In this document: positions 1-64,000 of the stretch, piece after piece | How positions within the stretch are numbered: the first letter of the stretch is position 1 | Layout of the letters: the number at the start of each line of letters is the position of its first letter | NCBI RefSeq assembly: GCF_000378305.1 | Contig: NZ_KB899538.1 | Coordinates: forward strand, 62,001-126,000 | Direction of reading: 5' to 3' | DNA: 64,000 nt | DNA from: Thioalkalivibrio sp. ALJ12 | GTDB taxonomy: Bacteria > Pseudomonadota > Gammaproteobacteria > Ectothiorhodospirales > Ectothiorhodospiraceae | Position numbers and translations under genes: made by a program | Notes under the pieces: generated by a model | Told to the model about the DNA's origin: nothing | Databases searched by the model: none | The model's input: only the letters and a program-made list of their open reading frames with translations

Positions 1-115
1 GGTGGACCCACCGGACGACGACGAGGGGCCGTTCTTCGTCGGCGCCCACGGCGGCCTGTCGCCGGAAGAGCGGCATATTCCCCTGTTTCTTCGGAATATC
101 GGCCAGTCGCGGTAA
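1..115 (+). CDS. C-terminal end of a probable alkaline phosphatase-superfamily hydrolase (partial)
   Basis: An open frame enters from the left edge (first full codon at position 2) and stops at a TAA at 113-115, leaving 37 residues. The segment GAHGGLSPEERHIPLF resembles the late HGG-(L/I)-S-x-E-E...P-(L/F) stretch near the C-terminus of alkaline phosphatase/phosphodiesterase-fold enzymes, where the His binds a metal. This is family knowledge applied to a very short fragment, so the assignment is tentative and no substrate can be named. It reads in the same direction as the following genes, 65 bases upstream of the next start; the gap holds nothing I recognise. Confidence 0.4.
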   Translation, partial: VDPPDDDEGPFFVGAHGGLSPEERHIPLFLRNIGQSR

Positions 116-180
116 ACTGTCAGGTTCTGTGCCGGCCAAACGGGCTGGCGCTGGCTGAAACAAGACTGTCCCGAGATCCC

Positions 181-483
181 ATGAACGACACCGCCGACCA
201 GACCTACAACAACGCCGCCCAGCACCTGATCGAGCTGGCGAACCGGCTCGCCGATGACGGCCAGGCCACCGAGACCGGCGACGTCGCCGACGGCCTGCTG
301 GCCGGTGCCGTGCACTTCTGGCTGTACAGCCGCCAGCCCTGCGGCGATCCGTTGTGCGAGGACTGCGCCCCGTTCGCGGACGCCGAGAGCCGTCTGGCCA
401 TGCTGCACGAGCTGATTGACGAGCTGGCGCGCGACAGCGACTACTTCCACGCCACCACCGACACCACCGTCGGCCACGCCTGA
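181..483 (+). CDS. Small acidic hypothetical protein with a cysteine cluster
   Basis: I do not recognise this 100-residue protein. It is rich in Asp, Glu and Ala, predicted mostly helical, with no signal peptide or membrane segment. The notable feature is a cluster of three cysteines at residues 54, 59 and 62 (QPCGDPLCEDC) just after a hydrophobic patch around residues 40-50; this could hold a metal or a disulfide but falls short of a classical four-ligand zinc site. It lies 18 bases upstream of the Lhr helicase gene on the same strand and is probably co-transcribed with it. The ATG is the only sensible start; no strong ribosome binding site precedes it. Codon use matches the neighbours. Confidence 0.6.
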   Translation: MNDTADQTYNNAAQHLIELANRLADDGQATETGDVADGLLAGAVHFWLYSRQPCGDPLCEDCAPFADAESRLAMLHELIDELARDSDYFHATTDTTVGHA

Positions 484-501
484 CCCGCTACGCCCGAGCC
501 G

Positions 502-3500
502 ATGCCGGTCACGCCCTTTCGCCCCGCGACCGATACCTGGTTCGGCGAGGCCTTCGGGCAGGCGACCGCGATCCAGTCGCGCGGCTGGCCCGCGATCCGG
601 GCCGGCCATCACTGCCTGCTGATCGCCCCCACCGGCAGCGGCAAGACCCTCGCCGCCTTCCTCAGCGCCATTGATCGCCTGACCGGCGAGCCCGCCCCGG
701 ATGCCCGTCGCGGCTACTCGGTGCTCTACATCTCGCCGCTGAAGGCGCTGGCCACCGACATCGAACGCAACCTGCGCGCCCCGCTGACCGGGATCGCGCA
801 GACCGCCGCGCGCTTGGGCGATGATGCCCCGCGCGAGCCAGTGGTCCATATCCGCACCGGCGACACCCCGCAGGCCGAGCGCCGCGCTCAGGCGCGCGAA
901 CCCGGCGATATCCTGGTGACCACGCCGGAGTCGCTGTACCTGCTGCTGGGCTCGAAGGCCGCCGAGAACCTCGAATCCGTCCACACGGTGATCATCGACG
1001 AGGTGCACGCGCTGGCCGGCAACAAGCGCGGCGCCCATCTCGCCCTGTCGCTGGAACGCCTGGCCGAGCGCTGCGACAAGGACCCGCAGCGCATCGGGCT
1101 GTCCGCCACCGTGCACCCGGTGGAGGTGGCGCGCGGCTTCCTCGGCGGCGACCGCGAGGTGGAGGTGATCGACGCCGCCGAGCCCCCGCGCCTGGACCTG
1201 GAGATCCTCGCCCCCGAGGAGCCGCCCGCCGCGCACGCAGCGCCGACCGTCGAGGGCCCGGATACGACGACCCCCTCGTCCGGCCCGATCCCGTCCGGCT
1301 CCATCCTCGGCGCGGTGTACAGCCAGGGCACCGGGCAGCTCCCCGCCGCTGGCGGCGACCGCGCCGCACGCCTGGAGCCGCGCCTGCTGGCCGCGATCCT
1401 GGAGCACCGCTCCACCATCGTGTTCGTGAACAGCCGCGGGCTGTGCGAGCGTCTGGTCCAGCGCATCAACGAGGCCTGGCGCGAGCAGCAGCCGGAGGAT
1501 GCCGAACCGGTGGAGGATCTGGTCGCCGCTCACCACGGCAGCGTGTCCCACGAGCGCCGCGCCGAGATCGAGGGCCGGCTGAAGACCGGGCGCCTGCGCG
1601 GCATCGTCGCGACCAGCTCGCTGGAACTGGGCATCGACATGGGCGCGGTGGACCTGGTGATCATGGTCGAATCCCCCGGCGCGGTCGCGCGCGGGCTGCA
1701 GCGCGCCGGGCGTGCCGGGCACGGCGTGGGCCAGGTCTCGCGCTCGCTGCTGCTGCCACGCTTTCGCGGCGACCTGCTCGAATGCGCGGTGATCGGCGAG
1801 CGCATGCAGGCCGGCGCGCTGGAACCGATCCACGCCCCGCACAACCCGCTGGACGTACTCGCCCAGCAGATCGTCGCGATGGTCTGCGAACGCCCGCGCA
1901 CGGTGGACGAGCTGCACGCGCTGGTCCGCCGCGCCGCGCCCTGGCGCGAGCTGTCGCGCCCGTTGCTCGAGGCCACGCTGGACATGCTCTCCGGCCATTA
2001 CCCGAGCACCGACTTCGCCGACCTGCGCCCCTGGCTCGCCTGGGACCGCGCCCGCGACGAGCTGACCCCGCGCCGGGGGGCGGCACTTGCCGCGCGACTG
2101 AACGCCGGGACCATCCCCGACCGCGGGCTGTACGGCGTGCATGTCGGCGAGGGCGGGCCGCGCATCGGCGAACTGGACGAGGAGATGGTGTTCGAGCTGA
2201 AGACCGGCGAGAACGTGACCCTGGGTGCCAGCACCTGGCACGTGGAGGCGATTACCCGCGACCGCGTGCTGGTCTCCCCCGCCCCCGGCGAGGTCGGCAA
2301 GCTGCCGTTCTGGCATGGCGACGGCCCCGGCCGCCCGATCCAGCTCGGCCAGGCCATCGGCGCCGCGACCGAGCGGCTGGCCCGCATGGGCCGCGCCGAA
2401 CGCACGACCTGGCTCAGGGAACACGCGCCACTGTCGGAGGCGGCGGTCGAGACCCTCAGCGACTACATCGACGAGCAGCGCGAGGCCACCAGACAGCTGC
2501 CCTCCGACCAGCGCATCGTGGTCGAACGCTTCCGCGACGAGGTCGGCGACTGGCGCGTCTGCATCCTGACCCCGTTTGGCGCGCGCGTGCACGCCCCCTG
2601 GGCGCTGGCCCTGCAGAGCGCGCTGACCAGCCGCTCCGGCTTCGAGGTGCAGGTGATGTACACCGACGACGGCATCGTGCTGCGCCTGGCCGACAGCGAG
2701 GACCTGCCCGATCTGGACAGCCTGTTCCCCGACCCGGAGGAGCTGGAGGAGGCGGTCACCCGCGAGCTGGGCAACTCCACGCTGTTCGCCAGCGCCTTTC
2801 GCGAGAACGCGGCACGCGCCCTGCTGCTGGTACGCAACCGCCCCGGCCAGCGCACCCCGCTGTGGGCGCAGCGCCTGAAGTCGCAGCAGCTGCTGGCCTC
2901 GGTGCGCGAGTACGCGAGCTTCCCGGTGGTGCTGGAGACCTACCGCCAGGTGCTGGCCGACGTGTTCGACCTGGACGCCCTGCGCCAGATCCTGCGCGGC
3001 GTGCAGGAACGCCGCATCCGCGTGCACGAGGTGGAGACGCCGCAGGCCTCCCCGTTCGCCCGCAGCCTGGTGTTCGCCTATGTCGCGGCCTACATCTACG
3101 AGCAGGACGCGCCGATGGCCGAGCGCAAGGCCCAGGCGCTCACGCTCGACCGCGGCATGCTGGCCGAACTGCTGGGCCAGGCCGAGCTGCGCGAACTGAT
3201 CGACCCCGAGGCCCTAGCCGAGCTGGAGGCCGAGCTGGCGCACGCCACCGAGGCGACCCGGGTGCCGGACGCCGACGCCCTGCACGACCTGCTGCGCCGG
3301 CGCGGGGACCTGAGCCCGGACGAAGTGGCGGCCGCCTGTGCCGAGGCACCGGGGCCGTGGCTGGAACAGCTCGCCCGGTCCCTGCGCGCGGTGGAGGTGC
3401 GCATCGCCGGCGAGTCGCGCTGGATCGCGGCCGAGGACGCCGCGCTCTACCGCGATGCCCTCGGCGTGGTGCCCCCGCCCGGCCTGCCCGCCGCCTTCCT

Positions 3501-5034
3501 GGAACCGCCGCAGCGCCCGCTGGAACAGCTGCTGCGCCGCTACGCCCGTACCCACGGACCTTTCCGCAACGAGGACCTGGGCGCTCGCTACGGCCTCGCG
3601 CCGGGCGCACTGCTGCCGGCGCTCGAGAGCCTGGAGCGCGCCGGCGTACTGCTGCGCGGCGAGATCCGCCCGCAGGGCACCGGCGAGGACTGGTGCGAAC
3701 TGGACATCCTGCGGCGGCTGAAGCGCCGCACCCTGGCGCGGCTGCGCGACGAGGCGGCGGCGGTGGACGCCCGCGCACTGGGCCGCTTCCTGCCGGCCTG
3801 GCAGGGTCTGACCGAACCCGGACGCGGGGCCGGCGCCCTGCGCGACACGCTGACGCAACTGGAGGGCATCGCCCTGCCCTGGTCCGCCTGGACCGCCCAC
3901 GTACTGCCGATGCGGGTGCGCGACTTCTCGCTGGATGCGCTCGACCGCATCACCGCCTCCGGGGAGTTCGTCTGGGTGGGCAGTGGTGCGCTGGGCCAGC
4001 GCGACGGGCGCCTCCGCTTCCTGCGCCGCGAACAGGCGATGGTGCTGCTGGAACCGGAGGCCGGTGCCGCGGATACCCCCGCCAGCGACGACCCGCTGGC
4101 GCAGGCGATCCTGGAGGCCCTGGACCGGCGCGGCGCCTGCTTCTACCTGGAGCTGGAACGCGCAGCCCGGACGGCGCAGCCGGACGCCCGCCAGGACGCG
4201 ATCGAAACCGCGATCTGGGACCTGGTCTGGGCCGGGCAGATCACCAACGACACCTTCGCGCCGCTGCGCAGCCTCGGTCAGCGCCGGACCTCCGCGCGCG
4301 GCCGGCGACGCCCGGGACAGGGTCTGGCGGGCGGGCGCTGGTCACGGGTCGCCGAGCTGATCGACCCCGGCGTGTCGCTGACCGAACGCGCCCGCGAACA
4401 GGCCGAGAACCTGCTGGCCCGGTACGGCGTGGTCAGCCGCGAGATGGCCCGCGCCGAGGGCCTGCCGGGCGGCTTCGGGCGCGTGTATCCCGTCTACCGC
4501 GCGATGGAGGACGCCGGCAAGCTGCGCCGTGGCCACTTCGTCGAGGGCCTGACCGGCGCTCAGTTCGCCCGCGCCGGCGCAGTGGACCGCCTGCGCGCCC
4601 TGGAACGCGCGGCCGACGACACCCCCGAGCCGCAGTGGCTGGCGAGCGTCGACCCGGCCAGCCCCTGGGGCCAGCTCCTGCCCTGGCCGCAGCCGCCGGA
4701 AGCGGCCGAGGGCCGCCTGCGCCGCGTGGCCGGGGCGCTGGTCGCGCTGGCCGGCGGCCAGCCGCTGCTGTACCTGGCCGCCTCCGGTCGCCAGCTGTTC
4801 GTCTGGGAGACCATCCCCGGCATCGACACCGCGGAGGAGCACGCCGCCCTCGTCACCGAGGCCATCCGCCAGCTCGCCGGGAGCCGCTGGCTGCCGAAGC
4901 GCCGCGGCGTCACCATCGAGAGCATCAACGGCGAACCGGCGCGCCAGTCCCCGTTCGCCGCCGCCCTGCGTGCCGGCGGCGCCCTGGGCGAGGTCCGCGG
5001 CCTGCGCCTGGAGCCACCCGCCGGCCGCCGTTGA
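502..5034 (+). CDS. lhr: Large ATP-dependent helicase Lhr
   Basis: A 1510-residue superfamily 2 helicase, close to the size of the long Lhr of E. coli. The Walker A motif APTGSGKT lies at residues 42-49 and the Walker B box DEVH at 166-169; motif III appears as GLSATVHP and motif VI as QRAGRAGHG, all in the first 420 residues. The long remainder is the Lhr core and C-terminal region (winged-helix, beta-barrel and DUF4145-like parts known for the family). Lhr proteins are 3'-5' translocases on single-stranded DNA tied to DNA repair. Between motif III and the second RecA domain (residues about 238-290) the chain carries a Pro/Ser/Thr/Ala/Gly-rich stretch that looks like a flexible insertion. 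The stop overlaps the first bases of a palindromic repeat. Confidence 0.93.
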   Translation: MPVTPFRPATDTWFGEAFGQATAIQSRGWPAIRAGHHCLLIAPTGSGKTLAAFLSAIDRLTGEPAPDARRGYSVLYISPLKALATDIERNLRAPLTGIAQTAARLGDDAPREPVVHIRTGDTPQAERRAQAREPGDILVTTPESLYLLLGSKAAENLESVHTVIIDEVHALAGNKRGAHLALSLERLAERCDKDPQRIGLSATVHPVEVARGFLGGDREVEVIDAAEPPRLDLEILAPEEPPAAHAAPTVEGPDTTTPSSGPIPSGSILGAVYSQGTGQLPAAGGDRAARLEPRLLAAILEHRSTIVFVNSRGLCERLVQRINEAWREQQPEDAEPVEDLVAAHHGSVSHERRAEIEGRLKTGRLRGIVATSSLELGIDMGAVDLVIMVESPGAVARGLQRAGRAGHGVGQVSRSLLLPRFRGDLLECAVIGERMQAGALEPIHAPHNPLDVLAQQIVAMVCERPRTVDELHALVRRAAPWRELSRPLLEATLDMLSGHYPSTDFADLRPWLAWDRARDELTPRRGAALAARLNAGTIPDRGLYGVHVGEGGPRIGELDEEMVFELKTGENVTLGASTWHVEAITRDRVLVSPAPGEVGKLPFWHGDGPGRPIQLGQAIGAATERLARMGRAERTTWLREHAPLSEAAVETLSDYIDEQREATRQLPSDQRIVVERFRDEVGDWRVCILTPFGARVHAPWALALQSALTSRSGFEVQVMYTDDGIVLRLADSEDLPDLDSLFPDPEELEEAVTRELGNSTLFASAFRENAARALLLVRNRPGQRTPLWAQRLKSQQLLASVREYASFPVVLETYRQVLADVFDLDALRQILRGVQERRIRVHEVETPQASPFARSLVFAYVAAYIYEQDAPMAERKAQALTLDRGMLAELLGQAELRELIDPEALAELEAELAHATEATRVPDADALHDLLRRRGDLSPDEVAAACAEAPGPWLEQLARSLRAVEVRIAGESRWIAAEDAALYRDALGVVPPPGLPAAFLEPPQRPLEQLLRRYARTHGPFRNEDLGARYGLAPGALLPALESLERAGVLLRGEIRPQGTGEDWCELDILRRLKRRTLARLRDEAAAVDARALGRFLPAWQGLTEPGRGAGALRDTLTQLEGIALPWSAWTAHVLPMRVRDFSLDALDRITASGEFVWVGSGALGQRDGRLRFLRREQAMVLLEPEAGAADTPASDDPLAQAILEALDRRGACFYLELERAARTAQPDARQDAIETAIWDLVWAGQITNDTFAPLRSLGQRRTSARGRRRPGQGLAGGRWSRVAELIDPGVSLTERAREQAENLLARYGVVSREMARAEGLPGGFGRVYPVYRAMEDAGKLRRGHFVEGLTGAQFARAGAVDRLRALERAADDTPEPQWLASVDPASPWGQLLPWPQPPEAAEGRLRRVAGALVALAGGQPLLYLAASGRQLFVWETIPGIDTAEEHAALVTEAIRQLAGSRWLPKRRGVTIESINGEPARQSPFAAALRAGGALGEVRGLRLEPPAGRR

Positions 5035-5112
5035 TGCGATTCGCTGCGCTCATCGGCATCCTACCGTGACATCGGCGCGACCTAGGGTGCGTTGAGCCCT
5101 GCGAAACGCACC
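5033..5112. repeat. Imperfect palindromic intergenic repeat, sibling of the one at 54445
   Basis: Left arm 5033-5064 (begins GATGCGATTCGCTGCGCTCA) and right arm 5082-5112 (TAGGGTGCGTTGAGC... GAAACGCACC) are inverted, imperfect copies of each other. Both arms resemble the arms of the perfect palindrome at 54445-54534. The left arm starts inside the lhr stop codon. It could act as a transcription terminator or a REP-like element between lhr and aroQ. The rest of the gap to aroQ (5113-5319) shows only the small hairpin listed separately. Confidence 0.6.
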
Positions 5113-5254
5113 GTTCGCCCGGAATCTCTCGAAGCTCGAACGGCTGCCCCAACCCATCGGCATATCGCAGTCGCCCATCACACGAGCCCGGGCAAAAAAC
5201 GCCTGTCTCGCTGGACACTCGCACCACCGGTACGGCAGAATCCCGTTCATTCGA

Positions 5255-5276
5255 TGCACCTTCCATTTTTGGTGCA
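5255..5276. promoter_or_regulatory. Small hairpin or operator-like inverted repeat upstream of aroQ-accBC
   Basis: TGCACC at 5255-5260 and GGTGCA at 5271-5276 form a perfect 6-bp inverted repeat around a T-rich 10-base spacer, 43 bases before the aroQ ATG. It may be a protein operator or an mRNA hairpin in the leader. No regulator can be named from the sequence. Confidence 0.25.
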
Positions 5277-5319
5277 ATCGCGTCCATTCACGACAGGATC
5301 GCTGCCGATTCCGCCCATC

Positions 5320-5763
5320 ATGCCTTCTATCCTGCTACTCAACGGCCCCAACCTGAACCTGCTGGGACAGCGGGAGCCGGAGCGGTACGGGCACCATACG
5401 CTGGCGGACATCGAGGCCGACCTGACTGCGCACGCCCAGGCCGCCGGGGAAACCCTGGCCTGTTTTCAGAGCAACCACGAGGGCGAGCTGATCGACCGCA
5501 TCCATGCGGCACGCAGCGAGGGCGTACGCCGCATCCTGATCAACCCGGGCGGCCTGACGCACACCAGCGTAAGCCTGCGCGACGCCCTGCTGGGCGTCGA
5601 CATTCCGTTTTACGAGATTCACATCAGCAACATCCACGCGCGCGAGGCGTTTCGTCATACTTCGCGCCTGGCCGATGTCGCCGCCGGCACCCTGAGCGGG
5701 TTCGGCGTCATCGGCTACCGGATGGCACTGGACGCGGCAATCGCGGCCCTCAAGGAGTCATAG
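5320..5763 (+). CDS. aroQ: 3-dehydroquinate dehydratase, type II
   Basis: A 147-residue protein of the usual type II length, catalysing dehydration of 3-dehydroquinate to 3-dehydroshikimate, step three of the shikimate pathway. The N-terminal signature [17 protein letters not shown] carries the catalytic Tyr at residue 23; the distal [11 protein letters not shown] stretch carries the catalytic His, followed by the substrate-binding His/Ser of the conserved REAFRHTS. The reading frame stays open upstream, but homology begins at the ATG at 5320 ([10 protein letters not shown]), so that start is used. It is the first gene of a unit with accB (7 bases downstream) and accC, a gene order common in gammaproteobacteria; the enzyme normally forms dodecamers in the cytoplasm. 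Confidence 0.96.
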
Positions 5764-5770
5764 ACACCCC

Positions 5771-6223
5771 ATGGATATTCGCAAGGTCAAGAAACTGATC
5801 GATCTGCTCGACGAGAGCGGCATCCACGAGATCGAGATCCACGAAGGCGAGGAATCGGTGCGCATCACCCGTTCGCCGAGCGGCTCCGCCGTGGCCGCCG
5901 CCCCGGCAGCGATGCCCGCCCCGGCACCGGCCGCCGCCCCGGCCGCCCCGGCGGGCGAGGCCGCGGCACCGGCGGCGCCGGAAGTGGACGGCCACCCGGT
6001 CACCGCGCCGATGGTCGGCACCTTCTACCGTGCCCCGAGTCCCGGCGCGAAGCCCTTTGTCGAGGTCGGCCAGACGGTAGAGGTCGGCGAGACGCTGTGC
6101 ATCATCGAGGCGATGAAGATGCTCAACCCCATCGAGGCGGACCAGGCCGGCACCATCCGCGACATCCTGGTCGAGAACGGCAACCCGGTGGAATACGGCC
6201 AGCCCCTGTTCATCATCGGCTGA
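5771..6223 (+). CDS. accB: Biotin carboxyl carrier protein of acetyl-CoA carboxylase
   Basis: A 150-residue BCCP. The N-terminal part (1-35) is the conserved BCCP-specific helix and strand; residues 36-75 form an Ala/Pro-rich flexible linker; residues 76-150 are the biotinyl (lipoyl-like) domain. The biotin-accepting lysine is Lys116 in the EAMKM motif. It also has the thumb typical of AccB in the [12 protein letters not shown] segment. AccB carries carboxybiotin between AccC and the AccA/AccD carboxyltransferase in the first committed step of fatty acid synthesis. It needs BirA and biotin, and biotin synthesis genes bioB and bioF lie elsewhere in this window. It sits 7 bases after aroQ and 33 bases before accC. 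Confidence 0.97.
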
Positions 6224-6256
6224 CGCCCCCCGACTTCGCTGCCTACAGGTCCGAGC

Positions 6257-7603
6257 ATGTTTGAAAAGATTCTGATCGCCAACCGCGGCGAGATCGCCCT
6301 GCGGGTCCTGCGCACCTGCCGCGAGATGGGCATTGCGACGGTCGCGGTGCACTCCAGCGCCGACCGCGACCTGAAGCACGTGCGCCTGGCCGACGAGTCG
6401 GTCTGCATCGGGCCGGCCGCCTCCGGCGAGAGCTACCTGAACATCCCCGCGCTGATCGCCGCGGCCGAGGTCACCGATGCCGGCGCGATCCACCCCGGCT
6501 ACGGTTTCCTGTCGGAGAACGCGGACTTCGCCGAGCGCGTGGAGTCCTCGGGCTTTGCCTTTATCGGCCCGCGCGCCGAGACGATTCGCCTGATGGGCGA
6601 CAAGGTCTCAGCCAAGCAGGCGATGCAGGATGCCGGCGTCCCCTGTGTGCCCGGCTCCGGCGGCGCGCTGACCGACGACGCCGACACCAACATGGCGCTG
6701 GCCCGCGAGATTGGCTACCCGGTGATCATCAAGGCCGCCGCGGGCGGCGGTGGCCGCGGCATGCGCGTGGTGCACACCGAGGGCGCGCTGCTGCATTCGA
6801 TCTCGCTGACCCGCAGCGAGGCCCAGCAGGGGTTCGGCAACGACACCCTGTACATGGAGAAGTACCTCGAGCACCCGCGCCACGTGGAGTTCCAGATCCT
6901 CTCCGACAGCCACGGCAACGCCATCTGCCTGGGCGAGCGCGACTGCTCGATGCAGCGCCGCCACCAGAAGGTGATCGAGGAGGCCCCGGCACCGGGCATC
7001 ACCGACGAACAGCGTCAGGCCATGAGCGAGCGGCTGGTGCGGGCCTGCCAGGAGATCGGCTACCGCGGCGCCGGGACCTTCGAGTTCCTGTACGAGAACG
7101 GCGAGTTCTACTTCATCGAGATGAACACCCGGCTGCAGGTCGAGCACACGGTGACCGAGCAGGTCACCGGTATCGACCTGGTGCGCGAACAGATTCTCAT
7201 CGCGGCGGGCGAACCGCTGTCCCTGACCCAGGATCAGGTGGAGATCCGCGGGCACGCGATCGAGTGCCGCATCAACGCCGAGAACCCGGCCACGTTCATC
7301 CCCAGCCCGGGCACCATCCAGCAGTATCACGCCCCGGGCGGGCTCGGCATCCGCATGGACACCCACATCTACAACGGCTACGCGGTGCCGCCCTACTACG
7401 ACTCGATGATCGGCAAGCTGATCGCCCACGGGTTTGACCGCAAGATCGCAATCGCCCGCATGCGCGGCGCGCTCGGCGAGATCGTGATCGACGGGATCGA
7501 GACCAACATCGCCCTGCACAGCGAGCTGATGAATGATGCGAACTTCCAGAACGGTGGGACCGATATCCACTACCTGGAGAAGAAGCTGAAGTCGCTGACC
7601 TGA
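6257..7603 (+). CDS. accC: Biotin carboxylase subunit of acetyl-CoA carboxylase
   Basis: A 448-residue protein, same length as the well-known family. It begins [20 protein letters not shown], the canonical biotin carboxylase N-terminus. The ATP-grasp domain holds the glycine-rich loop [13 protein letters not shown], the [12 protein letters not shown] stretch, and [16 protein letters not shown] with the catalytic Glu and Arg. It carboxylates biotin on AccB using ATP and bicarbonate. The stop codon shares one base with the start of prmA, so the two are almost certainly translationally coupled. Confidence 0.98.
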
Positions 7604-8484
7604 TGAGCCTCGCCGAGCTGCAGTGCCAGATTGCCCCGGAGCAGGCCGAGCCCCTGGAGGATGCCCTGTTCGAGCTTGGCGCCGTCAGCGTGGAGCTCCA
7701 CGACGGCGCCGACGAGCCGCTGTTCGAGCCCCCGCTGGGTACCCATCCGCTTTGGTCCAGCGTGTGCCTGAAGGCCGTGTTCGCCGACGCCACCCAGGCC
7801 GAGCTGGCCGCGGCCTCGCTGGAGCGACTCCAGCCGGCGCCGGAATCCATCTCCGTGGTCGCGATCGAGGATCAGGACTGGGTGCGCGCGGGGCTCGATG
7901 GCCTGGGCGCCATCCACTGCGGGGGCCCGCTGTGGATCGTGCCCTCCTGGGAGACCCCGCCCGACGTCGAGGATGGCGTGTTCGTGCATCTCGACCCGGG
8001 CCTGGCCTTTGGCACCGGCAATCACCCGACCACCGCGATGTGCCTGAAATCACTGGCGGCGAACCCGCCACGCGACCAGCAGGTGCTCGACTACGGCTGC
8101 GGCTCCGGCATCCTCGCGATCGCGGCGCTGAAGCTGGGGGCACGACATGCGGTGGGCACCGACATCGACCGCCAGGCCGTCCAGGCCACCTACAGCAATG
8201 CGGCGGAAAACGACATCTCCGAGGACCGGATCGAGGTCGGACTGACCGATCACCCGGTACCCAATGCCGGCTTTGATCTGGTTATTGCCAACATCCTGGC
8301 CAAGCCCCTGATCGACCTCGCCCCGGAACTGGCCCGCGCGGCCCGCCCGGGGGCACGCCTGCTGCTGGCCGGCCTGCTGGAGCGCCAGGCCGACGAGGTC
8401 ATGGCGGCCTACGCGGACGCCTTCGACATCGGGATCGAGGACACCCGCGAGGGCTGGGCCCTGCTCAGCGGGCGCCGGCGCTAG
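7603..8484 (+). CDS. prmA: Ribosomal protein L11 methyltransferase
   Basis: A 293-residue SAM-dependent methyltransferase that trimethylates L11. An N-terminal substrate-binding domain (about 1-100) is followed by a linker and a class I Rossmann domain. Visible motifs are DPGLAFGTGNHPTTAMCL, the SAM loop LDYGCGSGILAIAALKLGA, the acidic GTDID turn, and VIANILAKPL that corresponds to the NPPY-like motif IV of this family. Length fits E. coli PrmA. The accC-prmA order is common in gammaproteobacteria. Confidence 0.96.
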   Translation: MSLAELQCQIAPEQAEPLEDALFELGAVSVELHDGADEPLFEPPLGTHPLWSSVCLKAVFADATQAELAAASLERLQPAPESISVVAIEDQDWVRAGLDGLGAIHCGGPLWIVPSWETPPDVEDGVFVHLDPGLAFGTGNHPTTAMCLKSLAANPPRDQQVLDYGCGSGILAIAALKLGARHAVGTDIDRQAVQATYSNAAENDISEDRIEVGLTDHPVPNAGFDLVIANILAKPLIDLAPELARAARPGARLLLAGLLERQADEVMAAYADAFDIGIEDTREGWALLSGRRR

Positions 8485-8535
8485 CGTATGCGCCCGCGAC
8501 CGGTCTTCTGGCACGGCTGACCGGAGCCCCTCGCG

Positions 8536-9273
8536 ATGCTCGCCCGCTGTCCCCATTGTGGGGTTGCCCACACCCTGACCCGCGGCGAAGAGCTACGACT
8601 GGACCGGGCACATTGTGATGCCTGCGGTGCGGACTTTGCGCTGTTCGTGGCACTCGAGATCGGCGGCGCCGGCGAACGGGCAACCGGCCCCGGCATCTCG
8701 GCGGTGCGCCACACTGCCTCCCTGGATATCGAGCGCAGCCCCCGGCGCCAGACACTGGAACTCGATATCGATACCCGCCCCGGGCAGACCACGGCATTTC
8801 CGGGACGACGCCCGGGGCGGGCCTTCGCTGCCTTTCTGGCCCTCCTGCTGCTCGCCCTCCTCGCCCTGCAACTCCTGCTGGCGCCGCCGGTGCCCCCGGG
8901 GGCCTGGAGCGGACTGGACGACGCCCGGGCGAGTCTCTGTGCCACCCCGCGGGTCGAGGATCTCTGCCCGCCATGGGAACCTGGGCGCGAACCGGCACGC
9001 ATCCGCGTCTCCTCCCCCGACCTGCACCTCGCCAACGCGGGAGACCTGTCCATGCGCTTTGAGCTGGAAAGCCCACTGCAACAGGGATGGCCGGTCATAG
9101 ACGTTTGGCTGTCGGACCGACTGGGGACACCCCGCGGCCATTGGCGACTCCATCCGGCGGACGGCCATGCCAACCTTCAGGCACCGATGGCGGCGGGTCA
9201 CCGCTATGCGATCGAGATCGAATTACCTGATACCGGGCCGCACATCACCGGGGCCCACATCACGCTGCACTGA
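8536..9273 (+). CDS. Zinc-ribbon, single-span membrane protein of the DUF3426 type
   Basis: A 245-residue protein in three parts. Residues 1-36 form a zinc ribbon with two CxxC pairs (CPHC and CDAC), the MJ0042-like type. A variable, arginine-rich linker precedes a hydrophobic segment at about residues 96-115 (AFLALLLLALLALQLLL), predicted to span the inner membrane. The rest, beginning with a short cysteine-containing stretch, fits the DUF3426 beta-sandwich outside the membrane (SMRFELE... WPVIDVWLSDRLG, then HRYAIEIELP). Such genes regularly sit between prmA and dusB in gammaproteobacteria, which supports the call. Function is unknown. Confidence 0.75.
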   Translation: MLARCPHCGVAHTLTRGEELRLDRAHCDACGADFALFVALEIGGAGERATGPGISAVRHTASLDIERSPRRQTLELDIDTRPGQTTAFPGRRPGRAFAAFLALLLLALLALQLLLAPPVPPGAWSGLDDARASLCATPRVEDLCPPWEPGREPARIRVSSPDLHLANAGDLSMRFELESPLQQGWPVIDVWLSDRLGTPRGHWRLHPADGHANLQAPMAAGHRYAIEIELPDTGPHITGAHITLH

Positions 9274-9333
9274 CCCCGCCCCGCTCAACGCTGCTAGACT
9301 CTCGGGTTTTACCCTGCTGGTTCGAAATCCCGC

Positions 9334-10326
9334 ATGCAGCTCGGCCCCCACCATTTCCCCGGCCCACCCGTGTTCCTGGCCCCGATGGCCGGGGTCAGTG
9401 ACCGGCCGTTGCGCCTGATCGCGCGGCGCCTGGGCGCGAGCGCGGCTGTCTCGGAGATGGTCACCTCGGACACGCGCCTGTGGGGCAGCGACAAGAGCCG
9501 GCACCGGCTGGACCACCGCCAGGAACCCCGCCCGCGCATCGTGCAACTGCTGGGCAACGAACCCGAACCGCTGGCCGAGGCCGCGCGCGAGAACGTGCGC
9601 CGCGGGGCGGACGTGATCGACCTGAACCTCGGCTGCCCCGCCAAGAAGGTCTGCAGCAAGGCCGCAGGCTCGGCCCTGCTGGGGGAACCGGAGCGGGTAC
9701 GCGAGCTGCTGACCGCACTGGTGGAAAGCGTCGAGGTCCCGGTCACGCTGAAGATGCGCCTGGGGCTGGATCGCGAGCGGATCAACGCCGAGACCATCGC
9801 GGGCATCGCGCAGGATTGCGGCATCGCGATGCTGACCGTGCACGGGCGCACCCGCGCCGACGCCTATCGGGGCACGGCCGACTACGAGGCCATCGCGCGT
9901 GTGGTACGCGCCGTTTCCATCCCGGTGCTGGCCAACGGCGATGTAGTCGACATCGACAGTGCGCGCCGGGCGCTCGCAACCACCGGCGCGACCGGACTGA
10001 TGATCGGGCGCGGGGCACAGGGGCGCCCCTGGCTACCCGGCCAGATCCGCGCCGCCCTCGCCGGCGAACCGGTGCCAGTCGACCCGACATGGGATGCGCG
10101 TCTTGCGCTGATCGAGGAGCATTTGCAGGCATTGCATGCGCAATACGGCGAAATGCAGGGCGTGCGTATCGCGCGCAAGCACCTGGGCTGGTATCTTCAG
10201 CACATGGGTCTCGGGGAGGACCCAACCCGGGCGGCACGGGCTTCCCTTCTCGCCGCCACTACCGCTAGTGAACAGCTTGGGCGCCTGCGCGCCATTCTGT
10301 CAGGAATCACAAGCGAGGCCGCATGA
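9334..10326 (+). CDS. dusB: tRNA-dihydrouridine synthase B
   Basis: A 330-residue FMN-dependent enzyme that reduces uridine in the D-loop of tRNA, using NADPH. The TIM barrel starts with FLAPMAGVSDRPLR and contains DLNLGCPAKKVCSKAAGSAL, with the catalytic Cys in the second half of this motif. Further FMN-binding elements are KMRLG, TVHGRTR, and LANGDV with GLMIGRGAQGRPWL. A helical C-terminal domain follows. The end overlaps the following fis gene by four bases (ATGA), the standard dusB-fis arrangement in which dusB leads the fis operon. Confidence 0.96.
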   Translation: MQLGPHHFPGPPVFLAPMAGVSDRPLRLIARRLGASAAVSEMVTSDTRLWGSDKSRHRLDHRQEPRPRIVQLLGNEPEPLAEAARENVRRGADVIDLNLGCPAKKVCSKAAGSALLGEPERVRELLTALVESVEVPVTLKMRLGLDRERINAETIAGIAQDCGIAMLTVHGRTRADAYRGTADYEAIARVVRAVSIPVLANGDVVDIDSARRALATTGATGLMIGRGAQGRPWLPGQIRAALAGEPVPVDPTWDARLALIEEHLQALHAQYGEMQGVRIARKHLGWYLQHMGLGEDPTRAARASLLAATTASEQLGRLRAILSGITSEAA

Positions 10327-10667
10327 GGATGGACGCACCCTCTTTAGAACAAGAACAAAGCGGGGAACCGGTATCATCCGGCAACCTCGCGTCGGGCTGC
10401 GTACTCGCCGAGTCGGTGCGCAATGCGCTGGACCAGTATTTCGAGACGCTGGACGGGCAGAGTAGTCACGACCTCTATGCGCTCGTAATGAACGAGGTCG
10501 AGCGCCCGCTACTGGCCTGCGTGCTGGAGCGCTGCAACGGCAACCAGAGCCGGGCGGCGGCGCTTCTGGGGCTCAACCGCGCCACGCTGCGCAAGAAGCT
10601 GCGTGCCCATGGCCTGATCAGCGAGAACGGCCACGGGAACGGAAACGGGAACGGCGCCCAGCGCTAA
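10323..10667 (+). CDS. fis: Nucleoid-associated DNA-binding protein Fis
   Basis: A 114-residue Fis-family protein. The central helices (LAESVRNALDQYFETLDG...LYALVMNEVERPLL) match the dimerisation region and the C-terminal helix-turn-helix reads NQSRAAALLGLNRATLRKKL. E. coli Fis has 98 residues; this one is longer at both ends, with an N-terminal tail of about 25 residues and a C-terminal extension ENGHGNGNGNGAQR encoded by a short GGAAC-type repeat. Start may be the ATG at 10323 (overlapping dusB) or the ATG two codons later. It bends DNA and controls rRNA and many other promoters. A strong hairpin follows the stop. Confidence 0.94.
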   Translation: MRMDAPSLEQEQSGEPVSSGNLASGCVLAESVRNALDQYFETLDGQSSHDLYALVMNEVERPLLACVLERCNGNQSRAAALLGLNRATLRKKLRAHGLISENGHGNGNGNGAQR

Positions 10668-10685
10668 CTCACCCCGCCGGACCCG

Positions 10686-10715
10686 GCACACGCCCGCCAC
10701 CTGACGGGCGTGTGC
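10686..10715. terminator. Hairpin terminator between fis and the converging phosphatase gene
   Basis: GCACACGCCCG at 10686-10696 pairs perfectly with CGGGCGTGTGC at 10705-10715 around an 8-base loop, 19 bases after the fis stop and 17 bases from the end of the convergent gene. There is no clear T-run, but position and stem strength fit a bidirectional terminator. Confidence 0.6.
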
Positions 10716-10731
10716 GCAATCATCGACCGAT

Positions 10732-11511
10732 CTAGCCCTTCCAGCCGAGGCGCTGCAGCGCCGTGCGGTGCAGTTCCGGCGTCGCGGCCGCCAGCACGTT
10801 GGTGGTCTGCAGGTCCAGCTCGCCGCCAGACAGATTGGTGAAGGCCCCGCCCGCCTCGCGCACAATCACGGCCAGCGCCGCGATATCGAGGATGTTCACA
10901 TCCGACTCGATGATCAGGTCGATGCTGCCGCGCGCCAGCAGGTGGTAGTGGTAGAAGTCGCCATAGCCGCGCGTGCGATTGACCTCGGCCATGATCCCGC
11001 CCAGCGCCGCCCAGCCTTCGGGATTCTGCGCGAGGGTCTTCAGGTTCCCGGTGGACAGCGAGGCGCGGCCCAGCTCGGTGGTCGGGGCGACGGCAATCTT
11101 TTCGCCGTTGAGGTAGGCGCCCTGGCCCTTTTCCGCCCAGGCGCGCTCTCCGAACTGCATGCCATTGGACAGCCCCAGGATCAGATCGCCCTTGTGCATC
11201 AGCGCGATCTGGGTGGAGAAGAACGGGTAGCGGCGCACGAAGCTCTTGGTGCCGTCGATCGGGTCGATCAGCCAGACATAGTCGGAGTCCATGTCCGACT
11301 GGCCGGTTTCCTCGCCGTAGAAGCCGTGATCCGGGAACCGCTCGCGGATCACCTGGCGGATCGCCTGTTCGCTTTCCACGTCGGCGCGCGTCACGGGCGT
11401 GTCGTCGGGCTTGGTCTCCACATCGACGCCGGCGGCGTAGTAGTGACGAATGACCTTGTCCGCGGCATCGGCGGCGGCCTGGGCGGCCTCCATAAACGCG
11501 CTTTGCTGCAT
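10732..11511 (-). CDS. Inositol monophosphatase-family phosphatase (possibly histidinol phosphatase)
   Basis: A 259-residue Mg2+-dependent phosphomonoesterase of the IMPase fold. Metal-binding motifs are complete: GEETG at residues 66-70, WLIDPIDGT at 80-88 and the late DIAAL. Members of this fold hydrolyse inositol phosphate, histidinol phosphate (HisN) or PAP (CysQ). The sequence style, with FVRRYPFF after the DPIDGT box and YGDFYHYHLLARG, resembles proteins annotated as HisN-like, but the substrate cannot be settled by eye. The ATG at 11511 is preceded by an AAGGGG ribosome binding site seven bases upstream. It is a single leftward gene between two hairpins, divergent from the DUF2322 gene. 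Confidence 0.85.
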   Translation of the reverse strand: MQQSAFMEAAQAAADAADKVIRHYYAAGVDVETKPDDTPVTRADVESEQAIRQVIRERFPDHGFYGEETGQSDMDSDYVWLIDPIDGTKSFVRRYPFFSTQIALMHKGDLILGLSNGMQFGERAWAEKGQGAYLNGEKIAVAPTTELGRASLSTGNLKTLAQNPEGWAALGGIMAEVNRTRGYGDFYHYHLLARGSIDLIIESDVNILDIAALAVIVREAGGAFTNLSGGELDLQTTNVLAAATPELHRTALQRLGWKG

Positions 11512-11640
11512 GCTGCTACCCCTTCAAAAAAGGAGCTATCTTAGCATGCCGCCCCCAGCGGCTCTGGCCAGGAAGCGGTCGGCGGTTGTCCCGGCCCCGG
11601 CATGCCCCGATAATGCCGCCATCTTTTCGAGGAGTCCGAC

Positions 11641-11958
11641 ATGCCCAAGAAGCTGCCCGACGTCAGCAATCTCGAACGCCTGGAACTGTTCGGCGAGGAC
11701 TACAACCCGAGCGCGACCATCGAGAACGTGGACGGCCAGACCCTGTCGCTGCAGATCTACTACCAGCTGGCGCTGGACTACGGCGGCATCGGCCCGAAGG
11801 CCGCCAACTCCGGTTTGCTGATGTACGGCAGCCATGCCGACGATGCCCGCGCCGACCCGGGCAAACACCCGAACATCGACCGCCTGTTCGAGATCCTCGA
11901 CAAGGGCTACTACCTGTCGGTGAAGGCTGTACCCAAGCGCAAGAGCCGCGCCAGCTAG
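11641..11958 (+). CDS. DUF2322 family protein
   Basis: A 105-residue cytoplasmic protein. The pattern NLERLELFGEDYNPSATIEN, an Ala/Tyr-rich helix, GLLMYGSHADDARADPGKHP and NIDRLFEILDKG matches what I recall of the DUF2322 family, small proteins of unknown function in beta- and gammaproteobacteria. No catalytic motif, signal peptide or membrane segment is visible, and the basic tail KRKSRAS is short. It stands alone, divergent from the phosphatase gene and followed by a long hairpin. The family assignment is from memory of the motif. Confidence 0.7.
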   Translation: MPKKLPDVSNLERLELFGEDYNPSATIENVDGQTLSLQIYYQLALDYGGIGPKAANSGLLMYGSHADDARADPGKHPNIDRLFEILDKGYYLSVKAVPKRKSRAS

Positions 11959-11963
11959 TTCCT

Positions 11964-12020
11964 TGCGGAGACGTTCTCCCGTTCCGGCGCATACGTGCAA
12001 ACCGGAACGCGTCCTCCGCA
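11964..12020. terminator. Bidirectional hairpin terminator between converging genes
   Basis: The 64-base gap between the DUF2322 stop and the end of the leftward phosphatase gene folds into a long hairpin. The inner stem CGTTCCGG (11980-11987) pairs with CCGGAACG (12002-12009), and the outer TGCGGAG (11964-11970) pairs with CTCCGCA (12014-12020). Placement between converging genes supports a shared terminator. Confidence 0.6.
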
Positions 12021-12022
12021 CA

Positions 12023-12610
12023 TCACGGCAGGCGGTTGGTGTGGATCACGCGCCAGCCGCGCGTCGGATGCCGATGCAGTCGGGTCCGGCTCGCATACTC
12101 GCATTCCAGCTGGAACAGCCGCTCGTCCGGCACCCCCATCACCCAGCCGACCAACGCACGGATGACCCCGGCGTGCACGATCACCAGCACTCGTTCCACC
12201 GGCTGGCCGCCGACCGTGGTCTCGAAGGCCGCCTCCACCCGCCGGCGAAAGGCGCCCAGCGGCTCCGCCCCGGCCGGCCGCGAATGCACCGGATCGGCAT
12301 AGAACGCCCGGTATTCCTCCGGCCGTTCGCGCTGCAGCTCGACCCGTGTGCGTCCCTCCCAGTCGCCAAAGCCGACCTCGCGCAGGTCCGGCTCCAGATG
12401 CAGGGACAGGTCACGCTCGTCCGCCAGGCGTTCGGCAAACGCCCGGCACCGGTGCATCGGCGAACTGACGACCGCCTGCCAGCCGTCATCGTCACGCACC
12501 GCGTGTTCCATCTGCGTCCACCCCTGCGCGCTGAGCGGGTCGTCGCAGCCATGCCCACGATAGCGCTGCCCGCCCTCCGGTTCGCCGTGTCGCAACAGAT
12601 CCACAATCAT
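12023..12610 (-). CDS. Histidine phosphatase (phosphoglycerate mutase-like) family protein
   Basis: A 195-residue protein beginning MIVDLLRHGEPEGG, with the phospho-acceptor His in the RHG motif at residues 7-9. The second conserved parts are VSSPMHRCRAFAERL, a GFGDWEGRT motif and VIVHAGVIRAL near the C-terminus with the second catalytic His. The fold covers cofactor-type phosphatases such as alpha-ribazole phosphatase (CobC) and SixA; the GDWEG motif fits the CobC/GpmB branch. No cobalamin gene is near, so a specific substrate is not claimed. The start at 12610 overlaps the ampD stop by four bases (ATGA), indicating coupling; a longer upstream frame overlaps ampD and was rejected. Confidence 0.85.
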   Translation of the reverse strand: MIVDLLRHGEPEGGQRYRGHGCDDPLSAQGWTQMEHAVRDDDGWQAVVSSPMHRCRAFAERLADERDLSLHLEPDLREVGFGDWEGRTRVELQRERPEEYRAFYADPVHSRPAGAEPLGAFRRRVEAAFETTVGGQPVERVLVIVHAGVIRALVGWVMGVPDERLFQLECEYASRTRLHRHPTRGWRVIHTNRLP

Positions 12611-13173
12611 GCCGTGTCCTCGCTCAGGCAGGCCTCCAGGCAGGCCCAGTCGAAATGCGGGCCCGGGTCGGTCTTGCGCCCGGGGGCGATGTCGCAGTGG
12701 CCCACCAGCGCATCCGGGGTAATGGCCGGAAAGCGTTCGCGCAGCCAGCCGATCAAACGGGCCAGCTCGGCGTACTGCACCGGCGTGAACGGGTCGTCGT
12801 CGGTGCCCTCGAGTTCGATGCCAATGGAAAAATCGTTGCAGCGCTCGCGGCCACGCCACTGCGAGGCGCCGGCATGCCAGGCCCGCCGGGAGAACGGCAC
12901 GAACTGGGTCGCCACCCCCGCCCGATCGATCAGCACATGGGCGGACACGCGCAGATCGGCGATCTGCGCAAAGTAGGGGTGGGCACCGGGGTCGAGCCGG
13001 TTCTGGAACAGTTCGGCCACGTGCGGCCCGCCGAACGTGCCCGGCGGCAGGCTGATGGCATGCACGACGATCAACTCGGGCTCCATCCCCGCAGGGCGTG
13101 CGTCCTGGTTCGGGCTCTCAAGCACTTGGGCCGACGGCCACCAGTCGCGATCGACGATCATAGTCTCGGTCAC
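12607..13173 (-). CDS. ampD: 1,6-anhydro-N-acetylmuramyl-L-alanine amidase AmpD
   Basis: A 188-residue zinc amidase of the cytoplasmic AmpD type, which removes the peptide from anhydro-muropeptides during peptidoglycan recycling. Zinc and catalytic residues are in LIVVHAISLP (first His), the NDFSIGIELEG segment (Glu) and VGHCDIAPGRKTDPGPHFDW (second His and Asp). There is no signal peptide, consistent with a cytosolic enzyme. The GTG at 13173 is chosen because a GAGGAGG site lies four bases upstream and it overlaps the preceding stop (GTGA); an ATG four codons in is possible. It connects with amgK and murU later in the window, which work on the products of recycling. Confidence 0.93.
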   Translation of the reverse strand: MTETMIVDRDWWPSAQVLESPNQDARPAGMEPELIVVHAISLPPGTFGGPHVAELFQNRLDPGAHPYFAQIADLRVSAHVLIDRAGVATQFVPFSRRAWHAGASQWRGRERCNDFSIGIELEGTDDDPFTPVQYAELARLIGWLRERFPAITPDALVGHCDIAPGRKTDPGPHFDWACLEACLSEDTA

Positions 13174-13574
13174 GGGGCCTCCTCGGGCGGGCGCTGCAGG
13201 CAGGCCGCGAGGGCCTCGAGCAGCAACGGCAGGCGTGGCGGGGCCTCGAGGCGGCCGTGGTAGGCACCGGCATTGAAAACGAACAGGGCCGGGAGGTGGA
13301 AGACCTCGAACTCGCGCACCAGCGCGGTATCCATCTCTGCATCGACGACGAACAGGGCGGGCGCTTCGGGCTCGGCCTGCCACTGCTCCAGCACCCGGCC
13401 CATCACCTTGCAGGCCCCGCAGCCCCGGCGGGTAAACAGGATCACCGCCGGACCCGGGACCTCCAGGAGGTGCTGATGAAAGTCGAACTGGGTCAGCCGG
13501 GGCAGGCCCGTCTGACGCAGGGTCGGGTCAGTTGGAGTTGTCTTCGGCCTGTCGCTCAATGGATTCACCGGCAT
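13170..13574 (-). CDS. Thioredoxin-fold protein with a CxxC site
   Basis: The thioredoxin-like core is clear: VPGPAVILFTRRGCGACKVM with the CGAC redox motif, the central APALFVVDAEMDTALVREFEV segment, and HLPALFVFNAGAYHG carrying the cis-Pro. It lacks the Trp of classical WCGPC thioredoxins and has no signal peptide or membrane span, so a cytoplasmic thiol-disulfide role is likely. Start choice is uncertain: the ATG at 13574 overlaps the 3' end of the preceding lipoprotein gene by 47 bases, with a GTG two codons further in as alternative. The conserved fold starts about 25 residues later. The stop overlaps the ampD start. Confidence 0.8.
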   Translation of the reverse strand: MPVNPLSDRPKTTPTDPTLRQTGLPRLTQFDFHQHLLEVPGPAVILFTRRGCGACKVMGRVLEQWQAEPEAPALFVVDAEMDTALVREFEVFHLPALFVFNAGAYHGRLEAPPRLPLLLEALAACLQRPPEEAP

Positions 13575-13686
13575 CCTGCACGTCTTCGCCAAACCCCTCC
13601 ATAGTGGCGCAACCAGCGATGCCAAGCGAGCCCAGAGCCACCAGCAGGATCAGCAGGGCGGCGGGAATGCATTGCGTGAAATGCAT
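13528..13686 (-). CDS. Small entericidin-like lipoprotein
   Basis: A 52-residue lipoprotein. A hydrophobic signal (ALLILLVALGSLG) ends in the lipobox IAGC, after which the mature peptide TMEGFGEDVQDAGESIERQA has the amphipathic, acidic pattern of the entericidin A/B family. Those are small membrane lipoproteins linked to stress and cell-lysis balance in E. coli. The ATG at 13686 is supported by an AAGGAG site five bases upstream; a longer upstream frame lacks a signal sequence. It leads the unit lipoprotein-thioredoxin-AmpD-phosphatase. Confidence 0.8.
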   Translation of the reverse strand: MHFTQCIPAALLILLVALGSLGIAGCATMEGFGEDVQDAGESIERQAEDNSN

Positions 13687-13826
13687 GCGAGCTCCTTGTC
13701 TCTTTCGTGATTCGGTCCGTGATACCGACCGCCAAAGGGCACTCCAGGGACGGTCACACTTTATGAGGCGCACGCACTGGGGTAGTTTACGCGCCGCCCT
13801 CTTTTCGTGAAGGAAGTCGCAACCCT

Positions 13827-15878
13827 GTGTCCGACCTGAATCCGCAACAACAGGCGGCCGTGACCACCACGGACCGCCCCCTGCTGGTCCTGGCCGGAGC
13901 GGGCTCGGGCAAGACCCGCGTGATCACCGAAAAGATCGCGTACCTGATCGAGCAGCGCGGGCTCGAGGCGCGCCGGATTGTCGCAATCACCTTTACCAAC
14001 AAGGCCGCGCGCGAGATGCGCGAGCGCGTCCAGGGACGCCTGTCGAAGGAACAGGCGCGCGGGCTCGGCGTCTCCACCTTCCACACCTTCGGGCTGAACT
14101 TCCTGCGCCGCGAACTGGACGCGGCCGGGCTGCGCGCAGGCTTCTCCATCCTCGATCCAGGCGACTGCCGCTCGCTGCTGCGCGAGATCACCTACCGCGA
14201 CGATACCGGCTCCGAGGTCGACGCCCTGATCGGCCACATCAGCCGCTGGAAGAACGACCTGATGACGCCGGAAGAGGCGCTGCATGAAGCCAGCCAGATG
14301 AGCGACGCCCCGGAGGCGATCGCCGCGGCCAATCTCTACCCGCGCTACGAGGATGCCCTTCGCGCCTACAATGCGGTGGACTTCGACGACCTGATCAAGC
14401 GCCCGGTGGACTGCCTGCGTGCGGACACCGAGCTGCGCAACCGCTGGCAGGACCGCATCCGCCACCTGCTGGTGGACGAATACCAGGACACCAACTCCGC
14501 GCAGTACCAGCTGGTGCGCCTGCTGGTGGGCGTCAGTGACGGCCTGACGGTGGTCGGCGACGACGACCAGTCGATCTACGCCTGGCGCGGCGCCCGCCCG
14601 GAAAACCTCGCGCGTCTGCAGCAGGACTTCCCGCGCCTGGAGGTGATCAAACTGGAGCAGAACTACCGCTCCACCAACCGCATCCTGCATACCGCGAATG
14701 CGCTGATCGCCAACAACCCGCATGTGTTCGAGAAACGCCTGTGGAGTGCGCTCGGCGAGGGCGAGAAGATCGAGGTGATCGGCTGCTCCGACGCCGACAC
14801 CGAGGCCGCGCGCGTAGTCTCCGAACTGATGCGCCGGCGCTTTCGCCTGAACGCGGGCTGGGGCGACTTCGCCATCCTCTACCGCAGCAACCACCAGTCA
14901 CGGTTGTTCGAGAAGCTCCTGCGCGAGCAGGGCATCCCCTACCGCCTGAGTGGCGGGCAGTCGTTCTTCGAGAAGGCCGAGATCAAGGACCTGGTCGCCT
15001 ATCTGCGCCTGCTCGCCAACCCGGACGACAACACCGCCTTCCTGCGCGTGGTCAATGTGCCGCGCCGCGAGATCGGCCCGGCGACGCTGGAGAAACTCGG
15101 CCACTACGCCAACCAGCGTGGCACCTCGCTGCTGCAGGCCGCGCGCGGGGCCGGCCTGTCCGAGTACATGGACGCCCGGGCGCAGGCACGCCTGGAACGC
15201 TTCACCGACTGGGTCGACGGCTTCCAGCGCCGCGGCGAGGACGAAGCGCCGGACGCGCTGCTGCGCACCCTGGTCGAGGACATCGACTACGAGTCCTGGC
15301 TGCTGGAGAACAGCTCCAACCCGCGGGCCGCGACCCGACGCATGGAGAACGTGCGCGAGTTCATCGACTGGGTCGGGCGCATGGGTGGCGGCAACACCAC
15401 CGCGGAGTACGGCGACGACGAGGCAGACGACGAGCAGACCATGGACCTGGCCGATATCGTCAACCGCATCAGCCTGATGGACATTCTCGACCGCAACCGG
15501 GAGTCCCAGGACGGCGACGAGTCCGTGCAACTACTGACCCTGCACACGGCCAAGGGGCTGGAGTTCCCGCATGTCTGCCTGGTCGGCTTCGAGGAGGAGC
15601 TGCTGCCGCACCGGGTCAGCGTGGAGGACGATTCCATCGAGGAGGAGCGGCGGCTCGCCTATGTCGGGCTGACCCGTGCCCAGCAGACCCTGCTGATCAC
15701 CTACGCCCAGAACCGGACCCGCTACGGCGAGACCCTCGAATGCGAGCCCTCGCGCTTTCTCGACGAATTGCCCGAAGAACACCTCGAATGGCCGGACGCC
15801 AGGCCGCCGGATCCCGAGACCCAGAAGCTCACTGCCCAGGCCCACCTGGCCGGCCTCAAGGCCATGCTCGGCAAATAG
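13827..15878 (+). CDS. rep: ATP-dependent DNA helicase Rep
   Basis: A 683-residue superfamily 1A helicase of Rep size. Motif I is LAGAGSGKTRVI, then AITFTNKAAREM (motif Ia), LLVDEYQDTN (motif II), VVGDDDQSIYAWRGA (motif III), QNYRST (motif IV), LLTLHTAKGLEFP (motif V) and EEERRLAYVGLTRAQ (motif VI). Rep unwinds DNA 3'-5' and removes proteins ahead of replication forks; Rep rather than UvrD is favoured by the length and the MSDLNPQQ start. The start is a GTG at 13827 with AAGGAAG upstream. It is a single gene, divergent from the lipoprotein unit and followed by a hairpin. Confidence 0.95.
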   Translation: MSDLNPQQQAAVTTTDRPLLVLAGAGSGKTRVITEKIAYLIEQRGLEARRIVAITFTNKAAREMRERVQGRLSKEQARGLGVSTFHTFGLNFLRRELDAAGLRAGFSILDPGDCRSLLREITYRDDTGSEVDALIGHISRWKNDLMTPEEALHEASQMSDAPEAIAAANLYPRYEDALRAYNAVDFDDLIKRPVDCLRADTELRNRWQDRIRHLLVDEYQDTNSAQYQLVRLLVGVSDGLTVVGDDDQSIYAWRGARPENLARLQQDFPRLEVIKLEQNYRSTNRILHTANALIANNPHVFEKRLWSALGEGEKIEVIGCSDADTEAARVVSELMRRRFRLNAGWGDFAILYRSNHQSRLFEKLLREQGIPYRLSGGQSFFEKAEIKDLVAYLRLLANPDDNTAFLRVVNVPRREIGPATLEKLGHYANQRGTSLLQAARGAGLSEYMDARAQARLERFTDWVDGFQRRGEDEAPDALLRTLVEDIDYESWLLENSSNPRAATRRMENVREFIDWVGRMGGGNTTAEYGDDEADDEQTMDLADIVNRISLMDILDRNRESQDGDESVQLLTLHTAKGLEFPHVCLVGFEEELLPHRVSVEDDSIEEERRLAYVGLTRAQQTLLITYAQNRTRYGETLECEPSRFLDELPEEHLEWPDARPPDPETQKLTAQAHLAGLKAMLGK

Positions 15879-15912
15879 CCGCTGCGCGGCCGGGGAGCCT
15901 TCGCTCACTACT

Positions 15913-15940
15913 GGGGCGCCCGGCCCATTCCGGACGCCCC
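15913..15940. terminator. Hairpin terminator after rep
   Basis: Thirty-five bases after the rep stop, GGGGCG then CCGG pairs with CCGG then CGCCCC around a 6-base loop, with one C-A mismatch in an 11-bp stem. No good T-run follows. The remaining gap up to 16134 is more A/T-rich than its surroundings, and I see no gene in it. Confidence 0.5.
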
Positions 15941-16134
15941 GGCCCGCTCCCCCCTTCGTCTACTTGGCATCTCGCCGTGCGCGCCCAGCGCCTCAGGCGG
16001 CCCAAAAGTATGAAATTTGTCACACCCTGCTTTTGATTCTTATATCAAAGCCCCCACCTCAATTGAAGCCGCAAATGCGATCCATACGGATCTGGTCAAG
16101 CAAGCCCCCTGTCCGGCCTCCGGCATCGACGGCA

Positions 16135-17856
16135 TCAGTGGCGCAGCTTCAGGCCGACCTTGGTGATGCGGGCGCCGTCCATCTCGCGGATCACCAGGCG
16201 CATCGGGCCAAGGTCGACGGCGTCGCCGACGACCGGCTCGGCCTGGAGTTCACGACGCAGGTAGTCCTCCAGGGTGTCGCCCTGGTGTTCGGGCGGTACC
16301 GGGGCGCCGTAGGCCATGCCGACCGCCCCGAGTTGGGCGTCGCCATTGAGGGCAAACTCCCCGAACACACTTTGCTCGGTCAGGCGTTCCGGCACCTGGT
16401 CCTGCGGGACGAACAGGCGGTCGAGGTCATGCAGATCGGCCGGGGCGACCATGATGTAGAGGTGGTCGCCGGCATGCAGATCGAGCAGCTCGAGCGTGTC
16501 CAGCAGCTTGCCCTCGCGCAGGTGGGCCACGACCCGCGCACTGCCCGGCAGGCGGAAGTTCGACCACGCCTCGCGCACCACCGGCGTGGTCTCGGCCAGG
16601 CGATAGCCGACCAGCTCCATCTCCTGCTGTCCGGGGATGTCCAGCTCGGTGCGCTGCACCCGCGCGGTGGTCGGGGGCAGCTCCAGCCCCAGCCAGCGCG
16701 CCGAGGGCGCGACGGTCCAGCCCTGCACCAGCAGCGAGATCAGCACCACGAAGAACACGACGTGGAAGAAGTAGCCCGCCAGCTCCAGCCCGGCGAGCAG
16801 CGGGAACAGCGCCAGGATGATCGGTACCGCGCCGCGCAGACCGACCCAGGCGATGAAGACCTGTTCGCGCCACGGGAAGCGGAACGGGTACAGGCACAGC
16901 CATACGGCCAGGGGCCGGGCAACCAGGATCAGGACCGCGGCGACGAGCCCCGCATCCAGTGCCACCGGGGGCAGCCCCGAGGGCGTCACCAGCATGCCGA
17001 GCATCAGGAACATGCCGATCTGTGCCAACGAGGCGATCCCGTCGTGGAAGCGCTTGATGTTCTGCGAGGCCTCCAGCGGGCGGTTGCCGATCAGCAGCCC
17101 TGCCAGGTACACGGCCAGAAAGCCCGAGCCGCCCACCAGGCCGGTCAGGCCGAAGATGGCCAGTGCCCCGGCCATCGCGAACAGCGGGTACAGCCCGCCC
17201 GCCATCGGCACCCGGTTGATCAGCGCCAGCAGGGCGAAACCGCCCGCCACACCAAACAAGGCCCCCAGCCCCATTTGCTGGACAAACTCGATGGCGACGA
17301 CCACCCCGAATTGCTGGTCGGGCATCAGCAACAGCTCGATCAGCACGATGGTCAGGAAAATCGCCATCGGGTCGTTGGAGCCGGACTCGATCTCGAGGGT
17401 GGCGCCGACACGGCTTTTCAGTTCGAGCCCGCGCGAACGCAACAGCGAGAACACCGCAGCCGCGTCGGTGGATCCCACAATCGCTCCCAGCAGGAGCCCC
17501 TCCAGCCAGGACAGCCCCAGCCACCAGACGGCAAACACTCCGGTCAGGCCCGAGGTCACGAGCACCCCGAGCGTGGCCAGTCCCAGGGCCGGTTTCAACC
17601 CGATACGGAAATTGCGAGCAGGAGTGCGCATCCCGCCGTCGAACAGGATAATCGCCAGCGCGGCCGAGCCGATCAGATAGGCCAGGGTGATATTCTCCAC
17701 CTCGAGACCGCCCGGGCCCTCCGGCCCGAGCAGCATGCCGATCACCAGGAACACCAGCAGCAGGGGCACACCCAGCCGCGAGGTGATCACGCTCGAAAGG
17801 ATGCTGCCCAACAGCACAATGGCCGCCAGGAAGATGATCTGGTTGGAGAGGTCCAT
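16135..17856 (-). CDS. nhaP2: Potassium/proton antiporter of the CPA1 family (NhaP2/CvrA type)
   Basis: A 573-residue inner-membrane transporter. About twelve hydrophobic helices occupy residues 1-385, beginning with FLAAIVLLGSILSSVITSRLGVPLLL. The antiporter core includes the GSTDAAAVFSLL helix, equivalent to the ion-binding TD motif of CPA1 exchangers, and ESGSNDPMAIFLT. The C-terminal cytoplasmic part holds a TrkA-C-like domain (about 400-485) and a CorC/HlyC-like transporter-associated domain, the architecture of NhaP2/CvrA. Such proteins expel K+ (or Na+) in exchange for H+. It complements the TrkH/TrkA uptake genes in this window. Its start codon overlaps the start of the divergent LpxR-like gene by two bases. 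Confidence 0.9.
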   Translation of the reverse strand: MDLSNQIIFLAAIVLLGSILSSVITSRLGVPLLLVFLVIGMLLGPEGPGGLEVENITLAYLIGSAALAIILFDGGMRTPARNFRIGLKPALGLATLGVLVTSGLTGVFAVWWLGLSWLEGLLLGAIVGSTDAAAVFSLLRSRGLELKSRVGATLEIESGSNDPMAIFLTIVLIELLLMPDQQFGVVVAIEFVQQMGLGALFGVAGGFALLALINRVPMAGGLYPLFAMAGALAIFGLTGLVGGSGFLAVYLAGLLIGNRPLEASQNIKRFHDGIASLAQIGMFLMLGMLVTPSGLPPVALDAGLVAAVLILVARPLAVWLCLYPFRFPWREQVFIAWVGLRGAVPIILALFPLLAGLELAGYFFHVVFFVVLISLLVQGWTVAPSARWLGLELPPTTARVQRTELDIPGQQEMELVGYRLAETTPVVREAWSNFRLPGSARVVAHLREGKLLDTLELLDLHAGDHLYIMVAPADLHDLDRLFVPQDQVPERLTEQSVFGEFALNGDAQLGAVGMAYGAPVPPEHQGDTLEDYLRRELQAEPVVGDAVDLGPMRLVIREMDGARITKVGLKLRH

Positions 17857-18895
17857 GCGTCGATCATACCGGAAGCCCCCGAAAACCCGCCCGGGGAGAG
17901 CGGCCCTTGCCCTGTCCGGCGCGCTGGCTGTCCCACTGGGTCTCGCAGCAGCGCCGGCCGCCGCCGAGCGCGGCGTCGACGCGCTGCACTTCGAGTTCGA
18001 GAACGACCTGTTCGCCGGTGAGGACCGCTACTACACCAATGGTTTCCGCATCGGCTGGACGCGCAGCGAGGAGCGCGTACCCCCCTGGCTGCAGCGGGTC
18101 GCGGACGCCCTGCCCTACTTCGTCGATCGCGAGGAGCGCGGGCGCCTGAAATCGGCCATCCACCTGGGCCAGAACATGTACACCCCGGAGGACATCGAGC
18201 GCTCGCCCGCGGACCCGGACGACCGTCCCTACGCCGGCTGGCTGTACCTGAACTTCAGCCTGGCCGAGGATCATGGCGACCGCCTGGACCGCCTGCAGGT
18301 CACCGTGGGCACCGTCGGGCCCGCCTCGCTGGCCGACCGCACACAGAAGGAAGTCCACAGCTGGTCCAGCGCGCCGCAACCACAAGGCTGGGACGATCAG
18401 ATCGGTAACGAGGCAACCCTGATGGTGGGCTACGAGCGCCAGCTACGCGGGCGCTCGCATCGCGCCGAGGGCGGCTGGGGCTGGGACCTGACGCCACACT
18501 GGGGCGCGACCGTGGGCAGCCCGTTCACCTTCGCCAACGCCGGTGCAATCGTGCGCGCCGGCCGCAACCTGCCACGCGACTACGGCCCGCCTCGGATCAA
18601 TCCGGCCCTATCGGGTTCGCATACCTTCGAGACGGTCGGCTCCATGGGCGGCTATCTGTTCGCGGGGGTAGATACCCGGCTGATGGCCTATGACCTGTTC
18701 CTGGACGGCCCGCTGTTTCGCGACGGGCCCTCGGTGGACAAGCACCCAGCAGTGGGGGAACTGACCGCCGGGTTCGTGTTCCATGTGGGCGGGGTGCGCC
18801 TGGGCTACACCCATGTGTGGCGTTCGCGGGAGTTCAGCGGCCAGGCCAAGGGCGCGGCGGAGTTCGGCTCGCTGCACGCCACCTGGCAGTTCTGA
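17855..18895 (+). CDS. lpxR: LpxR-like outer-membrane lipid A deacylase (DUF2219)
   Basis: A 346-residue protein with an N-terminal signal peptide: basic residues, then ALALSGALAVPLGLAAAPAAA and probable cleavage before ERGVDAL. The mature part matches the LpxR/DUF2219 family: HFEFENDLFAGEDRYYTNG contains the Asn-Asp pair and Tyr-Thr-Asn-Gly known at the active site, and VHSWSSAPQPQGWDDQIGNE holds the conserved His and the PQGWD motif. It ends with an aromatic residue (TWQF), as outer-membrane barrels do. LpxR removes the 3'-acyloxyacyl chain of lipid A. GGAGAGG lies just upstream of the ATG at 17855, but this site is inside the antiporter's coding sequence on the other strand. Confidence 0.87.
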   Translation: MRRSYRKPPKTRPGRAALALSGALAVPLGLAAAPAAAERGVDALHFEFENDLFAGEDRYYTNGFRIGWTRSEERVPPWLQRVADALPYFVDREERGRLKSAIHLGQNMYTPEDIERSPADPDDRPYAGWLYLNFSLAEDHGDRLDRLQVTVGTVGPASLADRTQKEVHSWSSAPQPQGWDDQIGNEATLMVGYERQLRGRSHRAEGGWGWDLTPHWGATVGSPFTFANAGAIVRAGRNLPRDYGPPRINPALSGSHTFETVGSMGGYLFAGVDTRLMAYDLFLDGPLFRDGPSVDKHPAVGELTAGFVFHVGGVRLGYTHVWRSREFSGQAKGAAEFGSLHATWQF

Positions 18896-18910
18896 CTCCG
18901 GCCACGCGCC

Positions 18911-19882
18911 TCAAAACACCGCGGCCTCGACGTCGGGGTAGGTCGTGGCGACCGAGCGGTCGATCTTGTCCTCGAAGCCCGGGTAGTCCTCGAGGATGTC
19001 CGCCATGCGCTCGCGCACGAGCGGCACGGTCTCGAAGTCGGCCAGCCCCTGCTCCACGCCCTCCTCAATCGCATCCCAGAGGGTGACCAGATAGTTCTGC
19101 AGGCGCGGCAGGGTCTCCGCCCCCTCGAGCCGGCCGTGGCCGGGCACGACCACATCGGGCTCCAGCGCGATCAGCTCGTCCAGCAGCTCGATCCACTGCG
19201 CGACATCGCCATCCCAGACCGAGGGCGCGCGATCGCTGTACACCACATCCCCGGCCAGCAGGATCTTCGTCTGCGGCAACCAGACGATCAGGTCACCCGG
19301 GGAGTGGGCACCGCCGGAGGGAAAGATGACGACCTCGGTACCGCCCAGGACTCGCGTGACGCGCTCGTCCACGGGCTTGTTCGGCAGCAATGGTGTGGTA
19401 TCGCCGGTCGCGCCATCGGTCATCTCGCGAAAGTTCTCGACCCAGGTTTCGGCCTCCGCCTCCATACGCTCGATGGCCTCGGGGCCGGCCATGATCTCCG
19501 GCTCGTCTTCGGCGAACGCATGATTGCCCAGCCAGTGGTCGCCATGACTGTGGCTGTTCACGATCCAGCGCACGGGCTGATCGGTCACCTCGCGGATGGC
19601 CTCGCGCAGGGCCACGCCCATGGTCTCGGACGAGCCAGTATCGAACACGAGTACACCTTCGTCGGTCACCACGAACGCCATGTTCGCGTTCCAGCCGAGA
19701 TTCTCGCGGCTGGGGAAATCGCGCGCCGATGTCATCACGGCGTAGACCCCGGGGGCCACGGCCTCGGGCTGCATTTCGTAGTCCTCGGGCGCCGCCGGCT
19801 CGCCAGCAGGCGACGACGTGGTCAAGACCAATGCCATCGCCAGGCTCGCCAGCACCACACCCAATGGTTTCCATCCCTGCAT
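18911..19882 (-). CDS. Secreted metallo-beta-lactamase-fold hydrolase
   Basis: A 323-residue protein with a signal peptide (LGVVLASLAMALVLTTSSPAG). The zinc-binding motif reads HSHGDHWLGN (HxHxDH), followed by the distal GGAHSPGDL His, LLAGDVVYSD Asp and VPGHGRLEG His, so the binuclear site is complete. This is the subtype of periplasmic MBL hydrolases without assigned substrate, similar in outline to those near quinoprotein systems; an antibiotic lactamase role is not implied. The ATG at 19882 has GGGGG eight bases upstream; a GTG three codons earlier is an alternative. It ends 15 bases from the convergent LpxR-like gene. Confidence 0.85.
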   Translation of the reverse strand: MQGWKPLGVVLASLAMALVLTTSSPAGEPAAPEDYEMQPEAVAPGVYAVMTSARDFPSRENLGWNANMAFVVTDEGVLVFDTGSSETMGVALREAIREVTDQPVRWIVNSHSHGDHWLGNHAFAEDEPEIMAGPEAIERMEAEAETWVENFREMTDGATGDTTPLLPNKPVDERVTRVLGGTEVVIFPSGGAHSPGDLIVWLPQTKILLAGDVVYSDRAPSVWDGDVAQWIELLDELIALEPDVVVPGHGRLEGAETLPRLQNYLVTLWDAIEEGVEQGLADFETVPLVRERMADILEDYPGFEDKIDRSVATTYPDVEAAVF

Positions 19883-19991
19883 GGCAATCACCCCCGACTA
19901 TTCCCGATCGTGAAGAATAGACCCGCCAGCCGCCGCAAAGTGCGCTGCGCCGCCTACGCGGCCGAAACTGATAGCATCGGGGCCTCCCCCC

Positions 19992-20279
19992 AGGGAAACA
20001 CTGATCAATGTACACGCTCGCGTTGGTACCCCAGGTTTTCCGAGACAAGGAGCGTCGTGCAGCGGGTAGTGGTGGTTCTACCCGCAAGCGGCGCAACGCA
20101 GGATCGGGGAACCTGGGGTGCCAACCCCACAAACCATTGAACAGCAGGGGCTCGGCCGCTTTTGCGTGCGTACGGCGTTGCGGCTCGCTTATGTAGCTCG
20201 GCTACACTGCGCTCACCGCGCCTTGTTCGCACGCAAAAGCGACTCGAGCGCGAGCGTGTACATTGATCAGTGTTTCCCT
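19992..20279. mobile_element. 288-bp nested palindromic element with 31-bp perfect terminal inverted repeats (MITE-like)
   Basis: Positions 19992-20022 (AGGGAAACACTGATCAATGT then ACACGCTCGCG) recur as an exact reverse complement at 20249-20279. Inside are three more inverted repeats: GTTGGTACCCCAGG at 20022-20035 against CCTGGGGTGCCAAC at 20112-20125 (one mismatch); GCGGGTAG at 20062-20069 against CTACCCGC at 20078-20085; and CGCTTTTGCGTGCG at 20157-20170 against CGCACGCAAAAGCG at 20228-20241 (perfect), enclosing TGTAGC/GCTACA. No transposase frame is present. The element fills most of the 413-base gap between the MBL gene and DUF502 and ends six bases before the DUF502 ribosome binding site. 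I find no clear target-site duplication. Confidence 0.8.
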
Positions 20280-20295
20280 AGGATGGAGACTGCAG

Positions 20296-20898
20296 GTGCG
20301 CAAGATTTCCCGGACCTTCCTGACCGGCCTGGCGGCCATCCTGCCCCTGGTCATCACCCTGGCCCTGCTCTGGTGGCTGGGCACCACGGCGGAGACGGTG
20401 CTGGGCGGGCTGCTGCGCGCGATCCTGCCCGATGCCCTGTATTTCCCGGGCCTGGGCATCCTGGCCGGGCTGGGGCTCGTGTTCGCGCTGGGCGTTCTGC
20501 TGCAGGCCTATGTGGTGCGCGGCCTGTTCGATTGGGTGGAATCGCTGATGCAGCGCATCCCAGTGGTCAAGACCATCCACGGGACCGTGCGCGACGTAAC
20601 GAATCTCCTTTCCGGCGACATCCATCAGCGCTTCGGGCAGGCCGTGCTGGTGACCTTTCCGGGCAGCGACTTCAAGCTGGTCGGCTTTGTCACCCGCGAG
20701 GATTTCGAGGGGCTTCCGGAAAACCTGGGTGGCCCGGAGACGATCGCGGTCTACATGCCGATGAGCTACCAGATCGGCGGCTACACCCTGATGCTGCCGC
20801 GCGACCGCATCGAGCCACTGGATCTCTCGCTGGAGGACGCGATGCGCTATGCCCTGACCGCCGGTGTCTCCGCGCGCCAGGACAAGGGAACCGGGTAG
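20296..20898 (+). CDS. DUF502 family inner-membrane protein
   Basis: A 200-residue protein with two membrane segments in the first 80 residues (FLTGLAAILPLVITLALLWWLG and GILAGLGLVFALGVLLQ) and a conserved soluble remainder. Motifs PVVKTIHGTVRDV, VLVTFPGSDFKLVGFVT, and VYMPMSYQIGGYTLMLPRD followed by the C-terminal SLEDAMRYALTAGVS are typical of DUF502, a family of unknown function found widely in proteobacteria and plants. The GTG at 20296 is chosen because GGAG sits seven bases upstream and the protein begins with the family's basic VRKISRTFLTG; an earlier ATG lies inside the palindromic element. It starts the DUF502-coaBC-dut unit. Confidence 0.88.
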   Translation: MRKISRTFLTGLAAILPLVITLALLWWLGTTAETVLGGLLRAILPDALYFPGLGILAGLGLVFALGVLLQAYVVRGLFDWVESLMQRIPVVKTIHGTVRDVTNLLSGDIHQRFGQAVLVTFPGSDFKLVGFVTREDFEGLPENLGGPETIAVYMPMSYQIGGYTLMLPRDRIEPLDLSLEDAMRYALTAGVSARQDKGTG

Positions 20899-20908
20899 AA
20901 TTCGCTGC

Positions 20909-22159
20909 ATGACGGACCACCACGACCACCAGCCACGGATTCTGATCGGCGTCAGCGGCGGCATCGCCGCCTACAAGGCCTGCGAGCTGGTGCGCGAGCT
21001 GAAGCGCGCCGGCTGCGAGGTGCGCGTGGTGATGACGGCCGGCGCCCGCGCCTTCGTGACCCCGCTGACCTTCCATGCCCTGTCCGGCGCGCCGGTGCGC
21101 ACCGAGCTGCTAGATGCCGAGGCGGAATCCGGCATGGATCACATTGCCCTGGCACGCTGGGCGGACCGCATCGTGGTCGCCCCGGCCAGCGCCAGCCTGA
21201 TCGCCCGCTACGCCCAGGGCCTGGCGGACGATCTGCTGAGTACGCTGCTGCTGGCCACCACCGCGCCGGTCGCCCTGGCACCGGCGATGAACCATCGCAT
21301 GTGGGCCCACCCGGCCACGCAGGCCAATATCGCGACCCTGAGCGAGCGCGGCGTGACCCTGATCGGGCCGGACAGCGGCGACCAGGCCTGTGGCGAGCAG
21401 GGCGAGGGTCGCATGCGCGAGCCCGCCGCGATCGCGCGGGAGCTGCTGCAGCCGGCACACGCCCCTCTGGCCGGGCATCACGTACTGATTACCGCCGGCC
21501 CCACCTTCGAGCCGATCGACCCCGTGCGCTTTATCGGCAACCGCAGCTCCGGGCGCATGGGCTTTGCCCTGGCCGCGGCGGCACGCGATGCGGGCGCACA
21601 CGTGACCCTGGTGCATGGGCCGACGGCCGAGGCCGTGCCCGCGGGCGTCGCAGGCATCGCCACGGAAACGGCGGCCGCCATGCACGCCGCGGTGATGGAG
21701 CGACTGCCCGAGACCGACATCCTGATCGCGGCCGCGGCCGTAGCCGACTACCGCCCGGCCGAACCACAGGCACAGAAGATCAAGAAGTCCGACCCGGTGA
21801 TGCACCTGGCGCTGGAGCGCACCCGGGACATCCTGGCCGAGGCGGCAACTCAGGCGGCCTCGCTCCCCCGACGCCCGTTCCTGGTCGGCTTCGCGGCCGA
21901 GACCGAGCACCTGCGCGAACATGCCGAGGCCAAGCGCCGCGCCAAGGGGCTCGACCTGATCGCCGCCAACCGGGTCGGCGAGGGCCGCGCCTTTGGCACA
22001 CCCGACAACGAACTGCTGTGCCTCTGGGAGGGTGGCGAGCGCCGGCTCCCCAGCCAGCCGAAGACCCAGCTGGCCCGGGCGCTGATCGAGCTGATCGTCG
22101 AGCGCCTGACCGAATGCGAAACGGATCAAGGAACCCCGAATGCCCGCCCCCGAGATTGA
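20909..22159 (+). CDS. coaBC: Bifunctional phosphopantothenoylcysteine decarboxylase/phosphopantothenate-cysteine ligase
   Basis: A 416-residue fusion enzyme making 4'-phosphopantetheine for coenzyme A. The N-terminal CoaC flavoprotein domain (1-185) shows [19 protein letters not shown], the FHALSG active-site region and [13 protein letters not shown], the conserved PxMNxxMW substrate clamp. The CoaB domain follows ([26 protein letters not shown]), with AAAVADYRP and the KIKK lysines. The catalytic Cys of CoaC is seen in [13 protein letters not shown]. The ATG at 20909 lies ten bases after DUF502. Dut follows with a 20-base overlap, as in many gammaproteobacteria. Confidence 0.96.
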
Positions 22160-22601
22160 CCTGAAGATCCTGGACCCGCGCATGGGCGCGGACTTCCCGC
22201 TGCCCGCCCCGGCCACCAACGGCTCGGCCGGCGTCGACCTGCGCGCGATGATCGAGGCGCCGCTGACGCTGGAGCCGGGCGCCGCCGAACTGATCCCGAC
22301 CGGGCTCTCGATCCATATCGAGGACCCGGGCTACGCCGGGATGATCCTGCCCCGCTCCGGGCTAGGTCACAAGCACGGCCTGGTGCTGGGGAACCTCGTC
22401 GGCCTGATCGACGCCGACTACCAGGGGCCACTGATGGTCTCCTGCTGGAACCGGGGCGCGAACGCCTACACCCTGGAGGTCGGCGAACGCCTGGCGCAGC
22501 TGGTCATCGTCCCGGTCGTCCAGCCGCGCTTTCGCGTGGTCGAGGACTTCGAGGAGAGCGCCCGTGGCGTCGGCGGCTTCGGCTCTTCCGGCCGCGGATA
22601 G
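22140..22601 (+). CDS. dut: Deoxyuridine 5'-triphosphate nucleotidohydrolase
   Basis: A 153-residue trimeric dUTPase, standard length. All five family motifs are visible: GSAGVDLRA (I), [10 protein letters not shown] (II), [11 protein letters not shown] with the catalytic Asp (III), GERLAQLVI (IV) and the C-terminal [10 protein letters not shown] (V), which closes over the substrate. It hydrolyses dUTP to dUMP and limits uracil in DNA. It overlaps coaBC by 20 bases and ends 15 bases from the convergent msrA. Confidence 0.97.
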
Positions 22602-22616
22602 CAGACGGAGGAACCC

Positions 22617-23252
22617 TCAGCCCGAGGGATAGGACACGCCCACCCCACCCAGACCGCAGTAGCCGTTAGGCACCTTGGCCAGGTACTGCTGGTGGTAGTC
22701 CTCGGCAAAGTACCAGGCGTCCAGTGGCTGGATCTCCGTGGTGATGGCGCCACGCCCCGCGGCATCCAGCGCCGCCTGGTAGCGCTCGCGGCTGACCTCG
22801 GCCGCCGCCTGCTGTTCGGCCGATTCCACATAGATCGCGGAGCGGTACTGCGTGCCGACATCATTGCCCTGGCGCATGCCCTGGGTCGGGTCGTGTCCCT
22901 CCCAGAACACCCGCAACAGCGTATCGATCGACACTCGGGCCGGGTCGAACACGACACGCACCAACTCGGTGTGCCCGGTCTGCCCGGAACAGACCTCGCG
23001 GTAGGTCGGGTTGCGGGTATAGCCGCCGCCATAACCCACACTGGTCGAATACACGCCGTCGATCTGCCAGAACAGCCGCTCCGCACCCCAGAAGCAGCCC
23101 ATGCCCACATGCAGCACCTGCATGCCGTCCGGATAGGGCGGCGCCAGCGGCGTGCCCAGCACCATGTGCCGCGGCGGGACCGGCAGCGGCTCGTCGCGCC
23201 CGGGCAGGGCCTCCTCGGGCGCGGGCATGCGCGGCTCGGAAAACGCAAACAT
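22617..23252 (-). CDS. msrA: Peptide-methionine (S)-S-oxide reductase MsrA
   Basis: A 211-residue protein of the longer MsrA class. The catalytic motif GCFWGAE lies at residues 51-57 after an N-terminal extension of about 45 residues; [46 protein letters not shown] and [12 protein letters not shown]-like elements ([12 protein letters not shown]) follow. MsrA repairs oxidised methionine using thioredoxin. Downstream cysteine use: the resolving Cys is probably that of NGYCGLGG near the end. The ATG at 23252 has AAGGAG eight bases upstream, better than the GTG one codon earlier. It is convergent with dut. Confidence 0.95.
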
Positions 23253-23283
23253 CACAAGGGCTCCTTCCGGAAACGTGGATTCG

Positions 23284-24444
23284 TCAGCCGGGATCGGCCG
23301 GGGTCAGCCGGATCAGCTCGCCCGGGTTGTGGTCGGTCAGCACGTAAATCGCGCCATCGTGCACGCGCACATCGCGGATGCGGCGGCCAAGATCGGGGAG
23401 CAGATCTTCCTCGTTGACCAGCTCTCGATCCTCGAAGGTCAGCCGGCGCAGGGTCTGGCCCCGCAGGCCACCCACCAGCAGATCGCCATCCCAGGCGGCA
23501 AAGGCGGAATCACGCAGGATCGCCATGCCGGACGGGGCAATGGCCGGCGTCCAGTAGTGGATGGCGGACTCCATCCCCTCCTTCTCGGACTCGCCGGTAC
23601 CGATCGGGCCGCCGGAGTAGGCGCCGCCATGCGAGATCACCGGCCAGCCGTAGTTCAGGCCGGGCTCGATGATGTTCACCTCGTCGCCACCGCGCGGCCC
23701 GTGCTCGTTCTGCCAGAAGGTGCCGGTCTCGGGATCGATCACCATCCCCTGCGGGTTGCGCACGCCGATCACCCAAAGCTCGGGATGGGCGCCATCCTCG
23801 TCCACAAACGGGTTGTCGTCGGGTACCGAGCCGTCATCGTGCAGGCGCACGATGCTGCCGGCATGGTCGTCCTTCTTCTGGGCGCGATCCTGGTCGCCAC
23901 GATCGCCGATGCTGACGTACACATAGCCCTCGTCGTCGAACACGATGCGCGAGCCGAAGTGACGCCCGCCGCGGGCCGCCGGCTCGGCGGAGAACAGCAC
24001 TTCGACCTCCTCCAGCGCCCCGTCCGTGAACTGCCCGCGGGCCAGGCGCGTCGTCTGACCGCCCTCCACCTGCGCGGAATAAGTGAAGTACAGCCAGCCG
24101 TTGTCCTCGTAATCCGGGTGCAGGGCCAGATCGAGCAGCCCGCCCTGGTTATTCGCAACCAGGTCGTCCGGCAGGCCGGACACCATCTCGCCGCGCCCCT
24201 CGAGGTTCTCCGCGTCGTGGAAATAGCGCAGCTGCCCGGGCCGCTCGCTGATCAGCGCCCCGCCATCCGGCAGAAAGGCAATCGCCCAGGGGTGATTGAG
24301 CCCCGAGTGCAGGACTTCGCCCCGCAGCTCGCCGTCGGCGGTGGAGAATTCCTCGGCCGCGATCCCGGCCGAACCCCCGCAGGCCACCAGAAGCCCGCCC
24401 AGCAACGGGGCCGCCAGCAACCGCCCCGGGTATCGCTTGTCCAT
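23284..24444 (-). CDS. PQQ-dependent soluble aldose sugar dehydrogenase-like lipoprotein
   Basis: A 386-residue six-bladed beta-propeller of the glucose/sorbosone dehydrogenase family (YliI-like). The signal [16 protein letters not shown] ends in a lipobox (LVAC), so it is likely an outer- or inner-membrane lipoprotein facing the periplasm. Family blocks seen are [24 protein letters not shown] (read in two parts), a [19 protein letters not shown] blade with the catalytic His, [20 protein letters not shown] and [23 protein letters not shown]. Such proteins oxidise aldose sugars with PQQ and a calcium. The ATG at 24444 follows an AGGG site; a longer frame would start inside the half palindromic element. 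It is 31 bases upstream of msrA. Confidence 0.88.
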
Positions 24445-24470
24445 GTCCCTGCCCTCGTTAGGTCCGTATC

Positions 24471-24543
24471 CGTTGGTGGCCCGTACCCGCCGCCGGGTTC
24501 CCCGGGGCACCAACGCGAGCGTGTGCATTCATCCGTGTTTCCC
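24471..24543. repeat. Half copy of the 288-bp palindromic element
   Basis: Positions 24505-24543 match the reverse complement of 19992-20030 at about 35 of 39 bases (shared core ACCAACGCGAGCGTGTNCATT, then CGTGTTTCCC-like end). It also contains its own inverted repeat, CGTTGGTGGCCCG (24471-24483) against CGGGGCACCAACG (24503-24515), reproducing the inner GTTGG...CCAAC hairpin of the full element. Only one terminal repeat is present. The end of the nei gene (stop and last four codons) lies in this repeat. Confidence 0.7.
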
Positions 24544-25353
24544 CGGCTGACAGGACGGACACCAGTAGGTGGAGCGCAGGTGCTCGCCCGCCAGCGCCCG
24601 CTCCACCGGTGTCCCGCAGGTGCGGCAGGCCTGCCCGCCACGCCCGTACACGTTCAGGTACTCGTCCGTCTCGGCCCGCGCGCGCGTGATGCGCGGGCCC
24701 GGCTTAAGGTTGCGCCGCAGCAGGCGCGCCGCCTCGCAGTAGAGCGCCAGGAGCTCGTCATCCGTGATCGTGCCGACCGGGTCGAGTGGATGCCGTCCGT
24801 GCAGGAACAGCACCTCCGACTTGTAGATGTTCCCGATGCCGGACGCCAGCGACTGATCCAGAAGTACGTCCAGGACGGGGCGCGCGGGGTCGCTGTGGGT
24901 GCGCACACGCCGGACGACTGCGGTCAGGTCCACCTCCGGGTCCAGCAGATCCGGCCCCACGCGCGCATCCAGCCGCTCCGGGTCGCCGCGCCCCTCCGGC
25001 CGGGGTTGCCAGGCGAGTTCGCGCGGATGGAAACAGACCAGCACCCGGTCCGCGAGCCGCAGCACGGCCCAGGCCTGATACTCCGGCTTGTGCCAGACGG
25101 CCCCCGGCGCATACTGGTGCCAGGTCCCGTACATGCCCAGGTGCGTGCGCAGCTGCCAGGCGCGGCCCGCGGCGTCGTCCAGCTCGATCAGCAGATGCTT
25201 GCCGCGCGCGCTCACGCCACGCGCAGCCATGGCCCCATGCTCCACCAGTGCCGCACCACGCCGGGACCGGGTCGACACGGCCTCCAGCGCGGCGCCGGTC
25301 AGCAGCGGACCCAATGCCCGGGCCAGCTTGTGGATGGTATCGCCCTCGGGCAT
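24529..25353 (-). CDS. nei: Endonuclease VIII-like DNA glycosylase (Fpg/Nei family)
   Basis: A 274-residue enzyme of the Fpg/Nei family, which removes oxidised bases and cleaves abasic sites. The N-terminus MPEGDTI carries the catalytic Pro2 and Glu3; GDT marks the Nei rather than Fpg branch. The helix-two-turn-helix reads VLLDQSLASGIGNIYKSEVL and the C-terminal zinc finger CRTCG...YWCPSCQ has four cysteines. The true protein probably ended soon after the last Cys pair; here the tail PGKHG and the TGA come from the half palindromic repeat. It lies 13 bases downstream of the acyltransferase gene on the same strand. Confidence 0.92.
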   Translation of the reverse strand: MPEGDTIHKLARALGPLLTGAALEAVSTRSRRGAALVEHGAMAARGVSARGKHLLIELDDAAGRAWQLRTHLGMYGTWHQYAPGAVWHKPEYQAWAVLRLADRVLVCFHPRELAWQPRPEGRGDPERLDARVGPDLLDPEVDLTAVVRRVRTHSDPARPVLDVLLDQSLASGIGNIYKSEVLFLHGRHPLDPVGTITDDELLALYCEAARLLRRNLKPGPRITRARAETDEYLNVYGRGGQACRTCGTPVERALAGEHLRSTYWCPSCQPGKHG

Positions 25354-25366
25354 CGCGGATGGACGA

Positions 25367-26344
25367 TCAGCGCTTGCGGCTGGGATAGAGCGGGGGCTCG
25401 CCCTCGGGACGGGTGCGAAACAGGCGCATGGACCACAGGTACTGGGCCGGGGCCTGTGTGACCCCGCGTTCGATGGCCTGGTTCATCTGCCGGGCATCCG
25501 TATGGTCATCGCCGCTAGGGAAGCCCTCGAGCGGGGGCCACAGGCGCATCACGTACTGGTCCGCCACCGAGTCGTACCAGGCGAAGCTGGGCAGCACGGC
25601 CGCCTTCGACATGCGCGCCAGGCGTCCCAGCGCAGTGAGCGTCGCCTTGGGGACCCCAAAAAAGTCGACGAACACCGCTCCCTCGGCCCCCAGATCCTCG
25701 TCCGGCAGGTAGTAGAAGAAACGGCCGCGGCGAAGCTGGCGAATGGCCGGACGCAGGCCCTGCTCACGGGCGAAGATGTCGCCCGAGTAGCGTGTGCGGC
25801 TGCGGTGGTTAATCCACTCCAGCACCGGGTTCTTCATCGGCTTGGCGAACGACACACCGTCGTACATCTGGCTCATGCGCACGCCGCCGTAGTCCAGCGC
25901 CAGCGAATGCGGGGCGAGGACGATCACCGGCGTACCGGCCGCCTGCAGGCGCTCGTAGTGTTCCAGCCCCTCGATGCGGATGCGCGCGGCGTGCTGGCCG
26001 GGCTTGCCGAACCAGAGCAGGCCGTAGTCCAGCACCGTCTGCGCCTGGTAGCGGTAGTAGGCCTCCATGCGCTTCTCGCGCTCGGCCGGGGTCATTTCGG
26101 GGAAACACAGCTCGAGGTTGCACTCCACCACCGCGCGGCTGCGCCCGGCGCCCTTGCGGATCAGTCGCCCGAGCCCCCGGGCCAGTGCATGCACGGCCGG
26201 GCGCGGTATCTCCTGCAGCACCCAGGCGACGCCCAGCAGCAGCCAGCTGCCCCAGTAGCGCGGGGCGAAATGACGGCCGGTCAGCGGTGCCTGATAGGCG
26301 CCTGCCTCCTGGCCCGAGCGGGTCTCCCCGGCCTGTTCGCTCAT
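25367..26344 (-). CDS. LpxL/HtrB-like lipid A acyltransferase
   Basis: A 325-residue member of the lysophospholipid acyltransferase family of lipid A biosynthesis. An N-terminal hydrophobic segment (WGSWLLLGVAWVLQ) anchors it to the inner membrane. The catalytic HxxxxD motif is HSLALD in VIVLAPHSLALDYGG, and FVDFFGVPKAT plus the YYLPDEDLG segment match the family. Such enzymes add a secondary acyl chain (lauroyl, myristoyl) to Kdo2-lipid A from acyl-ACP; which chain is unknown. It overlaps the upstream TPR gene by four bases. The LpxR-like deacylase gene in the window would act on the same molecule. Confidence 0.88.
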   Translation of the reverse strand: MSEQAGETRSGQEAGAYQAPLTGRHFAPRYWGSWLLLGVAWVLQEIPRPAVHALARGLGRLIRKGAGRSRAVVECNLELCFPEMTPAEREKRMEAYYRYQAQTVLDYGLLWFGKPGQHAARIRIEGLEHYERLQAAGTPVIVLAPHSLALDYGGVRMSQMYDGVSFAKPMKNPVLEWINHRSRTRYSGDIFAREQGLRPAIRQLRRGRFFYYLPDEDLGAEGAVFVDFFGVPKATLTALGRLARMSKAAVLPSFAWYDSVADQYVMRLWPPLEGFPSGDDHTDARQMNQAIERGVTQAPAQYLWSMRLFRTRPEGEPPLYPSRKR

Positions 26345-26679
26345 GCGCCCCCGCCCGCATCGAGCTGCTTGCGCGCGCGCTTCGCATAGACCTCCATCTC
26401 CTTCGCCGCCTGCAGGTCGCCCTTCTCGGTGGCGATGGCAATGCCGCGTTCGCAGGTGGACAGCGCGGCCTGCGGCCGCTCCAGGTCAACGAGGGTCTTG
26501 GCCAGCAGCTTCCAGGCGGCGGAATACCCGCCATCCAGTTCCAGCGCGCGTTCCAGGTGCGGAATCGCGGCCTCCTTCTGGCCGTCGGTCGCCAGGGCGT
26601 TGCCCAGCGAAAAGCGCAGCATCGCGGAGTCCTGTCCGCCATCCAGCATGTTCTGGAAGCGTTCGATCATGTCACTCAT
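26341..26679 (-). CDS. Small tetratricopeptide repeat protein
   Basis: A 112-residue soluble protein made of roughly two to three TPR-like helical pairs: MLRFSLGNALATDGQKEAAIPH followed by LERALELDGGYSAAWKLLAKTLVD, then LERPQAALSTCERGIAIATEKGD. There is no signal peptide. TPRs mediate protein-protein contacts; the partner is unknown. The close coupling with the lipid A acyltransferase gene (ATGA overlap) suggests co-expression. A GGAGG-type site precedes the ATG at 26679. Confidence 0.8.
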   Translation of the reverse strand: MSDMIERFQNMLDGGQDSAMLRFSLGNALATDGQKEAAIPHLERALELDGGYSAAWKLLAKTLVDLERPQAALSTCERGIAIATEKGDLQAAKEMEVYAKRARKQLDAGGGA

Positions 26680-26707
26680 GGAGCTCCTCCTTCTGGATAT
26701 CGTCAGG

Positions 26708-28162
26708 CTAACGCCGCCAGAAGGCGGGCGACAGAAGCACCAGCACGGTAAAGATTTCCAGCCGGCCCATCAGCATCGCCAGCACCAGCACCCACTTGCT
26801 GAAGTCGTTAATCGAGGCGTAGTTGGCCCCGACCTCGCCCAACCCGGGGCCAAGGTTGTTCAGGGTCGCGGCCACCGCGGAGAACGAGGTGACCTGGTCC
26901 AGCCCGGAGGCCATGATCAGCAGCATCATCACCACGAAGACCATCACGTAGGCGGCGAGGAAGCCCCAGACCGCCTGGACCACGCGGTCGGGCGCTTCCT
27001 TGCCGTTCACCTTCACCGCGATCCGGGCATGGGGATGGATCAGGCGCTTGATCTCGCGCAGCCCCTGCTTCACCAGCAGCAGTACGCGCACCACCTTCAT
27101 CCCGCCGCCGGTGGAGCCGGTGCAGGCCCCGATGAACGACAGGAAGATCAGCAGCACCGGGAGAAAGCCCGGCCACAGGTAGAACGCATCGGTGGTGAAG
27201 CCCGTGGTGGTCGCCACCGACACCACGTGGAAGATCCCCCGTCGCAGGGCATCGTTCGTATCGGCGGCAAAGCCGCTCCACAGCATGTAGCCGACCACGA
27301 TCACGGCGGCGGAGACCAGCAGGATCAGGTAGGTACGCAGTTCCTCGTCACGCCGGTACGGCTTCCAGGTCGCGCGGTGCAGCACCAGGAAGTGCAGCGC
27401 AAAGTTCATCCCGCCAAGAATCATGAACGCGATCGCCACCGTCTCGATCGCCACCGAATCGAAGTGCCCGATACTGGCGTCGTAGGTGGAGAACCCCCCG
27501 ATCGCGATGGTCGAGAACGCATGCCCGACCGCGTCGAAGGCCTCCATCCCGGCGGCCCAGTAGGCCAGCGCGCAGGCCACGGTCAGGCCCAGGTAGATGT
27601 ACCAGAGGTTGCGCGCGGTCTCGGCAATGCGCGGGGTCAGCTTGTTGTCACGGATCGGGCCGGGGGTTTCGGCCTTGAACAGCTGCATGCCGCCCACGCC
27701 CAGCAGCGGCAGGATCGCCACTGCCAGCACGATGATCCCCATGCCACCCAGCCACTGTAGCTGCTGGCGATACCACAGGATCGCGCGCGGCAGGTCGTCC
27801 AGCCCGGTGAGCACCGTCGCCCCGGTGGTGGTAAGCCCGGACATGGACTCGAACACCGCATCGGTAAACGAAACCGGCAGGTTCGGGTCCAGTACCAGAG
27901 GCGCCGCCCCGGCAATCCCCAGCCCAAGCCAGAACAGCACGACCAGGATGAAGCCGTCGCGCACCTGCAGGTCGCTGCGCGCCCGGTACATCGAGCCCCA
28001 CAGGATCCCGCCGATCAGCAGCAGCAGCGCGAACGCCTGCAGGAACACCCAGGCGGTGGACTCGCCGTAGAGAAATCCGATCGCCGCCGGCGGCAGCATG
28101 GTCAGGCTGAACAGCGTCAGCAGGACCCCAAGCAGGCGGGCGGTGGATGCGAAATGCAGCAT
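26708..28162 (-). CDS. trkH: Potassium uptake channel subunit TrkH
   Basis: A 484-residue polytopic inner-membrane protein of the SKT superfamily, usual TrkH length. The four pore loops can be seen: SGLTTTGATVL, FSTIAIGGFSTYD, SVATTTGFTTDAF and SFSAVAATLNNLGPGLGEVG. STGGGMKVVR after the third loop is the family's gating loop region. It imports K+ with the membrane potential and is gated by TrkA rings binding nucleotides. It lies 13 bases downstream of trkA, and both follow ntrX on the same strand, a recurring order in gammaproteobacteria. Confidence 0.96.
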   Translation of the reverse strand: MLHFASTARLLGVLLTLFSLTMLPPAAIGFLYGESTAWVFLQAFALLLLIGGILWGSMYRARSDLQVRDGFILVVLFWLGLGIAGAAPLVLDPNLPVSFTDAVFESMSGLTTTGATVLTGLDDLPRAILWYRQQLQWLGGMGIIVLAVAILPLLGVGGMQLFKAETPGPIRDNKLTPRIAETARNLWYIYLGLTVACALAYWAAGMEAFDAVGHAFSTIAIGGFSTYDASIGHFDSVAIETVAIAFMILGGMNFALHFLVLHRATWKPYRRDEELRTYLILLVSAAVIVVGYMLWSGFAADTNDALRRGIFHVVSVATTTGFTTDAFYLWPGFLPVLLIFLSFIGACTGSTGGGMKVVRVLLLVKQGLREIKRLIHPHARIAVKVNGKEAPDRVVQAVWGFLAAYVMVFVVMMLLIMASGLDQVTSFSAVAATLNNLGPGLGEVGANYASINDFSKWVLVLAMLMGRLEIFTVLVLLSPAFWRR

Positions 28163-28175
28163 CGGCCAGTACGAC

Positions 28176-29555
28176 CTAGAAGAACAGCGCGGAGGGCTGG
28201 AACAGGCGCTGCACCTGCTTGACCTTGCGCCGGTCGGTCAGGAACAGGATCACGTGGTCACCGGCCTCGATCACCGTGTCGTGGTGCGGGATGATCACGT
28301 CCTCGCCGCGCACCACCGCGCCCACACTCGTACCCTCGGGGAAGTCGATCTCCTCGATCCGCCGCCCCACCACCTGGGAGGTGCGGGCATCGCCGTTCAC
28401 CACCGTCTCGATTGCCTCGGCGGCGCCGCGACGCAGGGTATGCACGGTGGCCGTTCCGCCCTCGCGCACGCGCGCCAGCAGCGCGCTGATGGTCGCCTGC
28501 TGCGGCGAGATCGCGACGTCAATCGTGCCGCTTTGCAGCAGGTCCACATAGCTCGGACGGTTGATCAGCGACATCACCTTGCGCACGCCCCAGCGCTTGG
28601 CCAGCATGCCGGCAAAGATGTTGGCCTGGTCGTCGTTGGTCACCGCACAGAAGACGTCGTTGTTCTCGATGCCGATCGATTCGAGGAAGCGGTCGTCCGC
28701 ACTGTCGCCATGCAGGACCAGCACATTGCTGGGCAGCGAGCGCGCCAGGTGGTCGGCGCGATCCGGGTCGCGCTCGATCACCTTGACCCGGTAGCGCTTG
28801 CTGAGCGTCTCCGCCAGGCGCTCGCCGATATTGCCGCCGCCGGCGATCATGATGCGTTTGTAGGGCTTTTCCAGCTTGCGCAGCTCCGAGGTGACTGCAC
28901 GGATGTTCTTCTTCGCGGCGACGAAGAAGACCTCGTCGTCGGCCTCGATCACGGTGCTGCCATCCGGCTGGATGGAGCGGTTCTGGCGAAAGATCGCCGC
29001 GACCCGCGTGTGGATGCCGGGCATGTCGCTTTGCAGGTTCTTCAGCTCGTGCCCGACCAGCGGCCCACCGTAGTAGGCGCGCACGCCGACCAGCGAGACC
29101 AGCCCCTCGGCAAACTCCAGCACCTGCAGCGAGCCCGGATGCTCGATCAGGCGGTGGATGTGACGGGTGACGATCGCCTCCGGCGAGATCAGCATGTCCA
29201 CCGGCATCGCATCCTGGGCGAACAGCTCCGGGGTCTCGTGGTAATCCCGTGAGCGCACACGGGCGATCTTGGTTTCGACGTTGAACAGGGTCGAGGCAAC
29301 CTGACAGGCGATCATGTTCACCTCGTCGGAGTCGGTCACCGCGATGACCATCGAGGCATCCTGTGCCCCGGCGGCCTCCAGCACGCTCGGGTGCGAGGCG
29401 AAGCCGTTCACCGTCTTGATGTCGAACTGGTCCTCCAGCTCGGCCAGGCGCTCGCCGCGGGAGTCGACGATGGTGATGTCGATGCCGTCGGCGCTCAGGG
29501 CCTCGGCCAATGACTGGCCCACCTGCCCGGCGCCGAGGATGATGATGTGCTTCAT
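28176..29555 (-). CDS. trkA: Trk system potassium uptake regulatory protein TrkA
   Basis: A 459-residue cytoplasmic protein with two RCK units. Each has a Rossmann NAD(H)-binding domain: IIILGAGQVGQSLAEAL at residue 4 and IMIAGGGNIGERLAETL near 234, each followed by a TrkA-C domain (about 140-220 and 370-455). It gates TrkH in response to nucleotides. Length and duplicated architecture match E. coli TrkA (458 residues). The 57-base gap to ntrX upstream contains no clear hairpin, so it may be in the same transcript. Confidence 0.97.
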   Translation of the reverse strand: MKHIIILGAGQVGQSLAEALSADGIDITIVDSRGERLAELEDQFDIKTVNGFASHPSVLEAAGAQDASMVIAVTDSDEVNMIACQVASTLFNVETKIARVRSRDYHETPELFAQDAMPVDMLISPEAIVTRHIHRLIEHPGSLQVLEFAEGLVSLVGVRAYYGGPLVGHELKNLQSDMPGIHTRVAAIFRQNRSIQPDGSTVIEADDEVFFVAAKKNIRAVTSELRKLEKPYKRIMIAGGGNIGERLAETLSKRYRVKVIERDPDRADHLARSLPSNVLVLHGDSADDRFLESIGIENNDVFCAVTNDDQANIFAGMLAKRWGVRKVMSLINRPSYVDLLQSGTIDVAISPQQATISALLARVREGGTATVHTLRRGAAEAIETVVNGDARTSQVVGRRIEEIDFPEGTSVGAVVRGEDVIIPHHDTVIEAGDHVILFLTDRRKVKQVQRLFQPSALFF

Positions 29556-29612
29556 GCGTCTCCCGTCCCGGAGATGTCAGGGCGTCGTGCCAGGGAAACG
29601 AAGGCTGGCGTC

Positions 29613-30988
<1,376 letters not shown>

Positions 30989-30992
<4 letters not shown>

Positions 30993-33205
30993 TCCGGTTC
31001 CTCGTGGGCCAGGGCCTGCGGGGTATGTTCGACCGGGATGCGAATGCGGAAAACCGCCCCACCTTCGCCCGCCGGTTCATTATGGCACTCAATCATGCCG
31101 CCATGTTCCTCGACGATCTTCTGCGCGACCGCCAAACCGAGACCGGTTCCACGCGGCTTGTCGGTGGTGTAGGGCTCGAAGATGCGTTCCAGCAACTCGG
31201 GCTTGATACCCGGGCCGGTGTCGGTCACCCGCAGCTCGATATGGGGTCCGGTCGGATCGTCGAGATAGGCGGTCGCGATATGCACCACGAACGCCTCCTG
31301 GTCCTTGCCGGCCTCCAGCGCGTTCTTGATCAGGTTGTGCAGCAGCTGTCGCAGGCGTCCGGCGTCGCCCCGAATCCCGGGGAGGCCCGACTCCAGGTCG
31401 GTCTGCACACGGGAATGGCCGTCGGAATCGACATACAGCTCGCAGACATCCTGGATCAGCTGGTTCAGGTCCACCGATCCCAGCTCCAGGCGCGGGGCCT
31501 GGGCGTAATCGCGGAAGGCGTTGACCAGCGTCTTCATCGCCTCCACCTGCTGGATGATCGTGCCAGTCGCGCGATCCAGCACCTCGCGGTCAGCCCCGTC
31601 CAGGACCTTGCCGAGCCGGCGCGACAGACGCTCGGCGGAGAGCTGGATCGGGGTCAGCGGATTCTTGATCTCGTGTGCCAGACGCCGGGCCACCTCGCCC
31701 CAGGCCGCGTCGCGCTGCGCCTTCAGGAACTCGGTCATGTCATCGAACACGATCGCGTGCAGGCCGCGGCTGGAGCCCGAGGTTGGCAGCCAAACGGCAC
31801 GCGTCATCAGCACCTTGCGCCCGGAACGCGTAAACACGACAACCTGCCGCGACCACTCGTCTTCCTGGCGCGCCAGGGCATCGTTGATCGCCTCGAAGAA
31901 CTGCCCGACCAGCGGACACTCGGCGCCCAGCTCGGAGATCGGACGCGTGCGGGCGCCCTGCAGGTCGCACTCCAGGATCTGGCCGGCGGCCTCGTTCGCG
32001 GTGCGAAGGCGCAGACTGCCATCCAGCGCGAGCACGCCGGAACGCAGGTGCTGCAGGACGCTCTCCAGGTAGGCGCGCTCGGCATCCAGCAGGCGGCGGT
32101 TGCGTTCGGCCTCGTCACGCGCCTCGTTCAGCGTGCGCGTCATCGCATTGAACGACTGCACCAGAAAGCCCAGCTCGTCGGCCCGCTGCACCGCGAGCCG
32201 GGTGGAATAGTCGCCAGCCGCGACCGAGCGCGTCCCCTGCACCAGATCGGAGATCGGACGCACCATGCGCCTGGCCACCAGAAGCCCGGCCCACAGAGCC
32301 GCCATCAGCGAGATCGCCAGCGCCAGCGACAGGGTAAAGATAAAGCCCTGGATGATCGGGCCGCGCAGGTAGGCGAATTCGCGGTAGCCGGCAAAGGCAT
32401 CCTCCACGCGTTGTGACAGGGCCGACATGCGCGGATCGACCGGATAAATCCCCTGCAGGATGCGGTTCTCCGCCCCCGGTCTTCGACTACTGGTGGTCGC
32501 CACCACGCGAATCACCAGCGAGCCGTCGGTCTGCGGCTCAAGTCGCGAATACGGCTGCTCCGGGCGCACCCGCATCAGGATATCGGCCCCGGGGGGACTC
32601 GGCAGGCGGCGGATCGGGCTGTCGGTGGACGAGGCAATGATGCGGTTGTTGGATCCGACCAGCGTCAACTCCTGGGCCCCAACCTGACGGCGGTAGTCAT
32701 TCAACGCCAGCGGAACCAGACCCTCCGAGACCCCTTCCAGCTCGCTCATCATCTCCTGCGTCTCGGTCGCCAGCTGGCGCACGCGCAGATCCAGCGACGA
32801 ACGCGACAGCTCCAGGGCATCCTCCAGCGCGGAGTCCACGCGCACGTCGAACCAGGAGTCCACGCCCTCGTTCAGGAACTCGAAGGAGAAGTAATAGACG
32901 ACCGATACCGGCAGCACCGCGACCAGCATGAACCCCCCGACCAGCCGCAGCGTCAGGCGACTGCCGGGCACCCCCTGGCGATACTGGGCGACCATGCGCA
33001 CGAACTGGTGGACGATCAGCCCCCCCAGCACCAGCAGGATTGCGGCGTGGAATACCAGCAGCCACAGGAACAGCTGCTCGAAGCGGGCCTGGTCCTGCGC
33101 CGCCCCGCCCATGACCACCAGCGAGGTCAGCAGCAGCAGGAACAGCAGGCCCATGCCCAGCAGGCCCCATGGGAAGCGTCTTAATCCAGGGACCATCGAT
33201 GCCAC
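30989..33205 (-). CDS. ntrY: NtrY-type membrane sensor histidine kinase
   Basis: A 738-residue kinase. Several hydrophobic segments in the first 120 residues (LLGMGLLFLLLLTSLVVMG, LLVFHAAILLVLGGLIVHQ, LVGGFMLVAVLPVSVVYYF) and one near 290 (GFIFTLSLALAISLMAALW) frame an extracytoplasmic domain. HAMP follows (RMVRPISDLVQGTRSVAAGD), then a PAS domain, HisKA with phospho-acceptor His in RRLAHEIKNPLTPIQLSAE and an HATPase domain (N-box NLIKNALEAG, G-boxes DTGPGI and GTGLGLAV). The stimulus is unknown; NtrY proteins respond to nitrogen or redox/envelope conditions elsewhere. It overlaps the DUF4390 gene by 25 bases and ntrX by four. Confidence 0.92.
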
Positions 33206-33750
33206 TCCCGCCGGGTGGTGAGGTCACCGCGCAGACCGGCATCCAGCTGCAACGGCAAGGGCAGCGCCGAATACACAAGCAACAGCCGCGCGGCCATGTT
33301 GTAGTCTTCCGGCCGCTCGCGCACCGCCCCCGGGACGCCGTGCATCGGCAGGCGCCCGAGTCGGCGGGCGACATACTCCAGGGCATCGCCCAGGGTCGGC
33401 TTGAGCTCCATCCGGTCATCGTTCACGTCGGTTACCAGGTAATACCGGTTCAGCGCAAAATATTGCAGCTTGACCCGGCGTGTCTCGCGCTGCACGGACT
33501 CCCGTCCCAGCCAGCGATCCCGTTCGATCCGGGCCTCGGCCTCGAACTCCAGTGTGACCCCATTGGCCAGCGCATCTTCCAGCACCTGCGGCAGTCGCAT
33601 GTCGAGCACGAGGCGCACCAGCAGGGTGTCATCGTCCATCCACATGTGCCGGGCGTCGCGGATCTCCAGGGCCTGCGCCGTACCCGGGACCAGCGCCAGC
33701 ACGAGCGACCACGCCAGCAGGAATCCGATCGGCGACCGCCCCGCGCGCAT
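33181..33750 (-). CDS. DUF4390 domain secreted protein
   Basis: A 189-residue protein with a signal peptide (PIGFLLAWSLVLALVPGTAQA, cleavage likely before LEIRDAR). The mature region has the beta-rich pattern of DUF4390: LLVRLVLDMRLPQVLEDALANGV with FEAEARIERDR, WLGRESVQRETRRVKLQYFALNRYYLV and a C-terminal ALPLPLQLDAGLRGD. The family is regularly located between rsmB and ntrY in beta- and gammaproteobacteria, as here, and may act in the periplasm alongside the kinase's sensor domain; function is unknown. It overlaps ntrY by 25 bases and is three bases downstream of rsmB. Confidence 0.82.
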   Translation of the reverse strand: MRAGRSPIGFLLAWSLVLALVPGTAQALEIRDARHMWMDDDTLLVRLVLDMRLPQVLEDALANGVTLEFEAEARIERDRWLGRESVQRETRRVKLQYFALNRYYLVTDVNDDRMELKPTLGDALEYVARRLGRLPMHGVPGAVRERPEDYNMAARLLLVYSALPLPLQLDAGLRGDLTTRREWHRWSLD

Positions 33751-33753
33751 GCC

Positions 33754-35109
33754 CTAGTCCTTTGTCAACAACGCGTAGTAGAAGCCATCGCCGCCTTCCA
33801 GGCCCAGCGGCAGCGCCCAGCCGACCGAGCGTACGTGCGCGCCGGCGATCGGCGGGCCGCCCTCGGGCTCCAGCGCGCGCGCATCCGGCGTGCGCTGGAG
33901 AAAGCCCGCGACCACCGCGCCGTTCTCCTCCGACAGGAGCGAACAGGTCGCATACAGCAGGCGCCCGCCAGGGCGCAGCAGTCCCCAGGCCGCCTCCAGA
34001 ATACGCGCCTGCTCCGCCGCCAGGCGCGGGATGTCGTCGGCGCGACGCAGGGTCTTGATGTCCGGGTGACGCCGGATCACCCCGGTCGCCGAGCAGGGCA
34101 CATCCAGCAGGATCGCATCGAAGGGCTGGCCATCCCACCAGGCATCGGGGTCGGCGACGTCGGCCGCGGTCAGTTGCGCGGCGAAGCCCAGTCGGTCGAG
34201 ATTTTCGCGCACCTGCACAAGTCGCTCGGCATCGTTGTCCAGCGCAGTCAACTGGAGATCACCACCCGCCCGTTCCAGCAGATGACCGGTCTTGCCGCCC
34301 GGGGCCGCGCAGGCATCCAGCACGCGTTCGCCCGGCTGCGGATCGAGCAGGACCGCCGCCCATTGCGCAGAGGCGTCCTGCACCGAGAGCCGGCCCTCGG
34401 CAAAACCGGGCAGTCGAGCGACGTCCGCGGGTTCCTCCAGTGTCAGGGCTGCCTCCAGCTGAGGGTGCGCCTGTGCCGGGTGCCCCGCCTCGACCAGCGC
34501 CTCAAGGGCGTCCTCGCGAGAGGTGCGGGACAGGTTCACGCGCAGGGTCATAGGTGCGGGACGGGTGGCCGCCTCCAGCAACGTCTCCCAGTCGTCGGGC
34601 CAGGAGGCGCGGATCGCCTCCAGCAGCCATTCCGGAACGGCATAACGCAGCGCCGGGTCTTCCCGGACTGCCGCCTCCAGCGCATCCTGTTCGCGCTGCG
34701 CGCGCCGCAGTACCGCATTGATCAGCCCCACCGCACCGGGGCGATGGATGGCCCGCGCCAGCTCCGCGGTCTCGCGCACGGCCGCGTGGTCACGGGTAGA
34801 GAAATGCATCAGCTCGGCCAGCCCCTGCGCCAGCAGCACACCGATCACGGCGTCTTTCTTGCGCAGCGGGCGCTCCAGGAACCCGTTTACCAGCGCCGAC
34901 AGTTGCGGATACCAGCGCAGCGTGGTGTAGGCCAGCGCCTGCACCCAGGCCGCGTCGCGGGCGTTCAGCCCTTCGGTTGCGTGCTCGACCGCGCGCGTCA
35001 GGGAATGCCCCTGCAATACGACCCCCTCGGCCGCCTCCAGCGCCCGCTGGCGCGGGGAGCGCGAGTCCACCCGCGAGGGTACGATGCGTCCGTTGCGCTT
35101 GCCCGCCAT
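33754..35109 (-). CDS. rsmB: 16S rRNA (cytosine-967-C5)-methyltransferase RsmB
   Basis: A 451-residue enzyme. The N-terminal NusB-like domain (about 20-150: SPRQRALEAAEGVVLQGHSL, ARAIHRPGAVGLINAVLRRAQ) precedes the SAM methyltransferase domain with DACAAPGGKTGHLLE, the motif IV Cys in DVPCSATGVIRRHPD and the nucleophilic Cys in YATCSLLSEEN. It modifies C967 of 16S rRNA. Length matches E. coli RsmB (429) with a slightly longer N-terminus; it sits three bases after fmt, the conserved def-fmt-rsmB order. Confidence 0.96.
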   Translation of the reverse strand: MAGKRNGRIVPSRVDSRSPRQRALEAAEGVVLQGHSLTRAVEHATEGLNARDAAWVQALAYTTLRWYPQLSALVNGFLERPLRKKDAVIGVLLAQGLAELMHFSTRDHAAVRETAELARAIHRPGAVGLINAVLRRAQREQDALEAAVREDPALRYAVPEWLLEAIRASWPDDWETLLEAATRPAPMTLRVNLSRTSREDALEALVEAGHPAQAHPQLEAALTLEEPADVARLPGFAEGRLSVQDASAQWAAVLLDPQPGERVLDACAAPGGKTGHLLERAGGDLQLTALDNDAERLVQVRENLDRLGFAAQLTAADVADPDAWWDGQPFDAILLDVPCSATGVIRRHPDIKTLRRADDIPRLAAEQARILEAAWGLLRPGGRLLYATCSLLSEENGAVVAGFLQRTPDARALEPEGGPPIAGAHVRSVGWALPLGLEGGDGFYYALLTKD

Positions 35110-35112
35110 CGC

Positions 35113-36075
35113 TCAGCCGCCCGCGAGGCGCTGCCCGATCAGCGCCGTAGTATTGGCCCAGTCCGCGGCCGCAACCGGGCGCTTGCCCGGCAGCTGCACG
35201 GTCTCCAGAAGCAGCTGACCTTGTTCGGTGCCCACTTGCACCCCGTCACGGCCCGCGGCTCGGATGGTGCCCGGCTCCGGGTCCGCCGGCCCGGGCAAAG
35301 GGCGCGCGGCATGCACGCGGATCACCTGCTCGCCCCAGCGCGCCTGGGCAACCGGCCAGGGGTTGAAGGCCCGCACCTGGCGATCCAGCTCCACCGCCGG
35401 GCGGGCAAAATCCAGCCAGGCCTCACCCTTTTCCAGCTTGTGCGCGTAGGTCGCGCCGGCATCGTCCTGTGGTTCCGGCTGCGAACGCCCCGCGAGGATC
35501 TCGGGCAGCCGCTCCAGCAGCAGCTCGGCGCCCAGCGTGGCCAGCGTATCGTGCATCTCACCGGTGGTCGTCGTCGCCGTGATCGGGGTCGAGCGACAGG
35601 CGTGCACCGGGCCCGTGTCCAGGCCGGGCGCCATCTGCATCAGGCAGACCCCGGTCTCGGTATCGCCGGCCAGGATCGCGCGGTGGATCGGTGCCGCACC
35701 GCGCCAGCGGGGCAACAGCGAGGCGTGGATGTTCAGCCCGCCCCGGCCCGGGATCTCCAGCACCGTTCGCGGCAGGATCAACCCGTAGGCCGCTACGATC
35801 AGGATATCCGGGCGCCAGGCGGCCAGTTCGGCCTGGGCCTCGGGCGATTTCAGGGATTCCGGCTGCAGCACCGGGATGCCGGCCGCCTCGGCGGCGACCT
35901 TGACCGGGCTCGGGCGCAGTTGGCGCCCCCGCCCCGCCGGGCGATCCGGCTGGGTGTAGACGGCCACGGGCCTCGGGCCGCGCTCGATCAGGGCCTCCAG
36001 CGCAGGGACCGCGAAGTCGGGTGTACCCGCGTAGACCACACGCGGCAATGGCACGTCCTTGTTGCCTTGCTTCAT
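35113..36075 (-). CDS. fmt: Methionyl-tRNA formyltransferase
   Basis: A 320-residue enzyme that formylates Met-tRNAfMet. The N-terminal Rossmann domain has [17 protein letters not shown], the Arg-rich insertion [16 protein letters not shown] typical of Fmt, and [21 protein letters not shown] with catalytic Asn, His and later Asp (GLDTGPV). The C-terminal barrel binds tRNA ([21 protein letters not shown]). The ATG at 36075 is used: it overlaps the def stop as TGATG and homology begins there. A much longer frame upstream runs across def and was rejected. Confidence 0.97.
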
Positions 36076-36608
36076 CAGACGGCGGGCGCCGCGGCCTTGT
36101 CTCCCGCGCCGGCCCGCGCGCCCTGCTTCTCCAGCTTCTTGCGGATGCGATTGCGCTTCAGGCTGGAGAGGTAGTCCACGAACAGCTTGCCGTCGAGGTG
36201 GTCGATCTCGTGCTGGATACACACGGCCAGAAGGCCATCGATATCGAGCTCATAGGGCTGGCCGTCTCGGCCGAGGGCACGCACACGAATACGGTCGGCG
36301 CGCTGCACCCGCTCGTAGAATCCGGGCACCGACAGGCAGCCCTCGTCCATCTCCTCCTCGCCGGAGGTCTCGAGGATCTCGGGGTTGATCAGCACGTGCG
36401 GCTCGCTCTGGTCATCGGAGACATCCGCCACCAACACCCGCTTTTGCACGTTGATCTGGGTGGCCGCCAGACCAATGCCCGGCGCGTCGTACATGGTTTC
36501 CAGCATGTCGTCGACCAGAGTGCGGACCTCGTCGTCCACCGTCTCGACCGGCTCCGCCTGCAGACGCAGGCGGGGATCCGGGAAATGCAGTATTTCGCGC
36601 TTGGCCAT
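36075..36608 (-). CDS. def: Peptide deformylase
   Basis: A 177-residue metalloenzyme removing the N-formyl group from nascent proteins. The three class I motifs are intact: GIGLAATQ (1), EGCLSVPG with the metal Cys (2), and QHEIDHLDG with two metal His and the catalytic Glu (3). The C-terminal tail after the last motif is basic ([15 protein letters not shown]) as in E. coli and may contact the ribosome. The ATG at 36608 has GAGG six bases upstream. It is first in the def-fmt-rsmB-DUF4390-ntrY-ntrX-trkA-trkH series and divergent from the LysM gene with a 144-base gap for promoters. Confidence 0.97.
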
Positions 36609-36752
36609 GAAAAACCTCAAACTTTGTACTGTACAGATGCCGCAATTCTGCTAACGTTGGACCGCAATATCCGCGGAATTGCGTCATCCGCATGGGGCCG
36701 GGCTAAAGCAAAAGAAGGCTCGGGGAGCGCGCGGATCTGACAGGGGACAGCA

Positions 36753-37922
36753 ATGTACAAGACCAGGGCGACCACGACCTTCGTTCTGCCGGGCATTTTA
36801 TTCAGTGTAACGCTGTTGCTCGGCGCCTGCGCAGCCACCCAGACCGAAGAGGGGGCTGCCACCGCCGAGGACACCGAGGCCACACAAACGGCCCGCAGCG
36901 AGGACACCTCCCGCGAAACCGACCGGGCCGCCGAGACCCCGGAGCCGGAACCCGAGATCCGCGAATCCGCTCCCGAACGCTACGTGGTCCGCGAGGGCGA
37001 CACCCTGTGGGACATCGCCGCGATGTTCCTGCGCGACCCGTGGTACTGGCCGGAGATCTGGCTGGTGAACCCCGAGATCGAGAACCCGCATCTGATCTAT
37101 CCGGGCGACGTACTCAGCATCTACTACGTGGACGGCGAACCGCGCATCACCGTGGATGGCGGCCCGCGCGTTCGCCCGACCAAGCGTCTGTCGCCCGAGA
37201 TTCGCGTAGTCGATCGCGAAGAGGACGTCACCCCGATCTCCACGCTGCAGTCGTTCATGTTCCGTCCGCAGGTGCTGGACGACGAGACGCTGGACAACGC
37301 CCCCTACATCCTGGCCTCGCAGGACGAGCGCGTGATCTTCGGCCCGGGCGACCGCGTCTACGTGCGCAATGCCGAAGACACCCAGCAATACGACCTCTAT
37401 CACATCGTGCGTCGTGACGGCGAGCTGGTGGACCCGGACACCGGCGAGAACCTGGGCATTGCGACCCTGCCGATTGGCGAGGCCGAGATCGTCGAGCCCG
37501 GCAACGTGGCACGCGCAAACATCCGCAAGGGCGAGCGCGAAGCCATCCGCGGCGACCGCCTGGTCCCCTATGCCGACGAACAGGACATGCTGTTCGAGAT
37601 CGGACGTCCGCCAGAAGACCTGGAGGGCACGATCATCTCCCTGTTTGACGCGATCAGCCAGATCGGCCAGCTCCAGGCTGCGATCATCAACCGTGGCGAG
37701 CGTGACGGCATCGAGAACGGCCAGGTGATGACCGCCTACACCGCCGGCCGCCAGGTTCGCGACCCGATCAGCGACCGGGCGAACGAGGTCGTGACCTTGC
37801 CCGAGGAATCGGTCGGAACGGTGATGGTGTTCCAGACCTTCGAGAAGGTCTCCTACATCCTGGTCACGGAGTCCGACCGCACCCTGCGCGAGGGTGACAA
37901 GGTCCGCCATCCGTCGCACTGA
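36753..37922 (+). CDS. LysM-domain envelope protein
   Basis: A 389-residue protein. The N-terminal signal FVLPGILFSVTLLLGACAAT has a lipobox-like LGAC, so it is probably a lipoprotein. An acidic, low-complexity stretch follows (about 30-72), then one LysM domain (YVVREGDTLWDIAAMFLRDP...PEIENPHLIYPGDVLSIYY, about 76-127) predicted to bind peptidoglycan. The C-terminal 250 residues contain recurring FGPGDRVYVRN- and GEAEIVEPGNVA-type beta segments like those of proteins encoded before dprA in many gammaproteobacteria. Its function is unclear; an envelope role is likely. It begins a rightward gene row, 28 bases before dprA. Confidence 0.85.
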   Translation: MYKTRATTTFVLPGILFSVTLLLGACAATQTEEGAATAEDTEATQTARSEDTSRETDRAAETPEPEPEIRESAPERYVVREGDTLWDIAAMFLRDPWYWPEIWLVNPEIENPHLIYPGDVLSIYYVDGEPRITVDGGPRVRPTKRLSPEIRVVDREEDVTPISTLQSFMFRPQVLDDETLDNAPYILASQDERVIFGPGDRVYVRNAEDTQQYDLYHIVRRDGELVDPDTGENLGIATLPIGEAEIVEPGNVARANIRKGEREAIRGDRLVPYADEQDMLFEIGRPPEDLEGTIISLFDAISQIGQLQAAIINRGERDGIENGQVMTAYTAGRQVRDPISDRANEVVTLPEESVGTVMVFQTFEKVSYILVTESDRTLREGDKVRHPSH

Positions 37923-37950
37923 TCCGCTCGCACGGGCATCCGCACCACCG

Positions 37951-39084
37951 ATGACCGACGACTGGGACCGGGCGACGCATCAGCGCGCCTGGCTGGAACT
38001 GATCAACACCCCGGGGCTCGGCCACCAGCGCCTGCTGCATCTGGTCGAGGCCTTTGGCGGTCCCGGCGCCGCCCTGGCCGCTTCTCCTAGCGAATGGCGC
38101 CATCACGGCGTCGAGCTGAATATCGACCCGGCGGCCCGCACGGCAGCCGCCGATGCCGACCAGGCCTGGCTCGACCAGGACGAGCGGCACCACCTGCTAT
38201 GCCGGGATGACCCCGACTACCCGCCGCTACTGGCCGAAATCCCCGATCCGCCCCCGGTCCTGTACCTGAACGGCGACCCGAGCCTGCTGCATCGGCCGCA
38301 GATCGCCATCATCGGCGCACGCGAGTGCACGCCGCAGGGCGAACGCCTGGCCGGGGAGTTCGCGCGCGAGCTCGCCGGTGCCGGCGTGGTGGTGACCAGC
38401 GGCCTGGCGCGCGGCATCGACGGGGTGGCCCACGAGGGCGCCCTGGCTGCCCCCGGTGGCCGCACGATCGCAGTCGTCGCGACCGGCCCCGACCGCATCT
38501 ACCCGGCGCAGCATCGTCGCCTCGCCCACCGCATCGCGGATCACGGACTGGTCGTATCGCTGTGGCCAACCGGCACGCGCCCACTGGCGCGCAACTTCCC
38601 GCAGCGCAACCGGGTGATCAGCGGCATGGCCCTGGGCACGGTCGTGGTCGAGGCCGCGCTGAAGAGCGGATCGCTGATCACCGCCCGCCTGGCGGCGGAA
38701 CAGGGCCGGCAGGTCTACGCGGTGCCGGGCTCGGTACTGAGCCCGGTCAGCCGAGGTTGCCATCGCCTGATCCGTGATGGGGCGCAACTCGTGGAATCGG
38801 CCGACGAGGTGCTGGAAGACCTGGCGGACTGGCTCGGCGTCGCCCCCGGGGAGACAGCCAGCACACCACCGGAACCGGCCCGGGAGCCACTGGATCCGGA
38901 GCAGGAACGCGTGCTGAACGCGATGGGTTTTGACCCGATCCCGCTGGAAACCCTGCGGGATCGCACCAAATTGACCATCGAGCGCCTTTCATCCATGCTG
39001 GTTTTGCTGGAACTCAACGGCCGTGTGGCCGCCCTCGACCACGGGCGCTACCAGCGCCTCGACGCAGGATCCCCTGAATCATGA
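37951..39084 (+). CDS. dprA: DNA-processing protein DprA
   Basis: A 377-residue protein. The N-terminal helical (SAM-like) part reads LELINTPGLGHQRLLHLVEAFGG, followed by a Rossmann-fold DNA-binding domain with IAIIGARECTPQGERLA, SGLARGIDGVAHEGAL, and NFPQRNRVISGMA. A C-terminal winged-helix (DML1-like) segment VLNAMGFDPIPLETLRDRTKL... follows. DprA loads RecA on incoming single strands in natural transformation. ComF, also linked to transformation, lies at 47419. The ATG at 37951 is used because homology begins there; an upstream in-frame start would overlap the LysM gene. It overlaps smg by four bases. Confidence 0.95.
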   Translation: MTDDWDRATHQRAWLELINTPGLGHQRLLHLVEAFGGPGAALAASPSEWRHHGVELNIDPAARTAAADADQAWLDQDERHHLLCRDDPDYPPLLAEIPDPPPVLYLNGDPSLLHRPQIAIIGARECTPQGERLAGEFARELAGAGVVVTSGLARGIDGVAHEGALAAPGGRTIAVVATGPDRIYPAQHRRLAHRIADHGLVVSLWPTGTRPLARNFPQRNRVISGMALGTVVVEAALKSGSLITARLAAEQGRQVYAVPGSVLSPVSRGCHRLIRDGAQLVESADEVLEDLADWLGVAPGETASTPPEPAREPLDPEQERVLNAMGFDPIPLETLRDRTKLTIERLSSMLVLLELNGRVAALDHGRYQRLDAGSPES

Positions 39085-39566
39085 ACGAAAGCGTGCTGGA
39101 TGTGCTCATGTACCTGTTCGAGCACACCATGGACGAGGAATCCGACGAGGAGCCGGATCGCGCGGAACTGGAACGCCACCTGGTGGAGGCCGGTTTCGCC
39201 CGCCCCGAGATCGACCGCGCCCTGGGTTGGCTGGATCGCCTGATGAGCGAGGCCCCCCTCACCGGTCGCGGCGGCGACAGCGCGGCCCAGCGCATCTATG
39301 CCCCGGAAGAGCGCAAGCGCCTGGACACCGAGGCGCACGGCTTCCTGCTGCACCTGGAGCAAAACGGGCTGCTGACCGCCGGCACCCGCGAGCTGGTACT
39401 GGACCGCGTGATGGAACTGGACGCCGAGGAGATCGACCTCGACCAGCTGCGCTGGGTGGTGCTGATGGTGCTGTTCAACCAGCCCGACGATGCGATCGCC
39501 TATTCCCGCCTGGAAGAGGTGATGCGCGACGATGCCGGCCCGTCGGCCGTGGATTATCTGCACTGA
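39081..39566 (+). CDS. smg: DUF494 family protein Smg
   Basis: A 161-residue acidic, largely helical protein: MNESVLDVLMYLFEHTMDEE is the characteristic start, followed by the two-helix region LERHLVEAGFARPEIDRALGWLDRL and C-terminal ELDAEEIDLDQLRWVVLMVLFNQ. The family lies between dprA and topA in many gamma- and betaproteobacteria, as here; no biochemical activity is established. It is joined to dprA by an ATGA overlap. The 141-base gap to topA holds a weak hairpin (ACGGGCG 39599 with CGCCCGT 39627) but no further gene. Confidence 0.93.
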   Translation: MNESVLDVLMYLFEHTMDEESDEEPDRAELERHLVEAGFARPEIDRALGWLDRLMSEAPLTGRGGDSAAQRIYAPEERKRLDTEAHGFLLHLEQNGLLTAGTRELVLDRVMELDAEEIDLDQLRWVVLMVLFNQPDDAIAYSRLEEVMRDDAGPSAVDYLH

Positions 39567-39707
39567 GTCCACCGTCCTCCGCAGACAATGCGGTAGCCAC
39601 GGGCGTTTTCCTCCTCTAGTCTTTAGCGCCCGTGAACCCGGTCGCTGCCATGCGACCGCGATCGCCCCGATACGGAACCCGCTGCCACGGAGACGGTCCC
39701 GAGCGAC

Positions 39708-42258
39708 ATGAGCAAGCACCTCGTCATTGTAGAGTCGCCCGCCAAGGGCAAGACCATCGAAAAATATCTCGGCCCGGACTACCAGGTCATGGCCTCCTAT
39801 GGCCATGTCCGCGACCTGGTCCCCAAGGAAGGGGCGGTGGACCCGGAAAACGGGTTCCGCATGAAGTACGACGTGATCGAGCGCAGCGAAAAGCAGATCG
39901 AAGCGATCGCCAAGGCGCTGAAGAAATCCGATGACCTGATCCTCGCGACTGACCCCGACCGTGAAGGCGAGGCAATCTCCTGGCATCTCTACGAGGTGCT
40001 GCGTGACCGCGGCCTGCTAGACGATCGTGGCGTGCATCGGGTCGTGTTCCACGAGATCACCAAGAAGGCGATCCAGCAGGCGATCGAGGAACCGCGCGAC
40101 CTGGCCAAGCCGCTGATCGATGCCCAGCAGGCGCGCCGCGCGCTGGACTACCTGGTCGGCTTCAACCTCTCCCCGCTGCTGTGGCGCAAGATCAAGCGCG
40201 GCCTGTCCGCCGGGCGCGTGCAAAGCCCGGCACTGCGCATGATCTGCGAGCGCGAGAACGAGATCGAGGCCTTCGTCCCGCGCGAATACTGGACCCTGGA
40301 TGCGAAGGTCGAGCGCCAGGAGCAGCCGTTCACCGCGCGCCTGACCTACCTGGACGGCAACAAGCTGGACCAGTTCGACCTGAACAGCGCCGAACTCGCA
40401 CATGACGCCCAGAAGCGCCTGACCGAGGCCGCGAACGGCGAGCTGCGTGTCGCCAAGGTCGAGAAGAAGCAGCGCCGCCGCAACCCGGCCGCGCCGTTCA
40501 CCACCTCGACCCTGCAGCAGGAGGCCTCGCGCAAGCTGGGCTTCACCGCATCGCGCACCATGCGCACCGCGCAGCAGCTGTACGAGGGGATCGATCTGGG
40601 CTCCGGCGCGATCGGCCTGATCACCTATATGCGTACCGACTCGGTGGCCCTGGCCGGCGAGGCGATTGGCGAGATCCGCGGCCTGATCGAGGAGCGCTAT
40701 GGCGCCAACAACGTCCCCGACAGCCCGCGCCAGTACAAGACCAAGTCGAAGAACGCGCAGGAGGCCCACGAGGCTATCCGCCCGACCTCCGTGCGCCGCC
40801 TGCCGAACGAGGTCCGCGCCCGCCTGAGCAGTGACCAGGCCCGGCTGTACGACCTGATCTGGAAGCGCACCGTCGCCTGCCAGATGATCCACGCGACCTT
40901 CGACACCGTGGCCGCCGACCTGGTCCCGGGTGACAGCCGACACCAGTTCCGCGCCACCGGCTCCACCCTGGTCGACCCCGGCTTCATCGCCGTCTACCAG
41001 GAGGGCCGCGACGACGCGCAGGATGACGACGAGGACAAGCGCCTGCCGGAAATGGCCGAGGGCGACACGGTCCAGCTGGAAGAGGTCACCGCCGACCAGC
41101 ACTTCACCGAGCCGCCGCCGCGCTACACCGAGGCCAGCCTGGTGAAGACGCTGGAGGAATACGGCATCGGCCGTCCGTCCACCTACGCCAGCATCATCTC
41201 CACGCTGCAGTCGCGCGAGTACGTGGAGATGGACGGCAAGCGCTTCATCCCGACCGACACCGGCCGGATCGTGAACAGCTTCCTGACCCAGCACTTCGAC
41301 CGCTACGTGGACTACGACTTCACCGCGAAGCTGGAAGACGAGCTGGACGCGATCTCGCGCGGCGAGAAGGACTGGGTCCCGGTGCTGGAGGATTTCTGGG
41401 GCGACTTCCGCGACCGGGTGAAGGAGAAGGAAGAAAACGTCACTCGCGCCGAGGCCGTGCAGTCGCGCGAACTGGGCCCCGATCCGCAGAGCGGACGCCC
41501 GGTCAGCGTGCGCCTGGGCCGTTTCGGCCCGATCGTGCAGATCGGCACCAAGGACGACGAGGAGAAGCCGCGCTTCGCCGGCCTGCTGCCCGGGCAGAAG
41601 ATGGACAAAATCACCCTCGACGAGGCGCTGGAGCTGTTCAAGCTGCCGCGCGACCTCGGCGAGACGCCCGAGGGCGAGCCGGTGATGGTCAACATCGGCC
41701 GCTTCGGACCGTACGTGAAGTACGGCTCCAAGTACGCCTCCCTCGGCCCGGACGACGACGTCTGGACCATCGAGCTGCCGCGCGCGCTGGAGATCGTCGC
41801 CGAGAAGAAGAAGAAGGACGCCGAACGCTTCATCAAGAGCTTCGACGAAGAGGGCATCCAGGTCCTCAACGGGCGCTACGGCCCTTACGTGACCGACGGC
41901 AACAAGAACGCCAAGATCCCCAAGGAGACCGATCCCAAGTCCCTGACGCTGGAGCAGTGCCAGGAACTGATCGCCGCCGCCCCGGAACGCAAGGGCCGCG
42001 GCCGCAAGGGGGCGGCCAAGTCGACCGGCAAGTCCTCCGGGAAAACCGCCTCCAAGTCGTCGACCGCAAAGAAGACGACCACGAAAAAGGCAGCCACCAC
42101 CAAGAAGGCCGCCAGCAAGACGGGCACGAAAAAGGCCACCGCAAAGAAGACGAGCACGTCGAAGAAGGCCCCGGCGAAGAAGGCTTCGACCGCCAAGTCT
42201 GGTAGCGCGAAATCCGGCAGCGGCGACAGCCGCCTGAGTGCCCAGCCCTCCGGCGACC

Positions 42259-42272
<14 letters not shown>
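39708..42272 (+). CDS. topA: DNA topoisomerase I without zinc fingers and with a lysine-rich tail
   Basis: An 854-residue type IA topoisomerase that relaxes negative supercoils. The Toprim domain starts with KHLVIVESPAKGKTIEKYL and holds ATDPDREGEAISWHL; the catalytic Tyr is in GLITYMRTDS; the IGRPSTYASII and YVDYDFTAKLEDELD segments are also canonical. After the core, three TopoI repeat units without cysteine pairs appear (LGRFGPIVQIG, IGRFGPYVKYG, NGRYGPYVTDG) instead of the zinc ribbons of E. coli TopA. The last 85 residues are a Lys/Ala/Thr/Ser-rich tail of KKTTTKKA- and AKKTS-type repeats, similar to histone H1-like tails, probably strengthening DNA binding. Confidence 0.96.
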
Positions 42273-45682
<3,410 letters not shown>

Positions 45683-45786
45683 CGCCCGGTTCACCTTCCG
45701 TTCAAGCAACGGCGCAATCCTGTTCCCGAGCGCGCCCGTGGGCGCAGACTGAAACCCGGGAGTTCCTTCCCGGCTGGGGGGCAAGC

Positions 45787-46452
45787 ATGATCTCGCGCAT
45801 TGGTGTTCTGGTACTGGTCGGTTTTCTGACCTTCGCCATCGGCTGTACCACCACGGATCCCTATACCGGCGAGGAGCGGGTATCGCGCACGGCCATCGGC
45901 GCCGGTGTCGGCGCGGCTGCCGGGGCCGTGGTCGGCAGCATCACCAGCCGCCGCAACCGCACCCAGCGCGCGATGATCGGGGCCGGGATCGGGGCCCTGG
46001 CCGGCGGTGCGATCGGCAACTACATGGACCGCCAGGAGGCCGAGCTGCGCGAGCAGCTGCGGGGAACCGGTGTCAGCGTGACCCGCGACGGCGACAACAT
46101 CATCCTGAACATGCCCGGGCACATCACCTTCGATATCGACCGCACCGACATCAAACCGGAGTTCGAGGAGGTGCTGAACTCGGTGGCGCTGGTCCTGGCC
46201 GAATACGACCAGACCGGTATCGAGGTCGCCGGCCATACCGACATCACCGGACGCGTCGAGTACAACATGGACCTGTCGGAACGGCGCGCTCAGAGCGTCG
46301 GGCGCGCCCTGATACGGCGCGGCGTCCAGTCGGTGCGCGTCGACACCGTCGGCTTCGGGCCGCATCAGCCCATCGCGACCAACGAAACCGCCGAGGGCCG
46401 CGCGCTGAACCGGCGTGTAGAACTGACCCTGTTCCCGCTGACCGCGGACTGA
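45787..46452 (+). CDS. OmpA-family lipoprotein with glycine zipper
   Basis: A 221-residue protein. The signal VLVLVGFLTFAIGC ends in a lipobox (FAIGC). Residues 36-80 are a glycine zipper (GAGVGAAAGAVVGSITS, GAGIGALAGGAIGNYMD) able to insert in a membrane, and residues about 105-215 are an OmpA C-terminal peptidoglycan-binding domain (FDIDRTDIKPEFEEVL, GHTDITGRVEYNMDLSERRAQSV, NRRVEL). It resembles the YiaD group. The ATG at 45787 is used because the signal peptide begins there; the same frame stays open far upstream across aroE. It is followed by a hairpin. Confidence 0.9.
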   Translation: MISRIGVLVLVGFLTFAIGCTTTDPYTGEERVSRTAIGAGVGAAAGAVVGSITSRRNRTQRAMIGAGIGALAGGAIGNYMDRQEAELREQLRGTGVSVTRDGDNIILNMPGHITFDIDRTDIKPEFEEVLNSVALVLAEYDQTGIEVAGHTDITGRVEYNMDLSERRAQSVGRALIRRGVQSVRVDTVGFGPHQPIATNETAEGRALNRRVELTLFPLTAD

Positions 46453-46455
46453 GCG

Positions 46456-46480
46456 CCGGCCCCCAGCACGATCGGGCCGG
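46456..46480. terminator. Hairpin just after the OmpA-like gene
   Basis: CCGGCCC at 46456-46462 pairs with GGGCCGG at 46474-46480 across an 11-base loop, beginning four bases after the stop codon. A 7-bp GC stem without a T-run, so a modest terminator candidate before ubiA. Confidence 0.4.
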
Positions 46481-46543
46481 GGATTGCCCGACCCGCCCCC
46501 TTCCTCATCCATCCGGCGCGCCGGGCTGGTAAGCTTGGCCGCC

Positions 46544-47413
46544 ATGGACGCACGTGCACGCCTGTGGGAACTGGCCCGACTGGTCCGCCTGGACCGGCCT
46601 GTCGGCATCTATCTGCTGCTGTGGCCGACTCTGTGGGCGCTCTGGATCGCAGCCGAGGGCTGGCCGCCGGGTTCGCTGATCTTCATCTTCGTTGCCGGCG
46701 TCGTGCTGATGCGCTCGGCCGGCTGTGCGATCAACGACTACGCGGACCGCGACTTCGACGCCCATGTCGCCCGCACGCGCGACCGCCCGCTGGCACTGGG
46801 CACCATCACCCCGAACGAGGCCCTGGCAACCTTCGCCGTGCTGGCGCTGACCGCCTTCGTGCTGGTGCTGTTCACCAACCTGCTGACCATTCTCTATTCC
46901 CTGGTCGCAGTGGTGCTGGCCGCCACCTATCCCTTCGCCAAGCGCTTCCACCACTTTCCGCAGGTGCACCTGGGCGCGGCCTTCGCCTGGGCCGTGCCCA
47001 TGGCCTTTACCGCGGTCACCGGGGATCACCCGCCGCCGCTCGCCTGGCTGCTGTACGTGACCGTGCTCGCCTGGACCGTGGTGTATGACACCTTCTACGG
47101 GATGGTGGACCGAGAAGACGACCTGAAAATCGGGGTGAAGTCCACCGCCATCGCGTTCGGCGAGATGGACCGTCTGATCACCGCGGGGCTCCAGGTGCTC
47201 GTCTGGCTGGGGCTGTACCTGATCGGCCAGCATGCCGGGCTCGGCGGCTACTACACGGCGGGGCTGGTGATCGTGGCGATGCTGATGTTCTACCAGCAGT
47301 TCCTGATCGCCGAACGCGAGCCGACCGACTGCCTGCGGGCATTCAAGAACAACCATTATCTCGGTGCCGTGGTCCTGCTCGCGATGATCGCAGACCATCA
47401 TCTGGGGGGCTAA
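46544..47413 (+). CDS. ubiA: 4-hydroxybenzoate polyprenyltransferase
   Basis: A 289-residue inner-membrane enzyme with eight or nine helices, attaching the polyprenyl chain to 4-hydroxybenzoate in ubiquinone synthesis. The two Asp-rich motifs that bind Mg2+-diphosphate are present: NDYADRDFDAHVARTRDRP and the second DREDDLKIGVKSTA. The N-terminal LVRLDRPVGIYLLLWPTLWALW is a family signature. The ATG at 46544 is favoured over an earlier in-frame start since homology begins MDARARLWELARL. It converges on comF with five bases between stops. Confidence 0.96.
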   Translation: MDARARLWELARLVRLDRPVGIYLLLWPTLWALWIAAEGWPPGSLIFIFVAGVVLMRSAGCAINDYADRDFDAHVARTRDRPLALGTITPNEALATFAVLALTAFVLVLFTNLLTILYSLVAVVLAATYPFAKRFHHFPQVHLGAAFAWAVPMAFTAVTGDHPPPLAWLLYVTVLAWTVVYDTFYGMVDREDDLKIGVKSTAIAFGEMDRLITAGLQVLVWLGLYLIGQHAGLGGYYTAGLVIVAMLMFYQQFLIAEREPTDCLRAFKNNHYLGAVVLLAMIADHHLGG

Positions 47414-47418
47414 CTCGG

Positions 47419-48171
47419 TTACGCGCGGGCAAGCGCCAGACCCTCGACCGATGCCGCTCCCGCCGCCCGCAGCGCACGGGCCAGCGCATCCAGGGTCGCC
47501 CCGGTCGTGACCACATCGTCCACCAGCAGCACCCGCTCGCCCGCCAACTCCGCGTTCACGGCAAATGCATCGCGCAGGTTCCGGCGCCGCTGTGGACCGC
47601 TCAGCGTCTGCTGCGAAGGCGTGGCCCGTACGCGGCGAACGCATGCGGTATCCAGCGGGAGCCCCAGGACCTCGGCGACGCACCGCGCCAGCGGCTCGCA
47701 CTGATTGAACCCGCGCTCGCGCAGGCGCGAGGGGTGCAATGGAACGGGCACCACGCGGGTAGGCAACGGTGTCGGCACATCCCGGCGTTCGCGGGCTGCC
47801 TGTGCGGCCAGGTCCACGAGGATCCGTTCAGCGCGGGCGTGGCCGCTGCGCTTGTAGGCCAGCAGCACCCGATCCAGCGGCCAGGCATAGGCCCATGGCG
47901 CCCGCAGGGCGTCTACTGCCGGAGGGCGGCGCTGACAGGCGGGGCAGGCCACTGTCGCCGGCAGGGGTGCCGCGCAACCCGGGCACGGGGCCTCCACCCG
48001 CACCAGGTCCTTGCGGCAGGCAGGACAGATGGCCCCGCCCTCCGGCAACGGGGCCAGACACAAGCCACAGTGGTCGGGATACAGCGCCCGGGCCGCCCAG
48101 GCGCTCAGCGCACGCAGCGCGCCCGATCGCTCTCCAGTTTGCCCCGGCGTGGCTGAAGGGGGATGAGCCAT
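47419..48171 (-). CDS. comF: ComF family phosphoribosyltransferase-like protein
   Basis: A 250-residue protein linked to DNA uptake (ComF/GntX). The N-terminal third holds cysteine pairs CGLC, CPAC, CPGC and CPAC, likely a double zinc ribbon. The C-terminal part is a type I phosphoribosyltransferase domain with VVPVPLHPSRLRERGFNQ, SQQTLSGPQRRRNL and the PRPP loop VLLVDDVVTTGATL. The ATG at 48171 has GGAAG nine bases upstream; a start eight codons earlier is possible. It is divergent from the biotin cluster with only 36 bases between starts, the common comF/bioB layout of gammaproteobacteria, although here a membrane protein gene intervenes. Confidence 0.92.
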   Translation of the reverse strand: MAHPPSATPGQTGERSGALRALSAWAARALYPDHCGLCLAPLPEGGAICPACRKDLVRVEAPCPGCAAPLPATVACPACQRRPPAVDALRAPWAYAWPLDRVLLAYKRSGHARAERILVDLAAQAARERRDVPTPLPTRVVPVPLHPSRLRERGFNQCEPLARCVAEVLGLPLDTACVRRVRATPSQQTLSGPQRRRNLRDAFAVNAELAGERVLLVDDVVTTGATLDALARALRAAGAASVEGLALARA

Positions 48172-48207
48172 GATGGTATGCTTCCGCTTTTGCATTCAGG
48201 GTAGTCC

Positions 48208-48666
48208 ATGGCGACCAAGACCGTCTCCGCACGCAGTTCGCGGCGCGCCGCCGCGATGTTCGACGTCGGCAATCTGATCAGCGTGTCGATTGCCGGCATC
48301 CCGCTGTTTGTGGTTAGCAGCGAGGGGGTCGGAGTCGGCTTCATCATTGCCGCGATCATGGGCATCGTGCCGCTAGTGCTGTGGTTTGGCGCCTCCATGC
48401 TGGTGTACGCCCTGAACAAGCACCACCCCGATCCGCGCGTGGGCCATTTCACGCAGTGGGCGGCCTATCGCTACTACGCGCTGATGGGCCTGCTGATCGG
48501 GGTCGCCACCTTCTTCCCGCCGGATCTGGCCTACTACCGCGCCTATTGGGCCGTGGCTGCCGCCATCCTGCTGCCGTGGACGGTCTACGCCCTGTTCCGC
48601 GTCTACCGCGAACCCTGGGCCGATGTCGCCATCCCGGCGGAAGCCGACAAGGAGCCACACTCATGA
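48208..48666 (+). CDS. Small inner-membrane protein of unknown function preceding bioB
   Basis: I do not recognise this 152-residue protein. It has a short basic N-terminus ([12 protein letters not shown]) and about four hydrophobic segments: around 22-42 ([16 protein letters not shown]), 44-68 ([26 protein letters not shown]), 90-106 ([15 protein letters not shown]) and 115-132 ([16 protein letters not shown]). A conserved-looking loop [19 protein letters not shown] lies between the second and third. The ATGA overlap with bioB indicates co-translation. A role in biotin or precursor transport is conceivable but unsupported; homologues next to bioB would be needed to argue it. Confidence 0.7.
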
Positions 48667-49658
48667 GCACGCCCCGCCACGACTGGAACACCGACGAGGT
48701 CGAGGCCCTGCTCGACCTGCCGCTGAATGACCTGATCTTCCGCGCGCAGACCGTGCACCGCGAACACTTCGATCCGAACGCAGTACAGGTCAGCACGTTG
48801 CTGTCGATCAAGACCGGGGCCTGCCCCGAGGACTGCGCCTACTGCCCGCAGAGCGCGCACCACGAAGTGGAGCTGGAACGCGAGCGCCTGCTGCCACTGG
48901 ACGAGGTGCTGGAGGCGGCGCGCAACGCCCGCGCCCAGGGTGCGACCCGCTTCTGCATGGGGGCCGCCTGGCGGAACCCGACCGACAAGAACCTGGAACG
49001 CGTGATCGAGATGGTCCGTGCGGTCAAGGAAGAAGGCCTGGAGACCTGCATGACTCTGGGCATGCTGAAGGCCGAGCAGGCCCGACGCCTCTCCGAGGCA
49101 GGTCTGGACTACTACAACCACAATCTCGACACCTCGCCGGAGTTCTACGGGCACATCATCTCGACGCGCACCTACGATGACCGTCTGGAGACCCTGGAGC
49201 ACGTGCGCGAGGCCGGCATGAACGTCTGCTGCGGCGGCATCCTCGGCATGGGCGAGTCGCGCCGCGACCGCGCGCGCCTGCTGCAGCAGATGGCCAACCT
49301 GCCGAAGCACCCGGAGTCGGTCCCGATCAACCAGCTGATCCAGGTCGAGGGCACCCCACTGCACGGGATCGAGGACCTCGACCCGCTGGAGTTCGTGCGC
49401 ACCATCGCCGTGACCCGCATCCTGATGCCGGCCTCCTACGTGCGCCTGTCCGCCGGGCGCACCGAGATGTCCGACGAGATGCAGGCCCTGTGCTTCCTGG
49501 CCGGCGCCAACTCGCTGTTCTACGGCGACACCCTGCTGACCACACCGAACCCCGGCGAGAACCACGACCTCGCGCTGTTCGAACGCCTCGGCCTGCGCCC
49601 GGAGGCCGGCCCGGAAGCCCCCGGGGAATCGGACCGGCCCGCCTCCGCATCGGCCTGA
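48663..49658 (+). CDS. bioB: Biotin synthase
   Basis: A 331-residue radical SAM enzyme inserting sulfur into dethiobiotin. The CxxxCxxC cluster ligands are in [16 protein letters not shown]; the second [2Fe-2S] site uses Cys residues in [16 protein letters not shown] and [13 protein letters not shown], and the conserved Arg near the end lies in [25 protein letters not shown] is a family signature. The ATG at 48663 overlaps the preceding membrane protein. The frame runs open further upstream but without homology. Confidence 0.97.
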
Positions 49659-49671
49659 TGCCGACCAGCCA

Positions 49672-50424
49672 GTGGCGGGCGACTTTCCCGATCATTTCTC
49701 GGCGGTGGCGGCGGCGTATGCCCGCCACCGCCCGGACTACCCCGCCGATCTCTTTGACTGGCTGGCCGCGCGCACCCCGCACCACGAACAGGCCTGGGAC
49801 TGCGCCAGCGGCAATGGCCAGGCCGCGCAGGGCCTGCAGCCTCACTTCTCCCAGGTCGTAGCGACCGATGCCGCCCCAGCCCTGCTGGCCGCTCTGCCGG
49901 CGACAGCCGGGATCAACCGAGTAGCCTGCGCCGCCGAGGCCTGCGCACTGGCCGATACCTCGGTGGATCTCGCCTGCGTCGCCCAGGCCGCGCACTGGTT
50001 TCGCCACGCCGAGTTCCATGACGAGGTTGCACGCGTCCTGCGCCCGGGCGGCCTGCTGGCGATCTGGGGCTACGGCATCCTGCGCGCCGAGGACCCGGCG
50101 CTGGACCGCCTGCTGACCGACTTTCACGACACCACCCTGGCGCCCTGGTGGCCGGAAGAACGCAGCCATATCCGCAGCCACTACCGCGACCTGCCGTTCC
50201 CCTGGCCGGAGATCGAGACGCCCGAGTTTCGGATCGACCGCGAATGGGGCCGCGACACCCTGCTCGGCTACCTCGGCACCTGGTCAGCCATCCGCCGCGC
50301 GCAGGCGGCCGGCCAGGATCCGCTGGCCGTGCTGGAGCCGGCCCTGCGCGCGCTGTGGCCGAATACGGACATCACCGCCCGCGTCCACTGGCCGATCTTC
50401 CTGCGCGCCGGGCTGCGGCCGTGA
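49672..50424 (+). CDS. Class I SAM-dependent methyltransferase inside the biotin cluster
   Basis: A 250-residue methyltransferase: the N-terminus DHFSAVAAAYARHRPDYP, the SAM loop AWDCASGNGQAAQGL, the acidic turn VVATDAAP and VAQAAHWF plus VLRPGGLLAIWGY follow the class I (DUF-type, trans-aconitate methyltransferase-like) family. The RPDYP and AQAAHWF hallmarks belong to a broad family of small-molecule methyltransferases, different from the malonyl-ACP methyltransferase BioC signature as I know it. Its place between bioB and bioF suggests a link with biotin, perhaps as a BioC substitute, but this is inference. The GTG at 49672 is the only good start, 13 bases after bioB. Confidence 0.82.
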   Translation: MAGDFPDHFSAVAAAYARHRPDYPADLFDWLAARTPHHEQAWDCASGNGQAAQGLQPHFSQVVATDAAPALLAALPATAGINRVACAAEACALADTSVDLACVAQAAHWFRHAEFHDEVARVLRPGGLLAIWGYGILRAEDPALDRLLTDFHDTTLAPWWPEERSHIRSHYRDLPFPWPEIETPEFRIDREWGRDTLLGYLGTWSAIRRAQAAGQDPLAVLEPALRALWPNTDITARVHWPIFLRAGLRP

Positions 50425-50452
50425 GCGATTCACCATGAGCCATTCACCATGA
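50421..50452 (+). promoter_or_regulatory. Two chained five-codon mini-ORFs in front of bioF
   Basis: A 14-base unit (ATGAGCCATTCACC-like) occurs twice. GTG at 50421 overlaps the methyltransferase stop and reads GTG AGC GAT TCA CCA TGA (50421-50438); the next ATG at 50435 reads ATG AGC CAT TCA CCA TGA (50435-50452), whose stop overlaps the bioF ATG at 50449. Each link is a four-base start/stop overlap, so ribosomes could pass stepwise into bioF. Whether the peptides MSDSP and MSHSP are made is unknown. Confidence 0.5.
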
Positions 50453-51630
50453 GCGAGTCGCTGCAGGCCTTTCTGCAGGCCCGCCTCGACCGCGTGCGCA
50501 CGGACGGTCGCTGGCGCCGTCTGCGCACGCTGGACGGGCCGCAGCAGCCGGAGCAGGTCATCGACGGTAAATCGATCGTCGCCTTTTGCTCCAACGACTA
50601 CCTGGGTCTGGCGGCCGATCCGGCCGTCGCCGCCGCCGCCCGCGAGGCCCTCGACCGCTACGGGTTTGGGGCCGGGGCCGCCCATCTGATCAACGGCCAC
50701 ACCCGCGCCCATGTGGAACTGGAGCAGGCGCTGGCGCGCTTCACCGGGCGCGAGCGCGCGCTGCTGTTCTCGACCGGCTACATGGCCAACCTGGCGCTGG
50801 TACAGACGCTGGCCGGCCGCCACGACACGGTGTTCGAGGACCGCTGGAACCATGCCTCGCTGATCGATGCCGTGCGCCTGGCCGGCGCGCGCAGCCAGCG
50901 CTATCGTCATGCCGATCCCGGGCACCTGCGCGATCGCCTGGAGCGGGCTCCCGATCGCGGGCATCGGCTGGTCGTCACCGACGGGGTGTTCTCCATGGAC
51001 GGGGATATCGCACCCCTGCCGGAGCTAGCCGCGCTGGCGCGCGAGTTCGATGCCTGGCTGATGGTGGATGACGCCCACGGCCTGTCGGTGCTGGGCGCGA
51101 CCGGTGGCGGCAGCTGCCAGCACCACGGCCTCGGCGCGGACGATGTGCCGATCCTGATGGGCACGCTGGGTAAGGGATTCGGCGCCGCCGGGGCCTTCGT
51201 TGCCGGCTCCGAAGCCCTGATCGAGACACTGATCCAGACCGCCCGGCCCTACATCTATACCACCGCGATGCCGGCCGCCCTCGCCGCCGCAACGCTGGCG
51301 TCCGTGCGCATCGCCGAGGCCGCAACGGATCGGCGGGCGCACCTGCAGGACCTGCTCCAGCGCCTGGGGGCGGGCCTGGACCGGCTCGGCCTGCAGCACC
51401 CGCCTCCGTTGACCCCCATCCAGCCGGTCCAGATCGGTGACGCCCACCGCGCTAGCGACGTGGCCGAGAGGCTGCTGGCCGCCGGGTTTCTGGTCCCGGC
51501 GATCCGTCCGCCCACAGTCCCCGAGGGCCAGGCACGGCTGCGCATCACCCTGTCCGCCGCCCACACCGAGGCTCAGGTGGATGCCTTGCTACGGGCGCTG
51601 GAGCAGGCCCTCGAACATGCGACTCCGTGA
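50449..51630 (+). CDS. bioF: 8-amino-7-oxononanoate synthase
   Basis: A 393-residue PLP enzyme condensing pimeloyl-ACP/CoA with alanine in biotin synthesis. Conserved parts: FCSNDYLGLAADP, GAGAAHLINGHTRAHVELE, FEDRWNHASLIDAVRLAGA, VTDGVFSMDGDIAPLPEL, MVDDAHGLSVLGATG and the PLP lysine in LMGTLGKGFGAAGAFV. Full length. Translation may be coupled to the preceding gene through the two mini-ORFs. BioA, BioD, BioC and BioH are not seen in this window, so the pathway must be completed elsewhere. Confidence 0.96.
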   Translation: MSESLQAFLQARLDRVRTDGRWRRLRTLDGPQQPEQVIDGKSIVAFCSNDYLGLAADPAVAAAAREALDRYGFGAGAAHLINGHTRAHVELEQALARFTGRERALLFSTGYMANLALVQTLAGRHDTVFEDRWNHASLIDAVRLAGARSQRYRHADPGHLRDRLERAPDRGHRLVVTDGVFSMDGDIAPLPELAALAREFDAWLMVDDAHGLSVLGATGGGSCQHHGLGADDVPILMGTLGKGFGAAGAFVAGSEALIETLIQTARPYIYTTAMPAALAAATLASVRIAEAATDRRAHLQDLLQRLGAGLDRLGLQHPPPLTPIQPVQIGDAHRASDVAERLLAAGFLVPAIRPPTVPEGQARLRITLSAAHTEAQVDALLRALEQALEHATP

Positions 51631-51751
51631 ACCCGTACACACCCCGGCATTGACGCCCTTCACGTTTCCGAAAACCGCCATTCCCCGTTAAAGAACCGTT
51701 CAGCGACCCCGCGCGAGGCTGGGGCCGAGCACGGTCGAAAGGAGACGGACC

Positions 51752-52330
51752 ATGGCACGGAAACGCAATCATTCCCGACGCGGTATACCCGCCCACCTGA
51801 AGGCGCTCGCGGCTGCGGTGCTGTTCGGCTTTGCCGCCGACACCCTGGCCTCCCCGCCGCCCTGGGCACCAGCCCACGGCTGGCGCGCGCAGAACGACCC
51901 GGGCTATGCCGGGTACCACGGCTACAGTGTTGACCGCTGGGAACACGACTACGGCGTGATGGGCGGCCGCTGCAACCGCGACGCGATCGGCGCGGCGATT
52001 GGCGGCGGTGCCGGCGCCGTCATCGGCCACCAGGTCGGCGACGGCGATCCGGTGGCCATTCTGATCGGGGCGGCCGGTGGCGCGGTGCTAGGCGGCATGA
52101 TCGGACGCCAGATGGACCGCAATGACCAGGCCTGCATGGGACATGCCCTGGAACTGGCCGAGCCCGGACAGCCCGTCTACTGGGACAATGCCAATGGGCA
52201 GCCGGTGCACATGACGCCGGGGCGCGTTCGCGACAGCGGCTGCCGCGACTTCGAGATGATGATCGACGGCGAACGCCACACCGGTACGGCTTGCCCGGAC
52301 GAACCCGGACACTGGGAGATCCGCGGATAA
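51752..52330 (+). CDS. Exported glycine-zipper protein
   Basis: A 192-residue protein with a basic N-terminus and hydrophobic signal (LKALAAAVLFGFAADTLA, cleavage likely before SPPPW). The middle (about 73-130) is a glycine-zipper two-helix segment: AIGAAIGGGAGAVIGHQVGDG and AILIGAAGGAVLGGMIGRQMD, as in the 17-kDa surface antigen/SlyB-like families. The C-terminal beta-type part contains WDNANGQPVHMTPGRVRDSGCRDFEMM, like the RcnB-type/YgdR domain following glycine zippers. Two cysteines (in GRCNRD and SGCRDF, plus ACPDE) may form disulfides. It is a single gene with an AAGGAG site upstream and a strong terminator downstream. Confidence 0.82.
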   Translation: MARKRNHSRRGIPAHLKALAAAVLFGFAADTLASPPPWAPAHGWRAQNDPGYAGYHGYSVDRWEHDYGVMGGRCNRDAIGAAIGGGAGAVIGHQVGDGDPVAILIGAAGGAVLGGMIGRQMDRNDQACMGHALELAEPGQPVYWDNANGQPVHMTPGRVRDSGCRDFEMMIDGERHTGTACPDEPGHWEIRG

Positions 52331-52340
52331 ACGACCATTG

Positions 52341-52367
52341 GCCCGGGGGCCTTGAACGCCCCCGGGC
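52341..52367. terminator. Strong hairpin terminator after the glycine-zipper gene
   Basis: GCCCGGGGGC (52341-52350) pairs perfectly with GCCCCCGGGC (52358-52367) around a 7-base loop, ten bases after the stop codon. Ten GC-rich pairs without a full T-tract; the location fits an intrinsic terminator. Confidence 0.65.
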
Positions 52368-52453
52368 ACCATCGCCTATCCTGCAGGGCCACCCTGCCCT
52401 GCCCCGGCCGGCCACACCTTCCGTCCGGCTACCGAAGGGCCGCACAGCACGGA

Positions 52454-53689
52454 ATGTCTCACTCCATGGCCCGGATCCTGCCCGCCAATACGTCCCCGTC
52501 CGCACCGGAACGCGTGATCGTTCTGGATGTGCTGCGCGGAGTCGCGATCCTCGGCATCCTGGTGATGAACATCCAGTCGTTCGGACGCATCTCCAGCGAA
52601 TACCTGAATCCGATGGCTCTCGGCCCCCTCCCGCTGGCGGACTGGATCGCCTGGGTCGTGGTCCACGTGCTGGCGGACGAGAAGTTCATCAGCATGCTGA
52701 CCCTGCTGTTCGGGGCCGGGATCGTGCTGATGGCCTCGGGTTCGCGCCATCCGGCCGACACCTTCGAGCAGCGCTTTCGCCGCCGCATGGGCTGGCTGTT
52801 CCTGATCGGGCTGGCACACGGGCTGATCCTGTGGCCCGGCGACATCCTCGCGGCCTATGCGGTGTGCGGGCTGGTGGCCATGCACTTTCGCGACCACCCG
52901 CCGATGACCCTGCTGGGCCTCGGGGTCGCCCTGATCGGCGGGCTGACCGCGCTCTGGCTCGTGCTGAGCGCGATCCTGATCTTCCTTGTCCCCGAGCACT
53001 GGCTGCAGATGCTCAACGAGCGCTACTGGCAGCCCGGCGCCGATGTCGTCAGCGACGAGCTCAACCGGATGTCCCTGCACTGGCTGGCGGCGACCGGCGA
53101 ACGGGCGACCGGTGCACTGACTGCGCAGCTGTGGATGTTCTTCTCCGAGCGCCTGTGGCAGATGCTCGCGATGATGTTCATCGGCATGGCCCTGCTGCGG
53201 CTCGGTTTCCTTCACGGGACCTGGTCACTGGCCGGCTATCGGCGCGTCGTGCTGATCGGACTGGGCGCCGGCATCCCGCTGGTACTGGCGGGGCTGTGGT
53301 TCAACACGGCCGTGGAGTGGGATCTGCGCTACTCGATGTTCCTGGGCCGCATCGCCAACCTGTGGGGCAGTGTCGCGATTGCCCTGGCCTGGGTAGCCCT
53401 GGTGATCCTGCTGGCCCACCCCGACGGGCGGCGGCGGATCCTGCCAGGCGTCATCCGCGCCCTCGAGGCGGTCGGCCGCCTCGCGCTGACCAACTACATC
53501 GGCCAGTCGATCCTCGCCGCGATGATCTTCTACGGGATCGGGCTCGGCCTGTTCTCGCAGTTCGGGCACCTCGAACTGCTCGGCATCGTGCTGGCGATCT
53601 GGGTGTTCCAGATCACCTTCTCCCTGCTCTGGCAACGCTACATCGGCCCCGGGCCAATCGAGACCCTCTGGCGGCGCCTGGCAAGCTAG
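52454..53689 (+). CDS. DUF418 family membrane protein (YeiB-like)
   Basis: A 411-residue polytopic protein with about ten hydrophobic segments. Hallmarks of DUF418 are the N-terminal RVIVLDVLRGVAILGILVMN, the FISMLTLLFGAGIVLM segment, a RRMGWLFLIGLAHGLILWPGDIL stretch, and the C-terminal VGRLALTNYIGQSIL and GPIETLWRRL. The family is found in many bacteria with unknown function, perhaps an acyltransferase-3-like membrane enzyme. The ATG at 52454 is used since the conserved region starts about 25 residues later; earlier in-frame starts lie in the intergenic region. It converges on radC. Confidence 0.88.
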   Translation: MSHSMARILPANTSPSAPERVIVLDVLRGVAILGILVMNIQSFGRISSEYLNPMALGPLPLADWIAWVVVHVLADEKFISMLTLLFGAGIVLMASGSRHPADTFEQRFRRRMGWLFLIGLAHGLILWPGDILAAYAVCGLVAMHFRDHPPMTLLGLGVALIGGLTALWLVLSAILIFLVPEHWLQMLNERYWQPGADVVSDELNRMSLHWLAATGERATGALTAQLWMFFSERLWQMLAMMFIGMALLRLGFLHGTWSLAGYRRVVLIGLGAGIPLVLAGLWFNTAVEWDLRYSMFLGRIANLWGSVAIALAWVALVILLAHPDGRRRILPGVIRALEAVGRLALTNYIGQSILAAMIFYGIGLGLFSQFGHLELLGIVLAIWVFQITFSLLWQRYIGPGPIETLWRRLAS

Positions 53690-53696
53690 CCAGGGT

Positions 53697-54368
53697 CTAC
53701 AGCAGCCCCCGTTCAGCCATGGATACGGGGGTGTCGGCGATCACCACGTGATCGAGTATCCGCACATCCACCAGCCCCAGGGCCTCGCTCAAGCGCCGGG
53801 TGATCGCGATATCCGAGCGTGAGGGCTCGGCCACCCCGGACGGGTGGTTGTGGGCAAGGATCACCGCGGCCGCATTGTGGTGCAGCACACGCCGCACGAC
53901 CTCGCGCGGGTGCACGGCGGCGCCGTCAATCGTGCCGCGGAACAGCTCCTCGAAGGCGATCACCCGATGGCGGTTATCCAGGAACAGGACCGCGAAGACC
54001 TCGAAGGGATAGTCGCGCAGACGCGCCGCAAGGAACTGGCGGGTGGCAGTCGGCGAGGTCAACGCATCGCCACGCTCCAGGTCGGCGGCGAGGTGCCGCC
54101 GACCCATCTCGAGCACCGCCTGGAGCTGGGCGTATTTGGCATCCCCCAGCCCCGGCGCCGCGCAAAATCCCGCCTGATCGGACTGCAATAGAGGCCGCAG
54201 CCCGCCGAAGCGGCTGAGCAGATCGCGCGCGACATCGACCGCGCTCTTGCCGGCCACGCCGGTGCGCAGAAAGATCGCCAGCAGCTCTGCGTCCGAAAGC
54301 GCAGCCGCGCCCCGTTCGATCAGCTTCTCCCGCGGGCGCTCGGCCGCGGGCCAGTCGGTAATCGCCAT
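53697..54368 (-). CDS. radC: JAB-domain protein RadC
   Basis: A 223-residue protein. The N-terminal helix-hairpin-helix-like part reads [28 protein letters not shown]; the C-terminal JAMM metal motif is [18 protein letters not shown] (HxHPSG...D), with the preceding [28 protein letters not shown] typical of RadC. Its role in DNA repair is disputed. The start at 54368 is supported by GGGAGG four to five bases upstream; longer frames run into the palindromic repeat. It is downstream of ilvD on the same strand, separated by 186 bases containing that repeat. Confidence 0.95.
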
Positions 54369-54444
54369 CCCCACCTCCCTGTGGTTCAGTCGTTTGGTTT
54401 TTTCGTTCCAGGCCGTCTCGGTCATCCCGACCGTAGCGAAGAAC

Positions 54445-54534
54445 CGTAGGATGCGTTGAGCGGCAGCGAAACGCATCGATTCGGACACCAATGGCAAGCA
54501 TGATGCGTTTCGCTGCCGCTCAACGCATCCTACG
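54445..54534. repeat. Perfect palindromic repeat with 33-bp arms
   Basis: The arm at 54445-54477 (CGTAGGATGCGTTGAGCGGC then AGCGAAACGCATC) recurs as an exact reverse complement at 54502-54534, separated by 24 bases. It sits between ilvD and radC, both leftward, 21 bases past the ilvD stop. It is a strong hairpin in RNA and may terminate ilvD transcription. A diverged relative is at 5033-5112. Confidence 0.85.
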
Positions 54535-54554
54535 ACCCTGCTGGTAGCCCTCGG

Positions 54555-56408
54555 TCAGTCCTCGAAGCGGGAGATATCACGCACCGCGCCGAAGGCGGCG
54601 GAGGTCGTCATCAGGGCGTAGGCGCGCAGGGCCTGGGTGACCGGGCGGGTCCGCGACTCGGGCTTCCAGGCCTTCGCGCCACGGGCCTCCATCGCCTCGC
54701 GCCGGGCTGCCAGGGTGGCGTCGTCGACGTCGATGCGGATCTCGCGCCCGGGGATGTCGATCACGATGGTGTCGCCCTCCTCGATCAGGCCGATCGCGCC
54801 GCCCTGCGCGGCCTCCGGGGAGACGTGGCCGATGGACAGCCCGGAAGTACCGCCGGAGAAGCGCCCGTCGGTGATCAGCGCGCATTCCTTGCCCAGCCCC
54901 TTGGACTTCAGATACGAGGTCGGGTAGAGCATCTCCTGCATGCCGGGGCCGCCCTTCGGACCCTCGTAGCGGATGATCACGACGTCACCCGCCTGGATGC
55001 GGTCACCGAGGATCGCCTCGACGGCCGCGTCCTGGCTCTCGAACACCCGCGCGGGGCCGGAGAACTTCAGGATGCTCTCGTCGACCCCCGCGGTCTTCAC
55101 GATGCAGCCGTCCGGGGCCATGTTGCCGTAGAGCACGGCCAGGCCGCCGTCCTGGGAGTAGGCATGTTCGATATCGCGGATACAGCCGTTCTCGCGGTCG
55201 ATGTCGAGGCTGTCCCAGGTCTTGTCCTGGCTGAACGCGACCTGAGTGGGCACGCCGCCCGGCGCGGCCTTGTACAGGGTCTCGGAGGCAGCGGCGTGGC
55301 GCATCACATCCCACTGCTCCAGCGCCTGGCCCATGGTGTCGGCGTGGACCGTCGGGATATCGCGGTGGATCAGCCCACCACGGTCCAGCTCGGCCAGGAT
55401 GCCGACCACGCCACCGGCGCGGTGCACGTCCTCCATGTGATAGAGCTGGGTGGCCGGCGCCACCTTGCACAGGTTCGGGACCTTGCGCGACAGGCGGTCG
55501 ATATCCGCCATGGTGAAGTCCACGTCGCCCTCGCGCGCGGCCGCCAGCAGATGCAGCACGGTATTGGTGGAGCCGCCCATCGCGATGTCCAGGCTCATCG
55601 CGTTCTCGAAGGCCTCGAAGGTGGCGATCGAACGCGGCAGCACGGATTCGTCGTCCTGCTCGTAGTAGCGCTTCGCGAGCTCGACCACGCGCCGACCGGC
55701 CTGTTCGAACAGCGACTTGCGCCCGGCATGGGTGGCCAGCAGCGAGCCGTTGCCCGGCAGCGACAGGCCCAGGGCCTCGGTCAGGCAGTTCATCGAGTTG
55801 GCGGTGAACATGCCGGAGCAGGATCCACAGGTCGGGCAGGCGGAGCGCTCGATGGCCTCCACCTCCTCGTCGCTGGCGCTGGAGTCCGCGGCCTTGACCA
55901 TCGCATCCACCAGATCCAGGTGGATCACGTTGTCGGTACCCGGCTGCTTCACCTTGCCAGCCTCCATCGGGCCGCCGGAGACGAAGACAACCGGGATGTT
56001 CAGACGCATCGCGGCCATCAGCATGCCCGGGGTGATCTTGTCGCAGTTCGAGATGCACACCAGCGCATCGGCGCAGTGGGCATTGACCATGTACTCCACC
56101 GAATCGGCGATAATCTCGCGCGAGGGCAGCGAATAGAGCATCCCGCCGTGGCCCATCGCGATACCGTCATCCACCGCGATGGTGTTGAACTCCTTGGCCA
56201 CACCACCGGCCTTCTCCACTTCGCCGGCGACCAGCTGGCCCAGATCCTTCAGGTGCACGTGCCCGGGCACGAACTGGGTGAAGGAGTTGGCGATGGCGAT
56301 GATCGGCTTGCCGAAGTCGCCATCCTTCATGCCGGTGGCGCGCCACAGGGCGCGGGCGCCGGCCATGTTGCGGCCGTGGGTGGTGGTGCGGGAACGATAG
56401 GCGGGCAT
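54555..56408 (-). CDS. ilvD: Dihydroxy-acid dehydratase
   Basis: A 617-residue iron-sulfur enzyme of branched-chain amino acid synthesis. It begins [20 protein letters not shown]; cluster ligands lie in [14 protein letters not shown] and [34 protein letters not shown] and the C-terminal [21 protein letters not shown] with the substrate-binding loop follow. The length equals E. coli IlvD (616). Upstream in-frame extension overlaps the divergent HMA gene and was rejected. The 82-base gap to that gene must hold both promoters. Confidence 0.97.
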
Positions 56409-56426
56409 GGTCGGATCTCGTGAACG

Positions 56427-56464
56427 TTTATGCAGATGCGGAATCGTACATAATGAGTCGTACA
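56427..56464 (+). promoter_or_regulatory. Putative promoter with TCGTACA direct repeats upstream of the HMA protein
   Basis: TCGTACA occurs at 56444-56450 and again at 56458-56464, 14 bases apart. A CATAAT (56449-56454) looks like a -10 box, with TTTATG 16 bases upstream as a weak -35. The start of the HMA gene is 26 bases further. The direct repeats could be a regulator site for the HMA gene or for ilvD on the other strand. Confidence 0.3.
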
Positions 56465-56490
56465 AACCCCAGTTTCCGGAGGAAACGTTG

Positions 56491-56763
56491 ATGAAAATCG
56501 AGGTCGAGAACATCAAATGTGGCGGCTGCGCCAGCTCCATCCGCAAGGGCCTGATGCAGGTCGAAGGCGTCACTGAAGCCGAGGTCGATGTGGAAGGCGG
56601 CGCCGTGGAAGTCCATGCCCCGGATAGCGCCCGCGAAGCGGTCGCGGCGAAGCTGGCCAGCATGGGCTACCCCGAGGTGGGCTCGGTCTCCGGTCTGCGT
56701 TCCGCCAGCGCCAAGGCCAAGTCCTTCGCCAGCTGCGCCGTGGGGCGCATGAGCGGCGACTAG
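56491..56763 (+). CDS. Heavy-metal-associated (HMA) domain protein
   Basis: A 90-residue protein with one ferredoxin-like HMA domain (1-70). The metal-binding loop is [10 protein letters not shown] with CxxC at residues 10 and 13, and the fold continues [30 protein letters not shown] instead of the MTC of copper chaperones is common in short HMA proteins of unknown metal. The ATG at 56491 has a GGAGG site eight bases upstream. A third Cys lies near the C-terminus (FASCAVGRM). It lies 15 bases before the DUF192 gene and could share a transcript with it. Confidence 0.85.
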
Positions 56764-56778
56764 CCGGCAACGGACGGC

Positions 56779-57249
56779 ATGCGTGCAGTCTCGCGTATCG
56801 CGCCCGCCCTCGTGGCGGGCGCGGCTTTGCTGGGGGTCCTGCTGCTGTGGGGCGCGACCCAGGCCGAGTCCGGCCTGCCCGTCACCGAGCTCACGGTCGG
56901 CGAGCGGACGCTTAGCGTGGAGATCGCCGCCGACGAGCCCGCCCGCCGGCAGGGCCTGATGCACCGCGAGGAACTGGCCGACGACCAGGGGATGCTGTTC
57001 GTCTGGGATCGACCGGCTCGCTACGCGATGTGGATGCGCAACACCTACATCCCGCTGGACGTCGCGTTTATCGACACCGACTACCGCATCACCAGCATCG
57101 AGACCATGGAGCCACAGACCACCACCCTGCACGAAGCCAAACGCGACGTGCTCTATGCGCTGGAGGTCAACGCGGGCTGGTTCGCGGAAAACGATGTCAG
57201 CGCCGGCGACCGGATCGACGATCTCCCGCGCGCACTGGGCAAGAAATAG
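56779..57249 (+). CDS. DUF192 family exported protein
   Basis: A 156-residue protein. A hydrophobic N-terminal segment (IAPALVAGAALLGVLLLWGA) is a signal peptide or anchor. The DUF192 core is clear: LSVEIAADEPARRQGLMHREELADDQGMLFVW, YAMWMRNTYIPLDVAFID, and ALEVNAGWFAENDVSAGDRI. The family has a compact beta fold; a role is not established. No cysteine for metal binding is seen, so a partnership with the HMA protein would rest on neighbourhood only. The 78-base gap to argA has no visible terminator. Confidence 0.9.
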   Translation: MRAVSRIAPALVAGAALLGVLLLWGATQAESGLPVTELTVGERTLSVEIAADEPARRQGLMHREELADDQGMLFVWDRPARYAMWMRNTYIPLDVAFIDTDYRITSIETMEPQTTTLHEAKRDVLYALEVNAGWFAENDVSAGDRIDDLPRALGKK

Positions 57250-57327
57250 CTCAAATCTCACACTGATGCGCCCACCGCGTGCTTTCCCTACACTGTCCGA
57301 CAAGCCCATCCGCGCGCGGACACGCCC

Positions 57328-58698
57328 GTGAACCCTCCCGCCACCGCCAGTGCCACGCCCGGCGCACCCAGTGAAACCCGGGCCGCCCCGCACCCCTCGG
57401 AACTCGACTGGTTCCGCGGGGCGGTGCCGTATATCGCCGCGCACCGGGGTCGAACCATGGTCATCGCCCTGGCCGGCGAGGCTGCGCTGGCACCGGAATT
57501 CCCGGAGCTGATGCGCGATATCGCCAAACTGCACGCGCTCGGTGTGCGTGTGGTGCTGGTCTATGGCGTGCGCCCCCAGATCGAGGCCCGACTGGCCGAG
57601 AGCGGCCTGACGCCGCAGTACGCGGAGGGCCTGCGAGTCACCGACGCGCCGGCGCTGGAGGCGGTACTGGATGCAGTCGGCCGGCTGCGCCTGCAGATCG
57701 AGGGCCTGCTGTCGCGCAGCCTGGGGCAGCCGGGCACCGGCAATGCACGGCTGCGCGTGGCCAGCGGCAATTTCGTCACCGCGCGCCCGCTTGGCGTGCG
57801 TGGCGGCGTGGACTTTCACTACACCGGCGAGGTGCGCGGGGTCGATACCGAGGCCCTGCGCAACCTGCTGGACCAGGATCAGGTGGCGCTGGTTTCGCCG
57901 CTGGGGTACTCGCCCACCGGCGAGGTGTTCAACCTCTCCGGCGAGGACGTGGCAACCCAGGTCGCGATCGCCCTGAACGCGGACAAGCTGATCTTCCTGA
58001 CCGAGGCGGGGGTCCTGCGCGATCCACAACACGGGGTCCTGGGCCAGCTGACCGTGCCCGCCGCGGAACGGCTCCTGGCGGAATCGGACGATCTGCCGGA
58101 GGAGCTGGCCAATCACCTCAAGAGCGCGATCGATGCCTGCCGCCAGCGCGAGATGCGCGTCCACCTGGTGGACCGCCATGACGATGGCGGGCTGCTGATC
58201 GAGCTGTTCACCCGCCAGGGGATCGGCACGCTGGTCTCGCGCGAACCGCTGGAGCGGCTGCGTCAGGCAACGATCGACGATGTCGGCGGTATCCATGCCC
58301 TGCTGCAGCCGCTGGAGGCCGAGGGCATCCTGGTCCATCGTGCACGCGAGCACCTGGAGCTGGAAATCGAGCGCTTCCAGGTGCTGGATGTCGACGGTCT
58401 GATCATCGGCACCGCCGCGCTGTATCCGTTTGGCGAACAAGCGGCGGAGATCGCCTGCCTGGCTCTGCACGCCGACTATCGCGGCAGCGGACGGGGCGAC
58501 CGCCTGCTGGCGGCCATGGAGTCACTGGCGCGGGAACAGGGCGCACGGCAGCTGTTCGTGCTGACGACCCGCACCGCGCAGTGGTTCCAGGAGCGCGGCT
58601 ACACGACCGGAAAGGTCGACGATCTGCCGCCCGAGCGGCGCGCGCACTACAACCAGGCGCGAAACTCCCGGGTCTACACGAAACGGCTCCAGCCCTGA
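57328..58698 (+). CDS. argA: Amino-acid N-acetyltransferase (N-acetylglutamate synthase)
   Basis: A 456-residue enzyme for the first step of arginine synthesis, of the classical two-domain ArgA: an amino acid kinase-like domain (about 25-295: FRGAVPYIAAHRGRTMVIALAGE, ALGVRVVLVYGVRPQIEARL, ALNADKLIFLTEAGVL), and a GNAT domain (about 305-450) with CLALHADYRGSGRGDRLL as acetyl-CoA loop and TTRTAQWFQERGY. The start is a GTG at 57328; the first 25 residues are Pro/Ala/Ser-rich and may be partly non-coding. Feedback inhibition by arginine is known for the family. It converges on the next gene. Confidence 0.95.
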   Translation: MNPPATASATPGAPSETRAAPHPSELDWFRGAVPYIAAHRGRTMVIALAGEAALAPEFPELMRDIAKLHALGVRVVLVYGVRPQIEARLAESGLTPQYAEGLRVTDAPALEAVLDAVGRLRLQIEGLLSRSLGQPGTGNARLRVASGNFVTARPLGVRGGVDFHYTGEVRGVDTEALRNLLDQDQVALVSPLGYSPTGEVFNLSGEDVATQVAIALNADKLIFLTEAGVLRDPQHGVLGQLTVPAAERLLAESDDLPEELANHLKSAIDACRQREMRVHLVDRHDDGGLLIELFTRQGIGTLVSREPLERLRQATIDDVGGIHALLQPLEAEGILVHRAREHLELEIERFQVLDVDGLIIGTAALYPFGEQAAEIACLALHADYRGSGRGDRLLAAMESLAREQGARQLFVLTTRTAQWFQERGYTTGKVDDLPPERRAHYNQARNSRVYTKRLQP

Positions 58699-58725
58699 CC
58701 CCGGCCGCCCGCCGCAACCGCGCCA

Positions 58726-59604
58726 TCAGCGCCGGCGGCGGGTGACCTCCTCCCGCGAATCCCCCTCGGTCTCTGGGCGGCGATTGATCGGATAGCTGTC
58801 GGCGGGCCCGACGAATGGCTGGATCAGCATGCGATCGAGCCGCTCCCAGGCGGGGTCGCGGAACTGGTTCAGCCCAATCGTCATCCCGTCATGCCCGTCC
58901 TGCGGCTGCGCGCGGTAGGTCCCCATGATCCGGTCCCAGAGCGAGAGGTTGAATCCGAAGTTCGAGTTGGTCTCGTGCGGATACCAGGAATGGTGGACGC
59001 GGTGGAAGTCCGGCGTGACGATGAACCAGCGCAGCACCCGGTCCACCGCGGCCGGCATGCGCACGTTGGAGTGGTTGAACAGGGCCAGCGAGCTGAGGAT
59101 CACCTCGAAGATCAGCACCGCCAGTGCCGGGGCGCCGATTGCGACCACCACCATGGCCTTGATACCGAACGACAGCACAATTTCCAGCGGGTGGAAGCGC
59201 AGGCCGGTGGTCACGTCGAAGTCGAGATCCGCATGGTGCATGCGGTGCAGCCGCCACAGCGACGGGACGGCATGAAACATCACGTGCTGGGCCCAGATCG
59301 CGAAATCGAGGACCACGACCGCGATCAGCACGACCAGCCAGAAGGGCAGGTCCAGCATCTGCAGCAGCCCCCAGCCCTGGGTCTCGACGAACAGCCCCAG
59401 GCCCACCAGCCCCGCCGGGAACAGGAACCGGGTCAGCAGCGTGCCGGTAATCACCACGCCCCAGTTATTCGACCAGCGATAGGCCTTGCCCACCGACAGG
59501 GGACGTCGCGGCCCCAGGATCTCCCAGGTCGCCATGATCGCCAGAACGGACAGCAGGATGCCGACCCGAATGATCGGCTCCTGCGCCAGAAACCAGTCCG
59601 CCAT
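58726..59604 (-). CDS. Sterol desaturase/fatty acid hydroxylase superfamily membrane protein
   Basis: A 292-residue membrane-bound di-iron protein. Histidine boxes are AQHVMFH (HxxxH), WRLHRMHHAD (HxxHH) and DFHRVHHSWYPHETNSNFGF (HxxHH plus HE), with three or four hydrophobic segments before and between (ILLSVLAIMATWEILG, FLFPAGLVGLGLFVE, FWLVVLIAVVVLDFAIW, VVVAIGAPALAVLIFEVILSSLALF). Members oxidise lipids such as sterols, fatty acids or hopanoids; substrate unknown here. It is 42 bases downstream of dksA on the same strand. Confidence 0.9.
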   Translation of the reverse strand: MADWFLAQEPIIRVGILLSVLAIMATWEILGPRRPLSVGKAYRWSNNWGVVITGTLLTRFLFPAGLVGLGLFVETQGWGLLQMLDLPFWLVVLIAVVVLDFAIWAQHVMFHAVPSLWRLHRMHHADLDFDVTTGLRFHPLEIVLSFGIKAMVVVAIGAPALAVLIFEVILSSLALFNHSNVRMPAAVDRVLRWFIVTPDFHRVHHSWYPHETNSNFGFNLSLWDRIMGTYRAQPQDGHDGMTIGLNQFRDPAWERLDRMLIQPFVGPADSYPINRRPETEGDSREEVTRRRR

Positions 59605-59646
59605 GTGTGTGCCCTGCGTTCGCTTCAGGCGCGGTCGCGCCCCTGC

Positions 59647-60072
59647 CTACTGACCGAAGCGCGCCTCGTTGCGTTCATGGGCCTCCTGGGCCGCCACGCT
59701 CAGGGTCGCGATCGGACGAGCCTCCAGGCGAGCGATACCGATCGGTTCGCCGGTCTCCTCGCAGTAGCCGTACTCGCCCAGATCAATACGCGCCAGGGCC
59801 GCATCGATCTTGTTCAGCAGCTTGCGGTAGCGATCGCGCGTGCGCAGCTCCAGCCCGGCATCGGCCTCGTGAGTCGCGCGGTCGTTGGGGTCCGGTTCCT
59901 GCCAGCTCTCGGTGCGCAGGTGCTCGAGCGTCTGCTCGGACTCCTCGATCAGTTCCGCACGCCAGGCCTCGAGCTTGGCGCGAAAGTAGTCCAGCTGACG
60001 CGGATTCATGTAGGGTTCGTCCTCGGACGGACGATACCCGGACTCCAGGATAGTTTCGGCTTCTTGGCTCAT
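59647..60072 (-). CDS. dksA: RNA polymerase-binding transcription factor DksA, cysteine-poor (CTSA) type
   Basis: A 141-residue DksA: N-terminal helix, long coiled coil (LDYFRAKLEAWRAELIEESEQTL... ) with the tip motif DPNDRA (61-66, the DxxDxA signature) and LELRTRDRYRKLLNKID, then the globular end YGYCEETGEPIGIARLEARP. The four zinc-ligand positions of E. coli DksA are here Cys104, Thr107, Ser125 and Ala128, so zinc should not bind; the same C-T-S-A pattern is known in the zinc-independent DksA2 of Pseudomonas aeruginosa. It works with ppGpp at rRNA and amino acid promoters. The ATG at 60072 is chosen by homology. Confidence 0.93.
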   Translation of the reverse strand: MSQEAETILESGYRPSEDEPYMNPRQLDYFRAKLEAWRAELIEESEQTLEHLRTESWQEPDPNDRATHEADAGLELRTRDRYRKLLNKIDAALARIDLGEYGYCEETGEPIGIARLEARPIATLSVAAQEAHERNEARFGQ

Positions 60073-60146
60073 ATCGGCCCCTCGCCGGACCGCCTTCCGA
60101 CCCCATGTCGGAACGGACCCGGCACGACGACAGGTACACCCGATCC

Positions 60147-60177
60147 AGTATAGGGCACTTCCCCACGCGGACGGCAA
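60147..60177 (-). promoter_or_regulatory. Possible dksA promoter
   Basis: Read on the minus strand, TATACT (60147-60152) is preceded by TTGCCG (60172-60177) with a 19-base spacer, about 75 bases upstream of the dksA ATG. The spacer is longer than ideal. The 141-base dksA/cpdA gap is the natural place for both promoters. Confidence 0.3.
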
Positions 60178-60213
60178 ACGCCGCGCAACAATCGCAGGAC
60201 TTCATGGGAACCC

Positions 60214-61007
60214 ATGCACACCATGAGCACCACGCAGCGCCTGATCCAGATCAGTGACACCCACCTGGGCCGCGTGCCCGGGCCGATCCGGGCCGGCTAT
60301 CCGGACAGCGACACCCAGCTGGAACGAATCCTCGGCGCCCTGCCCCGGGAGCCGGCGGCGGATGCCCTGCTCCTGAGCGGCGATCTGGCCGAGGATCCGG
60401 AACCAGCGACCTATGCTCGGCTGGCGCGACTGCTGGGCAGCCGGCGCGAACCGATGCTCGCACTCGCCGGCAACCACGACGATTGCCAGACCCTGCGCAC
60501 CGCCCTGGAGCCCGAGACCTGTCAAGTCCATGGCGAGAGGATGCTGGGGCCCTGGAAGCTGATCGGCCTGGATTCCAGCACACCCGGCGAGGCGGCCGGG
60601 CGTCTGGACGCGTCAGAGTGCGAGCGCCTGGAGAAAAGCCTGTCGGCCGATCCGGACCGCCCTACCGTCGTCGCCCTGCACCATCCGCCAGTGGCCATTG
60701 GCAGTGTCTGGATGGATCGCCTGGGGCTGCTGGATCCGGACGCGCTGTTCGCGGTGCTCGACCGCCATCCGCAGGTGCGCGCCTGCCTGTTTGGTCACAT
60801 CCACCAGGACTTCCGGGCCCGGCGGGGTGCGATCGAGTTCCTCGGAAGCCCGTCGACCTGCGTGCAGTTCACGCCGGGCTCCGAAGAGTTCGCCGTGGAT
60901 GCGGCCCTGGACGCCGGCTACCGCATTCTGGATCTGCACCCGGATGGGCGATTCGATACGCAGGTGGTCCGCGTACCGGGGACCCGCATCGCCATGGAAC
61001 CTTCGGC

Positions 61008-61011
<4 letters not shown>
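60214..61011 (+). CDS. cpdA: 3',5'-cyclic-AMP phosphodiesterase CpdA
   Basis: A 265-residue calcineurin-like metallophosphoesterase. The metal-binding blocks are QISDTHLG, LLLSGDLAEDP, LALAGNHDD, VVALHHPPV and LFGHIHQDF, in the order and spacing of CpdA/Icc, which hydrolyses cAMP. Length fits E. coli CpdA (275). The start may be the ATG at 60214 or the one three codons later. The stop overlaps amgK by four bases (ATGA), so cAMP turnover and muramate recycling enzymes are co-translated. Confidence 0.93.
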
Positions 61012-63159
<2,148 letters not shown>

Positions 63160-63199
63160 CGCCAGGCCGAACCCTCGGGATGACCTGCGACTGGCGCGA

Positions 63200-64000
63200 T
63201 CATACCTTGATGTAGATCCAGCCTTCGGCCTGACGGCGCGCGGCCTCGGCTACGCCGGAATCGATCCGTTCGGCCTGCGGGAGGATGTCCACCGTGCCGC
63301 CCTCCTCGCGGGCCAGACGATCGAGGGTCTGGGTGCAGGCCGTGAAACGCAGGCTCGCATACTCCTGGCTGAGCGCCGCAACCCGCTCGGGATACGGAGC
63401 CCGGTCCGTGCGCAGGAAATCCATCGCGTTGTTGTGCACCACGACCTGCACGTTCAGCTCGCGACCATCGGCCGCCGCGTCGCGGTACATCGCCTCGATG
63501 TCGTCCAGCAGCTCGGCCATGGATTTCGGGTCGGCCTCGTTGATATGCAGCAGGATCTGGTCAGTCTCGGTCGCCGCGACGACCTGCGGCGCGGAGCCAT
63601 CGGCCTGATCGCTACCGGCAATCAGCGCCGTCTCGCCGGCATCACCACCAATCAAGGCGGTTGGTTCGCCACTCCCGAGGAATCCGGCGTCGCGCGTAAT
63701 CTCGTAACCCGCCAGGGACCCCAGCACGAGCGCCACCACCCCGGCCGCCATCGACGGGAACCAGTGGGTACGTGATGATCGGGAGATACGACAGCGTCCG
63801 CCGCCTGACTGGGCCGTGGGAAGGTCCTCGTAGGCCATGCCCACCAGCTCCTTGAGCTGGTGCATATCGCAGACCTCTCGGCTCAGGCGCTCGCTGGAGG
63901 AGATCAGCTTCAGTGTATTGAGGCGATCCTCGGGCGAGAATTCGCCATCGACGAACGCATTGAGAATCTCCTCGCTGGGGCGATCCTGCGCATTGAGACG
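63200..64000 (-). CDS. Anti-sigma-factor-like domain fused through a membrane helix to a DsrE domain (5' end outside window)
   Basis: The frame runs from the right edge to the stop at 63200, showing 266 residues; the start is beyond 64000. Visible residues 1-60 (DRPSEEILNAFVDGEFSPED, RLNTLKLISSS, then REVCDMHQLKELVGMAYEDLP) look like the N-terminal helices of anti-sigma factors with the typical NAFVDGE start and HQLKELV...YEDLP helix. Residues about 82-99 (MAAGVVALVLGSLAGYEI) are a membrane helix. After a Gly/Ala-rich linker, residues about 147-266 are a DsrE domain (ILLHINEADP, NVQVVVHNNAMDFLR, LRFTACTQTLDRL with Cys222, ending GWIYIKV). An ATG at 63865 is possible but would cut the anti-sigma domain in two, so I read the gene as incomplete at this edge. 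Confidence 0.75.
   Translation of the reverse strand, partial: RLNAQDRPSEEILNAFVDGEFSPEDRLNTLKLISSSERLSREVCDMHQLKELVGMAYEDLPTAQSGGGRCRISRSSRTHWFPSMAAGVVALVLGSLAGYEITRDAGFLGSGEPTALIGGDAGETALIAGSDQADGSAPQVVAATETDQILLHINEADPKSMAELLDDIEAMYRDAAADGRELNVQVVVHNNAMDFLRTDRAPYPERVAALSQEYASLRFTACTQTLDRLAREEGGTVDILPQAERIDSGVAEAARRQAEGWIYIKV

Follow-up and report, generated by a model that had tools for sequence, protein, structure and literature searches.

A One-Cysteine DksA Paralogue Beside a Canonical Four-Cysteine DksA in Thioalkalivibrio

Introduction

Thioalkalivibrio sp. ALJ12 possesses a DksA in which only one of the four zinc cysteines of Escherichia coli DksA is left. This protein is an accessory paralogue beside a canonical four-cysteine (C4) DksA, one of several copies in the genome, and it is of a type already known. 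Its gene lies in a stretch of 64,000 nucleotides (assembly GCF_000378305.1, contig NZ_KB899538.1, positions 62,001–126,000), referred to here as the window; positions given without a contig are those of the window. Very probably, the gene encodes a functional zinc-free DksA that resembles E. coli DksA, is accessory to the C4 protein and provides an activity independent of zinc and redox state outside the control of Zur.

A DksA with a Single Zinc Ligand

The coordinates 59647–60072 proved correct for this gene, stop codon included, and the plus-strand translation of the same interval, as read by eye, is not a DksA (Table 1). The protein scores 146.8 bits against TIGR02420, the DksA equivalog, for which the curated cut-off is 115.5, and it also passes the cut-offs of the Pfam families DksA_N and zf-dskA_traR. 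When it is aligned with E. coli DksA, C114, C117, C135 and C138 correspond to C104, T107, S125 and A128 with identical spacing, and alignment with the canonical paralogue of its own genome gives the same reading. The protein thus carries C-T-S-A in place of the canonical set of four cysteines. A preliminary description of the window had reported a DksA of this kind at exactly the E. coli spacing, which the profile score and the alignments bear out.

As only one of the four ligands is left, zinc is not expected to bind at this site. The preliminary description had further implied that the protein works independently of zinc. This stands in so far as no zinc is expected at the site and a DksA-like function without zinc is plausible, non-C4 DksAs having been characterized (PMC9239242, in its part on these proteins), but the analogy with DksA2 of Pseudomonas aeruginosa that went with it does not hold, as described below.

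Table 1. Positions of the one-cysteine dksA, its neighbours and its paralogues.
Feature	Position	Strand	Remarks
One-cysteine (C-T-S-A) dksA	59647..60072	minus	141 aa + stop; ATG at 60072, stop ends at 59647
Cys104 codon (= E. coli C114), sole ligand left	59761..59763	minus	alignment
Thr107 codon (= E. coli C117)	59752..59754	minus	alignment
Ser125 codon (= E. coli C135)	59698..59700	minus	alignment
Ala128 codon (= E. coli C138)	59689..59691	minus	alignment
Coiled-coil tip D61-P-N-D64-R-A66, DxxDxA motif	59875..59892	minus	alignment
Calcineurin-like phosphoesterase, divergent	60214..61011	plus	adjoins dksA in 23/23 Thioalkalivibrio loci
Fatty-acid hydroxylase family gene	58726..59604	minus	directly downstream of dksA, between dksA and argA
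Canonical C-C-C-C DksA (locus L002), full-length	contig C1:1380015-1380389		
DksA2-type C-S-C-V DksA, full-length	contig C1:261691-262041		
Zinc-starvation-type cluster: folE2, C-S-C-V dksA2-type, COG0523-type GTPase	locus L173, 2599-5329 (contig C1 about 260598-263328)		
TraR-like C4 protein, short	contig C2		92-residue frame

Paralogues in the Same Genome

A search of the genome (2.78 Mb, 99.97% complete) with PF01258 returned four genes: the window gene, a C-C-C-C DksA, a C-S-C-V DksA and a short TraR-like C4 protein. With two further full-length DksAs in the genome, the window protein is rejected as the sole DksA of the organism, a possibility that the preliminary description had raised. 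That description had itself proposed a search for a second, cysteine-rich DksA and held that a canonical one would reduce the window gene to an accessory paralogue; such a gene was found. Its further suggestion, that stringent control in the whole organism would not respond to zinc or oxidants, falls because of the canonical C4 DksA: with this copy present, stringent control in the Thioalkalivibrio cell could still respond to zinc or oxidants.

Relation to DksA2 and to Zur

The C-T-S-A pattern had been taken for that of P. aeruginosa DksA2. However, in the solved structure of DksA2 (PDB 4ijj, PA5536) the four positions read C-T-C-A, and the part of PMC9213440 that deals with DksA2 calls it a 2-Cys protein that does not coordinate zinc and is repressed by Zur. 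The same part describes DksA2 as having fully substituted for DksA1 under oxidative stress in P. aeruginosa, unlike earlier observations in Salmonella.

Is the window gene, nevertheless, the DksA2 reserve of this organism for zinc starvation, switched on by Zur at low zinc? The window protein lacks three of the ligands, and one DksA2-type protein of Thioalkalivibrio (locus L146, contig C11 of genome G013), whose gene has a Zur-like palindrome at its start, also reads C-T-S-A, so that this pattern is shared by members of two different DksA clades. Both points agree with this alternative, which we nonetheless consider very improbable in view of sequence identity, the tree and the surroundings of the genes. 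The window protein shares 43% identity with 4ijj, as compared with 56% for the C-S-C-V paralogue. A tree was made from 84 rows picked from 226 DksA-type frames plus two PDB stretches, with few columns and 19 of its 81 inner branches open. In this tree the C4 proteins form one side of a branch (100/99), and a DksA2-type clade of six rows (99/96) includes 4ijj and the C-S-C-V protein and leaves the window protein outside, 4ijj being on a long branch with its exact place flagged as unsure.

The C-S-C-V dksA is flanked by folE2 (PF02649) and a COG0523-type gene with cobW domains, and ABC transporter genes (PF00005, PF00950) are found about 2 kb from it. The exact palindrome GTTATRNYATAAC occurs once in the whole genome, between folE2 and the C-S-C-V dksA. 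A palindrome GTTAT-N3-ATAAC, which we call Zur-like on the basis of what we take to be the Zur-box consensus, stands with perfect arms just upstream of all seven DksA2-type genes in Thioalkalivibrio, though it was not found in the 1527-base locus of the sole DksA2-clade gene read outside the genus (L145; best match, three mismatches). The genome has three Fur-family genes, and one of them, at a distance of about 6.6 kb from the palindrome, may encode Zur. Upstream of the window dksA, no Zur-like box was found in about 300 bases, the best match having four mismatches, and the COG0523/FolE2 context that accompanies the box at the C-S-C-V paralogue was likewise not found at the window gene. The best matches at 23 other one-cysteine loci have two mismatches (L029), three (L028 and L030) or four or five (the rest), and at the five C4 genes inspected, out of 21, they have four or five. 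Zur-controlled DksA paralogues with COG0523 and FolE2 neighbours are described in parts of PMC2770081 and PMC10393844, and it is the C-S-C-V gene, a separate gene from the window dksA, that fits them.

Since it belongs to the clade of 4ijj, has folE2 and COG0523 neighbours and has the only exact copy of the palindrome in the genome, the C-S-C-V gene is likely the DksA2 counterpart in this genome. The window gene is rejected as a DksA2 orthologue by the tree and by the palindrome, which is present at the C-S-C-V gene and absent from the upstream region searched at the window gene. The window protein thus differs from P. aeruginosa DksA2 in its ligand letters and its clade, and its gene differs from the Zur-repressed gene of P. 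aeruginosa (PMC9213440, same part) in having no Zur-like box in that region.

Conservation within the Genus

Thioalkalivibrio thiocyanoxidans ARh2 and Thioalkalivibrio sp. ALJ3 each have a protein with 100% identity to that of the window, in the same gene order, and five neighbouring proteins are 89–95% identical to their ARh2 counterparts. Among 25 genomes of the genus, the one-cysteine dksA is present in 23 (missing from G006 and G008, of completeness 80 and 79), the C4 dksA in 21 (missing from G003, G006, G014 and G017, of completeness 96, 80, 67 and 96) and a DksA2-type gene in seven (six C-S-C-V and one C-T-S-A). Where completeness is ≥96%, both the one-cysteine and the C4 gene are present in 17 genomes out of 19. 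G003 and G017, both fragmented assemblies, have the one-cysteine gene without the C4 gene, an absence that could be a real loss or an assembly gap.

The 23 Thioalkalivibrio loci from named records that are found among the best 80 of 505 loci related to the window protein read C-T-S-A in 21 cases and C-S-S-A in two. The dN/dS ratio of the one-cysteine gene, window vs 11 loci, ranges from 0 to 0.16, as compared with 0.04 to 0.24 for the C4 paralogue (10 loci), 0 to 0.35 for the DksA2-type gene (five loci) and 0.23 to 0.43 for the neighbouring phosphoesterase (five loci); the one-cysteine dksA is under strong purifying selection. With these ligand counts and ratios, chance or sequencing error is an unlikely origin of the missing cysteines.

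The divergent phosphoesterase gene, presumably icc/cpdA-like, is joined by a phosphotransferase-like gene (a label given by eye) and a nucleotidyltransferase gene on one side of the one-cysteine dksA in 23/23 loci. On the other side argA is found in 14 of the 23, some loci being short there. The fatty-acid hydroxylase gene occupies its place in only the three closest of the 23 loci; it is thus not a conserved partner of dksA, and a functional link between the two is rejected. It may be a recent insertion, or it may have been lost from the other loci. Elsewhere in the window, an ORF at 62671–63159 on the minus strand is DsrE/DsrF-like (PF02635), and its neighbour at 63200–63865, also on the minus strand, looks similar by eye and has no Pfam hit.

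These data bear on the alternative that the window dksA has no role, being either in decay or a recent transfer. Its nearest relatives outside the genus among the best 80 of 505 loci are alphaproteobacterial (73% identical at best), which would favour transfer, although these loci come from a scan whose peptide seeds favour the motif (one seed being GEYGYCEE). A copy of this kind is extremely unlikely, considering the constant place beside the phosphoesterase gene, the strong purifying selection and the presence of the gene in nearly every genome of the genus.

Relatives in Other Proteobacteria

Besides the 23 Thioalkalivibrio loci, the best 80 of 505 loci comprise 57 with alphaproteobacterial titles, of which 55 have a one-cysteine DksA and two (L036 and L061) read C-T-C-A. 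The reading C-T/S-S/T-A is thus found in 78 of these 80 loci, a figure that is not a frequency because of the seeds of the scan. A class-wide draw gave gammaproteobacterial relatives up to 71% identical (G238, which the tree places as sister to Thioalkalivibrio at 97/82). The Thioalkalivibrio one-cysteine rows form a group of their own (100/98) among alpha- and gammaproteobacterial one-cysteine DksAs, with a weak fork (89/74) joining the alpha and gamma rows and poorly resolved deeper forks. Given these forks, the gammaproteobacterial relatives and the seeds of the scan, a possible transfer involving Alphaproteobacteria could have run in either direction. The window protein has the letters C-T/S-S/T-A and also groups with these rows, the one-cysteine proteobacterial DksA group being a grouping made in this analysis from alpha- and gammaproteobacterial sequences. 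Ligand letters alone do not define this clade, since the gammaproteobacterial rows L198 (C-T-S-A), L202 and L206 (both C-T-C-A) sit with the C4 proteins and L200 (C-T-S-A) is placed near DksA2.

The class-wide draw covered 370 gammaproteobacterial genomes, 287 of which gave a match at E 1e-30, and ligand residues were read only in the loci returned. Thirty-two of these genomes, 30 chosen by similarity and two because they belong to the same family, were re-searched with TIGR02420 at E 1e-20. A one-cysteine DksA is present in 26 of the 32, and 15 of these have no other match; with three further genomes that have only C-T-C-A, the sole match is non-C4 in 18. One one-cysteine and one C4 protein are found in 11 genomes, C4 with a second match of unread ligands in one (G329), and C4 alone in the two family members (G116 and G308). 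At least four of the 18 genomes with a sole non-C4 match (G250, G330, G345 and G130) are outside the one-cysteine group of the window protein in the tree. The alphaproteobacterial and re-searched gammaproteobacterial counts, both from sets selected for similarity to the window protein, indicate that the one-cysteine motif is ordinary in Proteobacteria. Sole non-C4 DksAs seem to occur in other Gammaproteobacteria, not in the organism of the window.

Several individual loci may be recorded here. The sole TIGR02420 match (E 1e-20) reads C-T-T-A, C-T-S-A or C-T-C-A at L177, L178 and L179 (genomes G340, G167 and G264) and others. In two genomes of the gammaproteobacterial family f101, a one-cysteine and a C4 dksA adjoin tail to tail (L214, contig C31 of G230, 2621–3455; L186, contig C194 of G381, 14992–15900).

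Two alphaproteobacterial proteins, R. sphaeroides RSP2654 and S. meliloti SMc00469, are described in part of PMC9239242 as being without a C4 finger and working like DksA, with other functionally important features retained. The window protein is similar to them as a non-C4 DksA, whereas it differs in being accessory to a C4 DksA in the same cell and in belonging to a gammaproteobacterium. Three loci with Rhodobacteraceae titles (L053, L075 and L080), taken here for comparison, read C-T-S-A.

Tip, ppGpp Contacts and Predicted Fold

The tip residues D61, D64 and A66 of the window protein are identical to D71, D74 and A76 of E. coli DksA, and the DxxDxA motif is named a critical feature of DksA in part of PMC9239242. 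Of the five E. coli residues of ppGpp site 2 (R91, L95, K98, R129 and K139; contacts taken from part of PMC7676912), four are kept as R81, L85, K88 and R119. The tip and these four residues are invariant in 37 aligned relatives (35 one-cysteine and two C-T-C-A). The contact K139 is replaced by Gln129, and Gln is likewise invariant in all 37 rows, so that the response of the window DksA to ppGpp could be weaker.

The invariant Gln, together with the coexistence of one-cysteine and C4 genes across the genus, would suit a protein that has diverged into a ppGpp-insensitive competitor or modulator of C4 DksA binding to RNA polymerase. Such a divergence is unlikely in our view, as the other four contacts are retained without variation. 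Moreover, it appears that a non-C4 protein can fill the place of DksA, judging from the 18 of 32 re-searched genomes in which one is the sole match, at least four of them outside the group of the window protein, and RSP2654 and SMc00469 function like DksA (PMC9239242, in the part cited above).

An AlphaFold2 model of the window protein, in which no metal was modelled, has a mean pLDDT of 85.2, with 92–93 over residues 101–120, and matches E. coli DksA (PDB 1tjl) with a TM of 0.83 and DksA2 (4ijj), with which it would share a DksA fold without zinc, with a TM of 0.80. The model supports the fold and does not decide the metal content, since zinc-bound and zinc-free DksA are matched alike. Taken feature by feature, the window protein resembles E. 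coli DksA in the tip residues, four of the five ppGpp contacts checked and the predicted fold, and differs from it in the four zinc cysteines and in having Gln where E. coli has K139.

A Possible Mode of Action

A functional accessory DksA could work as follows. If expressed, the one-cysteine protein would bind RNA polymerase, its coiled coil entering the secondary channel and its DxxDxA tip acting at the active site, and ppGpp would be bound between the protein and the β′ rim helices. In place of the zinc finger, the same globular fold may be packed without metal. The most likely role of the one-cysteine copy would be to provide DksA activity irrespective of zinc loading and of the redox state of cysteines, and outside the control of Zur, and the third, DksA2-type gene with its Zur-like box is a likely reserve for zinc starvation.

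A wider reading can be offered tentatively, as a possibility that we rate as rather doubtful. Thioalkalivibrio may keep a layered set of a C4 DksA that can sense zinc and oxidants, an always-present one-cysteine DksA blind to both and, in seven of 25 genomes, a DksA2-type protein whose gene has a Zur-like box. The one-cysteine protein would then steady the stringent response in soda-lake cells, where the high pH and the chemistry of sulfide and polysulfide might strip zinc from the C4 protein or persulfidate it. It is a guess that the one-cysteine and C4 proteins divide their labour in the face of sulfide, polysulfide and high pH.

Concluding Remarks

A false lead, that of a gammaproteobacterium with a zinc-blind DksA alone, is removed by this analysis, and a factual slip on the ligand pattern of P. 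aeruginosa DksA2 is corrected. Gammaproteobacteria in which a non-C4 DksA is the only match are candidates in which the idea of a zinc-blind stringent response could be tested. Thioalkalivibrio is a natural system in which one-cysteine and C4 DksAs occur together in nearly all well-assembled genomes, with a third copy beside a Zur-like box in some, and the genus would provide a further place to ask how paralogous DksAs divide their work.
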